From: Bacillota bacterium
Lineage (GTDB): Bacteria > Bacillota > Bacilli > Alicyclobacillales > Alicyclobacillaceae
DNA: 6,092 nt
NCBI GenBank assembly: GCA_021820805.1
Contig: JAKADF010000224.1
Span: 1-6,092 of the forward strand
Direction: 5' to 3'
Each line of letters opens with the position of its first letter. Within the stretch, counting starts at the first letter, position 1. The notes beneath the pieces were generated by a model. That model did not search any database. It was not told the origin of the DNA and saw only the letters and a program-made list of their open reading frames with translations. Positions 1-6,092 of this stretch are shown here, piece by piece. A program made the translations under genes and the position numbers.

Positions 1-215
1 CAGTCGCCATGATGCTAGATTGGCTCGGAGATAAGCACGAACTTCCACAATTGACGAATAGCGCTCGTCTCATAGAACAAGCGGTTTCCTTTGCACTGGA
101 AGATGGCAGCGCACGCACAGTAGACATCGGAGGCCACCAATCGACAGTCGATTCAGGCTCAGCTGTGATAGATAAGATGCTTCAACTTGGAGGAGATCTC
201 AATGGCACAGCGTGA
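1..215 (+). CDS. Isocitrate/isopropylmalate dehydrogenase-family enzyme, C-terminal fragment (5' end outside window)
   Basis: Only about the last 70 residues are visible, read in the frame that begins at base 3 and stops at TGA 213-215. The tail matches the end of the isocitrate/isopropylmalate/tartrate dehydrogenase fold: a hydrophobic AMMLDWLG helix, a helix with AVSFALEDG, then RTVDIGGHQST and a final helix. It corresponds to the RT-x-D-(I/L)-GG ... T-x-(D/E) ... A(V/I) signature at the C terminus of that family. Family members oxidise a 2-hydroxy acid with NAD(P), usually with decarboxylation and a divalent metal. The catalytic and cofactor residues lie upstream of the window, so isopropylmalate, tartrate/malate and other beta-decarboxylating dehydrogenases cannot be told apart. 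The catabolic neighbours make a tartrate- or sugar-acid-type role more likely than leucine biosynthesis, which is inference. Its last 14 nt overlap the next gene. Confidence 0.8.
   Translation, partial: VAMMLDWLGDKHELPQLTNSARLIEQAVSFALEDGSARTVDIGGHQSTVDSGSAVIDKMLQLGGDLNGTA
189..194 (+). promoter_or_regulatory. Shine-Dalgarno GGAGGA that fixes the start of the oxidoreductase at 202
   Basis: GGAGGA ends 7 nt before ATG 202. An in-frame TTG at 187 would put the site inside the gene, so ATG 202 is the better start. The site is inside the coding sequence of the upstream gene, which fits translational coupling. Confidence 0.85.
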
Positions 216-1248
216 ATTACGTGGTATTACGATTGGTGCTGGCCACTTTGCAGACATTCAGTTAGAAGCATGGCAATGCGTAAACGGAGCCAAAATCGTG
301 GGGCTAGTTAGTCGAACCGAATACCGTGCGAAAATTTTAGCAGAAAAGTTTGATATCGGATACGTAAGTACGGATATTGAGGAAGCAATCGATAAACTCC
401 ATCCAGATTTCATTGATATTTGCACGCCGCCGAAATTCCACCTTCATTACGTACAAATTGCAGCAGACCATGGTCTTCCCGTCTTATGTCAGAAGCCGAT
501 TGCACCAACTCAAGAAGAGAGTATGAAGTTGGTAGAAGTTTGTACTAACTGTGGCGTCCCCCTGATGATTAATGAAAACTGGAGGTGGCAGCCATGGTAT
601 CAAGAAACGAAGAAACTACTTGATGAAAATGCACTCGGGGAAATTATTCACATAGATGCGTGTATGCGGCCAGGGGATGGATGGGTAGAAAGCCCATACT
701 CGGATCAACCTTACTTCAAAGACATGGAACGGTTTTTGTTATTTGAAACGGGTATTCACTATTTTGAAACACTACAATTTTTATTTGGCCCTATAAAAAA
801 GGTGTATTGCCAGAGTAGAACCATTAATCCGGTCATAAAAGGCGAAGACTACGTGGTAGCTTTACTGGAATTTAAATCTGGACTCACAGGAATCTACGAT
901 GCGAATCGCGCGGCATACACCGAAAAGGTACGCTCTGAATCCTATGGCTGGGTCCGAATTGAGGGGACAGACGCAAACCTTCGTATTGATTTCGACGGAA
1001 GGATATTTGTGCAAAAGAGAATTGGGAGGGAGGTGGAGCATGACTACTTAAGAGACACAGGCTGGAAAGGAGGAGCTGCTGTAAAAGCGCAACAACATTT
1101 TATTGACTGCCTAGTTGAAAATAAACCTTTCGTTACAGAAGGAACAACCTACCTCCAAAGTCAAAGTGTAGTTTTTTCCTGTTACCAGTCAGCTCAAGAA
1201 GGGATTCCAATAGAAGTACCAACAGCTATTACTATTAAAAATAAGTGA
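202..1248 (+). CDS. Gfo/Idh/MocA-family NAD(P)-dependent oxidoreductase
   Basis: This is a 348-residue protein, the usual length for the family, which oxidises or reduces sugars, inositols or sugar acids with NAD(P) in the cytoplasm. The N-terminal Rossmann fold shows a GAGHFA glycine motif (residues 12-17) and DICTPPKFH (72-80). The family's EKP motif appears as CQKP (96-99): the lysine (K98) is kept but the preceding glutamate is glutamine. The C-terminal domain starts near NENWRWQPWY (124-133) and contains ETGIHYFET (182-190), which aligns with the family's D-x-G-x-H-x-x-D active-site motif. H186 is kept, with Glu at the acidic positions. The start at ATG 202 is set by GGAGGA 7 nt upstream. 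It overlaps the preceding gene by 14 nt, so the two are probably one operon. The family call is firm; the substrate is unknown. Confidence 0.93.
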   Translation: MAQRELRGITIGAGHFADIQLEAWQCVNGAKIVGLVSRTEYRAKILAEKFDIGYVSTDIEEAIDKLHPDFIDICTPPKFHLHYVQIAADHGLPVLCQKPIAPTQEESMKLVEVCTNCGVPLMINENWRWQPWYQETKKLLDENALGEIIHIDACMRPGDGWVESPYSDQPYFKDMERFLLFETGIHYFETLQFLFGPIKKVYCQSRTINPVIKGEDYVVALLEFKSGLTGIYDANRAAYTEKVRSESYGWVRIEGTDANLRIDFDGRIFVQKRIGREVEHDYLRDTGWKGGAAVKAQQHFIDCLVENKPFVTEGTTYLQSQSVVFSCYQSAQEGIPIEVPTAITIKNK

Positions 1249-1297
1249 CATTGCACTGGCTTATAATTGTGTGAGTCAACCTTCGCAAATATATGAC

Positions 1298-1314
1298 TGA
1301 ATATTCTATATTCA
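1298..1314. promoter_or_regulatory. 17-bp inverted repeat upstream of the MFS gene, candidate operator
   Basis: TGAATAT and ATATTCA are perfect 7-bp arms separated by TCT. The repeat ends 10 nt before the Shine-Dalgarno of the transporter. The stem is AT-only apart from one G-C pair and has no U-tract, so it is a poor terminator and more like a dimeric repressor site. A TATAAT hexamer lies upstream at 1262-1267, but no -35 box stands at a normal distance from it. Which regulator might bind is unknown. Confidence 0.35.
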
Positions 1315-1324
1315 ATGACAAATC

Positions 1325-1330
1325 GGAGGT
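1325..1330 (+). promoter_or_regulatory. Shine-Dalgarno GGAGGT fixing the MFS start at 1339
   Basis: GGAGGT lies 8 nt before ATG 1339. An in-frame ATG at 1315 has no ribosome binding site, and starting there would place the GGAGGT inside the gene and add a charged, cysteine-containing extension. ATG 1339 gives the typical short N terminus before the first membrane helix. Confidence 0.85.
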
Positions 1331-1338
1331 GTACCTCT

Positions 1339-2610
1339 ATGAAGCCGAAAATCCACATTGGGTGGATCGTGTTTGTAATTTTCCTAGGAACCATGATGAA
1401 CTATATGGATAGAGTTAATATTTCCTTAACTGGTCCAGCAATTCTTAAAGAATTTGGGTGGACTACTGCAACCCTGGGGGTTCTTTTGTCAAGTTTCTTC
1501 TGGGGATACTTTTTATTGCAAATTCCCGGCGGATGGCTGGCAGACAAGTTCGGCGGACGCCGTGTAATGATTGTGTCTGGGTTTTTGTGGGCAATATTCA
1601 CTGCATTAACAGCCATTCCACGATCTCTAGGACTTTTGATGGGAATACGAGCAGGACTTGGTGCTGGAGAAGCAGTCAATTTCCCTGCAGGCACATCAAT
1701 TTTCGCTCGTTGGCTACCCCCAAAAGTTGTAGCAAGAATACAGGGACTAAATCTTTCTGCTACAGCACTCGGTCCATTGTTCGCCACACCCCTTGCTGTA
1801 TTTCTTATCACTACATGGGGTTGGCGCAGCGTATTTTACTTTTTTGCAATAATAAGTGCCGTTTGGGCAATTGCATTTTGGGCCGTAACCAAGCGGGCAG
1901 GTTTGAATGATATTCCTGATAAGGAAAAATTAACCGATACAGTAGTTCAAGTTTCACAAACAAAAGATTTCATGGAAAAGCCATTGTCCTCCATAGAGGT
2001 TTGGGGTTCATCAATGGCCTGGTTTTCTAATAGCTATGTATTCTATTTTCTAATTACATTCTTACCAACATATTTTATAAAAGCACAACATGTCTCTGTT
2101 CAAAGCCTAGATATTCTTGGAACAGTCCCTTGGCTAGTTCTGTTTATAATGATGAACGTAGCAGGGTGGATCTCGGATTATATTGGAAGGGTATCAACGC
2201 ACTCCATATTCTGGAGACGGATGATTTATGCAGGAGCATTTGTTTGGGCGGGTATTTTCATGTTCCTTGCTAAAGGTGCGACAAGTGGTACTTCAGCAGC
2301 TATTTTAATTTCACTCGCAGTCGCGGGGTTGGCTTTTACGTGGCCGATTGCTTGGTCCCTGCCAGTCATTTATTCACATAGCAAGGCGGGAGTTTTGAGC
2401 GGATTTATGAACGCATGGGGGCAAGTTGCGGGAATTCTGGCACCTATTGTTACCGGAGTCGTTGCATCAACCGGAAACTGGAGTCTTGCGTTTATCTGGG
2501 TCGCTGTCTTTTCTCTCCTCGGGGCTGTACTCGTAGCTGGTACAACAAAGCGTAGAACTGATAGGAATTATATAACTCACACGGAAAAAAATACAGCAGC
2601 AAATTCATAA
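1339..2610 (+). CDS. MFS transporter, anion:cation symporter-like (hexuronate/aldonate type)
   Basis: This 423-residue integral membrane protein has the size and hydrophobicity pattern of a 12-helix major facilitator. The first helix runs into NYMDRVN (residues 21-27), a hallmark of the anion:cation symporter group that includes glucarate, galactonate and hexuronate carriers. The loop between helices 2 and 3 carries the MFS signature GWLADKFGGRR (65-75). GAGEAVNFPA (108-117) and GWRSVFY (161-167) are also typical of this group. A hydrophilic stretch around residues 190-215 is the central cytoplasmic loop, followed by the second six-helix bundle and a polar C-terminal tail. It probably imports an organic anion such as a sugar acid with H+ or Na+. 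It follows the oxidoreductase by 90 bp, and the next gene starts 16 nt after its stop. The substrate is inferred only from family and neighbours. Confidence 0.92.
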   Translation: MKPKIHIGWIVFVIFLGTMMNYMDRVNISLTGPAILKEFGWTTATLGVLLSSFFWGYFLLQIPGGWLADKFGGRRVMIVSGFLWAIFTALTAIPRSLGLLMGIRAGLGAGEAVNFPAGTSIFARWLPPKVVARIQGLNLSATALGPLFATPLAVFLITTWGWRSVFYFFAIISAVWAIAFWAVTKRAGLNDIPDKEKLTDTVVQVSQTKDFMEKPLSSIEVWGSSMAWFSNSYVFYFLITFLPTYFIKAQHVSVQSLDILGTVPWLVLFIMMNVAGWISDYIGRVSTHSIFWRRMIYAGAFVWAGIFMFLAKGATSGTSAAILISLAVAGLAFTWPIAWSLPVIYSHSKAGVLSGFMNAWGQVAGILAPIVTGVVASTGNWSLAFIWVAVFSLLGAVLVAGTTKRRTDRNYITHTEKNTAANS

Positions 2611-2626
2611 AAGGGAGAAAAGAGCC

Positions 2627-2992
2627 GTGACTTCTAATTCTGCAAAAACTGATGTTCACCACATCCATCTTCACGTTAAGAACGTTTCTGAATATAAGAC
2701 TATCTTTGAAGAGGTATTTGGCGCCCAACTTTTCGATCACGTTATTGTCGGATCTAAAGAAATTCTTAAGTTTGAATTAAATGGTATTCGAATATTTCTA
2801 TCACCAGCAAAAGGTGAATTCGATGAAATCAACCACATTGGAATGATGACAGACAATATTGAACAACAAGAAAAACTGCTAAAAGACAAAGGCTTTGAAG
2901 TTGTTGAAAAAGGAATAACCGATAAAGAAAACATTGTATTCTTAAAATCAACTGGCGGGCTTACACTGGAATTTCTCCAAAGCCTTAGTTAA
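2627..2992 (+). CDS. Small VOC-superfamily (glyoxalase/epimerase-fold) protein
   Basis: This is a 121-residue cytoplasmic protein starting at GTG 2627, with GGGAG (2613-2617) 9 nt upstream. It has the two beta-alpha-beta-beta-beta modules of the vicinal oxygen chelate fold. The first opens with HHIHLHVKN (residues 11-19) and the second with NHIGMMTDN (69-77); the last strand is LTLEFLQ (112-118). H12, H70 and E115 fall where metal ligands occur in glyoxalase I and methylmalonyl-CoA epimerase. The expected fourth ligand on the last strand of module 1 (IRIFLSP, 54-60) is hydrophobic, so metal coordination may be incomplete. VOC proteins include lyases, epimerases, dioxygenases and resistance proteins, so no reaction can be assigned. 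It is 16 nt after the transporter and likely cotranscribed, which suggests a role in the same pathway. Confidence 0.85.
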   Translation: MTSNSAKTDVHHIHLHVKNVSEYKTIFEEVFGAQLFDHVIVGSKEILKFELNGIRIFLSPAKGEFDEINHIGMMTDNIEQQEKLLKDKGFEVVEKGITDKENIVFLKSTGGLTLEFLQSLS

Positions 2993-3358
2993 AGGGTCGG
3001 ACATACGAGTAACTGATAGAGAGGTGACACGCCTACCGCAAACTATTTTGAAACAAGCGCAATCATTAGAGGATTTTGATGGATTCTTGTCAGAAAACGG
3101 CACATACGACCACACCGATAAAAAGTCAACCAAGGTTGTCATGAAGGGACTTTCCAATTGCAGGTTAACTACTTTTGGGAGAGTCCCTTAATATTAGAAT
3201 TTCTGATTTGGCATACTTTTTTGACTAACTAGTAACTTGTTGCAAGGAGTTAGCGTATTGGCAGAGAAAATATATGGAAGTTGTATTTGTCCATGAAGAA
3301 ATTTCCTATGGAAGCTGTTACAACAAGGATAAACACACTATAAAAGGAAGTGTATTTA
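2993..3358. other. 366-bp intergenic region with a short unassigned frame and a hairpin
   Basis: No recognisable gene is present. One + strand frame stays open to TAA 3189-3191. Its only plausible starts are weak, such as GTG 3024, which would give 55 residues including REVTRLPQTILKQAQ and EDFDGFLSENGTYDH. I do not recognise the product, and the ribosome binding site is poor. The stem-loop at 3144-3189 overlaps its end. Further on, an AAGGAG (3244-3249) stands 8 nt before TTG 3258, but that frame stops after 12 codons. A TTGACT at 3221-3226 resembles a -35 box but has no matching -10. The region may hold a decayed gene plus the control region of the downstream dehydrogenase. Confidence 0.4.
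3144..3189. repeat. Inverted repeat/hairpin with 12-bp stem between the VOC and dehydrogenase genes
   Basis: The arm 3144-3155 (AAGGGACTTTCC) pairs with 3178-3189 (GGAGAGTCCCTT) over 12 positions with one G-U pair, leaving a 22-nt loop. Neither strand shows a U-tract right after the stem, so it is not a standard intrinsic terminator. It could be an operator, an mRNA-end stabiliser or a weak terminator for the upstream operon. Confidence 0.5.
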
Positions 3359-4384
3359 ATGAAAGCAGTTATAATTGAAAGCCCGAATACCGTTGTAATT
3401 ACTGATGTAGAAAGTGCACCGCTTAAAGACAACGAAGTTCGTATTCAAGTAAAGGCAGCAGGAATCTGTGGATCCGATATTCATGCTTACAAGGGCCTCC
3501 ATCCATTCCGTAAACCACCTGTTATTATCGGGCACGAAATTTCAGGCCTTGTAATTGAAATTGGCAGTTCGGTCACACGTGTTAAAGTTGGGGACAAGGT
3601 AGTCGTGCAGCCTCAAGTGGGCTGCGGTAAGTGCGATTATTGTTTGCGTGGAGAAATAAACTATTGCGAAAATCGCCAGGCGCCAGGCGTTGGGAAATGG
3701 TATGGCACGATGGCGGAAAATTTCGTTGCACCTGAACAGATTGTGTTCGTTTTACCGCAAGATATGGACTATAAACTCGGCGCGCTGGCTGAACCACTTA
3801 CTGTAGCTGTTCACGCCGTACGCCGAGCGAACATTCAAGTGGGGGATAAAGTCGCAATTCTTGGTTCGGGACCGATTGGGCTACTCACACTTGCCGTTGC
3901 AAAAGAAGCAGGTGCTACAACCATTCTTACTACTGATGTATTTGAATACTGCCTGAATAGCGCAAAATTACTCGGTGCTACACACACTATCAATATTAAA
4001 GGTAAAACCAACTGGGTAGAGGAAGCAAAGGAATTGATTGGCGGATCGTTTGATAAAGTATTTATTGCTGCAGGCGTTCCCGGAATTATTAATCAGTCAT
4101 TGTCGCTCGTTCGTAAAGGGGGAAGAGTTGTAACAATTGCAATGTTCCATGGTGAGCAATCCCTTGACATTATGCAGCTTCAGGGACAAGAAAAGGAACT
4201 TGTTGGCTGCTTCTGCTACAACAGTGAAGACACGATGACTGCCGTTGATTTACTCTCAGCAGGCAGAATTAAAAGTGAAGCAATTGTTACGCATGTATTT
4301 CCATACACGAAGGCTGCTGAAGGCTTTGCCATGGTAGACAAAAAAGAGGGTAACCCGCTTAAAGTGCTGTTTACTTTCGACTAG
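3359..4384 (+). CDS. Zinc-dependent medium-chain alcohol/polyol dehydrogenase
   Basis: This 341-residue protein is a medium-chain dehydrogenase of the threonine/sorbitol/galactitol-phosphate dehydrogenase type, oxidising a secondary alcohol with NAD(P). The catalytic zinc ligands are visible as C37 in GICGSD, H59-E60 in GHE, and E145 in LAEPL. The structural zinc lobe is complete, with C89, C92, C95 and C103. The cofactor domain has GSGPIG (169-174), and D193 at the end of the second strand suggests NAD rather than NADP. ATG 3359 is preferred, with GGAAG (3346-3350) 8 nt upstream; the alternative GTG 3350 lies within that site. The gene stands apart from its neighbours (366 bp before, 218 bp after), so it may have its own promoter. 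No truncation is seen. The substrate is unknown; a sugar acid or polyol is likely from context. Confidence 0.94.
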   Translation: MKAVIIESPNTVVITDVESAPLKDNEVRIQVKAAGICGSDIHAYKGLHPFRKPPVIIGHEISGLVIEIGSSVTRVKVGDKVVVQPQVGCGKCDYCLRGEINYCENRQAPGVGKWYGTMAENFVAPEQIVFVLPQDMDYKLGALAEPLTVAVHAVRRANIQVGDKVAILGSGPIGLLTLAVAKEAGATTILTTDVFEYCLNSAKLLGATHTINIKGKTNWVEEAKELIGGSFDKVFIAAGVPGIINQSLSLVRKGGRVVTIAMFHGEQSLDIMQLQGQEKELVGCFCYNSEDTMTAVDLLSAGRIKSEAIVTHVFPYTKAAEGFAMVDKKEGNPLKVLFTFD

Positions 4385-4416
4385 GGTATATTCAGTCTAG
4401 AAACGATTATTTCCTC

Positions 4417-4516
4417 CTTTGGTGTTTTCTCTGCAGCGCAGCTAGGTTTATTCTTGAGGGAATCCTTAGAGGATTCTTTACTTATGATGGGAATACTTCT
4501 AGCTGCGCAACCAAAG
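4417..4516. repeat. Large imperfect stem-loop in the dehydrogenase-SDR intergenic gap
   Basis: A 10-bp perfect stem (4436-4445, GCGCAGCTAG, with 4499-4508) is continued outward, after a 12-nt bulge on the left and 1 nt on the right, by CTTTGGT 4417-4423 with ACCAAAG 4510-4516. Inside is a second hairpin, GAATCC 4460-4465 with GGATTC 4471-4476 (loop TTAGA), extended by three further pairs including two G-U. ATTT/AAAT (4409-4412 with 4517-4520) may close the foot. The 7-bp direct repeats TAGAAAC flank it at 4398-4404 and 4521-4527. No U-tract follows. It could be a small non-autonomous mobile repeat, a structured RNA or an mRNA-end structure. Confidence 0.6.
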
Positions 4517-4585
4517 AAATTAGAAACTCTGATGACACCATTAACTTTTAGATAAAAAATGGATGTTAATTATCGACCATATAAC

Positions 4586-4592
4586 AAAGGGG
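4586..4592 (+). promoter_or_regulatory. Shine-Dalgarno AAAGGGG for the SDR gene
   Basis: This purine run ends 10 nt before ATG 4603, slightly longer than the other spacings here. AT-rich sequence at 4541-4585 could contain a promoter, but no -35/-10 pair with correct spacing is clear. Confidence 0.6.
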
Positions 4593-4602
4593 ATAAGTTT
4601 TA

Positions 4603-5580
4603 ATGAAGGTTTTAGTCCTAGGCGGAACCGGAGTCATCAGCAGGGAAGTAGTACACGAATTACTCACGATGGGCCATGATGTTACTGCTTTTAATAGAGG
4701 GAAAAACAAATCTGTACTTACCAGTACTGTTAGAATCATTCAGGGAGATAGGAAGCACAAAGATAGCTTCAAGAAAGCATTTCGAAGCGAATCCTTCGAT
4801 GTAGTAATCGATATGATTTCTTTCGATAAAGAAGATGCATCGACAACGCTAGATGCTTTTCCAGATGTTCAACAAATCATATTTTGCTCTACTGTTGCGG
4901 CGTATAAGCGTCCATTAAAAACAATCCCCACGACTGAATCATCTGAGGACTTGTTTGATAACCCTCAGTTCAGTTATTCGTTCAACAAAGCAGAAATGGA
5001 GAGATACCTATTGGAACGGCAGGGCTCCACTTCACCTGCCATTACTGTTCTCCGTCCCTCATTAACTTATGGAATTGGGGGAACAAACTTAGGCGTGCTG
5101 AGGCAAAATCGAAATATTGTCGATAGAATTATGAAGGGTAAACCCTTGGTTATGTTTGGAGATGGAACAAATCCATGGAATTTTACATTTGCACCAGATG
5201 TCGCAAGAGCTTTTGCTGGATCAGCGGGAAACCCAAAGACTTACGGCCAGTGCTACCATGTCACACATGAAGCGTTGTATCAGTGGGATGATTTATATTA
5301 TGAATTTGGAAAAATACTTGGAAAGGAACCTAATATTGTACACGTACCTACAGATTTCCTAATGTCAGCTGACCCCAATCTATTTGGACACCTATATTTC
5401 GAAAAAATGTATCCAGGTGTGTTTGACAATTCAAAGATAAAGCGTGACGTACCGAACTACAATCCAACAATTAATTTAGCTGCAGGATTAGAAATGATGA
5501 CTTCGTGGTATAACGAGTCAAACTTTCCACTAGACGAAGAGAAAGATCAGTTTGAGGACTATTTGATCCGTTCGTTTTAA
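4603..5580 (+). CDS. NAD(P)-dependent epimerase/dehydratase-family protein (extended/atypical SDR)
   Basis: This is a 325-residue cytoplasmic protein. The N terminus begins directly with the Rossmann strand MKVLVLGGTGVIS; the glycine motif GGTGVIS is at residues 7-13 and FNRG (30-33) ends the second strand. The catalytic residues of the short-chain dehydrogenase superfamily are present: S96 in FCSTVAAY, and Y125/K129 in YSFNK (YxxxK). LRPSLTYG and the later W-x-F-T-x-x-x-DVA segment match substrate-domain features of nucleotide-sugar and sugar epimerases. The C-terminal third is not like classical GalE. Likely activities are epimerisation, dehydration or oxidation of a sugar or sugar acid. 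It is 218 bp after the dehydrogenase and separated from it by the large stem-loop, so it may be transcribed separately. The family is sure; the substrate is not. Confidence 0.9.
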   Translation: MKVLVLGGTGVISREVVHELLTMGHDVTAFNRGKNKSVLTSTVRIIQGDRKHKDSFKKAFRSESFDVVIDMISFDKEDASTTLDAFPDVQQIIFCSTVAAYKRPLKTIPTTESSEDLFDNPQFSYSFNKAEMERYLLERQGSTSPAITVLRPSLTYGIGGTNLGVLRQNRNIVDRIMKGKPLVMFGDGTNPWNFTFAPDVARAFAGSAGNPKTYGQCYHVTHEALYQWDDLYYEFGKILGKEPNIVHVPTDFLMSADPNLFGHLYFEKMYPGVFDNSKIKRDVPNYNPTINLAAGLEMMTSWYNESNFPLDEEKDQFEDYLIRSF

Positions 5581-5820
5581 AAAAGACTAGTTGAAATAAT
5601 GTAGACTTCTACTATCTCTATAAAGAAGAAACTGTATAAAAATTCGGCCACCCTTACATAACGTCCTTTGATAAGCCTGTCTCCCAACTCTCAATCCTCT
5701 ACCGGTGTTCAAAAAAGTTTGCGTTTTTGTACTTAAAGTGAGAAATAACCAAAGTCATGAAAATGCGGTTATCGAATACAAACATTTGTAGGAGGGTTAT
5801 AAAGAGTTTGCAATTGTTCT
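5581..5820. other. 240-bp non-coding stretch between the SDR gene and the structured leader
   Basis: No gene is supported. A short palindrome GTAGA-CT-TCTAC (5601-5612) follows the SDR stop but has no U-tract, so no intrinsic terminator is clear. ATAACC 5745-5750 and GGTTAT 5767-5772 form an inverted repeat, and GGTTAT recurs at 5795-5800. GGAGGG at 5791-5796 looks like a ribosome binding site but is followed only by a five-codon frame, TTG 5808 to TAA 5823-5825. Confidence 0.5.
5777..5790. promoter_or_regulatory. Palindrome TACAAA-CA-TTTGTA, candidate operator
   Basis: Perfect 6-bp arms surround a 2-nt centre. TATAAA at 5798-5803 could be a -10 box. If so, the palindrome would cover its -35 region, where no good -35 hexamer exists, and transcription would start near 5810, just before the structured leader. 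It lacks the central CG of LacI/CcpA-type sites. The bound factor is unknown. Confidence 0.35.
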
Positions 5821-5826
5821 ATTAAG

Positions 5827-5996
5827 CCCCCCAATTCATTTGGGCACTCTCTCGAGTTCATTTTTGAACTATGAAAGTATGAGACGTGCCCTTATGGGTG
5901 ACGTAATGAGTACTTAAGCAGAATGAACTCGATGAGCAAGTACCGAAATGAGAAGTGATGCTAAGGCAATCGTGAAATTGGGGGGAGGGAGTAAAG
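5827..5996 (+). ncRNA. Candidate cis-regulatory structured leader RNA masking the downstream ribosome binding site
   Basis: The outer helix pairs CCCCCCAATT 5827-5836 perfectly with AATTGGGGGG 5976-5985, which overlaps the Shine-Dalgarno of the gene starting at TTG 5997. Inside it, GGGCAC 5842-5847 can pair with GTGCCC 5886-5891. AGTTCA 5855-5860 can pair either with TGAACT 5865-5870 (4-nt loop) or, as a longer 13-position helix from 5852-5864, with 5920-5932. GTACTT 5910-5915 can pair with AAGTAC 5938-5943. CCCAA 5830-5834 can pair with TTGGG 5840-5844, which would free the ribosome binding site. The motif ATGAG occurs four times (5879, 5906, 5932, 5948). No T-box, TPP, SAM, cobalamin, lysine, glycine, purine or FMN hallmark is seen. 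The alternative is that these are terminal structures of a mobile element whose gene begins at 5997. Confidence 0.5.
5984..5988 (+). promoter_or_regulatory. Shine-Dalgarno GGAGG within GGGGGGAGGG, deciding a TTG start at 5997
   Basis: The core lies 8 nt before TTG 5997. The preceding in-frame stop is TGA 5973-5975, and no other usable start lies between, so TTG is the only start for this frame. The first two bases of the site are part of the leader's outer helix. Confidence 0.6.
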
Positions 5997-6092
5997 TTGG
6001 CTTTCAAATTAGCAAAGTTCAATGACTTCTTTACCTTTAAAACGTACCTTGGCGAGGAAGATATTAGGTTCCATGCAGGAAATATCAATACC
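5997..6092 (+). CDS. Unidentified protein, N-terminal 32 residues (3' end outside window)
   Basis: The frame is open from TTG 5997 to the end of the window. It is supported by a very strong Shine-Dalgarno at ideal distance. The visible residues include AFKLAKFNDFFTFKTYLG and then GEEDIRFHAGNIN, a mixed, soluble-looking N terminus without a signal peptide or membrane segment. I do not recognise the family. Because it follows a candidate switchable leader, its expression may be controlled at translation. It could be another pathway enzyme, a regulator, or the protein of a mobile element. The minus strand across 5858-6088 is also open, but its translation is serine/histidine-rich and family-less, and it has no visible upstream context because the window ends there. 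Confidence 0.5.
   Translation, partial: MAFKLAKFNDFFTFKTYLGEEDIRFHAGNINT

Follow-up and report, generated by a model that had tools for sequence, protein, structure and literature searches.

The sequence in front of the last open frame of the window (the whole stretch of 6,092 nucleotides that was analysed) has a riboswitch-like layout, and the original prediction had proposed a translational riboswitch or a protein-controlled leader. Our results indicate that this reading yields to a different one, in which the terminus of a mobile element pairs with the start signal of the frame; regulation in the window copy is hypothetical. We place at about 0.5 the probability of the whole statement, function included, that the end of a mobile element folds back over the start signal and impairs translation when the RNA comes from outside. 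The argument is built on the following features.

5819-5847, + strand: stretch homologous to the left end of IS1447-like elements of the IS3 family (29.0 bits, profile of seven ends found via OrfB homology)
5827-5836, + strand: 5' arm of the outer helix, CCCCCCAATT, exact complement of 5976-5985
5836-5951, + strand: long imperfect hairpin inside the outer helix (pair probabilities)
5852-5862, + strand: 5' arm of a nested perfect 11-bp repeat (inverted-repeat search)
5922-5932, + strand: 3' arm of the nested perfect 11-bp repeat (inverted-repeat search)
5956-5972, + strand: small hairpin separating the long one from the 3' arm (pair probabilities)
5976-5985, + strand: 3' arm of the outer helix, AATTGGGGGG
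5984-5988, + strand: Shine-Dalgarno GGAGG, 8 nt before the TTG at 5997 (read from the sequence)
5997-6092, + strand: start of an open frame of 32 codons that begins with TTG and runs off the contig; relatives not found

The outer helix had been described as two exactly complementary arms, 139 nt apart, of which the second runs into the GGAGG of the TTG frame at 5997. Arms, coordinates and gap all proved exact: the helix is a perfect 10 bp, and its 3' arm overlaps the GGAGG by two bases, both G. Taken alone, such a helix is weak evidence, as 1.48 perfect inverted repeats of at least 10 bp within 250 nt are expected per shuffled window (100 shuffles). Two repeats of such size within 5581-6005 are rare. 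The real sequence holds two, the second being the 11-bp repeat nested inside the outer helix, and among 2000 shuffles of this region at least one was found in 7.9% and two or more in 0.35%.

As evidence, the fold outweighs the inverted repeat; the structure is real and not a product of chance. Positions 5800-6005 fold at -67.2 kcal/mol (z -4.37; 0 of 200 shuffles were as low) with a closing stem that reaches the Shine-Dalgarno, in agreement with the original prediction. That proposal also had the outer stem enclose several inner stems; the closed outer stem was recovered, but its interior is made up of a single long, imperfect hairpin plus a small one. Of the ten outer pairs, eight had a probability above 0.9 in folds from 5827-5985 up to 5800-6092, and the remaining two, which are the inner ones, reached 0.78 and 0.23 in the same folds; once 5740-6092 was folded, the probability of the outer stem was only ~0.5. 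The stretch 5827-5986, which we positioned on the feature, gave z-scores of -6.2 on the + strand and -7.8 on the - strand (60 shuffles each), the lowest among 200 tests of 160-nt stretches. Folding is about equally good on the - and + strands, so it is by itself no argument for an RNA rather than a DNA palindrome.

The identity of the 5' arm came from homology. A blastn search with 5800-5996 among 398 genomes of the phylum gave two matches (5817-5846 and 5818-5846, each 90% identical), which alone are worth little because a search of the class gave chance matches of similar strength. Both matches fall at the left end of a single IS3-like element, and each alignment starts within one base of the point where the insertion sites diverge. 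A pattern of that end with at most three mismatches was found at 34 places in 20 of 124 genomes, compared with 3 for the reversed control pattern, and by eye an IS3-type OrfA start followed the end in 20 of the 30 loci examined. Because this pattern had been drawn from the window, elements were sought instead by OrfB homology, in plasmids (7 of the 40 listed matches taken) and in viral contigs (5 of 38 loci). This gave seven distinct left ends that had not been collected by likeness to the window. With their profile, the 29-nt stretch 5819-5847, which contains the 5' arm of the helix, scored 29.0 bits; the best score among 19.9 million random positions was 21.9 bits, and the seven ends themselves scored 16.3-41.3 bits when each was left out in turn. 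No second end-like site scored above 8.9 bits, the next best value, within the window, which stops at 6092. We therefore regard 5819-5847 as very probably homologous to an IS3-type left end, a well-supported assignment. The collected elements resemble the IS1447 subgroup and, by our own assignment, probably belong to it. IS1447 is an IS3-family subgroup in Firmicutes whose repeats are reported to start with 5'-TA and to measure 49 and 48 bp (PMC6211511); the window terminus, TATTAAGCCCCC...TTTGG, is alike in this respect.

To examine pairing between ends and start signals, we assembled 21 leaders: 13 pattern loci, one locus from the phylum blastn search (L026), four plasmid elements and three viral elements. 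The 13 were retained from the 30 pattern loci examined by eye (of 34 places). Nine had been dropped as further copies or contig ends of the same element (L031, L033, L043, L052, L053, L056, L057, L059, L060), two as degenerate (L035, L055), five as not element-like (L037, L041, L042, L044, L049) and one as too short (L039). Of the seven plasmid matches, one was the same element as L062 (L065) and two had no left end (L064, L067), and two of the five viral loci (L068, L069) were again the L062 element. Three leaders were retained despite damage, one with an early stop in OrfA (L054) and two truncated (L046, L051). In L062, which comes from a B. subtilis plasmid, and in L065 (552-619), the Shine-Dalgarno region comes close to being the terminus in inverted form (AGCCCCCTTATTTGG vs AGCCCCCTAATGAATTTGG).

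The Shine-Dalgarno paired with the first 30 nt of the element with a probability above 0.5 in 17 of the 21 leaders, and in 5 of the 7 found through protein homology; the exceptions were L038, L046, L066 and L072. With shuffled ends such pairing occurred in 75 of 420 cases (18%), and when flanking sequence from outside replaced the end, in 22 of 200. Cognate duplexes between end and Shine-Dalgarno region were stronger than permuted ones, with 0 of 20,000 permutations as good (n=21) and p 0.014 in a first run (n=14, lacking L054, L061 and L063); the L062 and L071 leaders are 90% alike, and the permutation statistics otherwise ignore relatedness. The two regions change in complementary fashion, as TAAG/CTTA, TAAT/ATTA and TAAC/GTTA. 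The original prediction had looked to compensatory changes among homologues of the downstream gene; we found no such homologues, and the changes are seen among insertion-sequence ends instead. Between the arms, most relatives carry a promoter-like pair (TGGACA or similar, 16-18 nt, TATAAT or similar), picked by a best-score scan for which no null was computed, and a transcript beginning at this pair would not contain the 5' arm. The mean unpaired probability of the Shine-Dalgarno was 0.11 in the full leader and 0.62 when the leader was made to start 14 nt upstream of it, a start point of our choosing. In three leaders the Shine-Dalgarno was mostly closed even without the end (unpaired 0.13 in L034, 0.20 in L054 and 0.31 in L047); these three, like the four in which end and Shine-Dalgarno do not pair, count against fold-back. 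Fold-back across the group, with covariation between end and Shine-Dalgarno, is a more interesting result than the single copy in the window.

Like these relatives, the window has the terminus and, after it, a Shine-Dalgarno region complementary to it, with a C-G pair where most relatives have T-A, and its own pairing ranked first when compared with 14 other ends and 14 other Shine-Dalgarno regions. It differs from them in several ways. The loop is 139 nt long, compared with 23-59 in relatives, and the frame starts 177 nt from 5820, whereas in the group OrfA begins 68-85 nt away from the end. Between the arms, the highest-scoring promoter-like pair reached 7, against 8.5-11.5 in the 21 relatives (again in the scan without a null), and a separate scan gave no + strand site there. 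A transposase should be easily found, yet tblastn with two OrfA and two OrfB proteins gave nothing significant in the window, of which 274 nt are available inside the element. Finally, the Shine-Dalgarno was unpaired at 0.07-0.14 with the terminus and at just 0.29 after its removal; it stays mostly closed by pairing with the beginning of the frame. Together with the folding of the - strand, the absence of OrfA and OrfB, the long loop, the weak promoter and this residual closure count against fold-back in the window copy. The differences from relatives imply either that the element carries another gene, as in the reading we prefer, or that it is a remnant or miniature element. By contrast, the contig ends 274 nt inside what would be a repeated element, which looks like an assembly break and was counted in favour of the fold-back reading.

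Under the fold-back reading, the 5' arm would lie within a terminus that shares homology with IS1447-like left ends, and the element would sit downstream of a sugar-metabolism gene cluster in a relative of Alicyclobacillus. In RNA entering the element from outside, the terminus would pair with the sequence leading into the first frame's Shine-Dalgarno and hinder translation of that frame. The element's own RNA, which in relatives would start between the arms and so lack the 5' arm, would be translated. For the window, we infer that transcripts enter from upstream, that translation is lowered and that the 5997 frame belongs to the element.

Such an arrangement is known from IS10 and IS50, in which the terminus pairs with the transposase start in outside RNA while the element's own RNA starts inside the element. 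The window terminus likewise pairs at a start signal, through the 10-bp helix overlapping GGAGG, but IS10 and IS50 belong to other transposase families and the window shows neither a transposase nor an internal promoter. In the 5' UTR of IS200 tnpA, a stem-loop is reported to hide the ribosome-binding site and to inhibit transposase translation; the likeness lies in the hidden site, whereas the family is a different one and the structure lies in the element's own transcript (PMC12594629). Similarly, a 5' UTR structure is reported to limit transposase translation in ISPpu9, which differs in being an element of the IS110/IS492 family with no clear terminal repeats and in having its structure opened by an antisense RNA (PMC8450116). 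A literature search, with most subscription journals outside its scope, returned no report of fold-back of this kind in IS3-family elements. We suggest as a general rule that in IS1447-like elements a single C-rich terminus appears to play three roles: it is the left inverted repeat, contributes to the OrfA promoter and acts as an anti-Shine-Dalgarno sequence against outside transcription. A riboswitch-like layout that may be explained as the end of a mobile element would be a trap for leader searches.

The main competitor of the fold-back reading, to which we give a serious though clearly smaller chance, is a miniature inverted-repeat element or a decayed IS1447-like remnant with no regulation at all. 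Here the arms would pair because both are ends of one element, and the next gene would borrow the G-run as its Shine-Dalgarno. A homologous end with no transposase is what this predicts, as are arms that mirror each other over ~40 nt (one with 24 nt extra) and strands that fold alike; the IS1447 ends, reported as long and imperfect at 49 and 48 bp (PMC6211511), would also agree with it. Shortened derivatives of the group do exist, because one relative (L046) is an internally deleted IS3-type element in which the start of OrfA is fused to an OrfB-like end. Against it, the right side stops mirroring TATTAAG past AATTGGGGGG, no target duplication was seen by eye next to 5985 or 5993, and a well-spaced Shine-Dalgarno and an open frame follow directly. 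It is unlikely, in our estimate, that IS1447-type ends carry an unrelated novel gene as a passenger, locked by the enlarged fold-back unless transcription starts inside.

A strong fold with a closing stem at the Shine-Dalgarno makes translational control a sensible guess, and this part of the original prediction stands. Its attribution to a new class of host riboswitch or protein-controlled leader is now improbable, since the 5' arm belongs to an insertion-sequence end, Rfam 15 covariance models gave 0 matches to the leader up to E 1, just as no known class had been recognised before, and Rfam, blastn, a one-sequence covariance model and searches in plasmids and phages gave no relative of the leader as a whole. 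Blastn with the leader gave short matches only, in 1 of 41 genomes of the family, 4 of 398 of the class and 2 of 398 of the phylum. A covariance-model search for homologous leaders, which the original prediction had suggested, came back empty (model R1; 0 of 59 and 0 of 398 genomes, and 0 of 1 at E 10); this proves little, because R1 was built from the leader sequence entered twice and is an untested, single-sequence model. Pure accident, in both the inverted repeat and the likeness to an insertion-sequence end, we consider barely credible: a 10-bp helix is expected somewhere in the window at random and the first blastn matches were no stronger than others judged accidental, but the fold z-scores and a profile score above every null position argue otherwise.

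Other candidates were set aside. A known RNA class was ruled out by the Rfam result, and a tRNA reading and a plasmid or phage homologue of the leader were tried and rejected. On reading, blastn matches L004 and L005-L008 were judged to be chance, as were viral pattern matches L023 and L027-L030, one of which is a phage hairpin. The layout of a retron or type III toxin-antitoxin system was also rejected, with a long hairpin first, no tandem array and a frame without a family match.

Searches of Pfam, NCBIfam, PADLOC, PHROGs and PDB gave no match to the last frame, and neither did tblastn against plasmids and phages or a padded protein search covering lengths of ~153-488 residues; peptide matches in 35 of 398 genomes (E up to 1) were judged to be chance after 12 loci had been read. 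Upstream, window positions 6-2546 align to the Alicyclobacillus tolerans genome at 72%, the MFS transporter is 88% identical to one in that species, and synteny ends after the MFS gene. Positions 3-2607 are collinear with A. tolerans (L010) and hold the end of an isopropylmalate-dehydrogenase-like gene, a Gfo/Idh oxidoreductase and the MFS transporter; the order of the VOC, alcohol dehydrogenase and epimerase genes after 2607 differs in that species. The epimerase has an 83% identical counterpart on another contig (P0002, 5093 bases). The gap between the VOC and alcohol dehydrogenase genes (2993-3358) comprises ~370 nt without a clear gene and has an ordinary fold (z -1.22). A second imperfect palindrome (z -3.54, no T-run) lies between the alcohol dehydrogenase and epimerase genes at 4417-4522, and blastn with 4400-4540 in 59 genomes gave one weak match (L024). 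Upstream of the element end, an operator-like palindrome (TACAAA-CA-TTTGTA, 5777-5790) directly precedes TATAAA.
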